Source: Bacteroidales bacterium
GTDB taxonomy: Bacteria; Bacteroidota; Bacteroidia; Bacteroidales; UBA7960
Assembly (NCBI GenBank): GCA_012521995.1
Contig: JAAYLH010000092.1
Span: 1-64,000, forward strand
Reading direction: 5' to 3'
Length of the DNA stretch: 64,000 nucleotides
A program made the translations under genes and the position numbers. The first letter of the stretch is position 1. Each line of letters begins with the position of its first letter. Of this stretch, positions 1 through 64,000 are shown one piece after another. The notes below the pieces were generated by a model. That model ran no database searches, was not told the DNA's origin, and worked only from the letters and a program-made list of their open reading frames with translations.

Positions 1-276
1 AATACTTCACAAATCAAAAATGCCTGCCAGCCGGTTTACCCGCCGAAGGAGGGCAGACTGGGTTGATCGTTGATCGCAAATCAAAAGGTTTCGGGTATCG
101 GGTTTCAGGTATCAGGTTTTTGGTAAATCGAAAATCAAAATTCGTTAATCGTTGATCGTAAATCAAAGAATCTTTCTCAACCTCAACCTTAAACTTTGAA
201 CCAGGAACCTTGAACCCTAAACCCGTCTCTTTCTCAACTCCTGAACAAAAAGGGCTGGAGAAAGTCCATCTTTTTT

Positions 277-285
277 TACCTTTGC
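277..285 (+). promoter_or_regulatory. putative Bacteroidota -7 promoter element (TAnnTTTGC) upstream of purF-like gene
   Basis: TACCTTTGC about 20 nt before the ATG at 304. Confidence 0.45.
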
Positions 286-303
286 ATTTTAATATCCCCT
301 CCC

Positions 304-2205
304 ATGAGCGATGCGATCAAGCATGAATGTGGTGTGGTGCTGCTGCGGCTGCTGAAGCCCCTGGAGTACTATGTATCACATTATGGCACAGCCTTTTACG
401 GATTAAACAAGCTTTACCTTTTGATGGAGAAGCAGCACAACCGGGGCCAGGATGGGGCGGGGATGGGTTGCATCAAATTTGGGGTACCTCCCGGTGCGCG
501 TTACATGAATCGCATGCGCAGCAATGACCCCAACCCCATCAAGACCATCTTCGACCAGATCACGGGCAATTTCGCGAAAGCGGGCGATAAACATCCCGAA
601 CGCCTGGCCGATGTGAACTGGCTGAAAAACAACATGGACTTTTTCGGGGAGCTGTACCTGGGGCACCTTCGCTACGGCACCTTTGGCAACAACAGCGTCG
701 ACGCCGTACATCCATTCCTGAGGGAGAACAACTGGATGTCGAAAAACCTGATGATCGCAGGCAACTTCAACCTGACCAATGTGGATGAGCTGTTCGACAG
801 CCTTGTACACATAGGCCAGCATCCCAATGAGACCAGCGATACGGTGACCATCCTTGAAAAAATGGGGCACTTCCTGGACGAGGAAAACGAAGACCTGTAC
901 CGAAAATTCAAGGCAGAAGGCCATACAAAAAAAGCCATTTCGCCGATGATAGCGCGTAACCTCGACTTGCAGAACGTGCTGAAGAAAGCCAGCAAATACT
1001 GGGATGGGGGCTATGTGGTGGCAGGGATGCTGGGGCACGGCGATGCCTTTATTATGCGTGACCCGGCAGGGATACGGCCAGCATTCTATTATCGCAATGA
1101 CGATTTTCTGGTGGCCGCCAGTGAGCGCCCGGCCATTCAAACTGCCTTCAATGTTCCCCTGGAGCTTGTAAAGGAGTTGCAGCCGGGGCATGCCCTGGTG
1201 GTAAAGCGTGACGGGAACACTTCTGAGGTATTGGTTCGGGAGCCCCTGAAAAAAGCCTCCTGCAGCTTTGAACGCATTTATTTCTCGAGGGGAACGGACG
1301 CCGACATCTACATGGAACGTAAACGCCTGGGAAAACAACTGGTGCCTGCCATCCTGAACACAATCAATCACGATCTGGAGAACACAATCTTTTCTTATAT
1401 TCCCAATACAGCCATCAGCGCCTTCTGGGGCATGATGGAGGGGCTAAACAGCTTTTGTGATGAGGTGAAGAAGGAAAGGATACTGGATATGCGCGAGAGG
1501 CTTGATCACGAGAAGCTTGAAAAGATCATGGCCCTGCACCCGCGCGTAGAACAGATCGCGGTGAAGGACGCCAAGCTGCGTACCTTCATTACGGCCGACA
1601 GCGCCCGCGAAGACCTGGTGGCCCACGTATACGACGTTACCTATGGGGTGGTGAAGCGGGGCGAAGACACCCTGGTGGTAATTGACGATAGTATTGTCCG
1701 GGGCACTACTTTGAAAAAAAGCATCATCCGGATGCTGGATCGCCTGGGGCCCAAGAACATCGTCATTGTTTCGTCGGCACCCCAGATCAGGTATCCCGAC
1801 TGCTATGGTATTGATATGGCACGACTGAATGAGTTCATTGCCTTCCGAGCCGCAATAGATCTGCTAAAAGAAACGGGGCAGGCAGGCATCATCAGCGATG
1901 TGTACAAACGATGCAAGGAACAGGAGATGCTTCCCCGCGAAGAGACCACCAACTGCGTGAAGGAGATCTACAGGCCCTTCCGGCCCGAGGAGATTTCGGC
2001 CAAGATCGCCCAGATGCTCCATCCCCCACAGGTTAAGGCCAACATTGAGATCGTGTTCCAGACCATTGAAGACCTGCATACAGCCTGCCCGGGCCATACG
2101 GGCGACTGGTATTTCACGGGCAACTATCCTACCCCGGGGGGAAATAAAGTGGTCAACCGCTCTTTTATCAATTACATTGAGGGGAGGAACGAGCGCGCCT
2201 ATTAG
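304..2205 (+). CDS. amidophosphoribosyltransferase-like protein (class II glutamine amidotransferase + PRTase domain), long 633-aa form
   Basis: ECGVV catalytic-Cys start, HNRGQDGAGMG, GHLRYGT, and PRPP motif VVIDDSIVRGTTLKKS. Confidence 0.85.
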   Translation: MSDAIKHECGVVLLRLLKPLEYYVSHYGTAFYGLNKLYLLMEKQHNRGQDGAGMGCIKFGVPPGARYMNRMRSNDPNPIKTIFDQITGNFAKAGDKHPERLADVNWLKNNMDFFGELYLGHLRYGTFGNNSVDAVHPFLRENNWMSKNLMIAGNFNLTNVDELFDSLVHIGQHPNETSDTVTILEKMGHFLDEENEDLYRKFKAEGHTKKAISPMIARNLDLQNVLKKASKYWDGGYVVAGMLGHGDAFIMRDPAGIRPAFYYRNDDFLVAASERPAIQTAFNVPLELVKELQPGHALVVKRDGNTSEVLVREPLKKASCSFERIYFSRGTDADIYMERKRLGKQLVPAILNTINHDLENTIFSYIPNTAISAFWGMMEGLNSFCDEVKKERILDMRERLDHEKLEKIMALHPRVEQIAVKDAKLRTFITADSAREDLVAHVYDVTYGVVKRGEDTLVVIDDSIVRGTTLKKSIIRMLDRLGPKNIVIVSSAPQIRYPDCYGIDMARLNEFIAFRAAIDLLKETGQAGIISDVYKRCKEQEMLPREETTNCVKEIYRPFRPEEISAKIAQMLHPPQVKANIEIVFQTIEDLHTACPGHTGDWYFTGNYPTPGGNKVVNRSFINYIEGRNERAY

Positions 2206-2375
2206 GTTCAGGTTCGGGGTTCGGGGTTTGAGGTTTGGGGTTAAACGTTTGTAATTCAGGGTTTAAACCTGACTACGGCTGGCAGGTTTTTTGATCTTAG
2301 ATCTTAACCATGCCAACCCGACAACTTGACAACTTCACAACATTTACTGTGAACCAACTTCATACATCAAGTTCA

Positions 2376-3257
2376 ATGCTTCCTTCTATCATTCAAACAG
2401 GGTTACTCCAAATCCTTCAGGAAAAAAACGGGGGTTCGCCAGCCCTGCTGGATGTTCGTTCAGTGGGAGGCGGATGTATCAACGATGCCCAAGTGGTAAA
2501 AACCAATCAGGGATGGTATTTCATTAAATACAACCATGGCAGCCTTTACCCGGGAATGTTTGAGGCAGAGGCACGCGGCCTGAAGATCCTGGAGAAAGCA
2601 GATGCGGTCAGGGTGCCCCAGGTGATTGGAACGGGAATTGCTGGTAAGTATGAATTCCTGATGCTTGAATACCTTGAGAGCGGGCGACAGGAGAAACACT
2701 TCTGGGAGCATTTCGGGCGGGGACTGGCCGGGCTGCACAAGCATGCCGCAAAGCAATTTGGCCTGGATCACGATAACTACATTGGCAGTCTGCCCCAAAG
2801 CAATGCCTTCAGCAATCACTGGAAAGACTTTTTCATTTCCCAAAGGATAGAGCCTCAATTGCGCCTTTCGAGGCAAAGCGGCAAAGCAGACAGCCATCTG
2901 GTCAGCCTTTTTGAGCAATTGTTTGCCCGCCTGGATGCCTTCTTCCCCCAAGAGCCCCCTGCCCTGTTGCACGGCGACCTGTGGAGCGGAAATTACCTGC
3001 CAGGCCCCGATGGAGAAGCTGTCATCATTGACCCCGCCGTATATTACGGCCACCGCTATATGGACTTGGGCATGACCAGGTTGTTTGGAGGCTTCAGCCC
3101 TGAATTTTACATGGCCTACCAGGAGGAATACCCACTGGAGAGCCACTGGAAGGAAGGGCTGGAGATTGCCAACCTTTACCCCCTGATGGTCCACCTGAAC
3201 CTCTTTGGAGGAGGCTATCCGGGCAGCGTCAGGCAAGTCTTGAAAAAGTATTCCTGA
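2376..3257 (+). CDS. fructosamine kinase / ketosamine-3-kinase family protein
   Basis: LLHGDLWSGNYL, IIDPAVYYGHRYMDLGMTRLFGGF motifs; the ATG at 2376 (MLPSI) is a more plausible start than 2310. Confidence 0.85.
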   Translation: MLPSIIQTGLLQILQEKNGGSPALLDVRSVGGGCINDAQVVKTNQGWYFIKYNHGSLYPGMFEAEARGLKILEKADAVRVPQVIGTGIAGKYEFLMLEYLESGRQEKHFWEHFGRGLAGLHKHAAKQFGLDHDNYIGSLPQSNAFSNHWKDFFISQRIEPQLRLSRQSGKADSHLVSLFEQLFARLDAFFPQEPPALLHGDLWSGNYLPGPDGEAVIIDPAVYYGHRYMDLGMTRLFGGFSPEFYMAYQEEYPLESHWKEGLEIANLYPLMVHLNLFGGGYPGSVRQVLKKYS

Positions 3258-3298
3258 TCAGCCTGTTTTTCGGGTCTTTTAAATAAAAATAATCATTA

Positions 3299-3504
3299 GT
3301 GTCCGGTTAAAATTACGAGATACTCCGCTACGCTCAGTATGACAAGCACTTTGAGAAATTTAGGGATTGGAGGGGTTGGTTGGGGCTTCGCCCCAACCAA
3401 CCCCTCCAATCCACACTTTTATAAACCGTAAAAGACTGTAATTCTGAGCGTAACGGAGTGAAGCGAAGAACCTCGTAATCAAAATAATATTTTATAGGAC
3501 AATA
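3299..3504. repeat. MITE-like composite inverted-repeat element
   Basis: Imperfect terminal inverted repeats (GTCCGGTTAAAATTACGAGA... / ...CCTCGTAATCAAAATAATATTTTATAGGAC) with TCTGAGCGTAACGGAG-type arms flanking a perfect 23-bp hairpin. Confidence 0.6.
3364..3412. repeat. perfect 23-bp inverted repeat with 3-nt loop
   Basis: GGATTGGAGGGGTTGGTTGGGGC-TTC-GCCCCAACCAACCCCTCCAATCC. Confidence 0.95.
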
Positions 3505-3588
3505 GTGAAAAATAATATTTCTTAACTTTATGGGATAAGTTTGAACCCTAATTTCCCACGCGGCTGAAAAGTCATTAATTCCAAGGCC

Positions 3589-6192
3589 ATGAAAAAACGC
3601 TCTACTCTTTTGTTTTCCCTGTTATTTGTTAGCCTGGGCCTGATGGCCCAGATTACCGGCCCACGCAATATCCCATCGGAGCATTATCCTAACCTGGCGG
3701 TCGCTGCTGACTCCCTCAATCAATACGGTACCGCCTCAGGAGGAGTCACTTTTATCCTTGCAGGCGATGCCGTTTTCGATCACAGTGCGCCCATCTCTTT
3801 TACCGCTACGGGCACTGCTACGGCTCCCATCGTCTTTGAATGGGATGGCACAGGTGCACGGCCCATTCTGAATATTTCAGGCACCACCGACAACGGTGAA
3901 GGCGGTCTTACCTTCTCGGGCAGTGATTACATCACCGTTGACGGCCTCGATATCCGCAACCCCGACGGGCTGCTGGAAAGCGGTATTGTCTTTCAAAATG
4001 CCTCTGCTACAGACGGTTGCCACTTCAACCTGGTCAGAAATACCCACATCACCCTTGATAAGACCAATCCAAATCAAACCCAGGGCGTCATGCTGAATGC
4101 CCTGACCGCCCCCACAAGCATTGAAGGCGCCATGAACAACAACCATTTTATCGACAACGTCATCAGCAATGCTGCCTTTGGCTATTATCTTGAGGGCAAT
4201 ACAAGCACCACCGAGCTGATGAGTTTCGGAAACCTTGTGGGAAGCACAGAATCGGGCGAAAGCCTTATTGACGACATTGTATTTTGCGGGGTCTATTTCC
4301 GCAGCCAGAACGGGGGTACCGTTCACGGCACCACCATCAGCAATATGGTCCGCATCGGCGATGGAACCACCGCCCCGGCAGCCATTTCCACCACCAGCGG
4401 AAATCCTTCAGCCATCCTGACCTTTCCCTTCAATATTTTCGACAACACAATCCTGGAGGCCCATTCCTCCTTCACCAGCATTTTCGGGATGTACATCAAT
4501 GCCCGCAAGTCGGTCCATAACATTTACAACAACACCCTGCATAACATCACCGCCACGGGTGGGGGCAACAATACTGCCACGGGGATTATGCTGTTTGCCA
4601 CCGATGTCGAGGCCAATATTTACAACAATATGATCAGTGGCGTTGCTGCCCCATCTTCTGAATTGTCGACGGCCCCCGTCAGCAAAGGCATTGAAATCCG
4701 TACGTTTGCCTCAGCCCATGTTTACCACAATTCCGTCAGGCTCGAATATGATGCCCTGAGTACGATCCACCATTCGGCTGCTTTTTACCTCAATAACAGC
4801 TCAAGCACCGTTGATCTGCGCAACAATATTTTCGTGAACCTTGCCAATCCTTCTCTTGGTGGAACGGGCTATATGGCTGCCTTCTTCAAAAGCACCAACA
4901 CCTTTTCCAATCTGAGCGCCACCACCGACAACAATGTCTATTATGCCGGGTCTGCAGGTCCCGCCAATCTGTTGTTTTACGGGCATAATTCAAGCGCCCC
5001 CCTTATAGCCCAGACCCTGGAGGAATACCAGCTTGCCGCAGCTACGATTGACCAGAACAGCTACACAGAAAACGTTCCTTTCCTGGGGGCTGATGAGCTG
5101 CACATCGATCCCCTTGCCAATAGTATTGTACGGGGCAATGCACTGCCCGTCACCGACCCCATTGTCGTGGATTTTGATATTGACGGCTTTATCCGCGACC
5201 CTGAAACCCCCGATATCGGCGCCCAGGAGTTGCCCGAAATCACCTTGCTCCTTGCACAGAACCCCTATCCCGAAAACAATGCTGAAGAAGTTTCCGTCAA
5301 TCTCGTGTACTTCGGGTGGGAATACCTCAACGAGCCCAATACCCTTGAGCCTGCAGGATTTCATCTGATGCTGGCCACTGATGCCGCTTTTGAAAATCCC
5401 CTGGACCTCTTTGAGCCCTGGATTCCTTATGTCAGCGGGCAGGAGGAATACATCTACAGCCTGCCCGAAACCCCCATCCTTGATTTTGAAACCACCTATT
5501 ACTGGCAAATCATCCCCTCGCTTAACCAGGAGGTGATTCCCGAAGAACCGGGAGCTGACACCTGGATCTTCACCACCGAAACAGAAACCTTCCCCTATCC
5601 CCTGGCGGCCTTCAACCCGCTGCCTGCAGATGAAGCCACCGATGTGGAATCAGATCTTACGGAGTTATCCTGGGAGTATGACCACGATCCCCTCTATGCT
5701 TTGCCTGCTGGCTTCCACGTATATATGGGCCAAACCGAAGCCCCTGGGGAAGAAGACCTGATTGGATGGGCTGAATTTATTGAAGAAAAGACCATCTATA
5801 CATTCACCTTCTCCGATGGCAGTGAACTCCTCCCCTATGAGTCTGCCTGGTACTGGAAGATCGTCCCCACGGCAGACCAGGATAATGGCCCAATGGCCCC
5901 GGATGCCGTAGTGTGGTCCTTTACAGTGGAGTCGGATCCCTATGTGGGCATTGACGATCCCCTGGCCGGCAAGCCGGTGTTCTACCCCAACCCCGCTCAA
6001 GATCGCCTGAATGTTCAGGTGAAAGAGGCGGGCATCCTTAAGATTTTTGACATCACCGGGAAGAAACTCGCTGAAATGAATGTGGCAGCAGGCTTGAATA
6101 CCATTGACCTGAACGGTTTCCCGAAAGGGATACTCCTGATGCAAGTGGTCAGCGGCAGGGAAGTGATCACCCACAAGGTCAGCCGCCGTTAG
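3589..6192 (+). CDS. secreted right-handed beta-helix-like protein with T9SS C-terminal sorting domain
   Basis: Signal peptide MKKRSTLLFSLLFVSLGLMAQ; repeated NIYNN/VYHNS-type turns; C-term VFYPNPAQDRLNVQ...GKKLAEMNV...FPKGILLMQV. Confidence 0.8.
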   Translation: MKKRSTLLFSLLFVSLGLMAQITGPRNIPSEHYPNLAVAADSLNQYGTASGGVTFILAGDAVFDHSAPISFTATGTATAPIVFEWDGTGARPILNISGTTDNGEGGLTFSGSDYITVDGLDIRNPDGLLESGIVFQNASATDGCHFNLVRNTHITLDKTNPNQTQGVMLNALTAPTSIEGAMNNNHFIDNVISNAAFGYYLEGNTSTTELMSFGNLVGSTESGESLIDDIVFCGVYFRSQNGGTVHGTTISNMVRIGDGTTAPAAISTTSGNPSAILTFPFNIFDNTILEAHSSFTSIFGMYINARKSVHNIYNNTLHNITATGGGNNTATGIMLFATDVEANIYNNMISGVAAPSSELSTAPVSKGIEIRTFASAHVYHNSVRLEYDALSTIHHSAAFYLNNSSSTVDLRNNIFVNLANPSLGGTGYMAAFFKSTNTFSNLSATTDNNVYYAGSAGPANLLFYGHNSSAPLIAQTLEEYQLAAATIDQNSYTENVPFLGADELHIDPLANSIVRGNALPVTDPIVVDFDIDGFIRDPETPDIGAQELPEITLLLAQNPYPENNAEEVSVNLVYFGWEYLNEPNTLEPAGFHLMLATDAAFENPLDLFEPWIPYVSGQEEYIYSLPETPILDFETTYYWQIIPSLNQEVIPEEPGADTWIFTTETETFPYPLAAFNPLPADEATDVESDLTELSWEYDHDPLYALPAGFHVYMGQTEAPGEEDLIGWAEFIEEKTIYTFTFSDGSELLPYESAWYWKIVPTADQDNGPMAPDAVVWSFTVESDPYVGIDDPLAGKPVFYPNPAQDRLNVQVKEAGILKIFDITGKKLAEMNVAAGLNTIDLNGFPKGILLMQVVSGREVITHKVSRR

Positions 6193-6838
6193 GCTCCTGT
6201 TTCTGACCCGTTTCGCTGAGGCGAAACCATACATAGCGTTCATTCTGGCCGATCTCAACAAGGCCGGCGCTGATCATATTGACAAGAATATTCTCGGCCT
6301 TGTATCGCGGTATATCGGCTAGTTTTGAGAACTTGTTCAGGGTGATGAAGGGATGGGCATTGAGATAAGACATCAGGATACGCTCATTATCTGAGTATTT
6401 TATCACTATACCCCGCTCACTGCTTTGCCGCTTCCAGAGCTTGATCTGCAAAGGTGTGGCAAGGATGTTCTGGTCGCCTACCCTCACATAGGCCATCCAG
6501 CGGTCTTCTTCTGTCAGCACAAAGGCAGGCTTCACCTTCAGGGCAGGCACATCAATCTCGAGCACCTGCTTGCCGTCGATGTTCCAGGGGCGGAAGGCAA
6601 AGTCGATCTCGGGCTTGCAATACATGCCTGCAGCGGCTTCTATCATATGATACTCCTCGTCGGTGCGCACCCCTGCAATGACCCCGTTGTCCTTCACCCC
6701 GATAAGCAGCTTCCCCCCGTCAGTATTGGCAAAAGCCACCAACGTACGGGCAATCTTACGGCTGTCATTCACCTGGAATTTGAAATCGAGCTGTTGATGC
6801 TCGCCCTGGGCAATGAGGTTATGGATATAACGGGACAT
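6179..6838 (-). CDS. AlbA_2/Schlafen-type putative DNA-binding protein with C-terminal winged-helix-like region
   Basis: EHQQLDFKFQVNDSRKIARTLVAFANTDGGKLLIGVKDNG motif; start at MSRYIHN (6838). Confidence 0.75.
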   Translation of the reverse strand: MSRYIHNLIAQGEHQQLDFKFQVNDSRKIARTLVAFANTDGGKLLIGVKDNGVIAGVRTDEEYHMIEAAAGMYCKPEIDFAFRPWNIDGKQVLEIDVPALKVKPAFVLTEEDRWMAYVRVGDQNILATPLQIKLWKRQSSERGIVIKYSDNERILMSYLNAHPFITLNKFSKLADIPRYKAENILVNMISAGLVEIGQNERYVWFRLSETGQKQEPNGG

Positions 6839-6963
6839 GGAGCAGTTCAAAGTTAGGGGTTCAAGGTAGAGGTTGAGGTTAAGAATATGCGGTCACTTAT
6901 TAAAATGGGAAGATAAAAAAAGAAACCACCAGACTTCCCATTGAATAAAAAAGAGTAAAAAAA

Positions 6964-7536
6964 TTATGCGCGATGTCCTTCACCGAGTTTAAATTCCTCC
7001 ACGATCTTATATAAGGGACCCTGTGGGCGTAGAAAGCTTTCCATAAGGTAGAAGGACCCTGTAGGGACTTTTGCAAATTTCTGACCGTTAAATTCGCTTT
7101 CCAGGGCACGCAGGCCAAGGGTGTCCTGAATGTATTTGATGCGTCCGATGGTCAGGTGGGGTGAAAAGAACTTTCTGTCGGGCTCATACCCGAGGGGCGA
7201 CAGGAAATGGTTAAGGCTGTGGTACAGGTCTTCCAGGGTTTTGCTGTTGCGAATGCCCAGCCAGATCACATTGGGCTGGCGGGTACTGCCAAAGGTGCCG
7301 CAGCCTTCCACCGAAAAGGAGAAGGGCGGGAAGTTGGCGGCGCCCAGGTGCAAAGCTTCCATAATGCCATCCACCTGTTCATTGGGCGTATCGCCGAAGA
7401 ATTTAAGCGTAAGGTGCAGGTTTTGAGGCGATACCCAGTTTACCCTGGCCTCGCTCAGTTCTTGTCTGAAAGCCTCCATTGCCTTTTCCAGGGCATCGTT
7501 CAGGGGCACTTTCACGGCACAGAAAAGTCGTCTCAT
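6964..7536 (-). CDS. thpR: RNA 2',3'-cyclic phosphodiesterase (2H phosphoesterase)
   Basis: MRRLFCAVKVP, NLHLTLKFFGD and PHLTIGRIK HxT motifs. Confidence 0.88.
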   Translation of the reverse strand: MRRLFCAVKVPLNDALEKAMEAFRQELSEARVNWVSPQNLHLTLKFFGDTPNEQVDGIMEALHLGAANFPPFSFSVEGCGTFGSTRQPNVIWLGIRNSKTLEDLYHSLNHFLSPLGYEPDRKFFSPHLTIGRIKYIQDTLGLRALESEFNGQKFAKVPTGSFYLMESFLRPQGPLYKIVEEFKLGEGHRA

Positions 7537-7577
7537 ATTTGCAAGAAATTTTATTTGGTCAATTCGCGAAAACCGAT

Positions 7578-7586
7578 TAATTTTGC
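7578..7586 (+). promoter_or_regulatory. putative TAnnTTTGC promoter element of tRNA-Ala
   Basis: TAATTTTGC 12 nt upstream of the tRNA 5' end. Confidence 0.45.
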
Positions 7587-7597
7587 AAACTACAAAA

Positions 7598-7671
7598 GGG
7601 GAATTAGCTCAGTTGGCTAGAGCGTTTGGCTGGCAGCCAAGAGGTCATCGGTTCGAGCCCGATATTCTCCA
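7598..7671 (+). tRNA. tRNA-Ala (anticodon GGC)
   Basis: Cloverleaf folds by hand: GGGGAAT/ATTCTCC acceptor with G3-U70, loop CTGGCAG, TTCGAGC T-loop. Confidence 0.95.
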
Positions 7672-7675
7672 CCCA

Positions 7676-7708
7676 AACCCGGCTCCTGAAAGAGGCCGGG
7701 TTTTTTTT
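7676..7708 (+). terminator. Rho-independent terminator after tRNA-Ala
   Basis: CCCGGC...GCCGGG stem followed by T8. Confidence 0.85.
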
Positions 7709-9080
7709 ATTGTTGCTCCTTCCAGAGGTCGTGAAAGGACTTGGGCGCCATTTTGGGCAGCTCACGCCGCTTGCCCCACGATTTTCCAAAGAAAATCTGC
7801 ATCCCCATATTCTTCAGGCCCGGCTTCACCATATTAAGCCATTTACGCTTTCCCATAAATGTTTTAAAAGCACGCATGCCCCATTTTTCCCATGGGGTAT
7901 TCAGGCCTTCGCGCACGCTGAGGTTACGGTTGTTCAGCAGTTGTTGGTGTAGGTCAATGTTTACGGGGCAAACCTCAGTGCATTTCCCGCAAAGGCTGGA
8001 GGCAAATGAGAGGTGATTGTATTCGGCCAGTCCGCGCATATGAGGAGCGATAACGGCGCCAATGGGTCCTGAATAGACGTTTCCGTAGGCGTGGCCGCCA
8101 ATGTTGTGGTATATGGGGCAGGCGTTCAGGCAAGCCCCGCATCGAATACACGACAAGGCCCTGCGTTGGGGAACGCTCGAAAGCAATTGTGTCCGTCCAT
8201 TGTCGACCAATACTACATACATCTGGCTGGGGCCATCGCCCTCATCCTTTCGGCGGGGCCCGCTCACCAACGAATTGTAGACCGTCACCTGCTGACCTGT
8301 CCCGTGGGTGGCCAACAAAGGCCAGAAAAGATCAAGGTCATCCAGTGAGGGGATAATCTTGTCAATGCCCGTCACCACTACATGTACAGGGGGCATGCTC
8401 ATGGCCAATACCCCATTGCCTTCGTTCTCGGTAAGCGCCACAGCTCCTGTGCCCGCCACCAGGAAATTGGCCCCTGTGATCCCGGCCTGTGCCTTTTCAA
8501 ACTGCTCACGAAGCGTGGTACGAACAAATGCCGTGATCTGGGCGGGCGTGGAATCTTCAGGCAGACCGAACTTCTCGTGAAAGATCTTCGACACATCAGC
8601 AGCCGAACGATGCATGATGGGCGTAATGATGTGATAGGGCTTATCATTGCTCAGCTGAACTATGTATTCGCCCAGGTCGGTCTCAATGGTTTCAATGCCG
8701 TTCTTTTCAAGGAATTCGGTGAGCCCAATTTCCTCGGTAACCATCGATTTCGACTTAACCACCAGCTTTACGTAATTCCTTTCGAGCACTTCCAACACAG
8801 CCTTGCATGCCTCTTCAGAATCCTGCGCCCATAGCACCTTTCCCCCGTGACGCCCGAAATGATGCTCAAAATCTTTCAGCAGATCCTCCAGGTTTTCCAT
8901 GGCACGATAGCGCTTCATGGCAGCCCTTCGCCGAGCAAGCTCAAGATTGCTGTACTGTTTTTTTCCCTGGACTACCGCTTGATTATACTTCCCTATATTA
9001 TGGGCAAGGGTAGCTCTGTGAGCCAGGTCGAAGGCCTTTTTTTCGCTGTCGACAAGAAATTTTTCGTGCGTCAAAGTCAT
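7707..9080 (-). CDS. lutB: LutB/LldF-type iron-sulfur lactate utilization protein
   Basis: LUD domain plus ferredoxin motifs CIRCGACLNACPIYHNIGGHAYG and CGKCTEVCPVNIDL. Confidence 0.88.
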   Translation of the reverse strand: MTLTHEKFLVDSEKKAFDLAHRATLAHNIGKYNQAVVQGKKQYSNLELARRRAAMKRYRAMENLEDLLKDFEHHFGRHGGKVLWAQDSEEACKAVLEVLERNYVKLVVKSKSMVTEEIGLTEFLEKNGIETIETDLGEYIVQLSNDKPYHIITPIMHRSAADVSKIFHEKFGLPEDSTPAQITAFVRTTLREQFEKAQAGITGANFLVAGTGAVALTENEGNGVLAMSMPPVHVVVTGIDKIIPSLDDLDLFWPLLATHGTGQQVTVYNSLVSGPRRKDEGDGPSQMYVVLVDNGRTQLLSSVPQRRALSCIRCGACLNACPIYHNIGGHAYGNVYSGPIGAVIAPHMRGLAEYNHLSFASSLCGKCTEVCPVNIDLHQQLLNNRNLSVREGLNTPWEKWGMRAFKTFMGKRKWLNMVKPGLKNMGMQIFFGKSWGKRRELPKMAPKSFHDLWKEQQ

Positions 9081-9116
9081 TGAAAACCAAATATTTTAAG
9101 CTTGATGAATGGCTTG

Positions 9117-9626
9117 TTAAAGCTCGTCGTCAGCCATGTCTTCCATATCTTCATTTTCCTGGTCGAAGTCGTCATTTTCGTCCTTCCAGGCAATTTTATT
9201 GATCCGTCGCGAATGACGACCGCCTTCAAAGTCGGTTTTCAGAAAAATGTCGGCAATTTGCAGGGCAGTTTCTTCCGAGATAAAGCGTGCAGGTAAGGCC
9301 AGCACATTGGCATTGTTGTGCAGGCGCGCAAGCCTCCCGATCTCCACTTTCCAGCACAGGGCCGAACGAATCCCCTGATGCTTGTTGGCGGTCATATTTA
9401 CTCCATTCCCGCTGCCACAGATCACAATCCCGAAATCATGCTCCCCCGCTTCTATGGCCGAAGCAAGCGGATGCACCGCATCAGCATAGTCGGAACTCTC
9501 CTCCGAATGCGTTCCGAAATCCTTTATTTTACAGCCCTTCTCAACTAAAAAAGGGATCAGGCGTTGCTTCAGCAAAAATCCGGCATGATCACATCCGAGG
9601 GCTATCCTCAAGCCATTTGTTACCAT
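9117..9626 (-). CDS. rpiB: ribose 5-phosphate isomerase B
   Basis: IALGCDHAGFLLK, DYADAVHPLA, GIVICGSGNGVNMTANK. Confidence 0.92.
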   Translation of the reverse strand: MVTNGLRIALGCDHAGFLLKQRLIPFLVEKGCKIKDFGTHSEESSDYADAVHPLASAIEAGEHDFGIVICGSGNGVNMTANKHQGIRSALCWKVEIGRLARLHNNANVLALPARFISEETALQIADIFLKTDFEGGRHSRRINKIAWKDENDDFDQENEDMEDMADDEL

Positions 9627-9639
9627 TGTTAATAAAGTT

Positions 9640-10270
9640 TTTTGAGGTCTGTAAATAACAAAGCTACAAAGAAATTGTACAAAATTAATTTTTAATTACT
9701 TAAGCGCAGCAAGGCCCAAATATTTGTAAAAGCCTGAATGTACTTTCCCTTCATTCCCAACACCTTGGGTTTATCAACAAGCAATTGTTAATAAATAGGG
9801 GGCCGCATGCTCGTTATTTTTAGTAAAAATATTTGCAATTTTCAAAATCAATTTTGCATAAAAACTTTCAACAGATTTACAAGGAAAAGGCAGGTGGATT
9901 TATAAATATCTCTCCACAATCTTTCAACAAAACAAGCCTGAAAAAAAGCTGTTCATAACCCAAAACTTATCACCATCCCTGGCTCCTAACAAGCTGTTAA
10001 TATCTTTACAATATCCTGATAATCCGTTCTTTTTTTAAGCCACCCCAGTTAATAAACTGTTAATTACCTTTAATAACAATCTTTATCAAGTAAATTTGCA
10101 TAATTTTATCAACTCCATCAACAGCCTAATTAACACATAATTTAATTTTAAAAAAGAATATTTATTATTATTGGTCGGAAAAGTTTTGAGGCTTTAAAAG
10201 GGGAAAAAATTAAATTTATTTGAATGTGATGGTGGGGGGGCAAATGAAGATTGGATTATAAAAAAAAAGT
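9640..10270. other. AT-rich intergenic region with many DnaA-box-like motifs (candidate oriC)
   Basis: Multiple TTATCAACA/TGTTAATAA-like 9-mers, A/T-rich tracts, no credible ORF. Confidence 0.4.
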
Positions 10271-10272
10271 CG

Positions 10273-10280
10273 TAAATTTG
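10273..10280 (+). promoter_or_regulatory. putative TAnnTTTG promoter element
   Basis: TAAATTTG ~110 nt upstream of response regulator. Confidence 0.35.
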
Positions 10281-10389
10281 ATAATTCTTTAAAATCAAGT
10301 TTTTTAAAATCTCAAAACAAGTTTTTACTGGCTTAAAGGTATTGCGTTTTAAGCAGTGACATTGTGTAATTTTTTTAAAAGAAAAGAAT

Positions 10390-11142
10390 ATGGCAAAAAT
10401 TAAAATTTTGGTTGTTGAAGACGAAAGTATTGTAGCCAAGGATATTCAGAACAGTCTGAAAAAACTGGGTTACCAGGTACCGACCACTGTGAACAGTGGA
10501 GAAAAAGCCATAGAGGAAATTGAGGACAATCGCCCTGACCTGGTGCTTATGGATATAATGCTTAAAGGCCAGATGACCGGTATTGATGCTGCCAATGTCA
10601 TTAAGGAGCGATTTGGAGTCCCGGTCATTTTCCTTACTGCTTATGCTGACGACAATACGCTGAGCAAGGCCAAAATCACTGAACCTTACGGGTATATCAT
10701 CAAGCCCTTTAAGGAAAAAGAACTGCAGACCACCATCGAGATGGCCATCTACAAGCACGAAAAAGATGAAGTCGTTAAGAAAGAGCGTGATCTGTATCAT
10801 TCCATCATCGAAAATAAAGAGTCGAAAGACAGCATCTTTGTCCGCGCCGACTATCGTTTGAACAAGATTAATTTCGACGATATTTTCTATGTGGAAGCCC
10901 TGAAAGATTACGTGGTGATCAACACCTCCGACAACAGCTATACCACCCATACCACCATGAAGGAAATGGTGCGCATCCTGCCCTCTAAGGATTTCGTGCG
11001 TATTCACCGTTCCTTTATCGTGAACCTCAGCAAGATTTTCTCCATCAAGTATCCCGACCTGGTGATTGAAGGCAAAATGAAGGTGCTCCCCATTGGTGGC
11101 CTTTACCGCAAAGAACTTTACAGCCGTTTGAACCTGATTTAG
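10390..11142 (+). CDS. LytTR-family DNA-binding response regulator
   Basis: Receiver domain (VVEDESIVAKDI, LVLMDIMLKG, KPF) and LytTR (FYVEALKDYVVINT, FVRIHRSFIVNLSKI). Confidence 0.9.
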   Translation: MAKIKILVVEDESIVAKDIQNSLKKLGYQVPTTVNSGEKAIEEIEDNRPDLVLMDIMLKGQMTGIDAANVIKERFGVPVIFLTAYADDNTLSKAKITEPYGYIIKPFKEKELQTTIEMAIYKHEKDEVVKKERDLYHSIIENKESKDSIFVRADYRLNKINFDDIFYVEALKDYVVINTSDNSYTTHTTMKEMVRILPSKDFVRIHRSFIVNLSKIFSIKYPDLVIEGKMKVLPIGGLYRKELYSRLNLI

Positions 11143-11162
11143 AGCGCTGTAAAACATATACG

Positions 11163-11200
11163 AAAGACGGTTTCCTTTTGAGGAGACCGTCTTTATTTTT
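11163..11200 (+). terminator. Rho-independent terminator
   Basis: AAAGACGGT...ACCGTCTTT followed by ATTTTT. Confidence 0.8.
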
Positions 11201-11346
11201 GCTCTCGGGCGCCTTCTTTTTAACCTCCCCTGCCTGGATACAATTCCTATTACATTTTTATAATTTATTTAAAATCAATGTATTATGATTTCACTGATAT
11301 TTTATGGTAAGGGTTTAAACTAGGAGTCAGATTCTTGTTAAGAATG

Positions 11347-11378
11347 AAAAAAAATCCCGCTGTCTGGCGGGATTTTTT
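11347..11378. terminator. Bidirectional terminator downstream of rnr
   Basis: AAAAAAAATCCCGC-TGTCTG-GCGGGATTTTTT. Confidence 0.8.
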
Positions 11379-11396
11379 AATTCAGAAAAGGGGAGG

Positions 11397-13544
11397 CTAT
11401 TCGACCATCTCCAAATCAATCTCCTTCTTCAGGAGGTCGGTTTTTTTGATCTTTACTCTTACGGGACTTCCCAGTTTATAAACCTTATGCTTGTTGTGGC
11501 CAATGACCTGGAAGTTATCTTCATCGAGGTAATAATAATCGTCGGCCAGGTCGCTCAAACGGACCATGCCTTCCACCTTATTTTCGGTGATTTCGACAAA
11601 GATGCCCCATTTACTGACACCTGAGATCAGTCCTTCAAATTCCTGCCCGATCTTATCGTCCATAAATTCAACCTGTTTAAGTTTAATGGAGTCGCGTTCA
11701 GCGTTTTGGGCTTTCTTTTCCATATCGGAGGACTGTACGCAGAGCTCTTCATAAAGCTCTTCCGGAGCACTGGGTTTTCCGTGCGCATAATCGAACAGAA
11801 GGCGATGGGCCATCATGTCGGGATAGCGACGGATGGGGGAGGTGAAGTGACTGTAAAAAGCAAAGGCAAGGCCGTAATGGCCAATGTTTTGGGTTGAATA
11901 TTCGGCTTTGGCCATTGAGCGGATGGCCAGGGTTTCAATAAGGTTTTCCTCCCCTTTTCCCTGGGCGTCTTCCAGTAATTGATTGAAGGAAGAGGAGATG
12001 TTTTTGCGGGTATCAATTCTGAGTTTATACCCCAGCTTGGCCACAAATTCTGAAAGGGTACTTAGTTTTTCAAGGTTTGGTACATCGTGGATACGATAAA
12101 CAAAGGTCTTTGGTTTTGCCTTCCCTTTGGTTTTACCAATGTGTTCGGCCACCGTGCGGTTGGCCAGAAGCATGAATTCTTCGATCAGATGGTTGGCTTC
12201 TTTCTGTACTTTAAAATATACTTCAAGGGGTTTGCCTTTTTCATCGAGCTTAAATTTCACTTCTTCCTTGTCGAAACTAATGGCGCCTTCTTTCATTCGG
12301 CGGCTTCTGAATATTTGAGCCAAATCATTGAGGGTCAATATGGCCTCGCTCAAGGGGCCTTTGCCTTCTTCGATAATTTGCTGTGCCTCTTCATAGCTGA
12401 ACCTCTTGTCGGAATTGATGATGGTTTTGACAAGCCTGTATTTCAAAATTTTTCCCTTTTCATTGATATTGAAGATCACCGAGAAGCAGAGCTTATCGGT
12501 ATTGGGGTTTAATGAACACAGGTTGTTTGAGAGGTTTTCAGGGAGCATTGGGATAGTACGGTCGACCAGGTAAATACTGGTGGCACGGTTGATGGCTTCC
12601 TTGTCGACAATGCTTCCTTGTTTAACATAGTGGGTCACATCAGCAATGTGGACGCCTATCTCATACAGGTTTTCGTCCAGTTTTTTGTAAGAAAGCGCAT
12701 CATCAAGGTCCTTTGCATCAAAGGGGTCGATTGTAAAGGTGAGGGTGTTGCGGAAATCCTCGCGTCGTGCAATTTCTTCCTCGGAGATATAGCCGGGTAT
12801 TTTTTCGGCTGCTTTTTCCACTTCGGGTTCAAAGCGTGCAGGCAAGCCGTACTGGGCCAGGATTGCGTGCATTTCCACCTCGTTGTCGCCCGGTTCGCCT
12901 AATACTTCTATGATTTTCCCGAAAGGGTTTTTAGCCGGATGGGCCCATTCGGTAATCTCGGCTATGACTTTCTGGCCATCTTTAGCACCATTAAGGTTTT
13001 CAAGCGGAATGAAAATATCAACGGGCATGTTTCTGCTGTCGGGCACCAGGAAAGCGTACTTGGGGCTGAGCTGAAGGATACCCACCCAGGTCTTGTTGGG
13101 ACGTTCGATGACTTCAATGATCTCGCCCTCGGTTTTACGGTCTTTTCTTTTGGGAAACAGCCGCACTTTTACAAGGTCATCGTGCAGGGCATAACCCGTG
13201 TTGTTGGAGGCAATATACACATCCTCAAGCAATTCCTTGGTAATGATATACGCCTTTCCTGTTTGTTTCATATCGACGCGGCCCGAAATAAATGGCCCTA
13301 TCTTTTTCTGTTTTTCTGCATAAAGTGGGTTGAGTTTAAACTTGCCCTTATAGGCCTCGAGTAAAATGTTTTCCTTTGCCAGGGCATACAACACCCCTGA
13401 AATGAACTTCCGGTTTTCCTGCCCCAGGGGGCCCAGGGCCTTAGCTACTTGTTTATAGTTGTAGAGGGCTTCGCGATGCTTATTAAAAAGATTCTCGATT
13501 TCTTCCCTCAGTTCAGTTTTAATGTTTTCTTTCTTTTTTGCCAT
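11397..13544 (-). CDS. rnr: ribonuclease R
   Basis: RNB motif FTIDPFDAKDLDDALSYK, IHIADVTHYV-like, C-terminal S1 domain, 715 aa. Confidence 0.92.
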   Translation of the reverse strand: MAKKKENIKTELREEIENLFNKHREALYNYKQVAKALGPLGQENRKFISGVLYALAKENILLEAYKGKFKLNPLYAEKQKKIGPFISGRVDMKQTGKAYIITKELLEDVYIASNNTGYALHDDLVKVRLFPKRKDRKTEGEIIEVIERPNKTWVGILQLSPKYAFLVPDSRNMPVDIFIPLENLNGAKDGQKVIAEITEWAHPAKNPFGKIIEVLGEPGDNEVEMHAILAQYGLPARFEPEVEKAAEKIPGYISEEEIARREDFRNTLTFTIDPFDAKDLDDALSYKKLDENLYEIGVHIADVTHYVKQGSIVDKEAINRATSIYLVDRTIPMLPENLSNNLCSLNPNTDKLCFSVIFNINEKGKILKYRLVKTIINSDKRFSYEEAQQIIEEGKGPLSEAILTLNDLAQIFRSRRMKEGAISFDKEEVKFKLDEKGKPLEVYFKVQKEANHLIEEFMLLANRTVAEHIGKTKGKAKPKTFVYRIHDVPNLEKLSTLSEFVAKLGYKLRIDTRKNISSSFNQLLEDAQGKGEENLIETLAIRSMAKAEYSTQNIGHYGLAFAFYSHFTSPIRRYPDMMAHRLLFDYAHGKPSAPEELYEELCVQSSDMEKKAQNAERDSIKLKQVEFMDDKIGQEFEGLISGVSKWGIFVEITENKVEGMVRLSDLADDYYYLDEDNFQVIGHNKHKVYKLGSPVRVKIKKTDLLKKEIDLEMVE

Positions 13545-13680
13545 ATCATTAATTAAATCAATGCGTTAATATTTAAAGACCGTTTAAGTCAATAACTTTG
13601 CAATTTAAGGTTTTTTTGCGGAGGAAAGGCTTTGTTTTTTGTAAATTTATGGTTGATTTAATTAGAATAAAGGAATAAAT

Positions 13681-16600
13681 ATGGCAGGTAATTTCGAAAT
13701 ATTGCTTGAAAAGCTCGATGCATTCATCAGGCGGTATTACCTTAATTTGCTTATTAAGGGGGGATTACTGTTCGGAGCAGGGTTTCTGTTGCTGTTCCTG
13801 GTCTTTGCTCTGTTTGAACATTTCGGGTATTTTGGCAGCCTGATTCGGAGCATTCTTTTTTATGGATTCCTGGCCTTTAATTTGTTTGTGTTTATTCGCT
13901 ATGTGTTAAGGCCGCTGGCAGGTTTTATGCGGATTGGCAAAAGGCTTGAAGCCCCTGAAGCCGCAAGGATCGTTGGGAATCACTTTAAGGATGAGATACG
14001 CGACAAAATTACCAATGCCCTTGAATTGCGCCATTTCCTGGACCAAAATCCTGAAGGAAAAGAGCTGATCATGGCGGGGATTGATCAGAAGTCAGGTTTT
14101 GCCCTTCAGGTGCCTTTTCTGAGGGCCATTGATTTTAAGGCCAACACCAAATACCTTCCGTATTTCCTGATCCCGCTTGTAATTTTCATAGGCTTTATAT
14201 TGGTGAAGCCTGGATTCCTGTTTGAGCCTGCCCGCAGGATTGCGCAGTACGAAATGCAGTTTGAAAAACCTGCTCCCTTTTCCTTTAAGATTGAAAATTC
14301 CTTACAGGGTTTTCAGGGAGAAAACATTACCCTGCAAGCGCGGAGCCAGGGTTCGCTGCTCCCGGCGAATGCATCTGTTCGCTATGGGGGAGGAGAGTTC
14401 CTTATGCAGGCTGACGGGAAAGGCTTGTTTACACACCCCTTGCGTAATATACAAGAATCCTTTGAATTCTTTATTGAGTCGCAGGGTTTCACCTTTGGGC
14501 CTTATCAGCTGGAAGTGAGGAAAAAGCCTGCCTTTAGTCATTTTACGGTTAAAATTGTCAACCCCTCCTATACTGGCTTGGGTTCCCAGGAATTCAGCAA
14601 TGTTGGGGATTTAATGGTTGCTGAAGGTGCAAGGCTTCTCTGGGAGTTTTATACCCGTGGAAGCGGCTCCGTGGTTTTTAAGCTGGAGGAAGAAGAAAAA
14701 GTGGTGGAAGAATTGAGACCGGGGGTTTTCCAGGTCGATCACCGTGCCGGGAAATCATTCTCTTATGAGGTATTTGCCTGGAATGAAGAGATAGGTAAGG
14801 GTGACTCACTGGCTTATTTTGTTCAGGTGAAGCCCGATGCCTGGCCTCAAATCCAGATAGAAGAACAGCAGGATTCGGTATTGATGTCCCACCTGTTTTT
14901 CCGGGGGCTTATCCAGGATGATTATGGTTTTAGCGGGCTTGAGTTCAGGTACAGGCTGGTGGAGGAAAGAGACAGGAACCCGGAACAAGAAGGCGAATTC
15001 ATTGCCGAAAAGTTGGCATATGACCCTGTCAGTTTAAACCAGACCTTCTACCATCATTTTGATTTGAATTCGGTGTACGTCAATCCGGGTGAGACGGTCG
15101 AATATTTCTTCATTGTATTTGATAATGATGGGGTTAATGGGGCAAAGTCAAGCCGAAGCCGCTTGTTTTCCTTTTACGTTCCCAATGAGGAAGAATTGCT
15201 TGCACAAAGCAGGGAAAATAATGAACAATTTAAGGGAGAAATGAATACCGGGATTTCGGGGGTGAAGGAATCGAGACGTGAAATTGAAGAAATCAGGCGT
15301 CAAATGCTTGAAACAGAACGATTTAACTGGGAACAAAGGGAAGCCTTAGATCAATTGTTGAAGAAACAGGAGGAGATTCAGGAAAACTTTAAACAACTTA
15401 AAGAAACCCGGGAAAAGAATGAAGTGCGAGATGAGCAGTTTATGGATACTTCTGAACGGATCAAGGAAAAGCAGGAAGAACTCGCCCGGCTTTATGAGGA
15501 AGTATTGTCGGATGAGTTGAAAGAACTGATGGAAAAAATCAGGCAGGAACTGGACAGCCTGAACCGTGAGCAGGTATATCAAATGCTCGATCAGATGGAA
15601 TTTGAAATGGGGCAGTTGGAAAACCAGATGGACCGTGCCCTTGAATTTTTCAAGCAACTTGAACTGGAACGTCTGCTTGATCGCAGCTTAAGCAAGCTTG
15701 AAGAGATAAAAAAAGAACAGGACAAGCAAATTGAGAATTCCGCATCAGGTAATCTTGACGATGATCAAATTACTGAAAACCAGAAGGATATTAACGAAGA
15801 AATGCAAAATCTTTCTGAAATGATGGAGGAATTCAGGGAGAAAAATAAACAGCTGAATCGGCCTCATGATGTGGAAGATACAGGTGGATTGGAACAATCA
15901 ATACAGGATGAATTAGGCGATGCCTTAGAGCAGATGGAACAGGGGCATATGCAACGTTCGGTAGGCAATCAGAAGAGCGGAAGGCAGCAAATGGAACAGT
16001 TGAGCATGAGCCTTCAGCAAATGCAGCAAAGGATGAATGAAGAACAGCTTGCAGAAGATGTCCGTGCCCTGAGAACAATCCTTGAAAACCTGTTGAAATC
16101 CAGTTTTTCACAAGAAGAATTATTGCTTGAAGTCCGTAATGTAAACGTGAATGACCCCCGCTTCGTGGAGATGATCCAGGAACAACGCAAGATCCAGGAA
16201 GATCTTAAAATGGTAGAGGATTCACTGGTGGCTCTGGGAAAGAGACAATTGCAGATAGGCGCCTTTGTAAACCGTGAAATTGGTGAGATCAATATGAACC
16301 TCGCCCAAGGAATGGAAGACCTTGTGAACCGTCGAAGATATCAGGGTGCAAGCCGTCAACAATTCGTGATGACACATATAAATAATTTGGCCCTGCTGCT
16401 GAATGAAAGTCTTCAGAATATGCAAATGCAGATGGGTATGAATGGTTCAGGAGATCCGCAAAGTGGAGGGCAAATGCCTGCTGATTTTCCCGGGATGCGG
16501 CAAATGCAGGAACAACTAAATCAAATGCTTGAGCAAATGCAGCAAGGGCACCAACCCATGCCGGGCCAAAGCGGGCAGCCTATGTCGGTAAGCGAGCAAC

Positions 16601-17007
16601 TTGCCCGGATGGCTGCCGAACAGGAGGCTATCAGGAATCAATTGCGGGGCTTGTCTGAGGAATTGAAAAGGGCAGGGGAGGACGGTAGGGCCTTGGACCA
16701 ATTGCAGCGTGATATGGAACGTACAGAGCTCGATATTGTGACAAGGAACATTAGCAGGCAAACCATTCAACGTCAACAAAGGATCCTTACCCGCCTGCTT
16801 GAACATGAGCGCGCTCAACTTCAGCGAGAACAGGAGGAACGCCGGGAGGGCACCACAGCAAAAAATTATGAAATAAGTAACCCTGCCGACGTTTTTGAGT
16901 ATAATAGGATAAGAAACCGTGAGTTGGAAATGCTCAGGAGCCTGCCTCCGGGGCTGAAACCTTTCTACCGGTCGCTTGTAGAAACCTATTTCCTTAACGT
17001 TGAATGA
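13681..17007 (+). CDS. DUF4175 family membrane protein with long coiled coil
   Basis: Two N-terminal TM segments, E/Q/M-rich coiled coil, 1108 aa. Confidence 0.75.
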   Translation: MAGNFEILLEKLDAFIRRYYLNLLIKGGLLFGAGFLLLFLVFALFEHFGYFGSLIRSILFYGFLAFNLFVFIRYVLRPLAGFMRIGKRLEAPEAARIVGNHFKDEIRDKITNALELRHFLDQNPEGKELIMAGIDQKSGFALQVPFLRAIDFKANTKYLPYFLIPLVIFIGFILVKPGFLFEPARRIAQYEMQFEKPAPFSFKIENSLQGFQGENITLQARSQGSLLPANASVRYGGGEFLMQADGKGLFTHPLRNIQESFEFFIESQGFTFGPYQLEVRKKPAFSHFTVKIVNPSYTGLGSQEFSNVGDLMVAEGARLLWEFYTRGSGSVVFKLEEEEKVVEELRPGVFQVDHRAGKSFSYEVFAWNEEIGKGDSLAYFVQVKPDAWPQIQIEEQQDSVLMSHLFFRGLIQDDYGFSGLEFRYRLVEERDRNPEQEGEFIAEKLAYDPVSLNQTFYHHFDLNSVYVNPGETVEYFFIVFDNDGVNGAKSSRSRLFSFYVPNEEELLAQSRENNEQFKGEMNTGISGVKESRREIEEIRRQMLETERFNWEQREALDQLLKKQEEIQENFKQLKETREKNEVRDEQFMDTSERIKEKQEELARLYEEVLSDELKELMEKIRQELDSLNREQVYQMLDQMEFEMGQLENQMDRALEFFKQLELERLLDRSLSKLEEIKKEQDKQIENSASGNLDDDQITENQKDINEEMQNLSEMMEEFREKNKQLNRPHDVEDTGGLEQSIQDELGDALEQMEQGHMQRSVGNQKSGRQQMEQLSMSLQQMQQRMNEEQLAEDVRALRTILENLLKSSFSQEELLLEVRNVNVNDPRFVEMIQEQRKIQEDLKMVEDSLVALGKRQLQIGAFVNREIGEINMNLAQGMEDLVNRRRYQGASRQQFVMTHINNLALLLNESLQNMQMQMGMNGSGDPQSGGQMPADFPGMRQMQEQLNQMLEQMQQGHQPMPGQSGQPMSVSEQLARMAAEQEAIRNQLRGLSEELKRAGEDGRALDQLQRDMERTELDIVTRNISRQTIQRQQRILTRLLEHERAQLQREQEERREGTTAKNYEISNPADVFEYNRIRNRELEMLRSLPPGLKPFYRSLVETYFLNVE

Positions 17008-17509
17008 CATCAGCATGGTAGAACTTGAGAAACACCTGCGCCTAAAAGCCCGTAAAGAAGAGATTCACAAACTGGAAGCTTTCGTTGAAAAGGTATGTGA
17101 CCAGTTTAACATTTACCATTCTTATTTTGGTAACATCCTTTTCTCTGTCTCAGAAGCTTTTGAGTTTGCTATTAGCGAGAAAGGTGATAGGCTTAAATAT
17201 ATAGATGTATACTTTGAGTCAAGACCTCATGGATTGGTTTTCAAGGTTTCCCTGTCCGACCGTTTCTTAGAAATAGCGGCTCTGTTTCAGGACGATGTAG
17301 ATAAAGCCCTGGAAGCGGAAGAAATCTCTGATTCGGAACGGAGCATGGTCATGATCCGTATGCTCAGCGATGAAGTGAATTTTGACGCCAAGACTGAACT
17401 TATGGAAATGGTGTTCTATATCACCAGCATCAATCAGCATTTGACACGTGAACGGATACGGCTGCTGGATGAATATTTCGAAAAAATCAACATCAAAAAA
17501 CCTGCCTGA
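17000..17509 (+). CDS. RsbW-like (HATPase_c_2) ATP-binding protein
   Basis: LRLKARKEEIHKLEAFVEKVCDQFNI...LFSVSEAFEFAISEKGD, anti-sigma-kinase-like N-box; overlaps preceding stop. Confidence 0.6.
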   Translation: MNDISMVELEKHLRLKARKEEIHKLEAFVEKVCDQFNIYHSYFGNILFSVSEAFEFAISEKGDRLKYIDVYFESRPHGLVFKVSLSDRFLEIAALFQDDVDKALEAEEISDSERSMVMIRMLSDEVNFDAKTELMEMVFYITSINQHLTRERIRLLDEYFEKINIKKPA

Positions 17510-17941
17510 TTGAAAGCCACAGGCCACATTGATTTCTTTTTTGAGGAGGTAATTATTCCCGGGTTTTCCAGAAAGAAGGCCCGGGAATGGATTATGAATA
17601 CAATAAAGGAAGAGGGGGGATGTCTGGGTGATATCACTTTTGTGTTCTGTAATGACGATTATTTGCTTAGACTCAACCTTGAATACCTGGAGCACGATAC
17701 TTTGACCGACATCATTACTTTTGACTATTGCGAAGATAAGGGGAATATATCGGGCGATATATTCATCAGCATTGAACGGGTTAGGGAAAATGCCTCAGGA
17801 TTGAACCTTTCATTTGCTGAGGAGTTAAACAGAGTCATGATTCATGGTGTTTTGCATTTGCTTGGCTATAAGGACAAGAGACCTGACGATGAAATGCTTA
17901 TGCGCCAAAAAGAGAATTATTACTTAACTTTACAGGCTTAA
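17510..17941 (+). CDS. ybeY: endoribonuclease YbeY (TTG start)
   Basis: LNLEYLEHDTLTDIITFDYCE, GDIFISIERVREN, MIHGVLHLLGYKDK. Confidence 0.88.
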   Translation: MKATGHIDFFFEEVIIPGFSRKKAREWIMNTIKEEGGCLGDITFVFCNDDYLLRLNLEYLEHDTLTDIITFDYCEDKGNISGDIFISIERVRENASGLNLSFAEELNRVMIHGVLHLLGYKDKRPDDEMLMRQKENYYLTLQA

Positions 17942-17955
17942 TTTTTCTGTAATAA

Positions 17956-19833
17956 ATGTTTGAACACTACGATATTATTGTGGTGGGCGGAGGTCATGCA
18001 GGTGCTGAAGCTGCTGCTGCAGGAGCCCGTATGGGATCCAAAGTCCTTCTGATCACCATGAACCTGGCAGCCATTGCCCAGATGTCATGCAATCCGGCTA
18101 TGGGAGGCATTGCCAAGGGGCAAATCGTTCGCGAGATCGATGCCTTGGGCGGATTTTCGGGTATTGTCACCGATCATACGATGGTGCAATTTCGTATGCT
18201 GAACCGAAGCAAGGGCCCTGCCATGTGGAGTCCTCGTGCCCAGAGCGATCGTATTCTTTTCTCGCAGAAGTGGCGTGAGATGCTTGAACAAATCCCCAAC
18301 CTGCATTTTTGGCAGGATATGGTTACGGAAATCATTGTGAATAAAGGAAAAGCCATAGGGGTGCAGACGGGCTTTGGCGGAGCGATATATTCGAAAACCG
18401 TGATCATTACCAGCGGGACTTTCCTGAATGGGAAGATTCATATTGGGCGAAAAAACTTTAGTGGGGGCCGGCTTGGTGATGCCAATGCTACGGGGCTTAC
18501 TGAAAACCTGAAGAGCTTTGGTATTGAGAGCGAGCGTTTGAAAACGGGTACGCCTGTTCGGGTAGATGGCCGCAGCATTGATTTCTCGAAAATGGTAGAA
18601 CAAAAGGGCGATGAAAGCCCCGGACGTTTTTCCTTTCTTGAGACTCCAACATTAAAGAGGCAACTCAGCTGTTACCTTACCTATACCAGCGATGAGGTGC
18701 ACGACATTTTGCGCACTGGATTTGATTTCTCGCCTATGTTTGCAGGCAGAATTCAGGGTACCGGCCCACGCTATTGCCCCTCTATTGAAGATAAAATTGA
18801 CCGTTTCTCGGATAAAGAAAGGCATCAGTTGTTCATTGAGCCCGAAGGCTGGACCAGCAACGAATTTTATGTGAACGGGTTTTCTTCAAGCCTTCCCGAG
18901 GAAGTGCAGTTTAAAGCCCTGAAAAAAATTGAAGGATTTGAGAACGCACGCATTCTCAAACCCGGTTACGCTATCGAATACGACTATTTTCCTCCCACCC
19001 AGTTGCAGTTTTCTCTTGAGTCTAGACTTGTTGAGAACCTGTTTTTTGCCGGACAGGTGAACGGTACCACGGGTTATGAAGAGGCGGCAGGCCAAGGTTT
19101 GATTGCAGGTATAAATGCCTGTAAAAAGATCCAAAGCCAAAATCCCTTTATCCTGAAGCGTTCAGAGGCTTATATTGGTGTGTTAATTGACGATCTGGTG
19201 ACCAAAGGCACCAACGAACCCTACCGAATGTTTACCAGCCGCGCAGAATTTCGTATTCTGCTCAGGCAGGATAATGCAGATCAGCGTTTGACACCTAAGG
19301 GGATAGAATTGGGACTGGCAGAACCGGAACGCCTCGAGCGTCTTACAAAAAAGGAATCGATCATAGCCGATATTTCTTCCTTTATGGAAAAGGAGAACAC
19401 TTCGCCCGATGCCATCAATGGGTATCTTGAATCGGTCTCATCAGCCCCCATAAAAACACCTCAGCGGCTGGGTAATGTGTTGTTAAGGCCTCAGGTGTCT
19501 TTGGTTGGCCTGATGAATGCAGACCCTAAGTTGGGTGGCTATATTTACCAGTTTTCCGGGGAGCCCGTTTTTGAAGAAACCCTTGAGTCAGTAGAGATCC
19601 AGATTAAATACGCAGGCTATCTGGAGAAAGAAAAAGATATCGCTGAAAAGATTACCCGACTGGAGGATATCCGTCTGAGTGACGATATCAATTATATGGA
19701 GTTTAAAGCACTGAGTATGGAAGCCAGGGAAAAACTTCAAAAGATCAAACCTCAGAACATTGGGCAGGCAAGTCGAATCAGTGGCATTACACCAGCCGAT
19801 GTTTCTGTTCTGCTGGTGCACCTGGGTAGATAA
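17956..19833 (+). CDS. mnmG: tRNA uridine-5-carboxymethylaminomethyl(34) synthesis protein MnmG (GidA)
   Basis: IIVVGGGHAGAEAAAAGARMG, SCNPAMGGIAKGQIVREIDALGG, GTGPRYCPSIEDK. Confidence 0.97.
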   Translation: MFEHYDIIVVGGGHAGAEAAAAGARMGSKVLLITMNLAAIAQMSCNPAMGGIAKGQIVREIDALGGFSGIVTDHTMVQFRMLNRSKGPAMWSPRAQSDRILFSQKWREMLEQIPNLHFWQDMVTEIIVNKGKAIGVQTGFGGAIYSKTVIITSGTFLNGKIHIGRKNFSGGRLGDANATGLTENLKSFGIESERLKTGTPVRVDGRSIDFSKMVEQKGDESPGRFSFLETPTLKRQLSCYLTYTSDEVHDILRTGFDFSPMFAGRIQGTGPRYCPSIEDKIDRFSDKERHQLFIEPEGWTSNEFYVNGFSSSLPEEVQFKALKKIEGFENARILKPGYAIEYDYFPPTQLQFSLESRLVENLFFAGQVNGTTGYEEAAGQGLIAGINACKKIQSQNPFILKRSEAYIGVLIDDLVTKGTNEPYRMFTSRAEFRILLRQDNADQRLTPKGIELGLAEPERLERLTKKESIIADISSFMEKENTSPDAINGYLESVSSAPIKTPQRLGNVLLRPQVSLVGLMNADPKLGGYIYQFSGEPVFEETLESVEIQIKYAGYLEKEKDIAEKITRLEDIRLSDDINYMEFKALSMEAREKLQKIKPQNIGQASRISGITPADVSVLLVHLGR

Positions 19834-19834
19834 T

Positions 19835-19850
19835 TGTTTCACGTGGAACA
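19835..19850. promoter_or_regulatory. parS: parS-like site (one mismatch to palindrome)
   Basis: TGTTTCACGTGGAACA. Confidence 0.85.
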
Positions 19851-19880
19851 ATTATTTTGATGGAATTATAAAAGAATAAA

Positions 19881-19896
19881 TGTTTCACGTGAAACA
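19881..19896. promoter_or_regulatory. parS: parS site, perfect 16-bp palindrome
   Basis: TGTTTCACGTGAAACA. Confidence 0.95.
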
Positions 19897-19904
19897 ATTC
19901 AGAA

Positions 19905-20795
19905 ATGGAAACATTACAATATTGTCCTTTATGTGGAGCGGGGGAGGGGTTATTGCCTTTTTTGAAATGTTCCGATCATTTGCTTGGTACGGGACAATAT
20001 TCCATGGTAGAATGTTCTGCCTGCGGCCTGGTGTTTACCAATCCCAGGCCAAATGAAGAAAACCTTCCTTCTTATTACCAGAGCGAGGAGTACCTCTCAC
20101 ACTCCGAAAAGCGAAACAGCATGAGCCAGCAACTGTATTTCCGGGTGCAATCGATGATGCTTAAACGCAAGTATAAGTTAATCAGCCGATTAAGCGTGGA
20201 AGGGAGGAGTTTGATCGACATTGGCTGCGGTGCAGGGGCCTTTGGAAAATATATGCAAAACATTGGATACCAAGTTGTTGGTGTTGAACCCCAGGCCTCT
20301 GCCAGGGAAAAAGCCAGGCAAAAGGGCATTCAAGTATTTGAAAATCAGGAACAAATACTTAAGCCCGGGCATCCTTCTTTTGACTTTATTACCCTTTGGC
20401 ACGTCCTGGAGCACCAGCCCCGTTTTATGGAAAGTCTTGAACAATTCCATCGCATGCTGCATGACAATGGAAGGCTGATCATTGCGGTTCCACAATTTAA
20501 GAGCTTCGATGCCGACCATTACAAAGAATTTTGGGCAGCCTATGACCTGCCGAGGCATCTTACCCACTTTAGCCATGCAACCCTGGAAAAGGCCGCAAGG
20601 CAAAAGGGTTTTAGGCTTGTTAAGAAAGCAGGTATGCCCTTCGATGCCTTTTATGTATCTTTGCTGAGCGAGCAATACAAGGGCCATTCACTTGCCTCCC
20701 TGCGAGGAGTCCTGGTGGGTCTGTGGTCGAATGTAATGGCTGTCCTGAAACTGAAACCCTGGTCAAGCCAAATCTTCGTTTTCCGAAAGGGGTAG
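19905..20795 (+). CDS. class I SAM-dependent methyltransferase with N-terminal zinc ribbon
   Basis: CPLCG...CSACG, LIDIGCGAGAFGKYM, FDFITLWHVLEHQP. Confidence 0.85.
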   Translation: METLQYCPLCGAGEGLLPFLKCSDHLLGTGQYSMVECSACGLVFTNPRPNEENLPSYYQSEEYLSHSEKRNSMSQQLYFRVQSMMLKRKYKLISRLSVEGRSLIDIGCGAGAFGKYMQNIGYQVVGVEPQASAREKARQKGIQVFENQEQILKPGHPSFDFITLWHVLEHQPRFMESLEQFHRMLHDNGRLIIAVPQFKSFDADHYKEFWAAYDLPRHLTHFSHATLEKAARQKGFRLVKKAGMPFDAFYVSLLSEQYKGHSLASLRGVLVGLWSNVMAVLKLKPWSSQIFVFRKG

Positions 20796-20936
20796 TTTTT
20801 TTTCCTGTTTTTCAATTCTGGAACGCTGTTTGCTGGATAAACCTGCGGCCATCCTGCGCAATGCCCCTTGCAATGCGTAAAAATTGTAAATTAGCAGGAA
20901 TGAATTCCAGGCCGGGCCTGCGGTAAATGCTATTTC

Positions 20937-23900
20937 ATGGAAAACCCCCTGAACAGGACTGCCTTATGGCTGCTGATATCGGCCCTCCTTGCCTTGTTAC
21001 TCTCAGAAGTAGCGTTTCATAACCGTAAGATCAGGATAGATTCGGAAAAGGTTGCCTTGGGTTTCCAGGAAGCCTTTCTGAAGAAAGAAGCAGAAATGCT
21101 TACCTCTCTTGATTTGCTCGCTTACAGGGTCAATGAAAAGGAATGGGACGAGTTTTCTGAATACGCTCTGGTGAGTATCCTTGAGCCTCGCTATGAGCGC
21201 GAAGGCCTGGCATTCTTTATCTATACCCCAGACTCCTTGTTGTTTTGGTCGAATAACGCAGTACCCATTGCCGATGCCTGGCAGAGCCTTGGCACTGATG
21301 GACTGCTGCAGCTACAGAACGGATGGTATTTCTATCACACGATATCGCAAAACGACATTAAGCTGGCAGTAGTGACCAAGATCAAATCGAACTACAAGTA
21401 TCAGAACCGTTTCCTTGTCAATAATTTCCCCCCTGATTTGCCTGTAACCGAAAACATCTTCTTTGTTTCCGATAAGGCCGAAGAAGGCTATCCCGTGGTG
21501 GATCAGTCGGGCGATTTTGTCCTATCCCTGGTGCTCAGGCGCGAAAGCGGCCTTTATCAGACCCGCCTGGGAATCTGGCTGGCTGCCATTTTTCTTTCCA
21601 TTGCAGCCCTGTTGGCGGTGATTTATGTGCTGTATCACCATTACAGCCGTATATTCAAAAGAGGGCAGGGCGGTCGTGCCATCCTGGCCTTTCCCGCCCT
21701 GATGATCTTGTTCAGGTTGTTGCTTTTCATCACCCATTTACCAACGGCTTTCAATAGGGGCGAATTGTTCTCACCCGCCCTCTATGCCACCTCAGGCCTG
21801 ATTCCTTCCCTGGGCGACTTGCTGCTCCACGTTTTGTTTTTTAATATTATTTCTTACTTCCTTTTTTCCCACCTGAGAGACTTTAAGAAAATCAAGTTTA
21901 CTGGCAATAAGGCCAATGCCGCAGGCTTCCTGACGCTGGCGGGCATTATGGCCTTGTGTTTCCTTGCCATCCACCTCATTCGTGGGCTGGTTATTGACTC
22001 GAGGCTGAATCTTGATGTCAATTTCATGTTCAGCCTCGATATGTTCAGCCTGATCGGTTTTCTTATCATATGCCTCATTTTCTTTTCTTTCTTTTTCCTG
22101 GGCATGGTGCTTTACCGCCTGTACGCACATCTGCTGAATGACAAAAAGGATTTCCGCCGGGTACTTGCCGTTTCCCTTGTCGTGTTTTTGGCTGCCGACC
22201 TGCTGTTGGGCGGTTTCACCCTACTGGTATGGCTGCTGTTCGGCGCGGGCATACTCGTGTTTGAACTCGACCGCAGCCAGCCCCTCTCCAGGCTTGGGTT
22301 AACCCCGCTTGTGATCGCCCTGTTCCTGTTCAGCATCATTTCAACATTTGCCCTCTACCGCTTCAACACTATAAAAGATCAGGAAAAACGCAAGACCTTT
22401 GCCCTCAAGCTGGCTTCCGAGCAGGATCCCGTGGCCGAATACCTGTTCCTTGAAATTGAACAGACCCTTTACAACGACAACCAACTTAAGAACCTGGTGC
22501 TCAAGGATCCCTACAACATCCCTGTCATATACCAGTACCTGCAGCACCACTACTTCTACGACTTCTGGGGCAAATACAACCTGCAAGTCACAGTGTGCGA
22601 GCCCGAAGAGGTCATCCACATTATGCCTGGCAACTTCGATATGGCTTGCTCGTGGTATTTTGAAGATTATATTCGTACGTTCGGCAAACCGACTATCAGC
22701 GGCAATTTTTATTACCTCGACAACAATACAGGCCGCAACAGCTATATTGCAATGATCCCCGTCAGGGGACCCGAAACAGAAGGCGTTGAATCTCTTTTCC
22801 ACATTTACCTCGAATTCGACGTCAAGTTTGTGGCCCGCGATATGGGGTTCCCCGAATTGCTGATCGACGATAAAGTAGACATCAACCGCGAATTGGCCAA
22901 TTACTCCTATGCCAACTATAAGGACGGCAGGTTCATCAACAAGTTCGGCCCGTATATTTACTCCAGTGACCTGTCGGTGTATGGTACTTTTAACCAACAG
23001 TTCAGCTTTTTTAATTTCGATGATTATCAGCACCTGGTGTACAACAAGGATGATGACACCCAGGTCATTATCAGTCGTCCGCGACAAAGCTTCCTGGAGG
23101 GTATAGCCCCCTTTTCCTATCTCTTCCTGGTCTTTTTTATGCTGATCCTGGTGTTCTCGCTCCTGGCCAGCCGCAGGGAACTTACCGAATGGTTCCAATT
23201 GAACTTCAGGCGCAGGGTACAGGTATTTATGATCGGTCTGGTCATCCTTTCGGTCATTACAATAGGTGGGGCTTCCACCTGGTTTATGGTGAATATTTAC
23301 CAGGATAAGAACCTCTCCATCCTAAACGAGAAATCACATAGTGTTCTGGTTGAAATGGAGCACGACCTGTCGGGCGTCGAGGAATTAAGCGACCTGTATG
23401 AATATTACCTTTCAGACATGCTTCTGAGGCTTTACAACGTGTTTTTTACCGATATTAATCTCTACAGTCCACAGGGGGCGCTGCTGGCCTCCAGCCGCCC
23501 CAGAGTGTTCGACGAGGGGCTGGTCGGATCGCAGATGAACCCCATTGCCTTTGCCTACCTGCAGAACCAGCAAAAAAGCCAGTTCGTGCAAACAGAAAAG
23601 ATTGGCAAGCTTGAATACTTATCAGCCTATGTTCCATTGCGCAATAACCAGCATCAGCTTCTGGCCTATATCAACCTGCCCTACTTTGCCAAGCAAAATG
23701 AGTTGCGCAACGAGATTTCTTACTTTATGCTGGCCTTTGTCAATATCAACTTGCTGTTGCTGGTGTTTGCAGTGATCATGGCCTTATTTATTTCCAATCA
23801 TGTCACCCAGCCCCTGCAGCTGATTCGCGACAGCATCTCTAAGCTTCAGCTGGGAAAAACCGACCACAAGATACACTGGACACGCAACGACGAAATCGGG

Positions 23901-24656
23901 CAGATGGTAAAGGAATACAATCGTATGATTGATGAACTGGCAGTAAGTGCTGAACTGCTTGCCCGCAGCGAACGCGAATCGGCCTGGCGCGAAATGGCTA
24001 AACAGGTAGCCCACGAGATCAAGAATCCCCTCACGCCCATGCGCCTTAGCGTGCAGCACCTCGAGAAAGCCTGGAGAGAAAAAGTGCCCGACTGGGATCA
24101 GCGTCTGCAGCGCTTCTCCAAGACTATGGTCGAGCAAATTGACACGCTGTCCATCATTGCAGGTGAGTTTTCAGATTTTGCAAAGCTCCCTTCAGGAAAA
24201 AATGTCGCCATCAACCTGCGTGACTTTGCCCCCGAGGTGCTCGACCTTTACAATGACCTCGACAAGGTAGAAATCGACCTGCAACTGCCTCCCGGCGAAG
24301 AGCCCCTTCTGGTCTTTTCCGACCGGAACCAGCTCCTGCGCGTATTCAACAACCTGGTTCGTAACGCTATTCAGGCATATCCCAGAGATGAAATAGCCAG
24401 GATACAGATCATTTGTTCGGCCCAGAAGGACTTTGTGAAATGCGAGGTACGCGATTTTGGCAACGGCATCCCCGATGAACTCAAACCCAGCATTTTCAGC
24501 CCTTATTTTACCACCAAAACAGGGGGTATGGGCCTGGGCCTTTCCATGGTGAAAAACATCATTGAAAGCAATCAGGGGGAAGTATCATTCTATTCAGAGG
24601 AAGGTAGCGGTACCACGTTTTTCTTTACCCTTCCCGTATATAAACCGGAACCTTAA
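20937..24656 (+). CDS. NtrY-like multi-TM sensor histidine kinase (1239 aa)
   Basis: Many TM segments, HAMP, H-box AKQVAHEIKNPLTPMRLSVQHL, N-box NLVRNAIQAYP, G2 GGMGLGLSMVKNIIES. Confidence 0.88.
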   Translation: MENPLNRTALWLLISALLALLLSEVAFHNRKIRIDSEKVALGFQEAFLKKEAEMLTSLDLLAYRVNEKEWDEFSEYALVSILEPRYEREGLAFFIYTPDSLLFWSNNAVPIADAWQSLGTDGLLQLQNGWYFYHTISQNDIKLAVVTKIKSNYKYQNRFLVNNFPPDLPVTENIFFVSDKAEEGYPVVDQSGDFVLSLVLRRESGLYQTRLGIWLAAIFLSIAALLAVIYVLYHHYSRIFKRGQGGRAILAFPALMILFRLLLFITHLPTAFNRGELFSPALYATSGLIPSLGDLLLHVLFFNIISYFLFSHLRDFKKIKFTGNKANAAGFLTLAGIMALCFLAIHLIRGLVIDSRLNLDVNFMFSLDMFSLIGFLIICLIFFSFFFLGMVLYRLYAHLLNDKKDFRRVLAVSLVVFLAADLLLGGFTLLVWLLFGAGILVFELDRSQPLSRLGLTPLVIALFLFSIISTFALYRFNTIKDQEKRKTFALKLASEQDPVAEYLFLEIEQTLYNDNQLKNLVLKDPYNIPVIYQYLQHHYFYDFWGKYNLQVTVCEPEEVIHIMPGNFDMACSWYFEDYIRTFGKPTISGNFYYLDNNTGRNSYIAMIPVRGPETEGVESLFHIYLEFDVKFVARDMGFPELLIDDKVDINRELANYSYANYKDGRFINKFGPYIYSSDLSVYGTFNQQFSFFNFDDYQHLVYNKDDDTQVIISRPRQSFLEGIAPFSYLFLVFFMLILVFSLLASRRELTEWFQLNFRRRVQVFMIGLVILSVITIGGASTWFMVNIYQDKNLSILNEKSHSVLVEMEHDLSGVEELSDLYEYYLSDMLLRLYNVFFTDINLYSPQGALLASSRPRVFDEGLVGSQMNPIAFAYLQNQQKSQFVQTEKIGKLEYLSAYVPLRNNQHQLLAYINLPYFAKQNELRNEISYFMLAFVNINLLLLVFAVIMALFISNHVTQPLQLIRDSISKLQLGKTDHKIHWTRNDEIGQMVKEYNRMIDELAVSAELLARSERESAWREMAKQVAHEIKNPLTPMRLSVQHLEKAWREKVPDWDQRLQRFSKTMVEQIDTLSIIAGEFSDFAKLPSGKNVAINLRDFAPEVLDLYNDLDKVEIDLQLPPGEEPLLVFSDRNQLLRVFNNLVRNAIQAYPRDEIARIQIICSAQKDFVKCEVRDFGNGIPDELKPSIFSPYFTTKTGGMGLGLSMVKNIIESNQGEVSFYSEEGSGTTFFFTLPVYKPEP

Positions 24657-24674
24657 ACCCAGGGAGGGTCTGAT

Positions 24675-24989
24675 ATGAAGAAAATCCTGTTTTTGATCCT
24701 GTTTTCCTTCGTTTTTGCAGGGGCCAGCGCACAAAAGGTGTATGTGACCGAATGGAAGAGCGAGGCTACCCACAAGGTGTATGTAACCGAGTGGAAGAGT
24801 GAAGCCAATGTGTTGGTCTACATTTCCAAATGGAAGTCGGAGGCCAAGCCCCGAACAGGGATCTGGCATTATACCAAATGGAAAAGTGAAGCCGACATCA
24901 TTGTGTATTTCACGGAATGGAAGAGTGAAGCCGAATTAATCGTCTATTTTACGAAATGGAAATCAGAGGCCGCGTGGAATAAGCCCTGA
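24675..24989 (+). CDS. small secreted tandem-repeat protein (six WKSEA repeats), possibly DUF6150-like
   Basis: Signal peptide MKKILFLILFSFVFAGASAQ followed by six ~13-aa units ending WKSEA. Confidence 0.8.
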   Translation: MKKILFLILFSFVFAGASAQKVYVTEWKSEATHKVYVTEWKSEANVLVYISKWKSEAKPRTGIWHYTKWKSEADIIVYFTEWKSEAELIVYFTKWKSEAAWNKP

Positions 24990-24993
24990 TGGC

Positions 24994-26070
24994 TCAGGTA
25001 TATACCTTGGCTTCGATCTCCCCGTTTTGAACCATCAGGCCATTCATAGCCAGGGCGCGCATCTCATCCTCACCGGGATACACAAATATAGGGGCAATAT
25101 GCCTTACCCTTTCGGAAACCGCCTCTACAAAGGGCTTCCCATAGGCAATACCCCCGGTCAACAGGATGGCGTCCACTTCTCCTTTGAGCACTGTCGACAT
25201 GGCGCCAATCTCCTTAGCAACCTGGTATGCCATGGCATCATGAATCAATTGAGCATTTTCATCACCGGCGGCAGCCCGCTTCTCCACCTCATAGGCATCG
25301 TTGGTGCCCAGGTAGGCCACGAAGCCACCCCGGCCAGTGATCATCTTCCTGATCTCTTCCTGGCTATACTTTCCGCTGAAACAAAGTTTTACCAACGACC
25401 AAACGGGAAGTGTGCCGCTGCGTTCGGGCGAAAAGGGGCCTTCGCCATCGAGGGCTTGGTTGACGTCAATCACCCGCCCCCGGTAATGCGCTCCTACGCT
25501 GATACCTCCGCCGAGATGGGCAACGATCAGGTTCAGGTCTTCATAGCGTTTCGAAATGGACTTGGCGTGCTGGCGGGCAATGGCCTTTTGGTTCAGGGCG
25601 TGGAATATAGAAATCCTTTCCAAAAGCGGATGCCCTGAAATGCGGGCAATGGGCTCCAGCTCGTCAACCACCACCGGGTCGGCAATAAATGCCCTGGCCG
25701 AGGGAAGCGACTTGGCAATATCGTGGGCTATCAATCCCCCCAGGTTTGAGGCATGCTGCCCCAAAACCCCTGCTTTCAAGTCTTGTATCAGGGCGTCATT
25801 AATTTCGTATACTCCTGAAGGGATAGGCTTTACAAGTCCTCCGCGCCCCACTACCAACGAGATGTTTGAGATCAGGATCCCTGCATGCTCCAGCTCCTTA
25901 AGGATGATGTTCTTGCGGAACTCGTACTGGTCAGTAATGATAGCTGAGGCAGGCAGTTCATCGCAGGAATGACGGATGTTTTTCAGGAAGATCTCCTTGG
26001 TGCCGCGAAACACCGCAATCTTTGTTGAGGTTGAGCCGGGGTTAATGGCCAGGATTAAGTCTTTGTCCAT
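24994..26070 (-). CDS. buk: butyrate kinase
   Basis: ILAINPGSTSTKIAVF, IVAHLGGGISVGAHYRGRVIDVNQALDGEGPFSPERSG. Confidence 0.92.
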   Translation of the reverse strand: MDKDLILAINPGSTSTKIAVFRGTKEIFLKNIRHSCDELPASAIITDQYEFRKNIILKELEHAGILISNISLVVGRGGLVKPIPSGVYEINDALIQDLKAGVLGQHASNLGGLIAHDIAKSLPSARAFIADPVVVDELEPIARISGHPLLERISIFHALNQKAIARQHAKSISKRYEDLNLIVAHLGGGISVGAHYRGRVIDVNQALDGEGPFSPERSGTLPVWSLVKLCFSGKYSQEEIRKMITGRGGFVAYLGTNDAYEVEKRAAAGDENAQLIHDAMAYQVAKEIGAMSTVLKGEVDAILLTGGIAYGKPFVEAVSERVRHIAPIFVYPGEDEMRALAMNGLMVQNGEIEAKVYT

Positions 26071-26091
26071 AAATAGGTTGTTTTATTGGAG

Positions 26092-26988
26092 TTAATTTAC
26101 AGCCGCAGCCAGGGCAATGCTGTTGAGCTTGGTTTCATCAGAGTCAGCCCTTGACGTAAGGACAATGGGTGCGGCAGCTCCCAGGATCACCGCAGCACAT
26201 TGGGCGCCTGCAAAGTAAATAAAGGCCTTGTACAGGGCGTTGGCGGCATCAATGTCGTCGGCCACCAGCAGGTCGGCATCGCCTGCCACGGGGCTGTGTA
26301 TGCCCTTATGCTCTGCGCTTTTCCCGCTCACTGCGTTGTCAAAGGCCAGGGGCCCGTCAATGATGCAGTTCCTGATTTGACCGCGATCAGCCATCTTGGC
26401 CAGGATGCTGGCCTCCAGGCTGCTTTTCATATCGGGGTTAACGGTTTCTACTGCGCTGAGCATGGCCACCTTAGGCTGGCTGATTCCCAGCTTGCGAAGA
26501 TAATTCACCGAATTTTTAACCAGGGAAATTTTTCCCTTCAGGTCTGGGGCTATGTTCATGGCTGCATCAGTGAGGCCGATGATCTTATGGTAGCTCTCAA
26601 GTTCAAAGAGGGCCAGGTGTGAAATGAGCTCACCCGTCCGCAGCCCCCATTCCTTGTTCAGCACCGCCCTCAACAGACTTGATGTGGGCAGGTTGCCTTT
26701 CATCAGGATATCTGCCTGCTTTTCACGAACCATCTTTACGGCAATGGTAGCGGCCTTGTCTACATCGGGCTCATCGATGATTTTAAAATCAGTCAGCGCA
26801 AATTGCTGTTTATAGGCAATAGATTCTATTTTCGACTGGTCACCTACAAGGATGCCTTCCACAATGCCCTTTTGCGCGGCGTTGACCACGGCTTCAAGGG
26901 CATTTTCATCGTGAGCGGCCGCCAGTACAAGGCGTTTTTTTGTGTGGGCGCGGGCCATTTCGTGTAATGCAGCAAGCGATTTTAGCAT
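26092..26988 (-). CDS. ptb: phosphate butyryltransferase-type acyltransferase
   Basis: ADILMKGNLPTSSLLRAVLNKEWGLRTG, GLTDAAMNIAPDL; start trimmed to MLKSLAALHEM. Confidence 0.85.
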   Translation of the reverse strand: MLKSLAALHEMARAHTKKRLVLAAAHDENALEAVVNAAQKGIVEGILVGDQSKIESIAYKQQFALTDFKIIDEPDVDKAATIAVKMVREKQADILMKGNLPTSSLLRAVLNKEWGLRTGELISHLALFELESYHKIIGLTDAAMNIAPDLKGKISLVKNSVNYLRKLGISQPKVAMLSAVETVNPDMKSSLEASILAKMADRGQIRNCIIDGPLAFDNAVSGKSAEHKGIHSPVAGDADLLVADDIDAANALYKAFIYFAGAQCAAVILGAAAPIVLTSRADSDETKLNSIALAAAVN

Positions 26989-27219
26989 AGGGTTTGGGTT
27001 TTTCTTTGGGTTTTGAACGTGCCCCAAAATTAGCAAAAACTTTTCAGGGGATGGGCACTTGCAGCGGCTTCGATGCACAAAAACCAATTGTCGGTGCATT
27101 TCCATTGTATTCGACACTATTTGGTTTAATGATTGGGTCGGGGAAATGTTCTTTACGAACTCGGTCCTGAGCCCGGGCTTCTTACTTGCCTGTTCGTATT
27201 CATCAAGAAACATGTATTT

Positions 27220-27291
27220 ATTTCGACCGAAGTTCAGGCGGGTTTCAGCCGTTTTAAAGCGGCTGAAACCCGCCTGAACTTCGGTCGAAAT
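27220..27291. repeat. dispersed palindromic repeat, copy 1 (perfect 32-bp arms)
   Basis: ATTTCGACCGAAGTTCAGGCGGGTTTCAGCCG-TTTTAAAG-CGGCTGAAACCCGCCTGAACTTCGGTCGAAAT. Confidence 0.95.
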
Positions 27292-27521
27292 ACTTCTGTA
27301 AAATAAAAAATAAACGAAGCATACAAGCCCAAAGATCGTTTCCGTTACATAAGGATGAATAATGCGTACTTCTTTAAAAATGCCATAGCTACTTGGTTTG
27401 CAATGGTTTTTAATATACATGTAAGTTTTTATGCCGAAAGGCCAAAAAGGCCTCCCTGGCCAAAAGGGTCAGCAGTAAGGGGTTTCCTTGAAAGGGGATT
27501 TCCCGGAAGGGAATGTACAAC

Positions 27522-27558
27522 AAAAAAGGGCCGCTTCCTTTGACAGAAGCGGCCCTTT
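27522..27558 (-). terminator. Terminator downstream of hsp20
   Basis: AAAAAAGGGCCGCTTC...GAAGCGGCCCTTT. Confidence 0.85.
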
Positions 27559-27578
27559 GGGGTGATATATATTGGGAT

Positions 27579-28004
27579 TTAAGAAATTTCAATGCTGCGG
27601 CTGAGCTTGGCTTTTTCAGGGTTCAGCTTGGGTATGCTGATGAAAAGGATGCCCTGCTCATAGCGTGCACTGATCTTTTCGCCGTCGGTGGTTTTGGGAA
27701 TGGAAAACGAGCGGGTGAAGCTGTCCATACCAAATTCGCGGCGCAGGAATTTATCCTCTTGTTTTTCGTCCTCTTTTTTCTCGTAAGAAACCGAAAGGAC
27801 ATTGTTTTCAACGTTCAGGCTGAAATCATCCTTTTTCATTCCGGGGGCAGCCAGTTGAATCTCAAACTGTTTTTCATCCTCCAGGATATTGGTGGCCGGA
27901 ACGCAGCCACAGTTTTTTTCAAAACCAGTCGATAAATTGCGTTCCATCATTTCGTCGAACATGTTTGAAAACATGGGTCGGTTGTTCCATCTGATAATAG
28001 TCAT
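27579..28004 (-). CDS. Hsp20/alpha-crystallin family small heat shock protein
   Basis: FEIQLAAPGMKKDDFSLNVENNVLSVSYEKK, GILFISIPK. Confidence 0.92.
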   Translation of the reverse strand: MTIIRWNNRPMFSNMFDEMMERNLSTGFEKNCGCVPATNILEDEKQFEIQLAAPGMKKDDFSLNVENNVLSVSYEKKEDEKQEDKFLRREFGMDSFTRSFSIPKTTDGEKISARYEQGILFISIPKLNPEKAKLSRSIEIS

Positions 28005-28224
28005 GGGTTGTTTCTCCTTATTTTTGGTTAAAATTTACTGTTTGAAAATTGTTTCCCTCCATTGGACAAATCCCGTTCCGATCCTGTTTTTTTAAAAAAA
28101 CGACAAGATATACGGTCATTTTGGCTGATTTTTTATTTTTGCATCAACAATGAATGCCATAATGGCGCCAGTGAGGTTTCGCGGTATTCCGGCAAACTTT
28201 TAAGGAAAAACGGGGTTTAGTATA

Positions 28225-28233
28225 TACCTTTGC
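28225..28233 (+). promoter_or_regulatory. putative TAnnTTTGC promoter element
   Basis: TACCTTTGC 24 nt upstream of ATG at 28257. Confidence 0.5.
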
Positions 28234-28256
28234 CAATAAGCGGCAGTGATTGCTTC

Positions 28257-29348
28257 ATGGATAAACAACAAAAGAAGATCCTGGATTTTTTTCATTTTCG
28301 GCGCATCCTGATTCCCATTATTCTGGGGCTGGGTGTTGCCAGTTTCCTGCTATGGCGCAGTTTTGACCTTGAGGCTTTCAGGGAGGTAAACTGGGGCGGG
28401 CGTTCGTACGTCTATATCGGGATGGCGCTGTTGATGATGGTGATACGCGACGGGGCCTATATGATTCGTTTGCGGGTGCTGACAGATGGACAGCTTTCTT
28501 GGCGGCAGAGCTTTGAAGTGATCATGCTTTGGGAGTTTGCCTCGGCAGTGACGCCTTCCATTATCGGCGGATCGGCCATTGCCCTTTTTATCATCCATCG
28601 CGAAGGGGTCAGCATGGGTCGTACCACGGCCATTGTGTTGGTTACCGCTCTGCTCGACGAGTTGTTTTACATCATGATGGTTCCGCTGATTCTATTGGTG
28701 GTGGGGCCGCAGGACCTGTTCACTTCGGGTGGGGAGTATGTGTTTTTGAACACCCGCTTTGGCACCCAGGGCATTTTTGCTATTGGATACCTGTTTATTA
28801 TGGTGCTGACCACCATCATCCTGTACGGGGTTTTTATCAACCCAAGGGGCACCAAATATTTGCTGCTGTCCATTTTCAGGCTTCCTTTCCTGCGGCGCTG
28901 GCGGCCTGCTGCCGCTGAGACGGGCAACGAGATCATCATCACTGCGCGTGAAATGAAAGGCAAGCCTGCTGTCTTCTGGCTTAAGTCTTTTGGCAGCACC
29001 GCCTTTTCGTGGACGGCCCGTTTTTGGGTGGTCAATATGCTCATTATGGCCTTTGTGGGGCAGGGTGATCATCTGCTCATTTACGGGAGGCAGTTGATCA
29101 TGTGGGTCATCCTGATGATCAGCCCAACCCCCGGCGGCAGCGGGGTAGCCGAGATTGTTTTCAGCGGTTTCCTGGGCGAATTCATCCCTGGGGGCCTTAC
29201 CCCCGCTATGGGTCTGATGTGGCGTATCATCAGCTATTACCCCTACCTCTTTATCGGCGCTATTATCCTGCCCACCTGGCTTAAAAGGGTTTATTCGAAA
29301 AAACACCTCGACGCCAACAAGCAAACCATTGAATCTTCCGAAGCATAA
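28257..29348 (+). CDS. lysylphosphatidylglycerol synthase TM region / UPF0104 (AglD-like) family membrane protein
   Basis: Multi-TM; SAVTPSIIGGSAIALFIIHREG, ISPTPGGSGVAEIVFSGFLGEFIP; start trimmed because 28230 lies inside the promoter motif. Confidence 0.8.
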   Translation: MDKQQKKILDFFHFRRILIPIILGLGVASFLLWRSFDLEAFREVNWGGRSYVYIGMALLMMVIRDGAYMIRLRVLTDGQLSWRQSFEVIMLWEFASAVTPSIIGGSAIALFIIHREGVSMGRTTAIVLVTALLDELFYIMMVPLILLVVGPQDLFTSGGEYVFLNTRFGTQGIFAIGYLFIMVLTTIILYGVFINPRGTKYLLLSIFRLPFLRRWRPAAAETGNEIIITAREMKGKPAVFWLKSFGSTAFSWTARFWVVNMLIMAFVGQGDHLLIYGRQLIMWVILMISPTPGGSGVAEIVFSGFLGEFIPGGLTPAMGLMWRIISYYPYLFIGAIILPTWLKRVYSKKHLDANKQTIESSEA

Positions 29349-29413
29349 GCAGGCATCCATGTTTTGTGCACCAAATTTGATATATTTGGTGTGTTTTTCT
29401 ACAAGCATTCGGA

Positions 29414-30493
29414 ATGACTACCCAGGCCAACGACATACAGATTAAACTGATCTCTGACCCGCTGCAGTATTTCACGGCGATGCTGAACGATATTGAGGCG
29501 GCCACACAATACATCTGGCTTGAGATCTACCGTTTTCGCAACGATCCGGTGGGCATTCGCTTTCGCGACAAGCTATTGAAAAAGTGCCGGGAGGGGGTTA
29601 AGGTAAGGGTGCTGATCGATTCGTGGGCGGCATCTTCTACCCAAGCATTCTTTCAGGAGTTGATAGATGCAGGTGGAGAGGTTAAGTTCTTTAAGAAGGT
29701 GCGCCTGAGCTGGGATGGCTTTACCAAGGGCCACCGCCGCAATCACCGCAAAATACTGGTGATCGACGATTGTATTACCTATATCGGTTCGGCCAACATT
29801 ACGGGCTACTCCTTCAACTGGCGTGAGTCGATGTTTCGTATCAAGGGGCCTATTGCCACTCGCTTCAAAAGGATCATACAGGACAGTTTCCGCATTTACA
29901 ACAAATACTTTTACGATAAACAGGCTTTTACCCGAATCATCAAATATGGCAATTTTGAGATCCTGCGTGATGTGCCTTCCCTGTCAAATCAGCCTGTAAA
30001 GAAGAAGTTCCTTGAACTGATCAATAATGCCAGGCGGGAGGTAATCATCGAGACGCCCTATTTCCTTCCGGGGAGCAGCCTGCGCAAGGCATTGACGGAT
30101 GCTGCCACTCGTGGCATCAATGTCAACGTGATTATTCCCAAGAAATCGGATGTGGGGACCCTTGACTTGCTGACCTCAAAATACCTTGGTGAGTTGGCAC
30201 AGCAAGGGGTGAAGTTCTTTTTTTACCTGCCCCAGAACTTGCACGCCAAACTTTTTTTGGCCGACCGCGAGACCTTCGTGATCGGGTCCTCCAATTTTGA
30301 TTACCGCAGTTTCAGGTATATGCACGAGATATGCCTTTCGGGCAAGCACAAGAGCTTGGTGCGGCAAATGGTCAGCCATTTCAATGAGACGCTGAAAGAT
30401 TCTGAGCCCTTTAATTACGATTTCTGGATGCGACGCCCCATCATGCAGCAGTTTTTCGAATGGCTTCTGGTGCCCTTTCGTCACCTGTTCTGA
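29414..30493 (+). CDS. phospholipase D-like / cardiolipin synthase family protein
   Basis: Two HKD motifs: NHRKILVIDDCITYIGSANI and HAKLFLADRETFVIGSSNFD. Confidence 0.85.
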   Translation: MTTQANDIQIKLISDPLQYFTAMLNDIEAATQYIWLEIYRFRNDPVGIRFRDKLLKKCREGVKVRVLIDSWAASSTQAFFQELIDAGGEVKFFKKVRLSWDGFTKGHRRNHRKILVIDDCITYIGSANITGYSFNWRESMFRIKGPIATRFKRIIQDSFRIYNKYFYDKQAFTRIIKYGNFEILRDVPSLSNQPVKKKFLELINNARREVIIETPYFLPGSSLRKALTDAATRGINVNVIIPKKSDVGTLDLLTSKYLGELAQQGVKFFFYLPQNLHAKLFLADRETFVIGSSNFDYRSFRYMHEICLSGKHKSLVRQMVSHFNETLKDSEPFNYDFWMRRPIMQQFFEWLLVPFRHLF

Positions 30494-30509
30494 TTGCGTT
30501 TCACGGGTT

Positions 30510-31079
30510 TTATTTTACCCTTCCTGCCCGGGCCCAGGTGCGGCGGTAATAGGGCTCGTCGAGGTCGCTAACCACGACCCCTCGCGAGGAAGAGGCGTGG
30601 ATGAACTTGTTGTTGCTGAGGTAAATGCCTACGTGAGAAATCCTGCGTCCCCCTGAAGTGCGAAAGAACACCAGGTCGCCTTCTTGCAGTTGTGCCTTGC
30701 TGATGTTGCGCGAAAAGGCGGCCATGTCGGCGCTGGAACGGGGGAGCCTGACCTGGTAAACCGTGCGGAATACCTCCATGACAAATCCTGAGCAGTCGGC
30801 GCCTTCGCGGGAATTGCCTGCATAGCGGTGGGGGGTGCCCAGCCAGCTGCTTACTTCGCGGATCAGTTCTGGGTTTTCGAAGCCGCCCAGGGTATAACCA
30901 AGCTTTTGGGAATAGGTGCTGTAAAAGGCGCGGTCTGTTGCCTCAGCGGGCGCTTGCCACAGCTCACGCTTGCTGCGGCAGCCCGGAAACATCAGGGTGA
31001 GTATCAAAAACAGGAAAAGCCAGCAACGGCTGTTGCTGATAGAGGTGTTGCCAGGGAGAAATATTCCGGTGAGGTTCAT
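30510..31079 (-). CDS. NlpC/P60 (C40) peptidase lipoprotein
   Basis: Lipobox LMFPGC; YAGNSREGADCSGFVMEVFR; HVGIYLSNNKFIHASSSRGV. Confidence 0.88.
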   Translation of the reverse strand: MNLTGIFLPGNTSISNSRCWLFLFLILTLMFPGCRSKRELWQAPAEATDRAFYSTYSQKLGYTLGGFENPELIREVSSWLGTPHRYAGNSREGADCSGFVMEVFRTVYQVRLPRSSADMAAFSRNISKAQLQEGDLVFFRTSGGRRISHVGIYLSNNKFIHASSSRGVVVSDLDEPYYRRTWARAGRVK

Positions 31080-31207
31080 TAAAACAAAAATAATAATAAA
31101 ATCGGGCATTAGAGATGAAAAAAGGCTGGGGGCAACCTCTTTGATCTTCCATTTTTTGACTAATTTGGCCGAAAATATTTAAGCTCATTCCATTAAATCA
31201 TGTTTTT

Positions 31208-32713
31208 ATGAATGAAGATCAATATGTTTTAAATCCCAACCCCCTTGTCAGGCATTTACGTAAGCTTCCCCACGAGTTTACCAAGGAGGACATTATCAAG
31301 TACATAGAGGATAATGAAATACAAATGCTTAATTTCAGATATGTGGGAGGTGATGGACGCCTAAAGTCCCTGAATTTTGTGATCCAGAGCCGCGAACATC
31401 TGGAAGGGGTGCTTTCTGCAGGTGAGCGTGTAGATGGCAGCAGTTTGTTTTCATTTCTGGAAGCCGGCTCCAGTGACCTTTATGTTGTTCCGCGTTTTAA
31501 GACTGCTTTTGTTAATCCTTTTTCGGAGATTCCCGCGCTGGATATCCTTTGTTCGTATTTCGACAAGGATGGCAACCCCATTGCCAGTGCCCCCGAGAAC
31601 ATTATGCGCAAGGCCCATCGGGCCCTTGTGGAAAAGACAGGTTACAGCCTGGAGGTGATGGGCGAGATAGAATATTATGTGATCAGCGAGCACGATGAAC
31701 TGTTCAAGGCCACTGATCAGAAAGGCTATCACGAATCGACCCCCTTTGTGAAATGGGAGCAGTTGCGTGCGGATGCCATGCTGGCCCTTGCCCAGACGGG
31801 TGCCCAGATCAAATACGGGCATTCGGAAGTGGGCAATTTTTCGGACGATGAGCACGAGTATGAGCAAAATGAGATAGAATTCCTTCCCACCAACATTGAA
31901 GATGCCGCCGACCAGCTGATCATCGCCAAGTGGGTGCTGCGGCAGGTGGCTTACGAGTACGGCGTTACCGTTAGTTTTGCCCCGAAAATCACGGCAGGTA
32001 AGGCTGGCAGCGGAATGCACATCCACATGCGGCCCATGAAGGACGGCAAGAATGTAACGCTTGACAATGGTGAGATCAGCGAGGTGTCGCGTAAGGTGAT
32101 TGCAGGCATCCTTGACCTGGCCCCCTCTCTTTCTGCCTTTGGGAATACCATTCCTACTTCTTATTTCCGCCTGGTGCCTCATCAGGAAGCCCCTACCAAT
32201 ATCTGCTGGGGAATGCGCAACCGTTCGACGCTGATCAGGGTACCCCTGGGTTGGTCGGGCGCCAGCGATATGGTAAAAACTGCCAACCCCCTCGAGGTGG
32301 CTCATCCCGGTGACTACAGCGATAAGCAGACCTTTGAGTTCCGCTGTCCCGACGGCTCGGCCGACATCTACCTGTTGATTGCAGGCCTGTGTGTGGGTGC
32401 GCGCCACGGGTTTGAAATGCCTGATGCACTGGCGTTTGCCGAAAAGACCTATGTGGATGTCAACATTTTCGACGATAAGCATAAGCACCGCACCGACACC
32501 CTGGCCCAGCTCCCCATTTCCTGTGTACAGGCGGCCAAATACCTTCGTGAGCAGGCAGGGGTTTATATGCAGCACGGGGTGTTTACCACCAGCCTGATTG
32601 AAGGCACCGCCAAACGCCTGGAAGCCTTTAAGGACGAAAACTTGCGGGAAAAGATAAGCTGTAACCGCGAGGAAACCATGAAACTGGTCAGGCGGCATCT
32701 GCATTGCGGTTAA
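31208..32713 (+). CDS. glnA: type I glutamine synthetase family protein
   Basis: RVDGSSLFSF, EIEYYVI, KAGSGMHIHMR, EVAHPGDYSDKQTFEFRCPDGSADIYL. Confidence 0.88.
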   Translation: MNEDQYVLNPNPLVRHLRKLPHEFTKEDIIKYIEDNEIQMLNFRYVGGDGRLKSLNFVIQSREHLEGVLSAGERVDGSSLFSFLEAGSSDLYVVPRFKTAFVNPFSEIPALDILCSYFDKDGNPIASAPENIMRKAHRALVEKTGYSLEVMGEIEYYVISEHDELFKATDQKGYHESTPFVKWEQLRADAMLALAQTGAQIKYGHSEVGNFSDDEHEYEQNEIEFLPTNIEDAADQLIIAKWVLRQVAYEYGVTVSFAPKITAGKAGSGMHIHMRPMKDGKNVTLDNGEISEVSRKVIAGILDLAPSLSAFGNTIPTSYFRLVPHQEAPTNICWGMRNRSTLIRVPLGWSGASDMVKTANPLEVAHPGDYSDKQTFEFRCPDGSADIYLLIAGLCVGARHGFEMPDALAFAEKTYVDVNIFDDKHKHRTDTLAQLPISCVQAAKYLREQAGVYMQHGVFTTSLIEGTAKRLEAFKDENLREKISCNREETMKLVRRHLHCG

Positions 32714-32760
32714 TCGACCATTGAAAATTGTTTCTTCTTACAGAAACTATTTCCTAAAAA

Positions 32761-32802
32761 GAGAAGAGGCCAGTGTTGATCAAGCGCTGGCCTCTTCTTT
32801 TA
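32761..32802. terminator. Terminator between convergent glnA and deoC
   Basis: GAAGAGGCCAG...CTGGCCTCTTCTTTT. Confidence 0.8.
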
Positions 32803-32810
32803 TCCTTTGG

Positions 32811-33665
32811 TCAACCGGATGCTTTCACGGCATCTACCAGACTGTTTGCCAGGCGGCTGGCGCCAAAGCGGAGCCAGTCTTTATTCAGCCATTCTGAGCC
32901 CAGGATTTGATCGGTAAGGACATAATACTTCAATGCAGTTTCAGGGTCAGCGATGCCTCCTGCAGGTTTGATGCCCACCATTTTCCCTGTCTGTTCATAA
33001 TGGTCGCGGATGGCCTCGAGCATCACGAGCATGGCCTCGGGTGTTGCGGCGGGCTGCATTTTTCCCGTGGAGGTTTTCAGGAAGTGCGCCCCTGCCTGGA
33101 GGGCAATTTCACTGGCCCGCCGTATGTTGGTGGCGGTGGTCAGTTCGCCCGTTTCCAGGATGACTTTCAGGTGTGCATCACCGCAGGCCTCGCGAATGGC
33201 AGCGATCTCATCATACACCAGGGAATATTCCCCTTCGAGGAACTTACCGCGGGAGATGACCATATCGATCTCGTCAGCGCCTTCTTCCACAGCATACTTT
33301 ACTTCGGCAACCTTGATGTGGAGGGGAGATTGGCCTGCTGGGAAAGCTCCTGCCACGGATGCCACCAGTATGCGCGTGCCTTCCAGGGCTTTCCGTGCTG
33401 TACGGATCAGGGTAGGATACACACATACAGCGGCCACGTTGGGCAGGCCATATCCCAGGCGGTCGAACGATCGACCCTTTTCACACATCTGGACCACCTT
33501 CTGTGTGGTATCGGCCCCTTCCAGGGTGGTCAGGTCGATCATGCCCAGGATGGAGGCATAGGCTTTCTTTAAGGAATAGGTGTCCAGGCTGTTGTTCAGG
33601 ATCTTGCTGACCCGGTTTTTGATGTCGTCGTCGGAGAAGACAGGGGATTGGGTGAAATCAATCAT
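32811..33665 (-). CDS. deoC: deoxyribose-phosphate aldolase
   Basis: VAAVCVYPTL, EEGADEIDMVI, LKVILETGEL, FLKTSTGKMQPAATPEA. Confidence 0.93.
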   Translation of the reverse strand: MIDFTQSPVFSDDDIKNRVSKILNNSLDTYSLKKAYASILGMIDLTTLEGADTTQKVVQMCEKGRSFDRLGYGLPNVAAVCVYPTLIRTARKALEGTRILVASVAGAFPAGQSPLHIKVAEVKYAVEEGADEIDMVISRGKFLEGEYSLVYDEIAAIREACGDAHLKVILETGELTTATNIRRASEIALQAGAHFLKTSTGKMQPAATPEAMLVMLEAIRDHYEQTGKMVGIKPAGGIADPETALKYYVLTDQILGSEWLNKDWLRFGASRLANSLVDAVKASG

Positions 33666-33814
33666 GGCTGGGTTAGTTTTGTTAAGTAAAGATAAGTTAA
33701 AACCTGCATTCAAAAAAACCCCCGGGAAAAAGGAAGTCCCGTTAAGGCACGCAAAATTTGTGTGGGACGCCAGGGGCGCCTCCAAAATTTCAAAGGCAAT
33801 AAACCAATATTGCT

Positions 33815-33823
33815 TATCTTTGC
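33815..33823 (+). promoter_or_regulatory. putative TAnnTTTGC promoter element of tRNA-Arg
   Basis: TATCTTTGC 12 nt upstream of the tRNA 5' end. Confidence 0.45.
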
Positions 33824-33834
33824 ATCGGCTAAAA

Positions 33835-33908
33835 GGCTCCGTAGTTCAATTGGATAGAATAGCAGATTCCGGTTCTGTCGGTTGGGGGTTCGAGTCCCTC
33901 CGGAGTCA
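33835..33908 (+). tRNA. tRNA-Arg (anticodon CCG)
   Basis: GGCTCCG/CGGAGTC acceptor; anticodon loop TTCCGGT; TTCGAGT T-loop. Confidence 0.93.
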
Positions 33909-33917
33909 CTGAAAACA

Positions 33918-33960
33918 AATAAACCACCTGAAAAACCTTGAGTTTTCAGGTGGTTTTTTA
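33918..33960 (+). terminator. Terminator after tRNA-Arg
   Basis: AAACCACCTGAAAA...TTTTCAGGTGGTTTTTT. Confidence 0.85.
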
Positions 33961-33989
33961 TTTTTGGAAATGGTCATCCTTTACGAGGC

Positions 33990-35000
33990 TTATTCCGCAG
34001 GTGTTTCCTGCTTTTCCTTTTCAGGGAATTTCAGGCTATAGATCATGGCCTCGACCTGGCGCAGATAGTCGCGTTTTTTAAAGTCGGGGGCATATACAAA
34101 ACCGTCGAGGATCACCAGTCGTCCTTTTGCCTCATCCACCAGGGTATAATTGATAAAGGGTCCGCCCATAAAATCGCCTTCCACGCGCCATAAGCTGCGT
34201 GCCTCCATAGCATAGTAGCCGTTGAAGTTCACTTCGCGGTATTCGGGGGTCAATTCAGGATAGGTGGTCATATATGAGCCTTCAAGCTGGCCGGGGACAT
34301 ATAAATGGGTGATTGAGTCACGGCGCATGCGAATCACGTCGTGCATAAAATCTATGGCAGGGTCCTTGTATTCCAGGGTAGCGATCAGGACGCTCATATC
34401 AAGGTCTTCGCGGGTGCCTGTCCGACGGATCCAGATGAAGTCATCGCCTTTTTTGGCAATAAAAAACCCTTCGGGAATAGCCATTTCGTATCCAAACATT
34501 TCACGCACTGTGGTGCGTGCCTCGTGGTTGGGCGTTCGATTGTAGGCGTTGATGATGCGCGCGCGTTCGGCTTCAAGGTAATGGTCGATGAAGGTCTGGG
34601 CATTGGCTTCCATTACCCTGCGGAAAATGGAGTCGTTGGGGGCCTGGACACGAATCACCACCTGGGGGTTTGACCATGTATTTTTTGATATTTCAAGATT
34701 CGCTTTTGCCAGGGTATCGGATATTTCAGCCAAAAAGATATGGCGGTGGGTTTCAAACATCTTAACGAAGCTTTCCTCCTGAATCTGTACCAGGTCAAAC
34801 ATGGGCTCATAGGTAAGCACCATAGGTACCTGGGCCTGGAATACCTCACGGATGACTTCACCTGCTGGCCCTTCATACTGGCGGTTGTTCATCACCACCA
34901 GCAGTTCGCCTGCGCGCCCGGTGGCCGAAGGCTGTTGCGGGCGTTCTGTATTGCAAGCAGCTAATAATACAATCAATGTTAAATAGAGGAACTTCTTCAT
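33990..35000 (-). CDS. DUF4837 family lipoprotein
   Basis: Lipobox VLLAAC; GRAGELLVVMNNRQYEGPAGEVIREVFQ. Confidence 0.75.
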   Translation of the reverse strand: MKKFLYLTLIVLLAACNTERPQQPSATGRAGELLVVMNNRQYEGPAGEVIREVFQAQVPMVLTYEPMFDLVQIQEESFVKMFETHRHIFLAEISDTLAKANLEISKNTWSNPQVVIRVQAPNDSIFRRVMEANAQTFIDHYLEAERARIINAYNRTPNHEARTTVREMFGYEMAIPEGFFIAKKGDDFIWIRRTGTREDLDMSVLIATLEYKDPAIDFMHDVIRMRRDSITHLYVPGQLEGSYMTTYPELTPEYREVNFNGYYAMEARSLWRVEGDFMGGPFINYTLVDEAKGRLVILDGFVYAPDFKKRDYLRQVEAMIYSLKFPEKEKQETPAE

Positions 35001-35030
35001 GATGCATTGTTTTTGGGTTTAAAAAACCAA

Positions 35031-35051
35031 AAGACCCCAGGCTGGGGTCTT
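35031..35051. terminator. Terminator downstream of mltD-like gene
   Basis: AAGACCCCA-GGC-TGGGGTCTT. Confidence 0.7.
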
Positions 35052-35099
35052 CAAAAATAGCAAAAAAAATGCCAAAATCCTGATTAAGGTAAAATTCTG

Positions 35100-36590
35100 T
35101 TAACCTGTTTCAGAAACTCTTTCGGTACTTGCCGAGCGGTTACCTTCAGGAGGCCTGACAATGAGCTGTTGCCCAATTTTAATAGTGCTGTTGTTTAGGC
35201 CGTTCCATTCCATGAGGTTGGAAACGGATACCCTGTATCGGCTGGCGATGACGCCCAGGGTTTCGCCCCTTTTCACCACGTGGACGTTGGCATTTGAGGG
35301 GGTGCTCACGGGACGCTTAGCGGGAGCTCGCACCACCAGGCGCTGGCCCGGGCGTATCAGCGTACCCCGCATATTGTTGAGGTTTTGAATGGATCTTACG
35401 CTGGTGCCATAACGGCGGGCAATGCTGCCCAGTACTTCTCCTGACCGCACCACGTGAATGGTGGTCTCTTCCATTTGGGCGGCCAGTTCTTCCTGCCTGA
35501 TCTCCTCAGGCCTTTTGTAGTTGTATATGTTTTCTTCATTGGCCAGGAAAAGCGTGGCAATTTCCTTGGGCAGATTCAGCACGTAAGGATTTTCGGGCTG
35601 ATGAGGAATGATGTTTTTGCGGAAGGTGGGGTTGAGATAGTTCAGGTTTTCGAGGGGTATCTCCAGCAAATCGCTCAGGGTTCGCAGGCTTAGTTGGTGT
35701 CTGACATGGATGGTGTCCACCTCCAGGTATGAATATACAGGGGGTACGGCATACAGGTTATGCTCTTCGGCATGTTCCATCACATAGGTTACAGCAATGA
35801 AAGCAGGCACATAGTTTCGGGTTTCACGCGGCAGATATGGGCTGACTTTCCAGAAATTTTTCACCCCGCCTGCGCGTCTGATGGCACGGTTCACATTGCC
35901 GGGACCAGCATTGTAGGCGGCAATGACCAGCGACCAGTCCTCGTAGATCCGGTAGAGGTCGCGGAAATGTTCGCAGGCCGCAATGGTGGCTTTCAGCACA
36001 TCGCTGCGTTCGTCCACATAGTTGTTTACCTGCAGCCCGTACAGGCGCCCCGTATGATACATGAATTGCCAGGGGCCCGTGGCACCTGCCCGTGAACGGG
36101 CGGTGGGGTTTAGGGCCGATTCAATGACCGCAAGGTACTTGAGCTCTAAGGGCAGGTCATAGCGGTCGAGTTGTTCCTCGAAAATCGGAAAATAAAGCTG
36201 CGACAGTCCCAGCATTCGCTCTGTAAGCGTTCGCCTGCGCTGGGCATAAAGGTCAATATAGGCTTTCACCTGGGCATTAAACACAAACTCAAAGGGTGAG
36301 TTGTCGTTCATTATTCGGATGCGTGCCTGGTAAATGGAGTCGGAGAAAGAAGGGACAAAGCCAGGAGGAAAGTTGTGGCGGCGCACAGAGGTGTCGCGTC
36401 TGTTATTTATATTTTGGAAGATCTTGATGGTGGCAAGGCTGTCAAGCATGGCGGTTATGGGGTCATCGGGAGTGATGACAAAAACCGAGGCTGAATCAGG
36501 CTTCTCGCTTTCTTCCTGGCTTGGTTGTGCCTGGAGCCATAAGGGGAATAGCAGTGAGATCAGGGGTAACAGGAATCGTTTTTTGGTCAT
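35100..36590 (-). CDS. MltD-like lytic transglycosylase with two LysM domains
   Basis: VIESALNPTARSRAGATGPWQFMYHTGRLYGL, IAAYNAGPGNVNRAI; two LysM repeats. Confidence 0.9.
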   Translation of the reverse strand: MTKKRFLLPLISLLFPLWLQAQPSQEESEKPDSASVFVITPDDPITAMLDSLATIKIFQNINNRRDTSVRRHNFPPGFVPSFSDSIYQARIRIMNDNSPFEFVFNAQVKAYIDLYAQRRRTLTERMLGLSQLYFPIFEEQLDRYDLPLELKYLAVIESALNPTARSRAGATGPWQFMYHTGRLYGLQVNNYVDERSDVLKATIAACEHFRDLYRIYEDWSLVIAAYNAGPGNVNRAIRRAGGVKNFWKVSPYLPRETRNYVPAFIAVTYVMEHAEEHNLYAVPPVYSYLEVDTIHVRHQLSLRTLSDLLEIPLENLNYLNPTFRKNIIPHQPENPYVLNLPKEIATLFLANEENIYNYKRPEEIRQEELAAQMEETTIHVVRSGEVLGSIARRYGTSVRSIQNLNNMRGTLIRPGQRLVVRAPAKRPVSTPSNANVHVVKRGETLGVIASRYRVSVSNLMEWNGLNNSTIKIGQQLIVRPPEGNRSASTERVSETG

Positions 36591-36771
36591 CTATGTAAGT
36601 AAGAATAACGGTTCATAATGAAAGTCTATTCCCGAAAAACATCGGGTGACCTTAAAAGAAACTGTACAACAATAAAAAAAATTGCTCAAAACGTAAAAAA
36701 ACCAAGCCCGCGGATTGCTCCGTTTTCAGGTATCTAAATCCCCTGCCAGAGGATTTGGAGTCCTGTTGGGC

Positions 36772-36960
36772 TTATTGAGCAGGCTTGTCGTTGTTCTTTT
36801 CGGGATCATCTTTTTGGGCATCCTTGAATTCCTTCATGCCCTTTCCCAGTCCGCGCATCAATTCAGGGATTTTTCGCCCGCCAAAGATTAGCACGATTGC
36901 CAGTACGATCAGCAGGATTTCCTGGGTGCCCAGCATGCCGATCACGAATAAGTTTTCCAT
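36772..36960 (-). CDS. tatA: Sec-independent translocase subunit TatA/E
   Basis: [39 protein letters not shown]. Confidence 0.93.
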
Positions 36961-37038
36961 GTGTTTCAGTTTTTGCTTCTTATGGTTACAAATCTATAAA
37001 AAAAGAGCGCACCCCAAGCGGCTATGAAAAATTATCTC

Positions 37039-38295
37039 TTAACGTTGCCTGGCAATCCAATCGGCGGGGTTCAGCTTGTTGTTGCCGCGCCATATCTCGA
37101 GGTGTATCTGGGTTTTGCCTTCACGGGTATCAGTGGCCACCGTTCCAATCTCCTGGCGAATGCTTACCTTGTCGCCGTTTTTTACCGAGACCTGGCTCAG
37201 GTTGGAATACACAGTCAGGTATTCTCCGTGACGTACAATTATTGCATAGTAAGCCCCAGGAATGGTGATGACGCGGCTTACGGTACCATCAAAAATGGCC
37301 CTGGCTTTTGAACCGGGAACGGAGGCAATGTCGATACCGTTGTTAACAATTTTGTTGTTTCGAAGGACGGGGTGTGGATGTTCGCCAAAGGTTCCTGTAA
37401 TCACCCCCCTTTCCACCGGCCAGGGAAGCTTGCCTTTGTTGCCTGCAAAGTTGTTCGACAGCAGTTGCTCTTCAGGAGTCAGGGCATAGGTCCCCGGACT
37501 TACCGTTCGTCCTGCCGCCCGTGCTTCTTCCTGCGAGCGCCGGCGTTCCTCGGCGATAATGCGCTCAATGCTGCGTTGCAACTCTTGGCGGGCACGCTCC
37601 TGCTCACGCAGGCGCTGCATAAGCTCGCTTTCTTTCTGGCGCAGCTGGGTGATGGTTTGGTTCTGTTCCGTTTTTTCCTGGTTCAGATCCTGCATGGTAT
37701 TCTGCTGCTCTTCACGCAAACGCTCCTGTTCAAGTTTTTGTTCTTCCAGGCGTGTAATCTCTTCTTGCAGGCTTTGCTGGGTCTTTACGATCTTTTCGGC
37801 TTGTAGCTGGCGGTGCCTGGCATATTCCTGAAGGTAACGCAGCCGCAAATAGGCTTGGTTGAAGCTCCTCGATGAAAAAAGGAATGCTACGCGCTGATAG
37901 TTGCTGCGGGTAAGGTAGGCATAACGGACCATATTGGCATACGATTCGCGCAGTTCTTCCAGGTCATGGGTAAGGGTTTCAATTACATTGTTCTGCTCAT
38001 CAATGCGGCGGCTGATTTGGCTGATCTCGTTGTTGATTGCCCGCATAAGGCTTTCGCGACGGGTAATCTGTGTGTTGAGCATCACCAGCTGGTTCATGCT
38101 TACCTCGGCGGTTTTCTTGGTTTCCTGCAACATTTCGTTGATCAGGCGAATCTCACGTTCAATGTTTTGTTTGTCACGCTCCAGAGCTTCACGGTTCTGG
38201 CCCTTGATGCCAAAGGGAGTTATCAGCAAGATCAGCGCAAGGCCTAAACCTGTCTGTTTCAGGATGGGGCATATATGTTTCAAGCGGAACGCCAT
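37039..38295 (-). CDS. EnvC-like M23 peptidase / murein hydrolase activator
   Basis: N-terminal coiled coil, C-terminal LytM-like GTFGEHPHPVL...NGIDIA...HGEYLTVYSNLSQ. Confidence 0.9.
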   Translation of the reverse strand: MAFRLKHICPILKQTGLGLALILLITPFGIKGQNREALERDKQNIEREIRLINEMLQETKKTAEVSMNQLVMLNTQITRRESLMRAINNEISQISRRIDEQNNVIETLTHDLEELRESYANMVRYAYLTRSNYQRVAFLFSSRSFNQAYLRLRYLQEYARHRQLQAEKIVKTQQSLQEEITRLEEQKLEQERLREEQQNTMQDLNQEKTEQNQTITQLRQKESELMQRLREQERARQELQRSIERIIAEERRRSQEEARAAGRTVSPGTYALTPEEQLLSNNFAGNKGKLPWPVERGVITGTFGEHPHPVLRNNKIVNNGIDIASVPGSKARAIFDGTVSRVITIPGAYYAIIVRHGEYLTVYSNLSQVSVKNGDKVSIRQEIGTVATDTREGKTQIHLEIWRGNNKLNPADWIARQR

Positions 38296-38303
38296 AAGCT
38301 GTT

Positions 38304-39113
38304 TTATAGATCCATGGGTGTATAGCGCGAAGGAATGGAAAACGAGAAATCCTGGGGTTGATTCAGGTTGCTGCGATTCAGGCGTATGGACAACTCAGCG
38401 CGACTGTCGGGCTCAGTAAACTTCAGAGCCAAATCGCTGGGCAGCCATTGCCCGGACAGGTTTTCATAGCTGTTATAATCCGCTTCTATTCTTCTTTGGC
38501 CTGTCTGATCCTGCACAATGGCCTTTCGAATCCTGTAGTTCGAAGGGTCCATCCAGATGCTGTGCTCCAATGGAGTCCCCCGGGAATTATCTTTTGGCCT
38601 GCGCCCCGAAGAGCGCAGCAGCACCATGCTTCGATCATCTGACACCTTGAAGTTATCTGTGGTAAAATGTTCAAAATCATTACCGGTCAGAATGGATTGG
38701 AGCATATAGAAGTCGAGCTCAGCGCCCAGCAGGTCGTTAATAAATTCGATATCGCCAACAAAAAACCTGGATTGCAGGCGGTTGATAAATTTAACAGTAT
38801 CAGGGGTTATCAGGACCCTTGCAACTTCAATACCCAGGAAAGGCGCAACGGAAAGGAAAATAGCCTTGTCTTTTTCCATCCTGAGGCTTCCTGAAACGGG
38901 GTAATTCTTGCCTTCCCAGAGGGCATCCCCTGAAAAACGTGCTGAATAGAATTGAAAATCTGCCTGGTTGGCATGCAAGGTGCGCAGGGCCCGTTCGGGC
39001 GAACGCAACAGCTCATCAGACACGAGGATGATGTCACGGCGCGACTTACAAGCCTGTATACTGCCAAGCAACAGGATCAGGATCAGTAATTTTGGAATCA
39101 GTGTTCTATTCAT
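38304..39113 (-). CDS. DUF4292 family lipoprotein
   Basis: Lipobox GSIQAC; family-like architecture upstream of EnvC and downstream of TPR gene. Confidence 0.7.
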   Translation of the reverse strand: MNRTLIPKLLILILLLGSIQACKSRRDIILVSDELLRSPERALRTLHANQADFQFYSARFSGDALWEGKNYPVSGSLRMEKDKAIFLSVAPFLGIEVARVLITPDTVKFINRLQSRFFVGDIEFINDLLGAELDFYMLQSILTGNDFEHFTTDNFKVSDDRSMVLLRSSGRRPKDNSRGTPLEHSIWMDPSNYRIRKAIVQDQTGQRRIEADYNSYENLSGQWLPSDLALKFTEPDSRAELSIRLNRSNLNQPQDFSFSIPSRYTPMDL

Positions 39114-40860
39114 AGAGTTTTCTGTCTTTGATTTTCGTTGGGAGCAGCTCAGAAGCGTCGCCCGCCTCCTCTGCCTGCTGCCAGTACTCAACCGCCTGGT
39201 CGGTTTGTCCAAGCTTGAAGAGCACATCCCCATAATGTTCAAGGACCGTGCCACTCGCTTCTTCTGCGCTTTGTACTGCCATGCCTATCCAGTCAGCGGC
39301 TTCCTGGTAACGCCCCAATTGATACAATACCCAGCCCAGGGTATCCTGGTAGGCGGAAGTGCCGGGCTGAAGGCGGTTGGCTTCTGAAGCCATTACCTCT
39401 GCTTCATCAAGACGAAGCTTGCGCTCGCTGAGGTGGTAAGCATAATTGTTCAACACCGTGGCATTATCCGGCTCTAGCACCAAGGCTTTCTCATAGCTTT
39501 TATCGCTTCGGCTGTAGTCGCCAAGATAATGATACGTGTCGCCCAGCATAGAATAAAACTGTATGCTCAGGTCCTTGTCGTTTTGTACAAGGCCGGCCCC
39601 AAATTCGAGTGAAGAAGCCGCATCCATGTAATTCTTCAGTTGCATGTTGGCCAGGCCGTTAAACAGGAAGGGGAGGGGTTGCTCAAAAAAGTATTCCAGG
39701 GTTTGGTTTGAATGCTCCAGCAAGGCCTCGTAGTCGCCCAGCTGGTTGTCAAGCACCATGACCTGCTGCCAGACATTGAGGTTAGAGGGGTCGCGCCGGG
39801 CGCCCTTCAGAAACTGATCACGGGCTTCTTCCAGACGTTCCTCGCGGGCCAGGAAATCACCGTATATCAAGTAAGGCTCCGCCTCTTCGGGATGCAGTCC
39901 AATGAGAATCTCGCAGAGTTCAAGGGCCTGATCGAGGTAATCGGGGTTTTTTTCCGAGAGGTTGTAAAAAGTATACATGATCCGACCCTTGTTGTCGGTA
40001 TCGAGGCGGGGGCTGCGGAAGGCCTTCTTCAGTGACTCGAACGCCATTTGTGTCTCCCCTTGTTCCTGGTAATAGTCGGCCATCATCAGGTGGCCCATTG
40101 GGTTCTCGGGGTCTGTAACAAGCATTTGCTCAAACAAGGCGCGGGCCTCATCCATCCTGCCCGTTTGCATGTACAGGTCGCTGAGCATCTCCGTGAACAT
40201 GGGCTCATCGGGAAACAGCTCCACCAGGCGTTCTCCTTCAGCAACTGCTTCTTCCAGGCGCCCCATATCGACCAATAATTTCTGCTTCTGTAGCGATACC
40301 TCTTCCGAATAACCCGTGATTGCTTCCACACGGTCGTAAACCCCGATAGCATCTTCATAGCGGCCCGCATACAAATAGGTATTGGCCAGGCTCATCAGGT
40401 AATCCACCCGTTCAGGATATTCCTTGGTGAGTTTTTGATAAATGACAAGCGATTCATCCACCTGGTTCGAAAGGGTATATATGTCGGCCAGTACAGTGAG
40501 GTAATAGGTGTTGTCGGGGTCGATCTCTGCGGCTTTTTTGGCAAACGTCAGGCCGTCTTCAAATTCACCTTGCATAGCATGGGCCTTAGCCAGTTCAAAA
40601 TAAGCGGCATCATTCTGTGGGTCTTTTTTGATGGCATCCAGATACAGCACGATGGCCTGTGGCCAGTTGCCCAGGATTTTCTGTCGTGTAGCTTCAATCA
40701 GGATGGCCGAACTTTCCAGTTTGTCTGTATCAGTAAACATCTGACGCTCGAGGAATTGTCCTGAAGAGGCTGTTGGCACCTCTGCCGTTTTACACGAAGA
40801 AAGCCCCCCTACAGCAAGGATGAGCACAAGGATTATGTGAAGATAGCGTAAGGATTTCAT
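39106..40860 (-). CDS. tetratricopeptide repeat lipoprotein
   Basis: Signal/lipobox LSSC; many TPR units (DAAYFELAKAHAMQGEFEDGLTFAKKAAEIDPDN). Confidence 0.88.
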   Translation of the reverse strand: MKSLRYLHIILVLILAVGGLSSCKTAEVPTASSGQFLERQMFTDTDKLESSAILIEATRQKILGNWPQAIVLYLDAIKKDPQNDAAYFELAKAHAMQGEFEDGLTFAKKAAEIDPDNTYYLTVLADIYTLSNQVDESLVIYQKLTKEYPERVDYLMSLANTYLYAGRYEDAIGVYDRVEAITGYSEEVSLQKQKLLVDMGRLEEAVAEGERLVELFPDEPMFTEMLSDLYMQTGRMDEARALFEQMLVTDPENPMGHLMMADYYQEQGETQMAFESLKKAFRSPRLDTDNKGRIMYTFYNLSEKNPDYLDQALELCEILIGLHPEEAEPYLIYGDFLAREERLEEARDQFLKGARRDPSNLNVWQQVMVLDNQLGDYEALLEHSNQTLEYFFEQPLPFLFNGLANMQLKNYMDAASSLEFGAGLVQNDKDLSIQFYSMLGDTYHYLGDYSRSDKSYEKALVLEPDNATVLNNYAYHLSERKLRLDEAEVMASEANRLQPGTSAYQDTLGWVLYQLGRYQEAADWIGMAVQSAEEASGTVLEHYGDVLFKLGQTDQAVEYWQQAEEAGDASELLPTKIKDRKLYE

Positions 40861-40960
40861 TCAGATTGGATTTGTGAGTTAAGGCCTGTTTCATAGTGTG
40901 GGCCTTCATATTGTTGATTAAAAACGCCGAATCACCCTGTTGATTGCAGTCGCAGGCCCT

Positions 40961-41395
40961 TTATTTAGTGCCCGTATGGCCGAATCCCCCGCTTCCCCTG
41001 GAAGTCTCACTGAGTTCAGTGGCCTCGGTCAGTTCGGCCCGCTCGTGGCGTGCAATGATCATCTGGGCAATGCGGTCACCCGAATGGATCACATAGTCTT
41101 CCTGTGAAAGGTTGACCATAATGACCTTGATTTCGCCCCTGTAATCGGCGTCAATGGTGCCGGGGGTGTTTAGCACCGTGATCCCGTGTTTGGCTGCCAG
41201 TCCGCTGCGTGGGCGCACCTGGGCTTCGTGGCCCGCAGGCAGTTCAATAAAAAGGCCTGTGGGGATCATGGCGCGCGTAAGGGGTTTTAGCAGCACGGCT
41301 TCCTTCAGCCAGGCGCGCAAATCCATACCCGCCGATAAGGCTGTCTCATAGGCAGGGAGGGGATTGTCGGAGGTGTTGACGATTCGTACTACCAT
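40961..41395 (-). CDS. dut: dUTP diphosphatase
   Basis: [50 protein letters not shown]. Confidence 0.95.
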
Positions 41396-41580
41396 TTTTA
41401 TTCGAAATAACAGGCTGTAAATTCGTATCTTCGCTGCAAAATTAATCAAAAGCTTGGTTTTACTTTCTTAATGAACCATAAATGTGCCACGGACCTGTCT
41501 TATGGCCAGATATGCCTTGTCTTATTAAACTTTTTTCCCTGTTTTTTCGTTAAACATTTGTCATTCAATGCTTCTAAAAA

Positions 41581-43938
41581 ATGAATAAAAAGTATTCCCT
41601 TGCAATCCTGCATTTGGTGCTGGTATTTCTTTTGCCCCTTAAGCTGTGGGCCGCATATCAGGAAAACATCCCCCAGCGTGTGGTTCAACCCGATGGCTCT
41701 GTGCTTGAACTGCTGGCCAGCGGCGATGAGTTCTTCAACTACCTCCACGACGAACAAGGCTACACCATCATTGCAGGCGATGACGGGTTTTTTTACTATG
41801 CCGTTAAGGTCAACAACCATATTGTAGCCTCCGATTACCGTGTCGGGCAGCACGATCCCGCCAGCCTGGGCTTGTCAAAAAAAGTGGCCATTAGTCAGGA
41901 TGCTTACCGCAAAAAAGTAGCGGAGTATTACAGCCAGGTGGACCCTGCCTCTAAAGCCCCGCATACCGGCAACATGATTAACCTGGTTATCTACATCCGT
42001 TTTGCTGATGATGAAGAATTTACGGATCCACGCAGCATTTTTGACAACAACTTCAATAAGGCCACCGGGCCTTCTCTCAAGCATTATTTCCAGGAGGTTT
42101 CCTATGGTCAGCTCGAGATTGAGAGCCACCACTTTCCGGTGTCGGATATGACCGTTAACTTGTCCTATCAGGCCGCCCAGCCCCGCGGGTATTACCAGCC
42201 AAAAACCGTCACCAACATCAGCGGGTATGACCCCGACATCCCGACCAGCAATGGGGCGAACCCCCTTGGACGCACTTACCGCGAGCATGCACTGCTGTCA
42301 GCGGCCATCCTGGCCCTGACCGATCAGATCCCTTCAGACCTCAACCTCGATGGCGATGGCGACGGTCGCGTGGATAATGTCTCCTTTATCATCAAGGGAT
42401 ACCAGGATGGATGGAACGACTTGCTGTGGGCGCATCGCTGGTCCCTGTGGTCGCAGGTGGTCAACATCCGCGGTAAGCGGGTTTACGATTATACCTTTCA
42501 GCCCCAAACACAGAGCAACATCAGCACCCTTTGCCATGAGATGTTTCACGCCTTGGGGGCCCCCGATTTGTATCACTACAGCGACAATGGTTTTACCCCC
42601 GTCGGACCCTGGGACCTGATGCACTCGGGCTTTGTGCATATGAGCGCCTATATGAAATGGAAATATGCAGGACAGCAATGGGTCACCAATATCCCGACCA
42701 TTTCCAACCCCGGAACTTATACCCTCGACCCTTTACTGGTCCAGGGGAATAACGCCTATCGCATCAATACAATCAACTCCAATACGGAGTTCTTTGTCGT
42801 GGAGTACCGCAAACGCAGCGGGCATTACGAAAGCAACCTCCCGGGTGAGGGGTTGCTCATTTACCGGGTCGACTCCCAGGCAGGAGATGGCAATGCCAGC
42901 GGCCCCCCCGATGAGCTTTACCTTTTCCGCCTCAATGGTAGCATCACCTCCGACGGCAATATCTTCCAGGCTCACTTCAGCCAGCAGACCGGACGTACCG
43001 AATTTTCTGACGACACCAACCCCGCAGCTTTCCTTTCGGGCAACCTGCCTGCAGGCATCCTGATCTCCAATGTTTCGGCAGCAGGCGAAACCATTTCCTT
43101 CGATCTGGCCCCTGCCTTCGACGAAGTCATGCCGCCCGACAACCTGGTAGCCATGGTCAACGAAGACAATGTGGTGGAGCTCCACTGGGACCTTCCCACC
43201 TCCTCCGGTAACGAAAACGACCCCGTCATCCTGGGTGTGGAAGTATTCCGCGATGGCCTGTTGTTCGATACCGTTGAGGATCCCGAAGCCACAACTTATC
43301 TCGATGATACGGCGCCTGCCGGTACAGTGACTTATTATGTGAGGGCAATCTACGAGGGCAACCTGGTATCGGCACCTACCACCGTGGTTAGCGTTAATGT
43401 GCCCTCCTATTTGATAGTCGATGGTGAAACCACCTACGAGGTAGCCAATAATGCTGGCAACCAGAAGGTGCCCATCCGCTCCAACCTAAGCCAGTGGACC
43501 GTCAATGCAGCACAAAGCTGGGTTGATCCCTACCCGGGGGTGGGTTCCTTCAACCGCAACATCTACCTGTATTACGATGCCAATCCTTCTGGAAGCCCGC
43601 GACAAACCAACATCTCAATCAGTGGCGGCGGTCATGCTCAAACCATTACCCTTCGCCAGGGCTATTCCGTTGGGCTCAGCGACCAGGAAACCCCTGGCTT
43701 CAGCATTTATCCCAACCCAAGCCACGAAGGCTATCTGATGCTTCAGCTGGGCCAGGCCACTCGAAATGCCAGTCTGAGGCTGTTTGACCTGACTGGCAGG
43801 CTTTTGCTCAGCAAGAACCTGGATGCTCAGCCAGGACAAAACCACCGCATCAGTACCCAGGGCTACCCTGCCGGAGTCTACCTCCTTGAGCTTAGCAGCC
43901 ACGAAGGGGTTTACCGCGAAAAGGTTATTCTGAGATAA
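41581..43938 (+). CDS. M6-family-like secreted metalloprotease with T9SS C-terminal domain
   Basis: HEMFHALGAPDLYHY, Fn3-like segment, C-term FSIYPNPSHEGYLMLQ...GVYLLELSS. Confidence 0.88.
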   Translation: MNKKYSLAILHLVLVFLLPLKLWAAYQENIPQRVVQPDGSVLELLASGDEFFNYLHDEQGYTIIAGDDGFFYYAVKVNNHIVASDYRVGQHDPASLGLSKKVAISQDAYRKKVAEYYSQVDPASKAPHTGNMINLVIYIRFADDEEFTDPRSIFDNNFNKATGPSLKHYFQEVSYGQLEIESHHFPVSDMTVNLSYQAAQPRGYYQPKTVTNISGYDPDIPTSNGANPLGRTYREHALLSAAILALTDQIPSDLNLDGDGDGRVDNVSFIIKGYQDGWNDLLWAHRWSLWSQVVNIRGKRVYDYTFQPQTQSNISTLCHEMFHALGAPDLYHYSDNGFTPVGPWDLMHSGFVHMSAYMKWKYAGQQWVTNIPTISNPGTYTLDPLLVQGNNAYRINTINSNTEFFVVEYRKRSGHYESNLPGEGLLIYRVDSQAGDGNASGPPDELYLFRLNGSITSDGNIFQAHFSQQTGRTEFSDDTNPAAFLSGNLPAGILISNVSAAGETISFDLAPAFDEVMPPDNLVAMVNEDNVVELHWDLPTSSGNENDPVILGVEVFRDGLLFDTVEDPEATTYLDDTAPAGTVTYYVRAIYEGNLVSAPTTVVSVNVPSYLIVDGETTYEVANNAGNQKVPIRSNLSQWTVNAAQSWVDPYPGVGSFNRNIYLYYDANPSGSPRQTNISISGGGHAQTITLRQGYSVGLSDQETPGFSIYPNPSHEGYLMLQLGQATRNASLRLFDLTGRLLLSKNLDAQPGQNHRISTQGYPAGVYLLELSSHEGVYREKVILR

Positions 43939-44218
43939 TCAGGCAACCATCAGGATGACAGTAAAAAACTTTGCCCAGACCCGCGTGTAGCGGAAAATTA
44001 ATAGTGTGTTTCCTGAAATCGTCTGGCCTTTTTTCGTTAAAAAGTATTATATTTGAGATTGAGTCTGATTCCGATTCAGGATTCAGACCCATTCATTGCG
44101 GCCCCTGCCGGCAGTTTTTTGTCGGTGACGGATGGCTCGGGCCCGGGGCCGTGAAGGTTCAGGAACAGACCACTGAAACCATTTAGCCCGCCGTTTTAAC
44201 CCTTTAAAAAACACATCA

Positions 44219-44449
44219 ATGAAAACTACAGAATCAAAAAAGACAACCACCAAAGCAACAAAAGCTACCTCAGAAAGACCTGCTGCAAAACCCAAAAGAG
44301 TTACAGCCGGTAAGCCTGAACCTGATGAGGAAGCCGTAAGGAGAAAAGCGCACGAAATTTACAACGAGCGCATCAGCCGCGGAGAGAGCGGCACCCCGGA
44401 AGAAGACTGGTACAAGGCCCAGAAGACCTTGAAGAAGTCGAAGAAGTAA
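44219..44449 (+). CDS. DUF2934 family protein
   Basis: EEAVRRKAHEIYNERISRGESGTPEEDWYKAQKTL. Confidence 0.75.
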   Translation: MKTTESKKTTTKATKATSERPAAKPKRVTAGKPEPDEEAVRRKAHEIYNERISRGESGTPEEDWYKAQKTLKKSKK

Positions 44450-44912
44450 TCAGCAGGGCCCTTCGGAGTGTTGGGCAGATGAGTTGCTTCCCGCTGAAAT
44501 ATGTACAAAGCCCCTGGTAATACCTACCGGGGTTTTCGTTTTGTGGGTATATTTCTCCAAAAAGAAATAAAACAAACTTGCCAAACCAAAAATGAAAACA
44601 TAACTTGTCAGGCGGTGAACCCCTAAACTTGGCTTCCTGCCTTTTTTCGGTGCTCATCATCCCTCCTGAAACAAAGGGGGCGATGGCTGAAACCGTCGTC
44701 ACGATGATCAGGGCAGTGAGTAAACCCCTTGGGCCCCGGCCTTTGGCAAGGGCAATCATCCACAGTGCTGCATACAACACCAGTCCAAAGGCCGAAATTT
44801 TATGGAAGGCAAAACACTGGGGGTGGTTAGGCTTCCCCATTTGGTCAAGGCATAATCCCGTGGCTACGATTACTGCCAGCAGCAGGGCGTGAACCAGGAG
44901 CCTTGTGATCAA
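44373..44912 (-). CDS. hypothetical membrane protein (C-terminal boundary uncertain)
   Basis: Several hydrophobic segments in first ~110 aa; tail runs through a terminator-like hairpin. Confidence 0.45.
   Translation of the reverse strand: MITRLLVHALLLAVIVATGLCLDQMGKPNHPQCFAFHKISAFGLVLYAALWMIALAKGRGPRGLLTALIIVTTVSAIAPFVSGGMMSTEKRQEAKFRGSPPDKLCFHFWFGKFVLFLFGEIYPQNENPGRYYQGLCTYFSGKQLICPTLRRALLITSSTSSRSSGPCTSLLPGCRSLRG
44505..44545 (+). terminator. Terminator downstream of DUF2934 gene
   Basis: AAAGCCCCTGGTA...TACCGGGGTTTTCGTTTT. Confidence 0.6.
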
Positions 44913-45157
44913 AGCCGCCTCGATTTTTCGACATCTTCAACCACCTCCAGCGCCCGCTGGTAGTGCTCTTCCTGCACCATTACCTTCACCGAACCTGCCC
45001 CTCCCGGGGAGGCCAGGTAGGGAGCAATGCTGCCCATGAAGTCATCTTTCAGAACGGCCTCTATCCCTTCATTAATAAGGATGCTCTGCATCATACTCGC
45101 TTCATTGAAGGTGCCAGAGGTGACTTGTACCCAGTGGCCCGATGCTTGTTTTTCCAT
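44909..45157 (-). CDS. DUF2007 family putative signal-transducing protein
   Basis: GTFNEASMMQSILINEGIEAVLKDD...VKVMVQEEHYQRALEVVED. Confidence 0.8.
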   Translation of the reverse strand: MEKQASGHWVQVTSGTFNEASMMQSILINEGIEAVLKDDFMGSIAPYLASPGGAGSVKVMVQEEHYQRALEVVEDVEKSRRL

Positions 45158-45326
45158 AACCCATTGTGTTTTGATTCAAAAATACCCCTGAAGGGAATAA
45201 TCTTTTGCAATTTAGGAAAATTGTGTGGTTTTACCTCAGTACACTTTGTGGTTTATTTTTTCCTCAAACCTGCATTTCGCCAGACATTTCTTTATAAATT
45301 GCAAGCCGAATGAAACGGAAACAGAA

Positions 45327-46301
45327 ATGAAAATACTTATCACCGGCGCCGACGGGATGCTTGGCAGCAACCTCGTCAGGCTGCTTCTCGATCGTGGCCA
45401 CCTAGTGAGTGCCTTCCTCCACCCTCAATCGAAATCAAAAACACTGAAAGGCCTGCCTATAAAAACCTTTACGGGCGATATCCTTAAGCCCGAAACCATG
45501 CTGCCCGCCTTCGAAGGCCACGATGCGGTGATCCACGCGGCCGCCTCCACCGCTGTATGGCCGGCCCGTTCCGAGGTGGTTCGCCGCATCAACATCGAAG
45601 GTACCCGAAATGTCATTGAGGCCGTCCTCACCCTGGGAATCCCGAAAATGGTCTATGTGGGCTCAGCCAGCTCGGTGAACACCCAGCCCAAACCCGGCGA
45701 CAAATATCCTTTTCCGGGGGCCAAGTTTGGCCTCGACTACATCGACTCGAAATACGAAGCCTATCAGCTGGTGATGCAGGCCGTCAGGGAGCGGGGCCTG
45801 CCCGCCCTGGCCATCTTGCCCACCTTTATGATCGGCCCATTCGACAGCCTGCCCGGCACCGGCAAGATGATCCTCAGCCTGGCCACCGGAAAGCTGAATT
45901 TCTATACCCGTGGCGGCCGCAACATTATATATGTCAAGGATGTGGCCGTGGCCATCGCCAACAGCCTCGACCATGGGGAAACCGGAAAATATTACATTGC
46001 CGGCAATGAAAACATCACCTACAAGGACTTCTTCGCAAAGGTGGGCGCCGCCATCGGCAAGCCTTATCCCACCCGTGCCGTGCCCTCCTGGGCGGTGAAG
46101 CTGGCTGGCCTGGCAGGCGACCTGGGCGGGAAGATCCTCAGAAAGGAACCCCTGCTGACCTACCCGATGGCTCGCATTTCCTGCGAAGAACAATATGTCG
46201 ACAGCAGCGAAACAGTCAGGGCCCTTGATATGCCCCAAACCGACATCTCCATCGCCGTCAGCGAATCCTATCAATGGTTCCTCGATAACCATTATCTCTA
46301 A
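45327..46301 (+). CDS. NAD-dependent epimerase/dehydratase family protein (extended SDR)
   Basis: ILITGADGMLGSNLVRLL, DAVIHAAAST; start trimmed to MKILITG. Confidence 0.9.
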   Translation: MKILITGADGMLGSNLVRLLLDRGHLVSAFLHPQSKSKTLKGLPIKTFTGDILKPETMLPAFEGHDAVIHAAASTAVWPARSEVVRRINIEGTRNVIEAVLTLGIPKMVYVGSASSVNTQPKPGDKYPFPGAKFGLDYIDSKYEAYQLVMQAVRERGLPALAILPTFMIGPFDSLPGTGKMILSLATGKLNFYTRGGRNIIYVKDVAVAIANSLDHGETGKYYIAGNENITYKDFFAKVGAAIGKPYPTRAVPSWAVKLAGLAGDLGGKILRKEPLLTYPMARISCEEQYVDSSETVRALDMPQTDISIAVSESYQWFLDNHYL

Positions 46302-46313
46302 AACCCCTTGTGT

Positions 46314-47057
46314 ATGCCCCCCCTTAAAACCCTCGATTTATCCTGGCAAGCCGGGCACCTGCAGGTCTTCCTGCCCGTCATCCTGGCCACGGTCTTTTTT
46401 ATCATTTACTGGTTTACCGCCAAATCCACCAAGGTCAAAAACTGGTTTTACCGCCGTTGGGATCACGACCCGGCTTCCGTACGTCACATCACCTTCAACC
46501 GGGTGGTGGGCTTTGTGGCGATGGGGGTGATGCCCGCCCTGGTCTTCCTGCTGTTTTTCCCTGAGGCTACCCTTGAAAGCCTGGGCATCCGGTTCAGCGG
46601 TCCAACGGCCCTGTTCTCGCTAGTCTGGACGTTGATCCTCTCGGCCCTGGTCATCCCCCTGGCCACCGTCAGCGCCCGCAAGCCCAAAAACCTGGTGAAC
46701 TACCCCCAGATCCGCGCCAAAAGCTGGACCACCCGCATCGTCATCATCAATGCCCTGGGCTGGGCCCTCTACCTATTTGGCTATGAGTTCCTTTTCCGTG
46801 GAGTGTTGCTGTTCCCGTTGGTGGACCAAATAGGGGTCTGGCCCGCCATCGCCGTCAACATCGCCCTCTATTCGGCCACCCACATCCCTAAGGGCCTCGA
46901 GGAAACCATAGGCGCCATACCGCTGGGACTGGTGCTTTGCCTGCTCACCCTGGCCAGCGAAACCATCTGGATCGCATTCCTGGTGCACCTCGCCATGGCC
47001 TGGACCAATAGCTTCACCGCCCTGAAATTTCATCCCGATATCCAGTACAAAAATTAA
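46314..47057 (+). CDS. CPBP family intramembrane metalloprotease
   Basis: GYEFLFRGVLLFPLV and SATHIPKGLEETIGAIPLGL. Confidence 0.82.
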   Translation: MPPLKTLDLSWQAGHLQVFLPVILATVFFIIYWFTAKSTKVKNWFYRRWDHDPASVRHITFNRVVGFVAMGVMPALVFLLFFPEATLESLGIRFSGPTALFSLVWTLILSALVIPLATVSARKPKNLVNYPQIRAKSWTTRIVIINALGWALYLFGYEFLFRGVLLFPLVDQIGVWPAIAVNIALYSATHIPKGLEETIGAIPLGLVLCLLTLASETIWIAFLVHLAMAWTNSFTALKFHPDIQYKN

Positions 47058-47062
47058 GGCCT

Positions 47063-47881
47063 ATGAAACCAGGAAGATTCGAAGGAAAAGTGGCCATCGT
47101 GACGGGCTCGAGCCGCGGCATCGGCAAAGCTATTGCCCGCCTGCTGGCTGAACACGGCGCTGCAGTAGTCCTGAACGGCAGGAATCCCGAACGCCTGGCT
47201 TCCGCCGAAAAAGAGCTGCTGGCCATTCACGACCGCGTGCTCAGCGTGTCTGCCGATGTTTCCACCCCTGAGGGCGGGCAATTGCTGGTGGGAAAGGCCC
47301 TGGAGCGCTTCGGCCGGATCGACATCCTGATCAACAATGTGGGCGTCTCGATGCGCGGCCGTTTTGCCGGGCTCGATCCTGGCGTGTTTGATTCAATGTT
47401 TAAAAGCAATGTGGCGGGGGCCGTCAGCCCTTCCATCGCCGCCCTGCCCAGCCTCAGGGAGACCAAAGGCAGCCTGGTGTTCATCACCAGCCTTGCCGGC
47501 ATCCGTGGTCTGCCGGGGCTTTCAGCTTACAGCTCCGCCAAGATGTCGCTCCGGGCCATCGCCGAATCCATCCGCATCGAAGAGAAAAGCCACGGCATCC
47601 ACGTGGGATTGATCTACGTGGGCTATACCGAAAACGAAGCAGGCAAGGAAACCGTCGCGGCCGACGGCTCGCTGGTTAAGATCGCACCCCGCTCGGGCAA
47701 GGGCGTCCAGACAATGGAATCCGTGGCCAGGGCGGTTTTCAAAACCATCAGCAGAAGGAAATTCATCAGCGTCCTCACCCCCATAGGCAAGCTCAATGCC
47801 GTGATGCAGCGGTTCTTCCCCCGCCTCGTCGAATGGATCATCCTGGCAAACCTGGAGAAGTTTGAGGAGAGGAGCAAATAA
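47063..47881 (+). CDS. SDR family oxidoreductase
   Basis: AIVTGSSRGIGKAIARLLAEHGA, LINNVGVSMRG, SAYSSAKMSL. Confidence 0.92.
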   Translation: MKPGRFEGKVAIVTGSSRGIGKAIARLLAEHGAAVVLNGRNPERLASAEKELLAIHDRVLSVSADVSTPEGGQLLVGKALERFGRIDILINNVGVSMRGRFAGLDPGVFDSMFKSNVAGAVSPSIAALPSLRETKGSLVFITSLAGIRGLPGLSAYSSAKMSLRAIAESIRIEEKSHGIHVGLIYVGYTENEAGKETVAADGSLVKIAPRSGKGVQTMESVARAVFKTISRRKFISVLTPIGKLNAVMQRFFPRLVEWIILANLEKFEERSK

Positions 47882-48108
47882 GGGTTCAAGGTTTAAAGTT
47901 CAAGGTTTAAGGTTCCAGGACTGGAGTTTGGGGTTCAGAAATTGCAGCCCGGGCTCCCCCTTTAGAGGGGGTTGGGGGGAGGTTTTTGGAAATGCCTGAG
48001 ACCTTTGATTTCAGAACAAGGATTTACGAATGATGATTTGTGAAATTTCTGACCCTTAAATCCCAAGAGCTGGCACCCGACAACTGATACACGACACCCA
48101 AAACCTTC

Positions 48109-48744
48109 TTAATCAGCAGTTTGCGAGCCTGAAATATTGTTAAGGCTGTAGCCGACGATCGTCCCTTCCAAATCCCTGAAAGCGACATATACCCTGAGGG
48201 TTTCGCCCTCCTTTACGGGAGGCAGCTTGATCTTTACCTGCCTGTCCTTTCTTTTGGCTTTCTGAACCAGGCCGGTGGTGTCGAGGGTGGTTGTGTTGAT
48301 GGCCAGCAGCAAGACTTGATCGTCGGGCGAAGCGGGCTTGCCTTCTTCGGGGCTGCCCCAGCTGACATGGCCCGTTTTGCCGTCGATGGTGAGGCTGACC
48401 TCCTGCGCCCCGGCCCGCTCGCCAATGCTTAGCGCCAGCCAGTCAAGGGTTTCGGGCGTTGCCGACGCATCGTAGCGGGCCAGGTTTTCCGACAGGGCCC
48501 GCTGAAAAACGTACCTGCCCCCGGACACATCGCGGAAACCCTCCTCAATGAAGGGCTTCACGGCCTTCACCACGTTCATTACCCTTGAAAATTTGCTTTT
48601 AACCGCTTTCATTTTTTCCGAATCGGGCCCGCTGCGTCCCGAAGGCTTGCTCCGTATCACCGTCTTGCCGTTCAACTGGTAGATCACCATATTGCGAATG
48701 CTGCCCTGGAATTCGCCTAAAATCCCCTTGCTTGTATATGCCAT
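48109..48744 (-). CDS. DUF6266 family protein
   Basis: MAYTSKGILGEFQGSIRNMVIYQLNGKTVIRSKPSG N-terminus. Confidence 0.65.
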   Translation of the reverse strand: MAYTSKGILGEFQGSIRNMVIYQLNGKTVIRSKPSGRSGPDSEKMKAVKSKFSRVMNVVKAVKPFIEEGFRDVSGGRYVFQRALSENLARYDASATPETLDWLALSIGERAGAQEVSLTIDGKTGHVSWGSPEEGKPASPDDQVLLLAINTTTLDTTGLVQKAKRKDRQVKIKLPPVKEGETLRVYVAFRDLEGTIVGYSLNNISGSQTAD

Positions 48745-48798
48745 AGCTTTTTTGTTTGAATGATATCCGTTTTCAAATTTAAACAAATTTGTATTTCG

Positions 48799-48858
48799 AC
48801 CGAGGTTCAGGCGGGTTTTAGCCGCTTTAAAACGGCTGAAACCCGCCTGAACCTCGGT
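48799..48858. repeat. dispersed palindromic repeat, copy 2
   Basis: ACCGAGGTTCAGGCGGGTTTTAGCCG...CGGCTGAAACCCGCCTGAACCTCGGT, same family as 27220-27291. Confidence 0.95.
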
Positions 48859-49231
48859 TTAAACCTAAAGATGATCCTAATCTTATACGGACTTTCAAAG
48901 AAGAGAATTGTTTGCAAATTATTTTCTTGATAAATTTAACCCAGTCAAGCAAAAACACAGCCATTGCAGGGGCTTTTGAAGTGCCTTACATCTTGAAAAT
49001 GAGGTAATAAGTGAAGGTGTTCCAGTGGTAATCATGGGCAAATAAATCTGTAAAACCCTGATATAATTCTTGCCGGCAGGTTCTAAATTTACAATCACTT
49101 CTACTCACATCATTTCACCTAAATACTTAACAATGAGCAAGCGGGGCATATCTTCCCGTTGGTTGTTGCTCTGGTGTTTTGGCCTGAATGGGGTTTATGG
49201 GCCTGAGGGGGGGAGGCTTTCGCCAGGGCGT

Positions 49232-49292
49232 TGCCGGGATTGAGAAAGCGTTTCAGCAGGAGCTGTTTTACCTGGTTGTCGATTTGCCCGCC
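49232..49292 (-). pseudogene. remnant of AAA+ ATPase C-terminal coding sequence
   Basis: 57/61 nt identical by eye to 61586-61646 (4 mismatches); encodes GGQIDNQVKQLLLKRFLNPG. Confidence 0.8.
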
Positions 49293-49637
49293 GGTTTTTA
49301 GTAATGAAGTACTCAACGACTGGGTTTTGGGAAAATATAAGGGATGCAAAAGCAAGGGGGAACGAAGTGGGCCACAGATGCTAACTGCCTAAAAGAAAGG
49401 GACCCCACTCGAAACATGAGTGGAGTCCTTTCATCATGAAGAGAATGAACAATTAAAAAAAAGGCAGGATTGCCAACGCTTACTCGTGTTTTTCCTTACC
49501 TGTTTACTGTGCGTATCGTCATTTTATTGTTCCAAAAGGAGTATGATTAATTATCTTTTGACTGAACCAATGCGTTATATGATTGGGTTTATCGGTCGTT
49601 TCGAATGCCGGGCTTAAGATATGGGCCTCCGTGGGGT

Positions 49638-50309
49638 TTATTCCCCGGGGTCCTGATTGATCAGTCCGTTTGCAATGGCATATTTGATCAGCCCTACAAT
49701 GGATTTTGTTTTTGTTTTGGTAAAGATATTTCGGCGGTGGGTTTCCACGGTTCGTTCACTAATAAAAAGTTTTTGTGCGATTTCTGTATTGCTGAGTTCC
49801 TTGGCGATCAGGTTCAGGATTTCCTTTTCGCGTGAGGTAAGGGTGCCGGTTACGGTTTCTTTTTCATCGGTGCTTCGGTCGGCCAGGTTATGGAACAGGA
49901 TGGCCTGAACGTCCCTTCCCAGGTATTTTCCACCTGAAGCCACGACCCGAATGGCTTCGAGCACTTCGTTCATATTGGTTCTTTTCAGGATATAGCCTGC
50001 AGCCCCGGCTTCAATCATTTTGTTGATCATGGCAAAATCTTCGTGCATGGTAAGGGCCAGGACCTGTATGTTAGGTTTAAGGGTTTTCAGTTTTGCCGTC
50101 AATTCAATTCCGGAGCCATTGGGCATATTGATATCGGCCAGCACCACGTCAACCGGATGTTCTTCAATGAACTGGATAGCTTGGGCAAGGTTGTTGGCCC
50201 CGCCGGCAAAGCGCACGTTTGTTTCGTCCTGCAGGATCGCCTTTAAACCATCAATGATCAATTGATGGTCATCCACTATAAGCACCTGAATGGGCTTTTC
50301 TAAGTTCAT
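49638..50309 (-). CDS. NarL/LuxR-family response regulator
   Basis: IQVLIVDDHQLIIDGLKAIL; HTH LTSREKEILNLIAKELSNTEIAQKLFISERTVETHRRNIFTK. Confidence 0.93.
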   Translation of the reverse strand: MNLEKPIQVLIVDDHQLIIDGLKAILQDETNVRFAGGANNLAQAIQFIEEHPVDVVLADINMPNGSGIELTAKLKTLKPNIQVLALTMHEDFAMINKMIEAGAAGYILKRTNMNEVLEAIRVVASGGKYLGRDVQAILFHNLADRSTDEKETVTGTLTSREKEILNLIAKELSNTEIAQKLFISERTVETHRRNIFTKTKTKSIVGLIKYAIANGLINQDPGE

Positions 50310-52311
50310 TGTTTGGGTTGATTGGTAAAACAATACTGACAATTGTTCCTCGATCAATCATTGTATCGAAAAAGATAGTCCCATTAAGGTTTTCAATTCT
50401 CGATCGGAGGTTGCTGATTCCACCATTGCCATTAAAATCCTTTTCGTTATAATTGAAGCCAACTCCGTTGTCTTCAGCCATCAGGGTAATGCCAGCCTCG
50501 TCGCGGATAAGTTGAAGGTTAAAAGAGGAGGCTTTCCCGTGTTTGATGGCGTTGTTGAGCAATTCCTGGATTGCCCGGTATAGGGTATGTTCGATGAGAT
50601 TGTCGAGGGAACCGTTCAGGCCAAACGTTTCGAAATGCATATTGAGCTGCCCGCTTTTGTTGATATGGTTGGAAAGGGTTTTGATGGCTTCCACCAGTCC
50701 TTTTTCGGAGAGCAGGGAAGGGGCGAGGTTGTGAGAGATGTTTCGGACCTCATCAAAAGCTTCATCTACACTTCGGATGGCTGCTTCAAGTAATTCTTTT
50801 TTTCGATACTCAGTAAGGTTTTCTTTTTGTTGAATGGTGCTAATATGCAGGCGGGCAACGGAAAGCATTTGTCCCAGGCCATCGTGGAGTTCACGTCCAA
50901 TTCTTTGCCGTTCCTGAATTTCAGCCTCAATGGCCACGCGTGATTTTTTTTCGTTGAGGTTGATGATGGTTTGTTGCAGACGCGATTGCTGTCTTTGACG
51001 AACATTGAAATACAAGAGTGAAAACCCAAAAATGCCGAGTATGAACACCACAATGATAAAAACGAGGAGGTTGTTTTTCTGTTGTTGTTTCAGCATATGT
51101 TTTTCTATCTGCAGCTGTTGCAGGGCATTGGTTTCGGTAAGGGTGCTGATCTCGGTGTTGTAGATTTGATGGAGGATGGTTTGGTTTTCCAGTTCATCCT
51201 TTAGCTGTGCATACTCGCGATAGAATTCAATGCTTTGCCTAAGGTCGCCCATTTCCTCGTAGATACGAGAAATGATTTCAAAGGCATTATTGAGCAACAC
51301 CTTGTTATCCATTTCACGTGCGATGGTCAGGGCTTGGTTGGCAAAGTTCAGGGCATCATTAAGTTGGTTTTCTGCCAGTGCCACATGTGCCAGGCCAAGG
51401 ATGGCAAAGGCTTCCTGATAGGATTGCTTAATGGCCTGTGCCACGGTTCTTGCTTTTTCGTAATTATCACCTGCTTCATCGGTAAGGCCAATGTTGAAAT
51501 AGAAGTTACCCCGGGCCTGGTAGGAAATGCCTAAGCCGTAAAGGTTGTTGCGTTTATTGATTTCGGCTGCTTTGTTAAAATAAAAGAGGGCTGAGTCGTT
51601 GGAATAGGTCAGTCCAATATTGTTAAGTGCGGCCGACATCCCGATGCTGTCGCCCAAGGCTTCAAATCCGGCCAGGGCAATCCGGAAGTTATCGACTGCT
51701 TTTTCCGAGTTGTTCAGTTCGTGATATAAAAGCCCCAGGTTGTTGTGGGTGCTGGCTGCATTTCCGTATTGCTGGTTTTTGTTGTACACATCAAGGGCTT
51801 TCATAAAGGAGTCGAAAGCCTCTTTATAGTTTCCAATTTTCAGGTTTACTTTTCCGAGGTTATTGTAAGCATCAGCAAGCCGAGTGCTGTCGTTGAAATT
51901 GATGGCCTTTGAGAGGGCTTGGTAGTAGTAGTAAAGGGCTTGTTTGTAGTCAGCCTGAATGTGATAGGTAGCCCCCAGCAGGTTTAACAGGCGGGCTAAT
52001 TCGGGATAATCCTCCCGGGGTCCCTGTTCAATTTGGTTCAGAATGATCATTCTGGCGCTGTCGGGGGCTGAATAGACGATGTTAAGTGCTATCTTAAACA
52101 AGCTGTCCAGATTGTGTTCCTGGTTTTTCCCGGTGGATTCGGAGCGGCGGATTATTTCGTTGTTTGCAAAAGAGGGCTGTGGGCAGATGACAATTCCCAT
52201 GAGCAGGAAAAACAAATGAAACAAAAGCCGGCTGAGCGGGAAGGTAATTTTGGACTTTCTGATCCGGGCAGCTCCCGCCATTGCTATATTGCATGGATGA
52301 TCAGTTTGCAT
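50269..52311 (-). CDS. TPR-containing sensor histidine kinase (HisKA_3/NarX-like)
   Basis: TPR repeats, one TM, ERQRIGRELHDGLGQMLSVARLHI, TLYRAIQELLNNAIKHGKAS, NGNGGISNLRSRIENLNG. Confidence 0.93.
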   Translation of the reverse strand: MQTDHPCNIAMAGAARIRKSKITFPLSRLLFHLFFLLMGIVICPQPSFANNEIIRRSESTGKNQEHNLDSLFKIALNIVYSAPDSARMIILNQIEQGPREDYPELARLLNLLGATYHIQADYKQALYYYYQALSKAINFNDSTRLADAYNNLGKVNLKIGNYKEAFDSFMKALDVYNKNQQYGNAASTHNNLGLLYHELNNSEKAVDNFRIALAGFEALGDSIGMSAALNNIGLTYSNDSALFYFNKAAEINKRNNLYGLGISYQARGNFYFNIGLTDEAGDNYEKARTVAQAIKQSYQEAFAILGLAHVALAENQLNDALNFANQALTIAREMDNKVLLNNAFEIISRIYEEMGDLRQSIEFYREYAQLKDELENQTILHQIYNTEISTLTETNALQQLQIEKHMLKQQQKNNLLVFIIVVFILGIFGFSLLYFNVRQRQQSRLQQTIINLNEKKSRVAIEAEIQERQRIGRELHDGLGQMLSVARLHISTIQQKENLTEYRKKELLEAAIRSVDEAFDEVRNISHNLAPSLLSEKGLVEAIKTLSNHINKSGQLNMHFETFGLNGSLDNLIEHTLYRAIQELLNNAIKHGKASSFNLQLIRDEAGITLMAEDNGVGFNYNEKDFNGNGGISNLRSRIENLNGTIFFDTMIDRGTIVSIVLPINPNNELRKAHSGAYSG

Positions 52312-53092
52312 AATTTGGGTAAAAAGTGCTTGTAAAGCATAAATGATGTCCGTGCAAAAGTAAGGCAACTAAACCGATTCGAAAAGCAAAGTATTGGATA
52401 CCACCCAAAAATACGGGTTCTCCCTGACAAATTTTTAAGGGCAATATACCGACCAGCACGTATTGGAATAAGTGGTAATTTCTTTTTCCTTTGTTTGAGT
52501 TAAATTGCTTTAATGGGGTCATAAGGTTCAGAATAGGCCCTAAGGGAAAATCAAAATGACATTAAGCCATTATTTTGAATAGAAATGAATCGCGAAGCAA
52601 GTAGTTTTTTGTCTTGTCAAGTGCCTGGAAGAAAAGCCGTTGGGTTCAGAAGTTTTATGCCTCTTTTTTACGGCCTTGATCAGCAGGATTGGAGAGGAAC
52701 TACCTGGTTTCCAGTGATCACCGGAAAAATTGATTACGGGTGAGGGGGGTGAGCAATTGATTTGTTAACGATGAAATCTCAAAAACAGAACAGGACAATT
52801 GTCGAAGCCAAAGGTTCTTCAGAAGATCACAACCAAAGCAATGCCCCAAAACCCAGAAAATAAAGAACGCAAAAAACCCTCCTCAACCAGGTTGGAATCG
52901 CCTTGCCGGGAGTCCGGCTGGAATGAATTCTCTTCCGGGGGTGAATTTTGGTTTGAAGTCAAAAGGGGCGATGGTTTATTTTCGATTCATCGCATTATAA
53001 GCAGTTCATCGAAACTCAATAAATAAACAAGCATGGCTGGGAGGGGATAACAGAAGCTGCCAGCTTATTTCTAACAACCAAAACAATTTGAA

Positions 53093-56000
53093 ATGAAAAA
53101 AAAGTGGTACGGTCTAACAATTTTGCTTTGTGCGGCATTTTTTCTTTTATCAATGCCCAGGGTGGAAGGCAAGGTTGGCTTTAATGGTAGTGACCATTGG
53201 CCAATCGCCCAAGAATTTGCGGACTCACTGGTAATAGGTGACGGAACGGAACAAGTATCAAATACGCCGGTCTATCCCTATTATGGGTATTCGTTCACCC
53301 AAACCTTATACCTTCAGCAAGAGCTGAATTTTTCGGATATGCTGATCAGCCAGATTGGTTATCAGTATTCGGGTGCAGGGGTAAGCTTGGAGATAGAAGT
53401 CTGGATGGGTCATACCGGTATAAGCGCCTTGGAATCAACGATTCCGTTGGATGGTTTTACAAAGGTATATGATGGGCCCTGGGACCTTACGGCAGGAGAC
53501 GGGTTTTCGACCATTGAGATCAACCCGTTTCCATACAACAACAGCGATAACCTTGTGGTTACGGTTATTGAAAAACTTCCGGGCTGGAACAGTCCTTCGG
53601 ATGCTTTTTTGGGCACCCTTGTTACGGATGGGCAACAACTAAGCGTTGGCGAAATGAATGATGGGTCGCCTTACGATCCTGAAAATCTTCCCGCGGGTAG
53701 TCCGATCAGTTACAGGCCAAACACCCAGTTCTGGTTAATGGAAGTACCAGAAGGACCTGCTGTATCGAGTATTACGCCCTTAATGCTGAATTTTGGAGAT
53801 GTTGAGGTTGGGTTGCCCAAGACCATGAATTTGACGATTAAGAATCTGGGGGTTGATCCCTTGGTTGTGACAGGTTTTGAGAGTTCCAATAGTTTATTTA
53901 CGGTTGTCAACACGACATTCCCGCTGCAACTTGGGTTTGTGGAGAGCGCCGTGGTAAGTGTTCAGTTTACCCCAGATTCGGACTCCAACCAAGCGGGCAC
54001 AATTACTTTTCTAATGGATGCGGGCATAGAGGGCGATCGGCAGGTAGAAATGACTGGTCGTGGTGTGAATATGGTTCCGGTAATCATTGGCGAAGGTGAG
54101 GTCACCTCGGGTCTGGTTCCCGTGTCGCCCTATTTTGGTTACTCTTTTTCGCAGACCCTCTATTTGCAGGAAGAAATAAACATTGAGGACAAAATGATTC
54201 AAAGGATAGGCTATCATTACACGGGTGCTTCGCCCAGCCTGAACCTTATCGTGGAGATCTATCTGAGTCATACAGATTCTGTTCATCTTGAAAATGTACA
54301 CTCGCTGGCCAATCACACCAAGGTATATGATGGTCCAATAATCTTCACCAATGAAGGAGATTTTAATTGGGTTGAGACAGATGGGTTTTATTATAACAAC
54401 ACGCAAAACCTGATTGTTACGGTCATTGAAAAGAAGCCGGGCTGGGACAGCCCATCAGATGAGTTTTATGTAACGGAATTGGCTGAAGGGAGCCCTGTGA
54501 TGAGCCGTTATGCGCGAAACGACAGTTCGCCCTATGATCCCAGTGCGTTGCCCAGTGGTAGCAGTGTAAGCTACAGGCCAAACATCAAATTATGGATGGG
54601 TGACGTGCCTACCGATCCAGTGGTTACCCTAACACCTGAGGCCCTTGATTTCGGGCAGGTTGAAAACACGGTAGCAAAGGTGATGACGGTTCGGGCAAAG
54701 AATACCGGAGGCGGCATCCTAAGCATTACGGGCATTGACTTCAGCAATGATCGTTTTTCGGTCATTAATGGTGATTTTCCCGTTGAACTCAGCATTGGCG
54801 AGACATTTGATTTTGAATTTCAGTTCATTCCCCAGGAGGCACAACTGGAAGAGGGGGTTGCTACTTTTCTAATGGATGAGTCGATTCCGGGTAACAAGAC
54901 GGTTCAGTTAACAGGCCGTGGCCTCAGGTTTGGGGTATTACGGGAAGGATTTGAGAACGAATTGTTCCCGCCCCTGGGTTGGAAGGTAGTTGACGCCAAC
55001 GGGGACAATAAAGGATGGTACAGAAACGTAACTACAGCGCCCACGGGACAAACGGTTCCCCGCACAGGGATTGCTGCCGCAGGTGTGGATACTTATGCCG
55101 GAAGCCCAGGGCAGTTAAGTTATGATGACTGGTTGATCACCCCCGAAATGATTTGGCAGGATGGGGATCTTTTTTCATTCTGGATCAAGCGCCTGGCCAA
55201 CCAAACAGGGCAGACCTGGAAGATTGGGTACAGCACGGAGGGTAGTGATCCTGCAGATTTCACCATCATTGATGAAATCACGGATCCATTAATGACCTAC
55301 ACTGAGAAATCCTATGATATGAGTCAATATGGATTGCCCAATGGCGAAGCGTATTATATGGCGATCCAGTTTACGGGACAATGGAGTTGGCCCGGGGTCA
55401 TTGATGATGTATTGGGCTCGGTGCTCAACAGGTTTGAAAAAGACCTGATGATTACGTCGGTTCAGGCTGAAGAAAAGTATATTTATGTGGATGAGCCAAC
55501 CACTATTTCGGTAACCTATGCAAATTATGGGTTGATGCCTGTTGAGGCCGGCGATTATCAGGTTCAGGTTTGCACGTATATAGGCGGAACCGAAGTAGTT
55601 TTTTCGCAAATGGATGGTCAGGCATTGGCAATAGGAGAGGTTGTGACCCTGGACATTGATGTGGTACTGACCCAAATTGGCAAATACGGACTGTATGTAA
55701 AGCTTCAATATCCGGGGGATATGGATTTGCCCAATAACAACAGTGAGGTGTTTGATGTTGAGGTTATTCCTGCATCCATGGTTGTTAAGCAAATTGGGGA
55801 ATTCCCAATTACAGGATCAACCAGCTATACCTCTAACTTCCCCATTGATTTTGAGGAATCGCGAGGATCCAGTCTTTCTCAGATGCTATATTTTGCCCCG
55901 GAACTGAATGTCGGGGGAATGATTGACCGGATTTCTTTTTACAGGAATTTTGCTACCCCGATGGTTCAGCGGAAGGTAATGATCTGGATGAGTTCCTATG

Positions 56001-59000
56001 CGGGCAGCACTCTGGAGACCTATGTTCCTCCTGCAGAACAACAATTGGTCTTTGACGGCCGCATTGACTTCACGGATGGGATGGACTGGACAGATATTAA
56101 ACTGAATAATCCCTTTATTTTTGCCGGGGATGGCCATTTGTTGGTTACCATTTATTATTATGATGGGAACACGACATCGAGCCAAGCCAAGTTTGCCGTG
56201 AATTACCCAGATTATGGCCCCAACAGGACCATCTACGAATACGGATGGGGCTCAATAAACCCTGCTAACCCGACACATGTAAGTGCCACCAACAGTTTTC
56301 CACACACCCTTTTGTTGTTTGAAACAGGCAATGGATTGGGGGCCATAACAGGCAGGGTACTCTTCCAGGAGGACAATAACCCGGTGGACGGTGCGGAAAT
56401 AAAAATTCACAACCCACTGATTCCAGAAGCCTCTGCTTACCTGAAAACAGATGCCAACGGATATTTCGCTGCTAACCAAGCCCTGGCCGGTGAGGGAATT
56501 CAGATCACCATTTCAAAATATGGATACAGTGATGTTGTGCTCAACGATCAGGTATTGTTAGCGGGTGGTACGCTCAATATTGGTGATGTGTTTTTAACGC
56601 CCCGACCACAGATTAACCTGGATGGGTCGGTTCTTTTGAGTGACAGCGAGCTGCCGGCAGTCAACGCATTGGTGAAATTGTCGGGGATGGATCAGTATGA
56701 AACTGTAACGGGAGAAGACGGGAGCTTCCATTTTGAAAATATTTGGGGAACGACCAATTATTTCCTTGAAATAACCCTTGCCGGCTATCAGAAATATGTT
56801 GCACAAATTTCTGTTCCGGCCACCGACTATGAACTTTCACCCATTACCATTCTGGAGCAAGCCCCAGCGCCCAACCTGGTGAATGCAACAGAAGTTGATG
56901 GAAATGCTGTGGTGAGTTGGTTTGCAGCAGGACAGCCCTATCCTTATACGTTCAGATATGATGACGGAAAAGTAGATGGAGTATTAATCACCCCCGGTGA
57001 ACCTAATATTGTTGGAGGTACTTCGTGGAAGCATCATGCAAGTCTGAAAACCGTTCAATGGTACACCTATAATTCGACTAACTTCACGCCCTCAGATGAA
57101 ATCCGGATAACTATTTTGGGATTGCGCCCGGATGGGTCACCAAATCCGAATGATGTACTCTATGTCCAGGATAATATTCCTAACGAATATGGCTGGAATT
57201 CCATTACCCTGACAGGTGCCGTAGAGACACCCAACGGATTCTTCCTGGGGATTTCTGGGTATAATAATTATACCCTTATAGCCTATGATGATGGGGTTGG
57301 TGAGCCCTGGGAGTGGGCTTCACAGACACAATGGAGCAATGGTTTGGGAGCCTATTACCCCCTGGAAAATGCAACATCTCCTCCTTTAAGAGGCAATATT
57401 TTTATTCGAGCAGGTGGTCTGACCTATGGACCAGTTGACCAGGAAGAAAAACAAATTGCCTACCTGGTAAATCAGGAAAGTGGAGAAACAATTCACCTGA
57501 CAGAAGAGGTTGTTCCTTTAATTACCGAGGCTCCGCAGATGGAGATGCCATATATTGAAAAAAGCAGCCCCAAGGAGTTTGAATCTTATAATGTTTATCG
57601 GAGGCCATTAGGTGATATGGGTTGGGATCTTTTAAACACGATCCCTGTTGCTGACACCAGCTTTGTGGATAACACATTCAACAACCTGCCTTATGGGGTC
57701 TATCAATATGGTGTTGAGGCGGTTTACACCAATAACGTAGTTTCAGAAATGGCGCTTTCCAACGATCTGGAAAAAGATATGCGCCTGGATGTGATCATTA
57801 CGGTGAATAACAATGCTGAAATGCCAGTGCTTTCAGAAGGTGCCAGGGTTAGGTTAACCAATCAAAGTGGAAACGTCAATCATATTTACACCGGATTTGC
57901 CGATGAAGGTGGAACGGTGCTTATTCCTGAGGTTCTTAAGGGGGTTTATGATTTATATGTGACCCATGTTGGATTCCATCCTTATGCGGAAAGCGGCATA
58001 AATCTTGAGATAGAGGGGACTGCATGGGATATGGAAGTAGAAATTACGGAAAGAATCGACGATCCATATGATGTGGAAATTTTAACTGAAGGCCAATCTG
58101 TAGGTACAGCTCGTTTGTTGTGGAACCAACCCCCGGTTCTTGATGATGTAGAAAGCTATGAAGCTTTTATTATTTCCGACATAGGTGAGTGGAAAATGGT
58201 AGATCAGGATGGGCAGCCGACTCTGTTTTTAGCCGGGGTTTCCTATCCCAACGCGAGTACCCCCAAGTCCTTTATGATTATGAATCCTACGCTGACAACA
58301 CCACCTCTTGACCCGGCCTACTGGAACGCCTATTCGGGGAACCAGTATTTTGCAGCTTTCGGTTCGGATGGAGGTTTGACCAACAACTGGCTAATAAGCC
58401 CGCCCCAGAACCACAGCGTAGACTATACCGTTTCTTTTTATGCCAAGTCATTCTCTGACACCTATGGTTTAGAGACCTTCAGGATCGGTTATTCTACGGA
58501 TACGGATAACACATCCGACTTTGTTTTCATTACAGGGAATGAAACGGCTTTAACTTATTGGACCAGGTATAGCTACAGCATTCCAAAGGAGGCAAAATAT
58601 TTTGCCATCAGGCACAATCATACAGGTTCTGTGTTCATGGTGGATGATATCAGCATTGGTGTGGTTACAGATGGCGCAATCCCCGGCAATGGATTCAGCA
58701 TTTACCTGGATGACGAACTGGTTGCCGAGGAGGTATTTGATGTGAGTTATGAATTTAACAACCTTACTCCGGGAAGCCATACAGCTGGTGTGAAAGCAGT
58801 GTATCATACCGGAGAATCCCAGTTGATAGCCCTTGACTTTGAACTACCTGAGGGAACCCCTGTTAATTTTGAAGTTAAGGACCACAATGGACAGGTTGTT
58901 GATGGTGCATTAGTAGAGATTATTTCTGGTGGTACCGTGATTTTCACAGGAGAAACCGAGAATGGAAACATCAGCACGGATCTCTATCCCGGAAACTATC

Positions 59001-61315
59001 AGTACATAGTCAGCAAGGACAACTATTCAACTGCGCAAGGATCCTTTGTGGTTTCCGCCACGTCAGTGACAGTGGAAGTAGAGCTTCTGTATAATTACAA
59101 TTTGGTGTTTACGGTTAAAACGCCCGAGAATCAGTTGCTGCATGGTGCCACTGTTGTTGTTAATGGAACGGCATTGGTTACTAATGAGTCTGGATTTGCT
59201 TCGTTTGTAGTTCATCCGGGAACCTTCCCCTATGCTGTTACTTTCCACGAATATGAAACTGTACTGTCAGAGGTTACTGTCAGCGGGGACGCCTCGGAAG
59301 AAGTAATAATGGCAGAATTAACCTGTGAGCCTCCACAAAATCTTGATTACTCACAAGAAATGAATAATGTTACACTTGAGTGGGAAGCACCGGAATTGGG
59401 AGCCAACGGAACCTGGCTACACTGGGATGGTGAACACAACAATAGTATAGGAACAGGAGGTCCTGTTGATTTTGATGTCGCCCAGCGATTTGTTCCATCA
59501 GATCTTGAAGGACACGATGGGAAATTCCTGACCAGGGTATTGTTTGTACCAAGAGAAGCCAACAGTACATACAGCATCAGGGTATGGACGGGTGGCAATA
59601 TTTCAGCTCCGGAGAACCTAGTCGTTGATCAAGTGGTGACCAATCCTGTCATAAATGCCTGGAATGAGGTGTTTCTGACCACTCCGGTATTGATTGACAG
59701 CAGCAAGGAGTTATGGATTGGATTCAGGAGTAACACCCAAACCGGGTATCCGGCAGGAACCGATGCTGGCCCGGCCATAGACGGTAAGGGAAATATGATC
59801 AACCTGGCAAACACTGGCTGGCAAACCTTGCTGCAAGTGGGTTCGACGCTGAATTATAACTGGAGCGTTCGTGGCTTAATTGAAGCCGTTGATGTTCCCT
59901 ATGCTCAGGTTCTTTCATCTTTGGAAGAAGATGACCGTGGCGTGATGTCTGGAGCATTAGAGGTTAATAAAGAAACCCTCAGGCTTGAACCCAATGAACC
60001 ACGTATCCTTCTAGGATATAACGTTTTCAGAAACGGGCAGTTAGTTAATGATGAGGTAGTTCCAGAACCCAGTTATGAAGACAATGAACTTGATCTTGGA
60101 ACCTACGAGTACTATGTAACGTCTGTTTGGAACTCAGGTTGCGAATCCGAAGCTTCCAATGTGGTGAGCATAGAGGTAGATGAGATATCTTGCCCTGCAC
60201 CTTTTAACTTAGAGGTTTGGCGTGATGAAGAAGACTCCAACTTGGTCCGAATGATCTGGAACGAAGAGGAGCCCCAGGAGACTGAATTCAGGTATGACGA
60301 TGGGGTTAGGACAGGTCAGCTTGGCTTCCAGTCAGGAACAATAAATGGCGTCCTTGGGGCTGCTCATCCGGTTGCGGCCTCTTTATCTCAAATGAGTTGG
60401 CTGCTGAGTGATGCTACAGATGGCGGGGGCCCCCACGAGACGATCCAAATTTATGTCTTTGGTTTGACGGAAACCGGCACCCCTGCTAGCGAAGATTTGT
60501 TATATACCGCTGAGGTCTCTAATATTGATGGGGAATGGAATACTTATGAATTCCCTGAAACCATTCAGGCCCCGGGAGGATTCTTTGTTGGAGTTGCCTA
60601 CAGCGGCTTTGCTGGTCTTGGTACCGACGACGGCCTGGGCGACCCCTATGTGTACTCCCCCAATACGCACTTTTATACGAGCGACTATACTTCTGGAAAC
60701 TGGACCCCTTGGGAAGAATCCGGATTCAGCGTAAACGGCCTGATCAGGGCTATGGGTATGGCTGGAGCAAAGATTTCCACCCTTGTGGTTGGTCACGAGA
60801 ATTATAATGCAGAACCCTCATTTGTATATTTCTCCTCTGATGCTTCAGCAATTGAGTCAGCTCCTGCCTGGAATAACCGTGACAGCAATTTCCTTGGTTA
60901 TAATATTTATCACCAGGGGGTTCTGCTCGAAACCCAGTGGCAGGAAACAAGTTACTCCTACCAGGAAGCAGAAGCAGGCCTCCATTGTTATTCGGTAAGC
61001 GCTGTGTATGAAAATTGCGGCGAATCTGAAATGTCAAATGAAGCTTGTGTTGAGATTTCTGTTGGGGTTGATCAGAATCTGGCTTCTGAAAAAGTTAGGG
61101 CATATCCTAACCCTGCTGATGAATTACTTTTTATTGAAGGTAAGGCCATCAGTCGGATCATATTGATAAATTCGGGTGGCCGAATCGTTTTAGATATTTC
61201 CGGTGAAAATGCTGACCGCATGGAAATAAACGTGGGTAGCTATCCGGCTGGCTTGTATTTACTTGTTGTGAATACTGCCTATGGATCGGAAACATTGAAA
61301 ATGATGATTAAATAA
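53093..61315 (+). CDS. giant (2740 aa) multidomain secreted T9SS protein with choice-of-anchor and Fn3/CarboxypepD-like modules
   Basis: Signal peptide; repeated LYLQ(Q/E)E.. and choice-of-anchor D/J-like segments; C-term VRAYPNPADELLFIEG...YPAGLYLLVV. Confidence 0.88.
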   Translation: MKKKWYGLTILLCAAFFLLSMPRVEGKVGFNGSDHWPIAQEFADSLVIGDGTEQVSNTPVYPYYGYSFTQTLYLQQELNFSDMLISQIGYQYSGAGVSLEIEVWMGHTGISALESTIPLDGFTKVYDGPWDLTAGDGFSTIEINPFPYNNSDNLVVTVIEKLPGWNSPSDAFLGTLVTDGQQLSVGEMNDGSPYDPENLPAGSPISYRPNTQFWLMEVPEGPAVSSITPLMLNFGDVEVGLPKTMNLTIKNLGVDPLVVTGFESSNSLFTVVNTTFPLQLGFVESAVVSVQFTPDSDSNQAGTITFLMDAGIEGDRQVEMTGRGVNMVPVIIGEGEVTSGLVPVSPYFGYSFSQTLYLQEEINIEDKMIQRIGYHYTGASPSLNLIVEIYLSHTDSVHLENVHSLANHTKVYDGPIIFTNEGDFNWVETDGFYYNNTQNLIVTVIEKKPGWDSPSDEFYVTELAEGSPVMSRYARNDSSPYDPSALPSGSSVSYRPNIKLWMGDVPTDPVVTLTPEALDFGQVENTVAKVMTVRAKNTGGGILSITGIDFSNDRFSVINGDFPVELSIGETFDFEFQFIPQEAQLEEGVATFLMDESIPGNKTVQLTGRGLRFGVLREGFENELFPPLGWKVVDANGDNKGWYRNVTTAPTGQTVPRTGIAAAGVDTYAGSPGQLSYDDWLITPEMIWQDGDLFSFWIKRLANQTGQTWKIGYSTEGSDPADFTIIDEITDPLMTYTEKSYDMSQYGLPNGEAYYMAIQFTGQWSWPGVIDDVLGSVLNRFEKDLMITSVQAEEKYIYVDEPTTISVTYANYGLMPVEAGDYQVQVCTYIGGTEVVFSQMDGQALAIGEVVTLDIDVVLTQIGKYGLYVKLQYPGDMDLPNNNSEVFDVEVIPASMVVKQIGEFPITGSTSYTSNFPIDFEESRGSSLSQMLYFAPELNVGGMIDRISFYRNFATPMVQRKVMIWMSSYAGSTLETYVPPAEQQLVFDGRIDFTDGMDWTDIKLNNPFIFAGDGHLLVTIYYYDGNTTSSQAKFAVNYPDYGPNRTIYEYGWGSINPANPTHVSATNSFPHTLLLFETGNGLGAITGRVLFQEDNNPVDGAEIKIHNPLIPEASAYLKTDANGYFAANQALAGEGIQITISKYGYSDVVLNDQVLLAGGTLNIGDVFLTPRPQINLDGSVLLSDSELPAVNALVKLSGMDQYETVTGEDGSFHFENIWGTTNYFLEITLAGYQKYVAQISVPATDYELSPITILEQAPAPNLVNATEVDGNAVVSWFAAGQPYPYTFRYDDGKVDGVLITPGEPNIVGGTSWKHHASLKTVQWYTYNSTNFTPSDEIRITILGLRPDGSPNPNDVLYVQDNIPNEYGWNSITLTGAVETPNGFFLGISGYNNYTLIAYDDGVGEPWEWASQTQWSNGLGAYYPLENATSPPLRGNIFIRAGGLTYGPVDQEEKQIAYLVNQESGETIHLTEEVVPLITEAPQMEMPYIEKSSPKEFESYNVYRRPLGDMGWDLLNTIPVADTSFVDNTFNNLPYGVYQYGVEAVYTNNVVSEMALSNDLEKDMRLDVIITVNNNAEMPVLSEGARVRLTNQSGNVNHIYTGFADEGGTVLIPEVLKGVYDLYVTHVGFHPYAESGINLEIEGTAWDMEVEITERIDDPYDVEILTEGQSVGTARLLWNQPPVLDDVESYEAFIISDIGEWKMVDQDGQPTLFLAGVSYPNASTPKSFMIMNPTLTTPPLDPAYWNAYSGNQYFAAFGSDGGLTNNWLISPPQNHSVDYTVSFYAKSFSDTYGLETFRIGYSTDTDNTSDFVFITGNETALTYWTRYSYSIPKEAKYFAIRHNHTGSVFMVDDISIGVVTDGAIPGNGFSIYLDDELVAEEVFDVSYEFNNLTPGSHTAGVKAVYHTGESQLIALDFELPEGTPVNFEVKDHNGQVVDGALVEIISGGTVIFTGETENGNISTDLYPGNYQYIVSKDNYSTAQGSFVVSATSVTVEVELLYNYNLVFTVKTPENQLLHGATVVVNGTALVTNESGFASFVVHPGTFPYAVTFHEYETVLSEVTVSGDASEEVIMAELTCEPPQNLDYSQEMNNVTLEWEAPELGANGTWLHWDGEHNNSIGTGGPVDFDVAQRFVPSDLEGHDGKFLTRVLFVPREANSTYSIRVWTGGNISAPENLVVDQVVTNPVINAWNEVFLTTPVLIDSSKELWIGFRSNTQTGYPAGTDAGPAIDGKGNMINLANTGWQTLLQVGSTLNYNWSVRGLIEAVDVPYAQVLSSLEEDDRGVMSGALEVNKETLRLEPNEPRILLGYNVFRNGQLVNDEVVPEPSYEDNELDLGTYEYYVTSVWNSGCESEASNVVSIEVDEISCPAPFNLEVWRDEEDSNLVRMIWNEEEPQETEFRYDDGVRTGQLGFQSGTINGVLGAAHPVAASLSQMSWLLSDATDGGGPHETIQIYVFGLTETGTPASEDLLYTAEVSNIDGEWNTYEFPETIQAPGGFFVGVAYSGFAGLGTDDGLGDPYVYSPNTHFYTSDYTSGNWTPWEESGFSVNGLIRAMGMAGAKISTLVVGHENYNAEPSFVYFSSDASAIESAPAWNNRDSNFLGYNIYHQGVLLETQWQETSYSYQEAEAGLHCYSVSAVYENCGESEMSNEACVEISVGVDQNLASEKVRAYPNPADELLFIEGKAISRIILINSGGRIVLDISGENADRMEINVGSYPAGLYLLVVNTAYGSETLKMMIK

Positions 61316-61366
61316 AAAAGCAGGAAGGCTGAAAAAAGGTTTGTGAAGCTTTTTTAGCTGTTTGTT

Positions 61367-61417
61367 CGGGCAAGCATAAACTTATCTTGTTGAAATTAAG
61401 ATGTTTATGCTTGTCCG
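61367..61417 (+). terminator. Probable terminator of giant T9SS gene
   Basis: CGGGCAAGCATAAAC...GTTTATGCTTGTCCGTTTTTG. Confidence 0.65.
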
Positions 61418-61504
61418 TTTTTGTAGTTCTTTATTTTGCTCCACAAATAGTTTTTGGCAAAAAAATTGCTTTTTTTCCTTACAACAATGTAAATTTCCTT
61501 TTTT

Positions 61505-63217
61505 TCACTGATACCCGATCCTTTTCCTGTCAGAAAAGCCCTGTTCGTTTTGGCAGGATTCGGTGAGGGTCTGCAGGAGGTCGATGTCGGGATTGAGGAT
61601 GCGTTTCATCAGGAGCTGTTTTACCTGGTTGTCGATTTGCCCGCCGCTGAAGTCGAACTGGGTTGCGAGGCTTTCAGCCATGGCAGGGCTGAGCTCGGGC
61701 AGCTTGCTGAGCCAGATCTGCTTCCGGACCGTGCTGTCGGGGCGGGGGAAGTCAATCTTGAGCAGGAAGCGGCGTTCAAAGGCCTTGTCGAGGTTTCCCG
61801 TGAGGTTGGTGGTGGCGATGAGGATGCCCCGGAAGTTCTCCAGCTCTTCCAGCAGGATATTCTGGATCAGGTTCTGGGTATGAGCCACGCCGTGTGATCC
61901 CCGGCCCAGGTCGGTGCGGTGCGACAGCAGGCCGTCGGCTTCGTTGATGAAAAGGATGGGTTCGGCGGGGGAGGTCTTGAGTGCTTCGCGGTAGTTTTCA
62001 AAAATGCGCCTTACCTGCTTTTCGCTTTCGCCAAACCACATGCTGCGGGTCTGGCTCAGGTCGATCATCATCAGGTCGCGGCGGGTCTTGCGTGCGATCT
62101 GCAGGGCCAGTTCGGTCTTGCCTGTGCCCGGGGTGCCGTAAAAAATTGTGGTGATGCCGTGGTTCATGCCCATCCGGGCAGCAGACTCCTTGTAGCGGTT
62201 GAACTCTTCATGGTTAAGCAGTTTTTCAAGTTCGGCAATGCGTTCGTTGACTTCGGCATTGAAGTATAGCTTCTTTTCTTTAATGGTTTTATGTGGCTTC
62301 AGGCCGTCCACCCCCGTTTCGCTCGTCACCAGTTCGGGGAAGTCGATGAACAGCAGCTTGTAGGCTCCGGGGCCAAGCACCAGCTGGAAATTATCGTTAC
62401 GAGAGCCGATGACCTTCACCACCCCGGTTTTTACCAGCTCGTGGCGGCCGTTTTGCAGGTTGCGGCTGAACTCAATTTGGTCGTACAGTTTGGGGAACAG
62501 GAGTCCGAAGAAATACTCGGGCGGAGTGTCGGTTCTTCCTGAGACCTTAAAAAGAACCAGGAGGAGGGCCAGGGCTTTGCTGGTGGTTTTGCTGAGGTGG
62601 GCGTTGAGGTACTGGATGAAAGGGAGGCTGCGGCCCTGGGCCAGGAGGTCTTCCACTTCACGAAGGAATTGGACCGTGGTGATCTGGTCGTTCTCGCGTT
62701 CGTCAAAGGCCTCCTTCAGCAGGTCGAGCAGGGCGGTGAAGCTGAGCTTTTGGTGGTTTTCCAGCAGGCGGGGGTCGCCGGTCCGCAGGGCTTCCATCAC
62801 GTTTTTGGGGACAGTGAAGGAAATATCCCGGTAGGCTTGCCTGCGTTTTTCGGTGGCAAGCTTGCGTTTTATCAGGAAGCGCGATTCCATTAACTCGATT
62901 TTTTCGAGGAGTGAAAGGACCCGCACCCCCTTGCATTTAAAAAAGGCGGCCAGCCGGTCGAGGGTGACGTCCTCCTGCAGGCTTAGTTCGGCCAGCACCG
63001 AAAAGAGCGCCGCCTCCTCAAGGCCCAGGTTCAGAAATTCGCCCAGGCTCAGCAGCGACTCCTGGTCGGGAATGACTTCAAAAAGAAGTCCAATGTCTTC
63101 GGCTTCAGAACTGATCGATGCGATCATCGATAAATAGTCGGGCTTTTCGCCTGTTTCAGAAAAATTCAAAAAAAGGTTGTTTTTCCCCTGGTGTTTTGTG
63201 GATCTTTTCCTGCGCAT
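61505..63217 (-). CDS. AAA family ATPase (570 aa)
   Basis: Walker A FYGTPGTGKTELAL, Walker B ILFINEADGLL, RRFLLKIDFPRPD, C-terminal GGQIDNQVKQ. Confidence 0.92.
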   Translation of the reverse strand: MRRKRSTKHQGKNNLFLNFSETGEKPDYLSMIASISSEAEDIGLLFEVIPDQESLLSLGEFLNLGLEEAALFSVLAELSLQEDVTLDRLAAFFKCKGVRVLSLLEKIELMESRFLIKRKLATEKRRQAYRDISFTVPKNVMEALRTGDPRLLENHQKLSFTALLDLLKEAFDERENDQITTVQFLREVEDLLAQGRSLPFIQYLNAHLSKTTSKALALLLVLFKVSGRTDTPPEYFFGLLFPKLYDQIEFSRNLQNGRHELVKTGVVKVIGSRNDNFQLVLGPGAYKLLFIDFPELVTSETGVDGLKPHKTIKEKKLYFNAEVNERIAELEKLLNHEEFNRYKESAARMGMNHGITTIFYGTPGTGKTELALQIARKTRRDLMMIDLSQTRSMWFGESEKQVRRIFENYREALKTSPAEPILFINEADGLLSHRTDLGRGSHGVAHTQNLIQNILLEELENFRGILIATTNLTGNLDKAFERRFLLKIDFPRPDSTVRKQIWLSKLPELSPAMAESLATQFDFSGGQIDNQVKQLLMKRILNPDIDLLQTLTESCQNEQGFSDRKRIGYQ

Positions 63218-63738
63218 ATGGATTAAGTTTTATTCAATTCCCTCAGCGTTAATCATTTTCCGTAAGGGTAAAAAAGTGACCTGCATATCTAAAATACGCA
63301 AAGATTTAACCTTTAAAATACGGATTGTATAATGCAAAAATACGGGCTATAAAATAAAATTCAAGCCAAATGGGGTTTACTTATCAACATGTTGAAAACT
63401 TTAAAAACGGGCGGGGGCCTGCCAAAAACAGCCCCGGGTCGCGCAGCACTCGTGGGGGAAGGCATACATTTCCAATTAGGTTCCGAAGGTGCAGGCTGTA
63501 TTAATTATTCCAGCTGAGAAATTATCAATATTGATAATTTCTCTGATCCCGGGAAAAGGAAAGGCGGGGTTTAATGGATCTGCAAGACAAGAAACGTAAC
63601 TTCATTCAGGCGTTTCTTTGCATCCATGATGAAAGGTCCATTGCAAGGCTGGAACAGTTCCTGCATTCAAATCGAAAGAAAAAGGCGTTTCTAAGAAAAA
63701 ACCGTTTTTTAATTCCAGTGCTCCGATTATGTTCAAAT

Positions 63739-63778
63739 AAAAAAGGGCCACAACATTTTTGCGTTGTAACCCTTTGAT
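63739..63778 (-). terminator. Terminator of tRNA-Asn
   Basis: On minus strand AAGGGTTACAAC-GCAAAAAT-GTTGTGGCCCTTTTTT. Confidence 0.7.
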
Positions 63779-63785
63779 TTTGAAG

Positions 63786-63859
63786 CTCCTCCTCTTGGAC
63801 TTGAACCAAGGACCCTCTGATTAACAGTCAGATGCTCTAACCAACTGAGCTAAGGAGGA
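63786..63859 (-). tRNA. tRNA-Asn (anticodon GTT)
   Basis: Reverse strand TCCTCCTTAGCTCAGTTGGTTAGAGCATCTGACTGTTAATCAGAGGGTCCTTGGTTCAAGTCCAAGAGGAGGAG folds as a cloverleaf. Confidence 0.95.
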
Positions 63860-64000
63860 GTGTTTCCTAAGCTAGCATTGCTTTTGGAGTCGCAAAATTA
63901 ATAAAAATATTCTTTCAAAAACAAAATTTTTTATCCGGTCATTTTTTTTTGCCAAGGGCAAAGGCAATACTGATTTATTCCGAAAAACAAAAGGAGTCTT

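Follow-up and report, generated by a model that had tools for sequence, protein, structure and literature searches.

It is well established for the ParABS family that ParB loads at parS and slides along DNA with CTP, and that ParA mediates segregation. In Bacillus subtilis and Caulobacter, parS is a 16-bp palindrome present as a small cluster in the origin region and served by a single ParB with parS-type residues. Firmicutes and others carry an origin cluster, mnmG-(rsmG)-parA-parB, in which parS lies against parAB. For the Bacteroidetes, the available text of a study of Prevotella intermedia places oriC commonly far from dnaA (PMC4755523), and in gut strains parS clusters, instead of dnaA, serve as the marker of the origin (PMC10197239); a location of oriC away from dnaA in this group is already published.

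The locus described here shares with B. subtilis and Caulobacter the identical 16-bp palindrome, the small cluster, a probable position in the origin region, and a single ParB with parS-type residues. Unlike in those systems, parAB lies away from the origin, on another contig, and in complete Bacteroidia it is 0.8 to 1.7 Mb from the skew minimum. As in the Firmicutes cluster, mnmG and parS are close together and near the origin, whereas the Bacteroidota cluster lacks parAB and its parS lies 4 to 600 bp from mnmG. Judged by its sequence, the pair is an ordinary chromosomal ParABS centromere, as the earlier note recognized, here belonging to an uncultivated member of the Bacteroidales and lying in an informative setting. 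The window, meaning the whole 64,000-nucleotide stretch that was analyzed, contains the following features around it.

17510 to 17941, plus strand: ybeY, immediately before mnmG; name based on sequence and synteny
17956 to 19833, plus strand: mnmG (gidA), 625 aa; Pfam GIDA, 7e-161; the constant neighbor of parS in Bacteroidota
19835 to 19850, unstranded: parS1, TGTTTCACGTGGAACA, one mismatch to the consensus; position kept in G003, G002, and other relatives
19881 to 19896, unstranded: parS2, TGTTTCACGTGAAACA, a perfect 16-bp palindrome with no mismatches
19905 to 20795, plus strand: SAM-dependent methyltransferase with a Cys-rich N terminus; Pfam Methyltransf_23, 6e-27; kept downstream in family relatives

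Direct reading of the sequence reproduces exactly the two 16-mers, the coordinates, and the 46-bp start-to-start spacing given in the earlier note. Both sites lie within the gap between the end of mnmG (19833) and the methyltransferase ATG (19905), so that parS2 does sit just before the methyltransferase start, at a distance of 8 bases rather than the 9 bp first reported. Both fit the sequence definition of parS, which is the 16-bp palindrome TGTTTCACGTGAAACA or a close variant. In the window, they are the sole matches at up to three mismatches (0.35 expected in shuffles), and base counting gives an expectation of about 1.5e-5 for a perfect 16-mer. The genome is a 3.26-Mb draft in 140 contigs, 97.8% complete. 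The genome-wide scan proposed earlier, run over the whole assembly at up to one mismatch, returned parS1 and parS2 only, both at the mnmG locus, and a reversed-pattern control returned 0 matches. A two-mismatch site on contig C63 was dismissed as a further parS because its CACGTG core is broken.

Elsewhere in the window, positions 53093 to 61315 encode a 2,740-aa secreted protein with CarboxypepD_reg repeats, a Cleaved_Adhesin domain, and a Por_Secre_tail (type IX secretion signal). Adjacent minus-strand genes at 24994 to 27420 encode a putative butyrate kinase (buk) and phosphate butyryltransferase (ptb), named from their sequence.

Neither parA nor parB is present in the 64-kb window, as had been noted. 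A profile search of the whole genome finds a single ParB_N match, on contig C12, and the parA-parB pair that the earlier note proposed to look for is found there (locus L035).

L035, 6067 to 6915, minus strand: parA, 282 aa, AAA_31; directly before parB, in one operon
L035, 5165 to 6070, minus strand: parB, 301 aa; ParB_N, HTH_ParB, and ParB_C (Pfam)

The surrounding gene block reads parA-parB-DUF5683-like-dapB-lepB, the last three named from sequence reading alone. The ParB protein has its expected domains and the CTP motifs GERR and ENIQRE, and a ParA ATPase is encoded with it. Aligned to solved ParB and Noc structures, it places an Arg (in GKSRSS) and a Gly (in SMGHARAL) at the equivalents of R173 and G201, two residues that are conserved in all ParB proteins and altered in Noc (Jalal et al., PMC7383237). 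The alignment thus identifies the specificity residues of this genome's ParB as parS-type, those of a ParB and not of a Noc. Proximity of parAB to parS and the origin, which is usual for parS without defining it, is not seen here. Loading of an SMC-ScpAB partner at parS is common for such sites but does not define them. No SMC_hinge match was found in the draft genome, and a Bacteroides ihuae control was likewise negative; because of this, SMC loading at parS is unsupported and we do not claim an SMC step.

The linkage of parS to mnmG extends well beyond this genome. Sites with up to one mismatch occur in 33 of 58 relatives (34 of 59 counting the source genome), and 28 of the 30 relatives' loci retrieved have parS within 576 bp of mnmG, either downstream, upstream in the ybeY-mnmG gap, or on both sides. 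We re-searched twenty relatives without a site at this threshold, allowing two mismatches; eight loci retrieved in this way have the symmetric variant TGTTCCACGTGGAACA, seven of them within 94 bp of mnmG. Phylum-wide, 159 of 198 genomes have a parS site; among the matches listed, 35 of 40 parS-positive genomes place it no more than 2 kb from mnmG, the five exceptions being two at about 27 kb and three on another contig. At the Firmicutes loci, the distance between mnmG and the 16-mer is mostly 0.8 to 3.6 kb, and parA and parB belong to that cluster too. Since Firmicutes have mnmG, parS, and parAB together, the simplest reading is that all three once shared the origin locus and that in Bacteroidota parAB moved off, apparently leaving only parS beside mnmG, an order of events that we infer. 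The tightness and breadth of the mnmG-parS link may be new. PMC10197239, on the OMM12 gut strains, mentions mnmG 0 times, and the available text of PMC4755523 does not mention it.

Could the pair instead serve the gene that follows it? The earlier note suggested that ParB binding could also affect expression of the methyltransferase. parS2 does lie within the leader of this gene, with an 8-bp gap shared by G003 and G002, which are relatives from the genus; the methyltransferase follows mnmG in most family relatives, and the available text of PMC5521831 reports that Pseudomonas ParB represses promoters beside parS3 and parS4. However, other genera have gaps of 11 to 50 bp or more, the loci L012, L015, L017, and L038 to L040 carry parS upstream of mnmG and away from the methyltransferase, and the constant partner of parS is mnmG rather than the methyltransferase. 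We therefore consider it improbable that ParB or another factor acts at parS2 mainly as an operator for this gene, with the centromere role secondary. ParB control of the methyltransferase is possible, is unsupported beyond the genus, and would not be the conserved feature. Still less probable is that ParB acts elsewhere or that the parS copies are out of use, as the location of parAB on another contig, probably far off, might suggest: the assembly holds no other site with up to one mismatch, and the strict palindromy of both 16-mers over large distances, including the symmetric TGTTCCACGTGGAACA in sister genera, is as selection predicts. Least probable of all is a chance likeness in which a palindrome with an E-box-like CACGTG core serves a different regulator, for although the only tie to ParB is a sequence match, 16 of 16 bases agree with the ParB consensus, each genome has one strong ParB with matching specificity residues, and Firmicutes carry the same 16-mer inside the mnmG-parAB cluster.

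We next consider where the origin lies. As the draft is in 140 contigs, its own skew and distances are not measurable, and GC skew was sampled, as 20 stretches of 20 kb each, in five Bacteroidia chromosomes that are single contigs, with origin and terminus fitted. This is the skew comparison proposed earlier, run on complete relatives. The fitted minimum falls at or beside mnmG-parS in four of the five (G175, G227, G086, and G114), with fit midpoints 39 to 77 kb from parS-mnmG, which is the sampling limit; in the fifth, G152, it is 0.3 to 0.5 Mb off parS. In G049, from the same order, the skew sign switches near parS. The fitted origin is 0.7 to 1.3 Mb from dnaA in the complete Bacteroidia and 0.8 to 1.7 Mb from parB in all five (0.8 to 1.1 Mb in the four above), and the uncoupling of the sites from parAB that was suggested earlier is real. 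In two genomes of another class, dnaA and mnmG-parS lie close to each other: G120 has about 7 kb between them, and in the circular record of G230 both are found near its ends. In each of these two genomes, parB is at a distance of hundreds of kb. For the source genome itself, a near-origin position of parS is indicated indirectly, through the candidate oriC described below. The earlier note held that a genome without a ParB homologue, or 16-mers scattered with no clustering near the skew minimum, would count against a parS reading. We found neither, since a ParB exists, the sites are unique to one locus, and the skew minimum of the relatives lies at mnmG-parS in four of five.

Taken with the ParA and ParB genes, the parS-type residues, and the unique locus, these results support the earlier assignment of the 16-mers as ParB binding sites, and the pair is very probably the chromosomal centromere of a standard ParABS system whose parS is tied to mnmG at the origin and whose parAB, and in Bacteroidia also dnaA, has moved far away. 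In such a system, the distant parAB operon would supply a ParB that recognizes both 16-mers, loads as a CTP-dependent clamp, and spreads over the mnmG region, and ParA would then separate the newly copied origin regions.

A candidate origin lies 9.7 kb before parS, in the gap upstream of rpiB.

9117 to 9626, minus strand: rpiB (ribose-5-phosphate isomerase B); Pfam LacAB_rpiB, 3e-55; left border of the candidate oriC
9627 to 10150, unstranded: candidate oriC, AT-rich intergenic; DnaA-like boxes at 9627 (minus), 9650 (minus), 9771 (plus), 9786 (minus), and 9950 (minus)
10390 to 11142, plus strand: LytTR response regulator; Pfam Response_reg and LytTR; right border of the candidate oriC
11397 to 13544, minus strand: RNase R (rnr); Pfam RNB, 2e-110; member of the conserved block

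The rpiB-LytTR gap (9627 to 10389) is 71% AT and lies where the cumulative GC skew of the window reaches its minimum. In it, TTATNNACA occurs five times, where shuffles of this stretch predict 0.26, and TTATYAACA three times, where they predict 0.07. The whole genome contains 92 copies of TTATYAACA, and the only group of three (in 168 bp) is the one in the candidate oriC. The TTATYAACA form was picked after inspecting the sequence; the better support for the boxes comes from G003 and from conservation. The same gap in G003 holds 5 of 117 TTATYAACA words, in 497 bp, with other groups of at most two among the matches listed; across four relatives, 71 to 89% of box columns are invariant, against about 36% elsewhere in the gap. 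Further, the gene order lutB-rpiB-gap-LytTR-rnr-DUF4175-ybeY-mnmG-parS is common to most of the family.

The candidate oriC thus shows what is expected of an origin, an AT-rich intergenic stretch with clustered DnaA boxes, here in the variant form TTATYAACA. The exact canonical box TTATCCACA is absent from it, and a scan of the window for TTATCCACA gave one scattered exact match and no cluster. The 336 bases upstream of dnaA contain no DnaA-box cluster. In other order- and class-level relatives, box clusters near mnmG are mostly weak or absent, and only G152 has one, again upstream of rpiB. The DNA-reading motif of DnaA is GNKDHATVLHA here versus GGRDHTTVIHA in B. subtilis, a difference that is compatible with an altered box and only suggestive. 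We conclude that the AT-rich gap at 9627 to 10150 is probably the origin of the source genome. This candidate oriC may be new. The locus resembles the origins described for the OMM12 gut strains (PMC10197239) and for P. intermedia (PMC4755523), which, in the available text, coincide with the skew switch, carry DnaA boxes or a parS cluster, and are not near dnaA; relative to these descriptions, the linked gene and the TTATYAACA candidate oriC upstream of rpiB are added here.

The LytTR response regulator is 97% identical in G003 and G002, where neighboring genes are 56 to 89% identical, and is unusually constrained. A second TTATCAACA/TTATTAACA inverted pair occurs at 30381 to 30404 of contig C83 of the source genome, with a 15-bp offset identical to that of the 9771/9786 pair.

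For the family as a whole, the evidence leans modestly toward an origin in the gap upstream of rpiB, at which DnaA would fire from non-canonical TTATYAACA boxes, with mnmG-parS as the origin landmark that stays fixed across Bacteroidota as dnaA and parAB drift. In genomes and metagenome-assembled genomes of Bacteroidota, dnaA is often taken as the origin, a choice that misleads in Bacteroidia. If this reading is true, origins in Bacteroidota should be placed by mnmG-parS rather than by dnaA, because mnmG-parS is fixed and dnaA and parAB drift, and the tight phylum-wide link would offer a simple origin landmark in fragmented assemblies. The arrangement would also be a natural case in which the centromere stays at the origin and the genes for its binding protein lie about 1 Mb away, which would allow a test of whether ParB must be synthesized near parS.
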